Shown here piece after piece: positions 1-10,728 of a stretch of 10,728 nucleotides of DNA. The stretch spans positions 1 to 10,728 of the forward strand of contig PXEK01000206.1 in the NCBI GenBank assembly GCA_003564735.1. Direction: 5' to 3'. The notes below the pieces were generated by a model. It had not been told where the DNA came from. It made no database searches and worked only from the letters and a program-made list of their open reading frames with translations. Origin of the DNA: Cryomorphaceae bacterium (GTDB taxonomy: Bacteria; Bacteroidota; Bacteroidia; Flavobacteriales_G; Salibacteraceae). Position numbers and translations under genes: made by a program. Position 1 is the stretch's first letter; each line of letters begins with the position of its first letter.

Positions 1-1077
1 ATTTTTAGCCAATCCCGTAGGCCAATGTCCGTCACTTTGGTCAGAGCCATAACTGCGTGCCCAATTCATTTGTCCTTGGGGTGACATACTGAGCAAGAAG
101 GTGTTTCGGTTATTGGGGCCGGGATCAGAAAAATCGGTGTAACCGGCGATGAGAAACGATTGCGCGGCGGAGTCGTACAGCATATTGAAGGCTCTTTCGG
201 CCTCGGGTGTACCAAAGGCGCGGGTCCAATTCATGTTGCCTGCCGTATCGGTATTTAAAACCACAACATCATTGCCGCCCAAACCCACATCGCGAGCCCA
301 CCCGGCAAAGTAGTAACTGCCGTTGAGTTCATAAACCGTGTTGAGTCGGTCATTTTGAGGTCCGCCGTATCGCTTTTGCCAAATGACATTGCCGGCGGTA
401 TCGGTTTTGAGTGCTGCAAAGTCCATACCTCCGTTACCTGCCGTATTGGCGGTGAGGCCGGCAAAGAGATAATGCCCGTCACTTGTTTCAATCATTCCCA
501 TGAGCTCATCATCAGCATTGGGAGTGCCGGCCACCTTACTCCAAATGAGGTTTCCGGTTGCACTGAATTTACTGTAGAGGATATCCTCTTGATTGTTTTG
601 AACGATGAGTCCGGCCGCCAGGAAATGACCCGTTGAGGTTTCTATAACCCTGTAGTAATTTACGGTACCTTGCATATCGATGGCGGCGGTTGACCAAATG
701 ATGTTTCCGTTACTATCGGCGCGTGAAATAATGCCTCCGGCATGCGGAATGCCCAAGCTTGTGGAAGAGCCCACACCTACAATGTCACCGCTTTGTGTGG
801 TGATGATATCCCAAGTGGTTTCATCGCCCGTGTTACCGTAGGTTTTAAACCATTGAGGTTCACCAAAACGGTTGTATTTAATGATATAAGCATCTCGTTG
901 ATTACCGGCGACGCTTTCCGTATATCCCGTACCGTACAGACTCCCCCCGGGAGCGGCTACCAAGTGGTAATTGCGATCGTTAGCTGAGGTGCCCGCTACT
1001 TTTTGAAAAGTGGTTTGTGCAACGGCGGATGTAGCACAAAAGAAGGAAAGAAGTGCGATGGTAAAGACTTTTTTCAT
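1..1077 (-). CDS. Secreted beta-propeller-like repeat protein, C-terminus outside window
   Basis: The reading frame is open from an ATG at 1077 down to base 1, giving 359 codons without a stop; the end of the protein lies beyond the left edge. It begins with a clear Sec signal peptide (MKKVFTIALLSFFCATSAVA, likely cleaved near residue 20-21). The mature part is built of repeats carrying the pattern G-x-x-x-W-x-(K/R)-x-(Y/F/A)-G-x-x-x-x-(D/E). The repeat tryptophans fall at residues 76, 128, 179, 233, 284 and 339, a spacing of 51-55. Each repeat also holds a hydrophobic-plus-G strand such as YYFAGWARD or FLIAGYTD, as expected of propeller blades. Bacteroidota proteins of this design are usually exported and often end in a type IX secretion sorting domain; whether this one does cannot be seen. 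No catalytic motif is visible and the function is unknown. It is divergent from the potassium channel gene. Confidence 0.85.
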   Translation of the reverse strand, partial: MKKVFTIALLSFFCATSAVAQTTFQKVAGTSANDRNYHLVAAPGGSLYGTGYTESVAGNQRDAYIIKYNRFGEPQWFKTYGNTGDETTWDIITTQSGDIVGVGSSTSLGIPHAGGIISRADSNGNIIWSTAAIDMQGTVNYYRVIETSTGHFLAAGLIVQNNQEDILYSKFSATGNLIWSKVAGTPNADDELMGMIETSDGHYLFAGLTANTAGNGGMDFAALKTDTAGNVIWQKRYGGPQNDRLNTVYELNGSYYFAGWARDVGLGGNDVVVLNTDTAGNMNWTRAFGTPEAERAFNMLYDSAAQSFLIAGYTDFSDPGPNNRNTFLLSMSPQGQMNWARSYGSDQSDGHWPTGLAKN

Positions 1078-1124
1078 GACTGTGGGTTTTAGGGTTCTGA
1101 CCAAAATACATCAAATACAGCTCA

Positions 1125-1132
1125 CAAAAATA
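1125..1132 (-). promoter_or_regulatory. Possible -7 element for the secreted repeat protein
   Basis: On the minus strand this reads TATTTTTG, a match to the Bacteroidota -7 consensus TAnnTTTG, 48 nt upstream of the ATG at 1077. No TTG was found 17-23 nt upstream, so only half of the promoter is supported. Confidence 0.35.
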
Positions 1133-1260
1133 AGGTTTTGTTTGAATTTTGAAAATGCGAGGAATAAGAGAATAAGGTTTGAGGTGGACAATTTGCTCAT
1201 TATGCTGTGCGAGCGCAGACTCCGGAAAATCTTTTTTAGGGGTGCTTGGATGCCACTTCA

Positions 1261-1294
1261 TTGATTATAATGTGACAAAAACAGATTACATTTG
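1261..1294 (+). promoter_or_regulatory. Promoter of the potassium channel gene, nearly leaderless
   Basis: TTG (1261-1263) and TACATTTG (1287-1294) are separated by 23 nt, at the upper limit of the Flavobacterium consensus TTG-N17-23-TAnnTTTG. The start codon follows only 4 nt after the -7 element, so the expected transcription start falls on or next to the ATG at 1299. This implies a leaderless or near-leaderless mRNA and also supports that ATG over the in-frame upstream ATG at 1179. Confidence 0.55.
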
Positions 1295-1298
1295 CGAC

Positions 1299-1982
1299 AT
1301 GAGAATAGTACGTCAATTGCGAGGTAAGTTGAAGGATTACTGGCTAAAGGATGTGAGTTTTTTGCTCCTTTTTGTGTTTTTGTTTCTGAACCTGTTTGTT
1401 TTTAGTCCGATGATTGACGAGCTAAAGACGGGTGAGCTTTTGTATAACGTTTCGTTAATGGCCATTTTATTCTCAGGAGTGTGGTCGGTTAAAAAGAGTG
1501 TGTTCAGGTTTATTGGAGGGTTACTTTTTGTGATGGTGCTAGTTTTTAAAATCCTTCGCTTGTATGAGGAGACCGAGTTGTTTTACAATTTAGAGCTGAT
1601 TATCATTATTCTTTATTTGATATATCTTATCAAAACCAATTTTGCGCTGTTGTTTCGCGATTATGAAGTGAATTTTTATCGCATCATAGGGGCGGTAAAT
1701 GTGTACCTACTTTTCGCGCTGGTAGGTGCCTACCTTTTTTTGCTTATGGAAATTATTCACCCGGGAAATTTTTCCAATTCTGCAGAAATTGATACTTACG
1801 AAACAGGGTTGAGTAACTTTATCTATTTTAGTTTGGTATCCATAAGTACGGTGGGCTATGGTGAAATGTATCCCGAACATAGCTTTGCTCGTTCACTTTC
1901 TGTTTTCATCGCTGTACTGGGTCTGCTTTACCCTACATTGGTTATTGCACGGCTTATTACGTTGGAACTTCAGAAGAAGTAG
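1299..1982 (+). CDS. Six-helix potassium channel (Ion_trans_2 pore)
   Basis: This encodes a 227-residue inner-membrane channel. The pore helix and selectivity filter (SISTVGYGEMYPE, filter TVGYG at residues 184-188) are the signature of K+-selective channels. The last helix (about 199-222) is the inner pore helix, and the pore is preceded by an outer helix at about 130-152. Four further hydrophobic segments lie upstream at roughly 20-38, 48-64, 69-88 and 97-117. None has the regularly spaced arginines of a voltage-sensing S4, so voltage gating is not supported. There is no C-terminal RCK/TrkA_N or cyclic-nucleotide domain; the protein stops six residues past the helix. The frame is open back to an ATG at 1179, but the -7 promoter element at 1287-1294 lies inside that extension, and the extension (Cys-rich, not membrane-like) looks untranslated. 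The K+ channel call is firm; the gating signal is unknown. Confidence 0.9.
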   Translation: MRIVRQLRGKLKDYWLKDVSFLLLFVFLFLNLFVFSPMIDELKTGELLYNVSLMAILFSGVWSVKKSVFRFIGGLLFVMVLVFKILRLYEETELFYNLELIIIILYLIYLIKTNFALLFRDYEVNFYRIIGAVNVYLLFALVGAYLFLLMEIIHPGNFSNSAEIDTYETGLSNFIYFSLVSISTVGYGEMYPEHSFARSLSVFIAVLGLLYPTLVIARLITLELQKK

Positions 1983-2142
1983 CGATTTTTACATCTATTG
2001 AACTTTCCGTTTTCACACCTGAAAGCCGTGTGATTCTTTTGAAAGGCAAACAGAGACCATAACCGACAAGCAAAAAAATATTTTTACGCGAGCCTAAACC
2101 TTTTTAAAACCAAAGCAAAAAAGTTGTTTCTTGATAATTTAG
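1983..2142. other. Convergent intergenic region, nothing definite
   Basis: This 160-bp AT-rich spacer lies between the convergent channel gene and the small acidic orphan gene. It holds a short self-complementary A/T run (AAAAATATTTTT near 2076-2089) but no convincing GC stem with a T-tract, so no terminator is called. Confidence 0.4.
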
Positions 2143-2445
2143 TTATTCCAAGTTTTCCTCCTCGCAAAACTTATTGAGTTCTTCTTCTTCCAAACATAGG
2201 TAATTCCATGCCTCGACCAATAAGGCGTTAATTTCTCCTTGATCGAATTTATGGTTAGATAAGAACTGTATTTTGGTTTTTTCTTCAAGAAACTCGTCAA
2301 ATTCTACGCCCTGATCTACGGGATAATCGAAATGAATACATACACCGTATTTGAGGTTGATGAGATAGGTAGGTGAGCTTTCAAGTAAATTGTTCTCAGC
2401 CCAACACCAATCTGCATAGTATCTTTGTTCGCACGCACTTGCCAT
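2143..2445 (-). CDS. Hypothetical small acidic protein, unrecognised
   Basis: A 100-residue protein with no family I recognise. It is strongly acidic, especially at the C-terminus (CLEEEELNKFCEEENLE), has six cysteines (residues 5, 14, 36, 84, 93 and others near these) and several aromatic residues in the first half (YYADWCWAENN). There is no signal peptide and no membrane segment, so a soluble cytoplasmic protein is expected. The start at 2445 is preceded by a purine-rich AAAAAAAGAGATATT, a plausible ribosome binding region. A second minus-strand frame overlaps the N-terminal half (2316-2519, beginning MLSKSQSTTARNLTPAEKQ). I chose the longer, compositionally more protein-like frame, but a fusion of both by frameshift cannot be excluded. 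It lies in the AT-rich accessory stretch, alone on its strand. Confidence 0.5.
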   Translation of the reverse strand: MASACEQRYYADWCWAENNLLESSPTYLINLKYGVCIHFDYPVDQGVEFDEFLEEKTKIQFLSNHKFDQGEINALLVEAWNYLCLEEEELNKFCEEENLE

Positions 2446-2596
2446 AATATCTCTTTTTTTAATTGTTTCTCGGCAGGGGTCAAGTTTCGTGCCGTTGTCG
2501 ATTGAGATTTACTCAACAATTTAAATCGGTAAATACATCACCAACTTTAACACCGTGGAAATCTCGGTACTGTGATTCGAACCGAATTATATGGCT

Positions 2597-2604
2597 TAAA
2601 TTTG
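2597..2604 (+). promoter_or_regulatory. Possible -7 element for the one-helix membrane protein
   Basis: TAAATTTG matches TAnnTTTG and lies 78 nt before the ATG at 2683, predicting a leader of about 70 nt. No good -33 TTG was seen at the right distance. The element lies inside an in-frame upstream extension (to an ATG at 2572), which argues that translation starts at 2683. Confidence 0.35.
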
Positions 2605-2682
2605 TACAACAGATTCGTGGAATTTAACTGCGGCAGTGGCTTTATTTGTGAATTGCTCACATTAAACGGGGAATCAAGAATT

Positions 2683-3060
2683 ATGAACGCGCTTATTGTC
2701 ATTATCTTCATTATCATTAGCCTAGGCTTATTTTATATTCGGTATAAAATAGATGCTCGACGTAATTTTGATGAACTTTTAAAAAAGGAATTGAAACCAC
2801 ATGGGTTTCAGCTTGTCAAATCAGAATATCCCGGATTACTTAAAGTAGGTCCGTTCAAAAAAATAGAAGTGGAAATCGGAAAACCACAAATAAATCGCGG
2901 AGCTATTCAATACGAACGCACTTATTATCGAAAACTTCAAATTTTAACCAATAAAAATCAACAGGTTCAAGTTTGGGCCAAAATTGAGACCGGTTGGTTT
3001 AAAAGCGCCACAGCCGATTTTATACCTAACTTAAATGAGATTGAGAGATTTACGGCTTGA
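2683..3060 (+). CDS. Hypothetical single-pass membrane protein
   Basis: A 125-residue protein with one N-terminal hydrophobic helix (residues 2-19, rich in Ile/Val/Leu/Phe) followed at once by a positively charged stretch (RYKIDARRNFDELLKKELK). This suggests an N-out membrane anchor with a cytoplasmic soluble domain of about 100 residues. The soluble part looks alpha/beta with strands such as KKIEVEIGK and KLQILT, and a KIETGWFK segment near the end. I do not recognise the family. The frame is open 37 codons further upstream to an ATG at 2572, but that extension has no matching character and contains a candidate promoter element, so I take the ATG at 2683. It has no operon partner, being followed by 131 bp before the antitoxin gene. 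Confidence 0.6.
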   Translation: MNALIVIIFIIISLGLFYIRYKIDARRNFDELLKKELKPHGFQLVKSEYPGLLKVGPFKKIEVEIGKPQINRGAIQYERTYYRKLQILTNKNQQVQVWAKIETGWFKSATADFIPNLNEIERFTA

Positions 3061-3152
3061 CCATGGTTGACCCCGCTATAGTTTCGCTTTTTTGTTAGTT
3101 TTGTGGGGATGTAATCAGCAGGATTCCCAAAATCAAACACGACACGAAACAA

Positions 3153-3171
3153 GTACGTTAAATAACCGTAC
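3153..3171. promoter_or_regulatory. Imperfect palindrome, candidate antitoxin operator
   Basis: GTACGTTA (3153-3160) and TAACCGTAC (3163-3171) form an inverted repeat around AA, with one extra C in the right arm. It ends 20 nt before the ATG of the ribbon-helix-helix antitoxin. Antitoxins of this fold normally bind palindromes in their own promoter, so an autoregulatory operator is a reasonable inference. A TAGTTTTG element at 3096-3103 could be the -7 box, but it lies 50 nt further upstream without a good -33. Confidence 0.45.
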
Positions 3172-3191
3172 ATAAGCAAAATATAAATAAT

Positions 3192-3479
3192 ATGTCAACT
3201 GAAGAATTAAATATAAAAAACGCCAGATTTGATACCGGACTTCCAAAAGAGCAGAAGGATTTTTTTGAAAAAGCAGCTCGATTAGGTGGCTTTAGAAGTT
3301 TAACGGACTTTGTTGTAATTGCTGCTCAAGAAAAAGCAAGAAAAATTATTTGGGAAAGAGAACGAACAATTGCTTCTCAAAGAGATTGTGAAATATTTTT
3401 TGATGCCATTTCAAATCCAAAAGCCCCTAATGAAGCGTTAACAAAAGCGGCGAAAGAATTTGAAGACCTTTTTACCTAA
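3192..3479 (+). CDS. DUF1778/TacA-like ribbon-helix-helix antitoxin
   Basis: A 95-residue protein of the DUF1778 antitoxin family. Residues about 11-17 (ARFDTGL) form the DNA-binding beta strand, followed by two helices (KEQKDFFEKAARLGG and SLTDFVVIAAQEKARKII) typical of the TacA ribbon-helix-helix fold. The C-terminal part (about 55-95), ending in KAAKEFEDLFT, corresponds to the toxin-wrapping tail. The family neutralises GNAT toxins that acetylate charged tRNA and represses the shared promoter. The stop codon overlaps the next ATG in TAATG, the usual translational coupling to the toxin. The antitoxin itself appears intact and of normal length, although its partner is frameshifted. Confidence 0.88.
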   Translation: MSTEELNIKNARFDTGLPKEQKDFFEKAARLGGFRSLTDFVVIAAQEKARKIIWERERTIASQRDCEIFFDAISNPKAPNEALTKAAKEFEDLFT

Positions 3480-4007
3480 TGAGCCTAATTTCAGAACATT
3501 TAAATTCGAGACACAAAAAATCTGACTTTTCTTGTGGAAAAGAAATGTTAGATTAATTATTTACACAAACAAGCCAACCAAGACATCAAAAGAAAGCTTT
3601 CTGCATGTTTTGTAATCAATGATCCTGAAACTAACTTATTAAAAGGTTATTACACGCTATCAAATAACAGCATTCCAATTGAATCTCTTCCAAAACGGAT
3701 ACAAAAAAAACTACCCCGTTCATATAAATCAATTCCCACAACTTTACTCGGGAGACTCGCCATAGACAACAATTTTCAAGGTCAAGGGATGGGTAAGCAA
3801 ATTTTAGTTGATGCACTCAAAAGAAGTTATGAGTTATCGAAAACAATAGGCTCCTTCGCCGTAGTTGTTGACCCTTTAGATCAAGATGCCGAAGATTTCT
3901 ACCAAAAATACGGATTTATAAAATTACCCGATAGCGGAAAAATGTTCCTGCCAATGAAAACAATCAGACAATTATTCGATAAAACAACACGAAGTACAAA
4001 TAAGTGA
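3479..4007 (+). pseudogene. TacT-like GNAT acetyltransferase toxin, frameshifted
   Basis: The gene starts at the ATG sharing one base with the antitoxin stop. It reads 25 codons (MSLISEHLNSRHKKSDFSCG through KEMLD) and hits TAA at 3554-3556. Skipping one T at about 3554 restores a continuous frame (NYLHKQANQ onward) to the TGA at 4005-4007, giving 175 residues, a normal length for TacT/DUF1778-associated toxins. In corrected numbering the acetyl-CoA loop is QGQGMG (100-105, pattern Q-x-x-G-x-G), preceded by the motif-A strand LLGRLAID. The candidate catalytic tyrosine is Y141 in FYQKYGF. Intact relatives transfer acetyl to the amino group of aminoacyl-tRNA and stop translation. As written the product is a 25-residue peptide, and the only downstream ATG (3789) begins inside the acetyl-CoA motif, so toxin activity should be lost unless the shift is a sequencing error or is recoded. 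Confidence 0.85.
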
Positions 4008-4285
4008 ATAATTTAAAACTTTTTCTTTCAATCTTACTTTTGACAACAATGCCGACAGGATGTTCGGAAACTAAAGAAGCCAAGGCTAAAGTGTTAGGAC
4101 TTACTTACAATCCTCTAACAGGGCATGAGTGGTCCGTAAAAGCATGGTATGAGTATCAGGTTGAAGTGCAGAAATTTATTGACACTATTTATTTTTACGA
4201 AAATGATATTATACCAAATGAAGGTAAAGAGTTTACAGTTATTTATGAAGTTGATAACCCGGCAAAAAATCGAATAAAAGACTAA
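4004..4285 (+). CDS. Small putative lipoprotein, GTG start, overlaps toxin stop
   Basis: A 93-residue protein starting at GTG 4004, whose last bases form GTGA with the toxin stop, so it is probably translationally coupled to the toxin cistron. It has a lipoprotein-type signal: short charged N-terminus, hydrophobic core (LFLSILLLTT), then PTGC with Cys20 as the likely lipidated residue. The lipobox is imperfect because Pro is at -3. The mature part resembles small Bacteroidota proteins with the ending G-x-x-F-x-V-x-Y-x-x-x-N-P-x-x-N-R-I, here GKEFTVIYEVDNPAKNRI (about 74-91), seen in proteins of unknown function that face the periplasm. No catalytic residues are evident. If the toxin frameshift is real, translation of this gene may be reduced, since ribosomes stop far upstream. 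Confidence 0.6.
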   Translation: MNNLKLFLSILLLTTMPTGCSETKEAKAKVLGLTYNPLTGHEWSVKAWYEYQVEVQKFIDTIYFYENDIIPNEGKEFTVIYEVDNPAKNRIKD

Positions 4286-4405
4286 GGCATATAGAAACGG
4301 GGCAATACTGTTCAACATAGACATAGTTCATTACGTCTTTCATTTACCGGCTCGGCGTAGCGTACTTCGGCAGGGCTCAGTAACACCTGCTAAGTCGGAG
4401 TTATC

Positions 4406-4420
4406 CCGGCCTCCGGCCGG
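4406..4420. repeat. Inverted repeat CCGGCC-TCC-GGCCGG
   Basis: A perfect 6-bp GC stem with a 3-nt loop. No T-tract follows on either strand at close range, so it reads as a REP-like palindrome rather than a terminator. Confidence 0.7.
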
Positions 4421-4480
4421 AAGAGGGTAAAAAAAGAAAAACCCGAAACAAAAAAACTCAAGAGGAGCGAAACAGAACAG

Positions 4481-4499
4481 CCCGGCGTGGAGCGCCGGG
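4481..4499. repeat. Inverted repeat CCCGGCG-TGGAG-CGCCGGG
   Basis: A perfect 7-bp GC stem with a 5-nt loop, extendable by a G-T and an A-T pair. On the minus strand (direction of the receptor gene) a T-run begins about 20 nt after the stem, too far for a standard intrinsic terminator. Confidence 0.75.
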
Positions 4500-4511
4500 T
4501 TAGGTAGCGAG

Positions 4512-4555
4512 TTGTTTTATAAAATTTAAAACTTCGGCGGAGTGGCATAAAACAA
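4512..4555. repeat. Inverted repeat TTGTTTTAT / ATAAAACAA
   Basis: Perfect 9-bp arms at 4512-4520 and 4547-4555 enclose 26 nt. It lies 58 nt beyond the receptor stop codon and may form a stem-loop in the 3' end of its transcript. Confidence 0.65.
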
Positions 4556-4612
4556 TCCATTTCGGGAATTTGTAAGCAGGTTAGATGAGTCATACTCCTA
4601 TCAAATTTACCC

Positions 4613-6994
4613 CTAAAAAGTAACACGATATTGCAACATGGGGAAAATGCCCAATTGGTAGGTGATGCTCTCGCGGCCGGTTTGCCAATCAAATGTTGCG
4701 GCAAACGGATTTTGGGTATCGGTGACGTTTTGGATGTCAAGAGCCCACTCTTGAGTGAACTTTTTGTAGTTTACTCGATATCCCACGCGAATATCGGTTC
4801 TAAAGTAAGGTCTGAATTGCTCCGTAAACGGATTTTCGGTTTGCAATATGGTTTGGGAGGCGGCTTGCGATGCCTCCAAATCAATTTTGGTGTAGCGTAA
4901 TCCGCCCGCAAATGTCGCCTTGATATCGGCGGTTAGGTATTTTCTGTTGCCGCCGCCGTCTCCCGATAATTGAAATTCCTTACCGCCCACACCGTTTACG
5001 AGATAATTCCCGTTAAAGGCGGTGTTGCGCCATCGGCCGTCAGATCCTTTGTATTTGGAATCAAATACCGATGCATTCAAAATAAAATAGCCTCCTTTGG
5101 CCATTCGCTTTTCAAGTGAAAGGTCAATTCCTAAATTCCGTCCTCTTCCTTCATTCACCAGCGAATCATGAATTTGAGTACCAAATGTGCCGGCGTTTAA
5201 CAGACTGTAAGCCGTGGGTCGCGACTGAACGGGAGCGCGATCAATAAACTGCGCATAAACCTCGGCTTTAAATTGTATGCCTCTCCCCAATTTTTGGTTA
5301 TATCCCGTGACCAGATGCGTACTTCGGGTAAAGTTGAGGTTGTCATTGGTTCTTATGTAGTTTCCGTTATGCGGAGTTTCTCGAAAATACACATTCATTT
5401 GAGCGGTTTGATTGTGAACCCCGGCTCCGAATGTCAGTTTTTTGCCGGTCGAAAATTCCCACTCGGCATTGAGCCGCGGCTCCAATGTAACGGATTCGTT
5501 CAGCGTAAAGAACTGACTGTACAACCCAAAGTTAAATTGCAGGTTGTTTGTGGGTATGTATCTGTAATTTCCATACGCCCTGAGGAGGGAGGTAGTACCC
5601 TCGAAGTCGGATAAGGTTCGGAAGTGTTGCGGTTCTGACCGAAAAACGGAATCTTTTGAATCGGCAAAAAATACGTCTGCCATGATTCCGACTCTGAATT
5701 TGTTTTTTGCGTTGTGTTTGTGATTGACGTAAAAGTGAGCGTTGGTGCGGTGTAGGTTTTCATCGGCGCCGTAGTTGAGCACGGGGTTGCGCTGTTCGGG
5801 TGTGAGTGAATCGCGCCTGACCATATTATGCGAGGTTTGGGCGCTTAATACCAGCTTAGAATAGGTGTTTTGGCTCCAAAAGGAGATTTGCGTGATGCCG
5901 GCCACGGCCATTCTGTTCGCATTGACCAAATCCACATCTCCCCCGGTATAGAAGTCGTCCCCGATCTCCTCGGGCTCAACGCCTGAATTGATAAACTCAA
6001 TGCTGTTTTTCCCCGCCAAACCGAATACGGTGATGTGCCCTAATTTTGATTCGGGAAAATCAAATTTAAAGGATAAATCTTGGTAATACGGCACACCGGT
6101 TCCCGTGCCCACCTCAAGGCCAATATTATCCATTAAGCCCAAAGCCGAGTAGCGGTAATTCATCAGGTAAGAGCTGCCTTTTTTGCGATTGATGGGGCCC
6201 TCGGCGCCCAGCTCGAATCCGTTGAAACCGATTTGACCTAAAAACTCGTGATTTTCATTATTTCCCGATCGCATTTTTAAATCAAACACACCGGCGTTGG
6301 CATTGCCGTACATGGAGGGGAAGGCGCCGGTAAAAAAATCGGAGTTTCGCAGTACGTTGTTGTTGAGCATACTCACCGGGCCGCCCGTAGCCCCGGCACC
6401 GCCGAAGTGATTGGGGTTGAATATATCCACATCTTCAAGTCGCCATGAAATTCCGTTGGGCGAGTTGCCGCGAACCACAATATCGTTTACGGCATCATTG
6501 GCCGTGTTAACGCCGGCAAAATTGCCGGCCATTCGCGCAACATCATTCCGCGCACCGGCAAATCGCATACTTTCTTCAATTGAGAATGAACGTGCACTTA
6601 TGACTGCTGCCTCATTATTGAGTTCCCCTTCATCTGATGCCTTTACTTCAACGGTTTTTAAATCGGTAACACGCTCGGTTAATTCCAAATTCACCACCAG
6701 CTCTTTTCCTGAGGTGAGCTCTAGGTTGGGGAAGGTTTGTTTGGAGTATCCCAAAAAGGTTACTTCCATCATGACCCTGCCCACGGGAACATTTTCTATG
6801 CGGTATTTGCCGTCTAAATCAGTTGATGCTCCTTTAAAGTCGTCACCCTTTTTAACGGCTACATTGGCCCCGGGAATAGGTTGGCGTGTATCCGCATCAA
6901 TGATTTTACCTCGTATTACTCCGGTATATTCTTGAGCTGTTGCGCTTAATGAAAATGTTGCCAAGGCTATAAAAAGTAAAACTTTCCCTTTCAT
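4613..6994 (-). CDS. TonB-dependent outer-membrane receptor
   Basis: A 793-residue outer-membrane receptor. A Sec signal peptide spans residues 1-21 (cleavage near ATAQ). Residues about 25-107 form a carboxypeptidase-regulatory-like Ig domain (GKIIDADTRQPIPGANV, then DGKYRIENVPVG), standard in Bacteroidota receptors. The plug covers about 128-245, including DIVVRGNSPNGISWRLEDVD and the plug-to-barrel hinge SMYGNANAGVFDLKMRSGN. The barrel follows, ending in the aromatic outer-membrane signature LQYRVTF with terminal Phe. Transport would be powered by TonB-ExbBD. No SusD-like lipoprotein, hydrolase or siderophore gene adjoins it, so the ligand cannot be inferred. The neighbour upstream is a LytTR regulator, and the promoter carries a matching repeat pair. 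At 793 residues it is shorter than SusC proteins (about 1000), nearer to siderophore or metal-type receptors. Confidence 0.92.
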   Translation of the reverse strand: MKGKVLLFIALATFSLSATAQEYTGVIRGKIIDADTRQPIPGANVAVKKGDDFKGASTDLDGKYRIENVPVGRVMMEVTFLGYSKQTFPNLELTSGKELVVNLELTERVTDLKTVEVKASDEGELNNEAAVISARSFSIEESMRFAGARNDVARMAGNFAGVNTANDAVNDIVVRGNSPNGISWRLEDVDIFNPNHFGGAGATGGPVSMLNNNVLRNSDFFTGAFPSMYGNANAGVFDLKMRSGNNENHEFLGQIGFNGFELGAEGPINRKKGSSYLMNYRYSALGLMDNIGLEVGTGTGVPYYQDLSFKFDFPESKLGHITVFGLAGKNSIEFINSGVEPEEIGDDFYTGGDVDLVNANRMAVAGITQISFWSQNTYSKLVLSAQTSHNMVRRDSLTPEQRNPVLNYGADENLHRTNAHFYVNHKHNAKNKFRVGIMADVFFADSKDSVFRSEPQHFRTLSDFEGTTSLLRAYGNYRYIPTNNLQFNFGLYSQFFTLNESVTLEPRLNAEWEFSTGKKLTFGAGVHNQTAQMNVYFRETPHNGNYIRTNDNLNFTRSTHLVTGYNQKLGRGIQFKAEVYAQFIDRAPVQSRPTAYSLLNAGTFGTQIHDSLVNEGRGRNLGIDLSLEKRMAKGGYFILNASVFDSKYKGSDGRWRNTAFNGNYLVNGVGGKEFQLSGDGGGNRKYLTADIKATFAGGLRYTKIDLEASQAASQTILQTENPFTEQFRPYFRTDIRVGYRVNYKKFTQEWALDIQNVTDTQNPFAATFDWQTGRESITYQLGIFPMLQYRVTF

Positions 6995-7017
6995 GATTTT
7001 TTATTTTAAATTCTGCG

Positions 7018-7025
7018 CAAAAGAA
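7018..7025 (-). promoter_or_regulatory. Core -7-like element of the receptor promoter
   Basis: The minus strand reads TTCTTTTG, one mismatch from TAnnTTTG, 23 nt before the ATG at 6994. It lies within a hairpin (CTGCGC 7013-7018 and GCGCAG 7028-7033). No -33 TTG is seen, as expected for an activator-dependent promoter. The leader shares AATTTAAAA with that of the sensor operon. Confidence 0.5.
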
Positions 7026-7056
7026 CCGCGCAGTGAAAGGGTTTGAAAGTTTTTTA

Positions 7057-7087
7057 GACAAACGAAGCCGTTTGTTCGACAAACGGC
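7057..7087 (-). promoter_or_regulatory. Candidate LytTR binding site upstream of the receptor gene
   Basis: Read on the minus strand, GCCGTTTGT (7087-7079) and TTCGTTTGT (7066-7058) are direct repeats of 9 bp separated by 12 bp, a 21-bp period; the identical core is CGTTTGTC. Each matches the general LytTR-domain consensus (T/A)(A/C)(C/A)GTTN(A/G)(T/G) at 8 of 9 positions. The site is 63 nt upstream of the receptor ATG. The gene immediately upstream encodes a LytTR regulator. The upstream copy also forms a 9-bp hairpin with a TCG loop (7067-7087). Confidence 0.6.
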
Positions 7088-7124
7088 CGAAAGCCGCTTT
7101 TTAGTTCGGGTACAGGAGCCCGGA
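7088..7124 (-). terminator. Possible weak terminator after the response regulator gene
   Basis: Just past the regulator stop, the minus strand holds two short imperfect stems: TCCGGG/CCCGAA around 7103-7122, and CGGC/GCCG around 7084-7096 running into TTTG. There is no strong T-tract, so transcription may continue into the receptor gene. Confidence 0.25.
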
Positions 7125-7838
7125 TTATTCTCTTTTCCACAGCTTATCGCCCATCACTACTTTTTTAACCACATCTCGGTAGGATTTACTTACCGGGATT
7201 TTTTTGTCCTGTATATGCAACAGCCAACCCTCAACAGCCTCCACCTCATCGGGGTTTACAATGTAAGAACGATGAACCCGCAAAAAACCTCTTTCGCCCA
7301 GTTGTTCTTCGGCCTCTTTCATGGTCATGTACACCATCCTGCGCTTTTGTCGGGTATGGATAAAAATATAATCCTTCACTCCCTCTACACACAAAATGTC
7401 ACTGTATTTTATTTTGACAAAAATCCCGTTTTCTTTGATGTAAAAAGAATCATCAGCCGTGCTTCCCGCCGATAGTTTTTCCAATTTCAGTTGGGCTTTT
7501 TCAGCGGCTTTTAAAAACCGTAACAAAGAAATAGGCTTGAGTAAATAATCCACGCAATCCAGTTCAAAACCGTCCAAGGCAAACTCACGGTGCGCGGTGG
7601 TGAAAATCACTTCGGGCGGATTTTTCAACTCCTTTAAGAATTCTACCCCGCTGATTTTGGGCATATTAATATCCAAAAACATTAAATCGGGATTCACTTC
7701 CTTCAGCAACTTAGCCGCTTGAATCGCGTTGCGCGCCGATCCTACAAACTCCAAAAAATCGGTATCATCTATATAATCTTTTAGTCCCTCAACAGCAGGG
7801 GGTTCGTCATCAACTACAATGCAGCGCAACTTTTTCAT
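7125..7838 (-). CDS. LytTR-family response regulator
   Basis: A 237-residue two-component regulator. The receiver domain (1-120) has the acidic pair D10-D11, the phosphoacceptor D56 in FLDINMP, T80/T81, and the conserved K101 in LLKPIS. The LytTR DNA-binding domain (about 132-233) shows the usual strand pattern with FLRVHRSYIVN at 185-195. Such regulators bind two direct repeats about 21 bp apart and usually activate transcription. The start codon overlaps the kinase stop in ATGA, so the two are coupled and almost certainly a cognate pair. Repeat pairs matching this geometry lie upstream of the receptor gene and of the sensor operon, pointing to a small regulon with autoregulation. All key phosphorylation residues are present. 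Confidence 0.95.
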   Translation of the reverse strand: MKKLRCIVVDDEPPAVEGLKDYIDDTDFLEFVGSARNAIQAAKLLKEVNPDLMFLDINMPKISGVEFLKELKNPPEVIFTTAHREFALDGFELDCVDYLLKPISLLRFLKAAEKAQLKLEKLSAGSTADDSFYIKENGIFVKIKYSDILCVEGVKDYIFIHTRQKRRMVYMTMKEAEEQLGERGFLRVHRSYIVNPDEVEAVEGWLLHIQDKKIPVSKSYRDVVKKVVMGDKLWKRE

Positions 7839-8881
7839 TTTACGGGAATTTTCATTGTTACTCGAAACTTCGATTTAGTATCTTCAATATTTAATTCATG
7901 GTCAGAACCGTAAATCAACTGCAATCGCTCCCTCAAGTTACTGAGTCCCAATCCGCCGTTTTCGTCTTCTTTGGGCATAGGTTTATAATTATTTTCACAA
8001 CTGAACACCACTCGGTCGTCCTTCACTTGAACGGATGTGCGGATATAATATTCATCCATTCCGGATTTCAATCCGTATTTAAACGCATTTTCAATAACCG
8101 GCCCGAATAATCCGGGCGGAATACTCACATTGTGTTCCGCCTCGAATGAAGACGTCACAAAAACTGAATTTCCCTGCCGGCTTTTTTCAATTTCAATATA
8201 ATCTCTCAGGTATTCTACCTCCTCATCCAGGGGGATGAACTCTTTTTGGCTCTGATAGAGACGATAACTTAGCAGTTTAGAAAAGCGCAAAATGCTTTCA
8301 CGCGTTTTTTCCGGTTTTTTGCCCGATTCAACGTAAATGCCGTTAAGTGTATTGAATAAGAAGTGAGGTTCCACTTGGTTTTTAAGCATTTCCAACTCGG
8401 TTCGCGTATTTTGTTCGCGCAATTTTGACTCCCTCGTGATCGATTCCTTCCACAACTCAAAGCTGTTTTTGTATTCCATAATTCCCGTTACCACAATGCT
8501 AATGACCACGGCAAGGAGAATATTAGCGAAATAATCGGCAGGAACAACCTCAACTTGAGACGTTGCAAAATAGCGCCAGAGCCAGGTAAAACAAAACATA
8601 ATCACCGCGGCAGATAAGGTGACGGAGCTCAACAAAAAGGTAATACGCACCGCAAATCTATTTTCGAACAATCGGTTATTGTTGCGTACATATTGGACAA
8701 TCATCGTGTTGGAAAGTGTTAGAATAAAAGTGATGCTCACCGTGAAGGCCACTACATGACCAAAAGGAATTTCCTCATCGGTACTCGCTTGAAAAAAGGC
8801 GTTATAAAGTAAATTAAACCCTATTGGGATTAGCGTAACTACCGCAGTTAATATCAATATGTTTTTCCAAAAACCTTTCAC
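7835..8881 (-). CDS. LytS-type sensor histidine kinase
   Basis: A membrane histidine kinase of the His_kinase (PF06580) class. With the GTG start chosen here it has 348 residues. Four membrane helices lie at about 6-28, 42-64, 78-100 and 116-135, with no large periplasmic sensor domain. A linker coil (about 140-165) leads to the phosphoacceptor H173 in NQVEPHFLFNTLN. The ATPase part has the N box (ENAFKYG, about 264-270) and the G box (GGLGLSNLRERL, about 309-320). The frame is open to an ATG at 8995, but that start would overlap the upstream gene by 82 nt, and the extra 38 residues (Cys-rich, then basic) look like an out-of-frame reading of that gene. The GTG at 8881 lies 32 nt after the upstream stop and follows AAAGAGAAAAAGA, a good purine-rich region. 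It probably senses a membrane signal, possibly through the co-transcribed seven-helix protein. Confidence 0.9.
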   Translation of the reverse strand: MKGFWKNILILTAVVTLIPIGFNLLYNAFFQASTDEEIPFGHVVAFTVSITFILTLSNTMIVQYVRNNNRLFENRFAVRITFLLSSVTLSAAVIMFCFTWLWRYFATSQVEVVPADYFANILLAVVISIVVTGIMEYKNSFELWKESITRESKLREQNTRTELEMLKNQVEPHFLFNTLNGIYVESGKKPEKTRESILRFSKLLSYRLYQSQKEFIPLDEEVEYLRDYIEIEKSRQGNSVFVTSSFEAEHNVSIPPGLFGPVIENAFKYGLKSGMDEYYIRTSVQVKDDRVVFSCENNYKPMPKEDENGGLGLSNLRERLQLIYGSDHELNIEDTKSKFRVTMKIPVK

Positions 8882-8913
8882 TCTTTTTCTCTTTAAACGG
8901 GTTAAAGCGCGAA

Positions 8914-9570
8914 TTAAAGCTTTGATATTTTTGCCTCTTGATTTCGTGACCAATATACGGCAAAAGGTACAAATGCAGCAGTGGGTAAAAGCCAAATGAT
9001 AAATTCCGGCACAAAACCGGGGAAATGAGCTATGTTTACTACCAAAAAAGCGGTAAATACCGAAATAAAAGAACCGGTCATTCTATAAATATGCTGTTTA
9101 CGCGCCACACTTGTAAACTTGCGTTTTTTGAAAAGTACGAGTAAATCGACTCTCACGAAGAGTAAAGAAATCAAACCAAAGATGAAGTGCACCACTCCGA
9201 AAGATTTCCCGCCGATGAAGTAGCCTAATCCGTATCCTGTGGTGAACAGTCCAAAAGCCGCCGTTATGAAGATGAGTGCTACCCCGGCGGAGTTGAGGTC
9301 TTTATTTTTGTGGTAGCTCATTCCCGAATAAGCCATGTAACATGTAAAAATACCCACCCACGTTAAAAACCAATTGCCGTTATTGACAGATAACACAATG
9401 CCCAAAACCGAAGAAAGAATAGCCGACCACATGAAAAACTCACCTACAATCGTGTGTCGTTTACCTCTTTTAGCGGTTACCATATTCAAAAAACCTGATA
9501 GCAGTGCAAGACTTCCCACCGCTATATGCAGGACTAATAATAAGAGTATTAAAAATTCGATCGCTTCCAT
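8914..9570 (-). CDS. DUF2306-like seven-helix membrane protein
   Basis: A 218-residue integral membrane protein with about seven hydrophobic segments and short loops. Two histidine motifs recur in similar settings: KRHTIVGEFFMWSAI near residue 39 and RKQHIYRMTGSFISVFTAF near 160, with additional helix histidines near 15 and 128. This suggests an internal duplication and resembles DUF2306-type membrane proteins (a cytochrome-b561-like arrangement), whose function is not established. The start at 9570 begins the hydrophobic helix; an in-frame ATG nine codons upstream (9597) overlaps the TTTG promoter core and is less likely. It is the first gene of an operon with the kinase (32-nt gap to the GTG) and regulator, so a role as signal sensor or accessory subunit is plausible but inferred only from position. 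Confidence 0.7.
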   Translation of the reverse strand: MEAIEFLILLLLVLHIAVGSLALLSGFLNMVTAKRGKRHTIVGEFFMWSAILSSVLGIVLSVNNGNWFLTWVGIFTCYMAYSGMSYHKNKDLNSAGVALIFITAAFGLFTTGYGLGYFIGGKSFGVVHFIFGLISLLFVRVDLLVLFKKRKFTSVARKQHIYRMTGSFISVFTAFLVVNIAHFPGFVPEFIIWLLPTAAFVPFAVYWSRNQEAKISKL

Positions 9571-9594
9571 AATTTTGAGTTTTAAATTTGAAAG

Positions 9595-9602
9595 CAAATG
9601 AC
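9595..9602 (-). promoter_or_regulatory. Core -7-like element of the sensor operon promoter
   Basis: The minus strand reads GTCATTTG, keeping TTTG but not the TA of TAnnTTTG, 24 nt before the ATG at 9570. There is no -33 TTG. Position and leader sequence match the receptor promoter closely. Confidence 0.45.
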
Positions 9603-9633
9603 CTAATAATAATATCGGCTTTAAAATATATTC

Positions 9634-9661
9634 GACGAGTGCGCGGGTTTTTTAGACGAAT
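9634..9661 (-). promoter_or_regulatory. Candidate LytTR binding site upstream of the sensor operon
   Basis: Direct repeats ATTCGTC (9661-9655) and ACTCGTC (9640-9634) on the minus strand are spaced by exactly 21 bp. The inner repeat begins 64 nt before the ATG at 9570 and 36 nt before TTTG, the same geometry as at the receptor promoter. The upstream copy (TCCATTCGT) matches the LytTR consensus at 8 of 9 positions; the inner copy is weak. Flanking GTCTAAAAAAC is also shared with the receptor site. Confidence 0.55.
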
Positions 9662-9683
9662 GGAGGGGGTGTGTGGAGATCAA

Positions 9684-9733
9684 AAAAACAGAGTGAGAAT
9701 CATCGCTGTCGCTCTCATTCTCACTCTGTTTTT
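9684..9733 (-). terminator. Strong intrinsic terminator after tRNA-Leu
   Basis: ACAGAGTGAGAAT (9688-9700) pairs perfectly with ATTCTCACTCTGT (9717-9729), extended by an A/T run to about 17 bp, around a 16-nt loop. On the minus strand the stem runs into seven Ts (9688-9682), ending tRNA-Leu transcription 2 nt past the tRNA. A T-run on the plus side makes it potentially bidirectional. Confidence 0.88.
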
Positions 9734-9734
9734 G

Positions 9735-9819
9735 TACCCGGGGCGGGACTTGAACCCGCACGGCCACAATGGCCACAGGATTTTAAGTCCTGCGTGTCTA
9801 CCAATTCCACCACCCGGGC
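9735..9819 (-). tRNA. tRNA-Leu (anticodon UAA)
   Basis: An 85-nt tRNA on the minus strand. The acceptor stem GCCCGGG pairs with CCCGGGT (G1-U72), discriminator A73. The D-arm contains AATTGGTAGACAC, and the anticodon stem CAGGA/TCCTG encloses the TAA anticodon. The long variable arm GGCC-ATTGT-GGCC is typical of class II leucine tRNA, and the T-arm has GGTTCAAGTCC. CCA is not encoded. It is flanked by a terminator on each side and a hairpin directly at its 5' end. Confidence 0.96.
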
Positions 9820-9846
9820 ATAGCCCGACAGGAACGCCGGGGCTAT
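9820..9846. repeat. Inverted repeat ATAGCCC / GGGCTAT at the tRNA-Leu 5' end
   Basis: Perfect 7-bp arms (9820-9826 and 9840-9846) enclose 13 nt and fill the whole interval between the T-tract of the upstream terminator and the first base of tRNA-Leu. It may help 5' processing or isolate the tRNA fold. Confidence 0.6.
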
Positions 9847-9872
9847 AAAAAAAAACCTCTCAAAGAGAGAGG
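9847..9872 (-). terminator. Intrinsic terminator after tRNA-Gly
   Basis: On the minus strand CCTCTC (9872-9867) pairs with GAGAGG (9861-9856) around a 5-nt loop and is followed by nine Ts (9855-9847). It lies 7 nt past tRNA-Gly and separates it from tRNA-Leu. Confidence 0.8.
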
Positions 9873-9879
9873 AAAAAAG

Positions 9880-9952
9880 AGCGAAAGACGGGATTCGAAC
9901 CCGCGACCCTCACCTTGGCAAGGTGATGCTCTACCAGCTGAGCTACTTTCGC
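9880..9952 (-). tRNA. tRNA-Gly (anticodon GCC)
   Basis: A 73-nt tRNA on the minus strand. The acceptor stem GCGAAAG pairs with CTTTCGC, with discriminator U73, the usual base for bacterial glycine tRNA. The D-arm is AGCTCAGCTGGTAGAGC, the anticodon arm CACC-TTGCCAA-GGTG, and the T-arm GCGGGTTCGAATCCCG. CCA is not encoded. Confidence 0.97.
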
Positions 9953-9962
9953 AATGCGGCTG

Positions 9963-9990
9963 CAAATGTAATACAAATCTCAATAATCAA
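9963..9990 (-). promoter_or_regulatory. Promoter of tRNA-Gly
   Basis: On the minus strand TTG (9990-9988), 17 nt, then TACATTTG (9970-9963) fit TTG-N17-23-TAnnTTTG. The element ends 10 nt before the tRNA, so the transcription start falls a few bases before G1. It lies between the mutS stop and the tRNA. Confidence 0.7.
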
Positions 9991-10008
9991 AAGCGTAACT
10001 TTGTTTTT

Positions 10009-10728
10009 TTATTTACCTAATAACTTTTTGATTTCATTGAGTTTCATGAGCGCTTCAACAGGTGTAAGGGTGTCAATATTAGTGTTTTCTATTTGCTCTT
10101 TAATTTGGAGCAGAGTGGGATCGTCAAGTTGGAAAAAGCTCAATTGGTAGTCTTCACTTTGTGCGCGAGCTTGCGCCACGGGTTTTTGCTGTGTAGAGGA
10201 TCGTTCAGACTCCAATTTTTTTAAAATGCCGTCTGCATTTTTTACCACATGCTCGGGCATACCGGCCATTTTGGCCACATGAATTCCAAAACTATGGTTA
10301 CTGCCCCCCGGCACCAATTTTCGAATGAAAATAATTTTATCGTCTATGTTTTTGATGGCCACATTGTAGTTTTTGATTCGGTTAAACGACTCTGTCATAT
10401 CATTCAGCTCGTGATAGTGCGTGGCAAATAGCGTTTTCGCCTTGGCCGGATGCTCGTGAATATACTCGGCGATGGCCCAGGCAATAGAGACCCCGTCATA
10501 GGTACTGGTTCCTCTGCCGATTTCGTCCAGTAAAATTAAACTGCGGGCACTCAAATTATTTAAAATACTCGCCGTTTCGTTCATCTCCACCATAAACGTT
10601 GATTCGCCCATGGAAATGTTATCCGATGCACCTACACGCGTAAATATTTTATCTACCAATCCAATGTCGGCTGAGGTAGCCGGCACGTAAGAGCCGATTT
10701 GCGACATAAGGGTAATGAGAGCCGTTTG
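10009..10728 (-). CDS. mutS: DNA mismatch repair protein MutS, C-terminal part
   Basis: The frame is open through the right window edge (continuing upstream as QTALITL), so only the last 239 codons are present. They cover the later part of the ABC-type ATPase domain: the MutS signature ([16 protein letters not shown]), Walker B with the family motif [13 protein letters not shown], and the ATHYHEL histidine loop. A helix-turn-helix dimer segment ([15 protein letters not shown]) follows, then the variable linker and a short C-terminal helical tail ([20 protein letters not shown]), as in full-length MutS1. MutS binds mismatches as a dimer and recruits MutL. Walker A and the mismatch-binding domain are outside the window. 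The two tRNA genes follow downstream on the same strand after 56 nt, with their own promoter. Confidence 0.97.

Follow-up and report, generated by a model that had tools for sequence, protein, structure and literature searches.

The binding sites of LytTR regulators are pairs of repeats, each 9–11 nt long with 11–13 nt between the copies, and they share no common consensus (PMC4847170). In the LytTR Regulatory Systems (LRS), each composed of a LytTR regulator and an inhibitory membrane protein, direct repeats with a 12-bp gap and a period of 21 bp adjoin the operon promoter; LRS-like operons of Bacteroides carry 11-bp repeats with an 11-bp gap (period 22), and in B. thetaiotaomicron a TATCTTTG box follows the repeats. 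Positive autoregulation is described along with repeats placed directly ahead of the promoter; autoregulation has been demonstrated for HdrRM and is presumed for the other systems (all from PMC6193735). In YpdAB, BtsSR/YehUT, and AgrCA, a LytS-like kinase is combined with a receiver-LytTR regulator, and direct repeats lie upstream of the target promoter (PMC4847170 and PMC4227749). In cell-surface signalling of the FecIRA type, a trans-envelope signal governs how strongly a TonB-dependent transporter is expressed.

The window—the whole 10,728-nt stretch of Cryomorphaceae DNA analysed here, from an assembly (G000) of 2.29 Mb that is 83% complete—resembles YpdAB, BtsSR/YehUT, and AgrCA in its LytS-like kinase, its receiver-LytTR regulator, and its direct repeats upstream of a target promoter, and resembles the LRS in the period of 21–22 bp next to the operon promoter. 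Its half-site, GTC(G/T)AA, differs from the YpdB half-site GGCATTTCAT (PMC4847170), and it differs from the LytS/LytTR systems in that its target is the gene for an outer-membrane TonB-dependent transporter and its operon includes a DUF2306-like protein. Whereas the LRS rely on an inhibitory membrane protein, the window encodes a histidine kinase, and its regulator has a receiver domain, so that it falls outside the LRS; it also has a second promoter, that of the receptor, which carries the same site and is separable from the operon. Compared with FecIRA, the transporter has a CarboxypepD_reg domain at its N terminus, a domain search matched no STN signalling domain on it, and the operon in the window consists of DUF2306-like, kinase, and regulator genes without an ECF sigma or FecR-like gene, so that by transporter domains and operon content it is not of the FecIRA type. 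An autoregulated LytTR two-component system is a kind already known. Hardly any LytTR regulator with a described target in Bacteroidota was found in the literature, covered mainly as titles and the beginnings of abstracts, nor was LytTR control of a TonB-dependent transporter in that phylum, few subscription papers being included.

Genes and promoters of the locus

All four genes lie on the minus strand. The 793-residue receptor (4613–6994) is predicted to have a TonB-dependent transporter fold behind its CarboxypepD_reg domain: its AlphaFold model (pLDDT 81.0) has TonB-dependent transporters and receptors, amongst them PqqU, PfeA, and BtuB, as its 50 best PDB matches, which places the modelled protein in the class with a plug and beta-barrel. 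The Pfam Plug profile stays below threshold (13.6 against 23.9) and is just exceeded by a homologue (L205, 24.0). The response regulator (7125–7838, 237 residues), the proposed binder of both sites, scores 74.2 bits for Response_reg and 77.5 bits for LytTR, both above the cut-offs, with the aspartate in an FLDI motif. Its best NCBIfam match is BtsR, at 129.5 against a cut-off of 246, and it is therefore not filed as a BtsR orthologue. The LytS-type kinase (7835–8881, with a GTG start inferred via the orthologue in the congener G002) has around four hydrophobic segments and scores 82.8 bits for His_kinase (PF06580; cut-off 25.2), and its PHFLFN box carries the phospho-acceptor histidine; its HATPase_c match is weak (18.2 against 26.4). 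By profile scores and motifs, kinase and regulator together have the make-up of a LytS/LytTR two-component system. The first gene of the operon (8914–9570) encodes a 218-residue membrane protein with some six to seven hydrophobic segments that does not reach the gathering cut-off of 31.6 for DUF2306 (PF10067) in either the window (25.1) or G002 (28.9), and it is at best a distant relative of that family.

A GTC(G/T)AA pair with a 21-bp period is found upstream of both the receptor gene and the DUF2306-kinase-regulator operon. On the minus, i.e. coding, strand of the receptor promoter, the outer half-site GTCGAA (7075–7080, within a 16-nt repeat copy at 7070–7085) is followed by the inner half-site GTCTAA (7054–7059, copy 7049–7064) and by a TTTG core at 7018–7021 with the –7 octamer TTCTTTTG. 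The operon promoter has the reverse order, GTCTAA (9652–9657) and then GTCGAA (9631–9636), followed by TTTG at 9595–9598 with the octamer GTCATTTG; here the half-sites match at just eight of ten positions. The receptor outer copy also lies within a perfect 9-bp inverted repeat (7067–7075/7079–7087). In each promoter the inner GTC begins 38 nt before TTTG begins, and the inner G would thus sit near –46 if TTTG occupies –8 to –5. Both octamers are imperfect, lacking the TA.

Most of these elements had been picked out in a first-pass annotation, and its readings hold on recounting: GAC stands at plus-strand positions 7057, 7078, 9634, and 9655, the cores are present as plus-strand CAAA, AATTTAAAA occurs in both leaders, and each site has one GTCTAAAAAAC and one GTCGAA copy. 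The annotation's distance of 36 nt from inner repeat to TTTG is equal in both promoters and corresponds to the 38 nt given here, the counting being different, and the –33 TTG it had reported missing is indeed absent, neither promoter having a TTG 15–25 nt ahead of its –7 octamer.

Conservation and chance

Loss of the repeats from orthologous loci had been named in advance as grounds for rejecting the proposal. In G002, whose regulator is 69% identical to that of the window, the same pair is kept with the same geometry and at the same position before both the DUF2306-HK-LytTR operon and the receptor orthologue, the latter being on a different contig from the operon; a possible –33 TTG stands 20 nt before the –7 octamer of the G002 operon promoter. 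A third species, MAG28, retains the geometry at the receptor promoter with both half-sites changed to GTATAC, the sole exact pair of this kind in its genome, and no repeat was detected directly upstream of its orf166-HK-RR genes, where autoregulation would depend on transcription continuing through from the receptor promoter. The spacings of 21 and 38 are thus identical in 5/5 promoters examined in the orthologue group (those of operon and receptor in both the window and G002, and that of the MAG28 receptor), a count that omits the MAG28 orf166-HK-RR genes; the period falls within the known LytTR range of 21–22, and all five sites are placed just upstream of the core as predicted from sequence. 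The orthologue group was found in these three genomes only, and sites, regulator, and receptor co-occur in each of them. Another congener, G001, has no close orthologues, its best regulator match being 34% identical and its best receptor match 28%.

In dinucleotide shuffles of the four 110-nt upstream regions (two from the window, two from G002), the GTC(G/T)AA pair at 21 arose in 0 of 4000 for each region, and a looser criterion, any pair of 10-mers with at least nine matches at 21, was reached in 8, 53, 9, and 26 of 4000. A short pair (gap 12–14, with a pyrimidine ahead of the inner GTC) has two matches in the complete assembly, one at each of these promoters; as the reversed control has four, the short pair cannot by itself be called rare, and it carries no evidential weight in this analysis. 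It is present in 33 of 60 genomes, and 13 matches inspected besides the two G002 promoters comprise eight within ORFs and five in or at intergenic stretches (L088, L093, L097, L098, and L099). Adding TTTG at the fixed distance brings the expectation down to approximately 0.007 per assembly, given the base composition of the window. Across 42 genomes of the order, the full pattern matched five times—at the four promoters of the window and G002 and once within an ORF—with no matches for the controls, and the scan for pair plus TTTG that the first-pass annotation had suggested yields no other promoter of this complete layout in either G000 or G002.

Allowing two mismatches gave seven matches in G000 and five in G002 (controls 14 and 9). 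As further regulon members these were rejected: of the eight non-promoter matches, placed partly by eye, six lie within ORFs, one in G002 (C20:8068) overlaps the beginning of an aconitase ORF that runs on the opposite strand, and one, on C108 of G002, is intergenic and precedes an antiporter gene, but there the inner GTC is no more than around 34 nt away from the predicted gene start, and the core position reads TTTT in place of TTTG.

The spacing beyond the orthologue group

The 21-bp period had been put forward as LytTR geometry, which agrees with PMC4847170 and PMC6193735 and is borne out by its independent recurrence upstream of homologous regulators. Of 25 spacings compared in the upstream regions of 86 such homologues, only 21 bp is enriched (15/86); the others average 1.33 with a highest value of 4 (resampled mean 1.32, maximum 5), and 71 of the 86 regions have no 21-bp pair at the threshold used. 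The regions are not independent, several being from one family and some loci giving two; L031 was left out as a duplicate of L113, and 17 of the 86 are regulator genes to which the rule applied joined no kinase gene. Some of the 15 matches resemble simple repeats, for example the TTTGCG runs of L129 and L186.

Members of the receptor family are also found repeatedly next to a second LytTR subfamily, in many cases together with 21-bp repeats that differ in sequence. A LytTR gene lies within 4.5 kb in 15 of 64 receptor ORFs, a set in which the window, L032, L114, and L208 entered via the regulator or because adjacency had already been seen, and in which L241, with a weak LytTR match (30 bits), was kept as not adjacent. 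With promoter anchors picked by eye, 21 bp is the best or joint best spacing in 9/16 adjacent receptors against 4/48 others (p 0.00018), the adjacent group here including the non-adjacent G002 receptor, for which the rule chose a non-GTC pair. Removing that receptor gives 8/15 against 4/48 (p 0.0005), moving it to the others 8/15 against 5/49 (p 0.001), and removing the window as well 7/14 against 5/49 (p 0.003). Half-sites change together, with TGACGA twice before the kinase gene of G054 and TGATGA twice before that of G249, no TTTG being found downstream of either pair. The receptors of both genomes adjoin regulator genes, yet their promoters have no 21-bp pair (G054 by rule, G249 by eye), and adjacency to a LytTR gene is therefore insufficient to predict a site.

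The proposed circuit and its alternatives

The repeat pairs are best read as sites of the LytTR regulator, which would activate both the receptor gene and its own operon as a two-promoter regulon; we place the probability of this reading at about 0.8. Because both promoters share the pair, which is kept at both G002 genes even though these lie apart, it is very likely that the regulator governs its own expression as well as that of the transporter gene, and the regulon in this lineage would essentially consist of these two promoters. From the sequence we infer that the regulator binds directly, that it activates and does not repress, and that the receptor gene depends on it. The membrane kinase, whose activity the DUF2306-like protein may modulate, would phosphorylate the regulator, two protomers of which would bind head to tail on one face of the DNA just upstream of the core, thereby recruiting RNA polymerase to a core with no –33 TTG and an imperfect –7 octamer. 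Transcription of the DUF2306-kinase-regulator operon would then rise in a positive feedback, as would that of the transporter gene. GTC(G/T)AA is unlike the textbook LytTR repeats, and this counts against the proposed circuit.

Were the bound sites to act in repression, as negative feedback or with repression relieved by phosphorylation, the same layout might be seen, given that the sign of regulation is not fixed by site position alone; this is unlikely, as the inner repeat precedes the core without overlap, both window cores are weak by consensus, and known LytTR sites at such places activate, as for AgrA at around –60 (PMC4227749) and HdrR (PMC6193735). A little less likely still is joint control of both promoters by another DNA-binding protein whose gene lies elsewhere, the LytTR regulator being a mere neighbour. 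Binding by the regulator is itself a prediction, and the inverted repeat at the receptor outer copy is such as the operator of a dimeric repressor might show, but this feature is absent from the G002 sites and the operon site. Exact 21-bp direct repeats are, moreover, enriched upstream of homologous LytTR regulators in the phylum, and the three genomes with sites have regulator and receptor together, whereas G001 is without close orthologues of both proteins.

Chance, in the form of repeats thrown up by AT-rich leaders, or recent copying of a promoter segment would be compatible with the short pair alone, of which one to two per genome are expected from the controls, and is very improbable in view of the shuffles at all four promoters. 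In six pairwise comparisons, the half-sites agree at 9–13 of 15–16 letters, against 0–2 of 5 in the stretch between them and 7–14 of 24 in that leading to the core, a pattern not expected of a newly copied segment; GTCTAA and GTCGAA stand in opposite order in the two window promoters, the layout persists in a congener whose regulator is 69% identical, and conservation in further orthologues already extends to two other species.

Activation of both promoters by the LytTR regulator, the preferred reading, would link a LytTR system to a transporter gene in a concrete, small, and testable circuit. Regulators of this type are numerous in Bacteroidota—a search with the window regulator gave 10 to 50 matches in 54 of 60 genomes, some of which may be without LytTR—and the site rule (a 21-bp pair, a fixed distance to TTTG, and co-diverging half-sites) would match regulator to target from sequence. 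In a more tentative reading, less likely than not, this transporter family may have been paired repeatedly in Bacteroidota with different autoregulated LytTR systems, one subfamily in REC-HK-RR operons and another, that of the window, with twin separate promoters, the geometry of a 21-bp pair before a TTTG core being kept while regulator and half-sites change; the transporter or its cargo may then signal via the kinase and its partner membrane protein, a LytTR route of surface sensing distinct from the FecIRA and SusR types. The link between transporter family and LytTR genes suggests a more general control of surface uptake.

A shared layout at two promoters

The operon is encoded on the minus strand of the window and comprises the genes for a DUF2306-like membrane protein (8914–9570), a LytS-type kinase (7835–8881) and a receiver–LytTR regulator (7125–7838). 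A gap of 130 nt separates the regulator gene from that of the receptor, a 793-residue TonB-dependent transporter (4613–6994, minus strand). Direct repeats and TTTG cores had been placed upstream of both transcription units by the first-pass annotation, and every position it gave matches the window sequence. Along the coding strand, GTCGAA precedes GTCTAA in the promoter of the receptor gene, and GTCTAA precedes GTCGAA in that of the operon; both pairs have a period of 21 bp. The G of the inner half-site (the one nearer the core) lies 38 nt upstream of the first T of TTTG in both promoters, and 65 nt (receptor) or 66 nt (operon) upstream of the ATG. With the −7 box position adopted from PMC9723704, the inner G of each pair would fall near −46.

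In the receptor promoter, the outer repeat is enclosed by an inverted repeat (7067–7087) whose 9-bp arms match perfectly around a loop of 3 nt and which also scores as terminator-like; it may have a role in ending the regulator transcript, and no similar inverted repeat was seen in the sites of the congener G002. A strong hairpin with 17-bp perfect arms (9684–9733) lies between tRNA-Leu(TAA) (9734–9819, minus strand) and the operon promoter, and probably insulates the operon from the tRNA transcript.

Rarity and conservation of the site

Four upstream regions of 110 nt, two from the window and two from G002, were each dinucleotide-shuffled 4000 times, and no shuffle produced the GTC(G/T)AA pair at 21 bp. 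Within the window's own assembly (2.29 Mb in 406 contigs), the pair with gaps of 12–14 occurs twice, only at the two window promoters; a reversed control occurs four times, which makes the short pair unremarkable when taken by itself. Addition of TTTG at the fixed distance lowers the expectation to about 0.007 in this assembly. A search of 42 genomes from the order gave five matches to the full pattern and none to the control: the two window promoters, two in G002, and one in G029 that sits within an ORF. A genome scan, as the first-pass annotation had proposed, found no additional promoter with the layout in the window's assembly or in G002 with two mismatches allowed; therefore, judged from an assembly that is 83% complete, the regulon looks like two promoters.

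The gene order of the operon is the same in G002, with 69% identity for the regulator, 62% for the kinase, and 54% for the DUF2306-like protein. No receptor lies behind this operon; its orthologue is on a separate contig and is approximately 80% identical over the part present there. The expectation that the repeats would persist in orthologues was borne out, as both the operon and the receptor of G002 retain the pair with spacings of 21 and 38 unchanged. In six comparisons among the four promoters, 9–13 of 15–16 letters agree in the half-site segments, 0–2 of 5 in the stretch between half-sites, and 7–14 of 24 between the inner half-site and the core.

A third species, Flavobacteriales MAG28 (regulator 56% and receptor 58% identical to those of the window), has the receptor upstream of orf166–kinase–regulator on the same strand. 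Its receptor promoter carries GTATAC twice, 21 bp apart and 38 nt before TTTG. The genome holds no other exact GTATAC pair of such layout and one more match at two mismatches, with controls giving 1 and 1; the sequence immediately 5′ of orf166–kinase–regulator yielded no repeat. Between the receptor and orf166 (4107–4348 of locus L114), a AATAGTGTCTGTC...AGTCC stretch occurs in two copies about 150 nt apart, perhaps what is left of a mobile element. In the congener G001, neither the regulator (best 34%) nor the receptor (best 28%) has a close orthologue.

The 21-bp geometry also recurs upstream of other homologous regulators. Near-identical 10-mers at this spacing occur in 15 of 86 regions upstream of homologous regulator genes or of the operons that contain them (one duplicate dropped), against a mean of 1.33 and a maximum of 4 for the other 24 spacings and a mean of 1.32 and a maximum of 5 in resampled sequences. 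A motif-directed count is also highest at 21 (9/89, including the window and G002, with some of the nine looking fortuitous), with other spacings reaching at most 2. The two half-sites change together: TGACGA occurs twice 5′ of the G054 kinase gene and TGATGA twice 5′ of that of G249, with TTTG absent downstream in both. LytTR sites are described in PMC4847170 as sharing the same repeat geometry without a common consensus, and positive autoregulation is linked to such repeats in PMC6193735.

The receptor family and its LytTR neighbours

The window receptor has a CarboxypepD_reg domain in Pfam; Plug falls below its cut-off, and just exceeds it in a homologue. A 28-row AlphaFold model (pLDDT 81.0, pTM 0.81) matches TonB-dependent transporters (PqqU, PfeA, BtuB, and others). 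A LytTR gene lies within 4.5 kb of 15 of the family's 64 receptor ORFs, chiefly closer homologues; four of the 15 (window, L032, L114, L208) were not blindly found. The best or co-best spacing is 21 bp for 9/16 receptors counted as LytTR-linked versus 4/48 others (p = 0.00018; 0.0005 to 0.003 with doubtful rows moved or dropped); against this pattern, the spacing rule does not place 21 best for L032, L195, L199, L203, L208, L246, or the second receptor of L209. Seven of the 15 neighbourhoods are REC–HK–RR operons (G004, G005, G012, G014, G015, G019, G035), whose regulators are only 22%–26% identical to that of the window and so belong to another LytTR subfamily. Anchored by eye, five of the seven (L199, L201, L203, L205, L207) contain ACAGTTCAGT-like repeats, which presumably resemble the textbook LytTR consensus, and six have TTTG 45–47 nt past the anchor.

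By eye, the G249 receptor promoter contains no pair. In L032 (G054) and L268 (G249), the receptor promoters carry TTGAT-N4-ATCAA palindromes in place of LytTR repeats, which we take to resemble FNR boxes, and two genes, Crp/FNR-like by eye, are directly downstream of the receptor; its control may there have passed to a different regulator. The L193 receptor (G015; 4113–6650, 48% identical) has a TCCGGTT pair at 21 bp with TTTG 47 nt on; no LytTR gene was found near it, and it is a candidate unlinked LytTR target. In Roseivirga (L116, L183), an 807-aa protein that by eye resembles an ABC permease precedes a homologous kinase–regulator pair in the same operon, which would give regulators of this class a further membrane partner.

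A putative autoregulatory circuit

The kind of system is already known; this circuit, and LytTR coupling to this transporter family, were not found in the literature searched. In PMC12895699, a fungal DUF2306 protein is tied to an epoxidation; the window protein is below the family cut-off, so this says nothing for it. The DUF2306-like protein may have a role in the circuit, and the receptor or its cargo may provide the signal. The first-pass proposal that the regulator activates both its own operon and the receptor gains support from independent comparative tests. These establish the common layout, its conservation, the parallel change of the half-sites and the near-uniqueness of the complete arrangement, whereas binding and the sign of regulation are inferred. 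Most likely, the kinase would phosphorylate the LytTR regulator, which would then bind both pairs head to tail and activate two weak promoters, thereby producing positive feedback and induction of the receptor.
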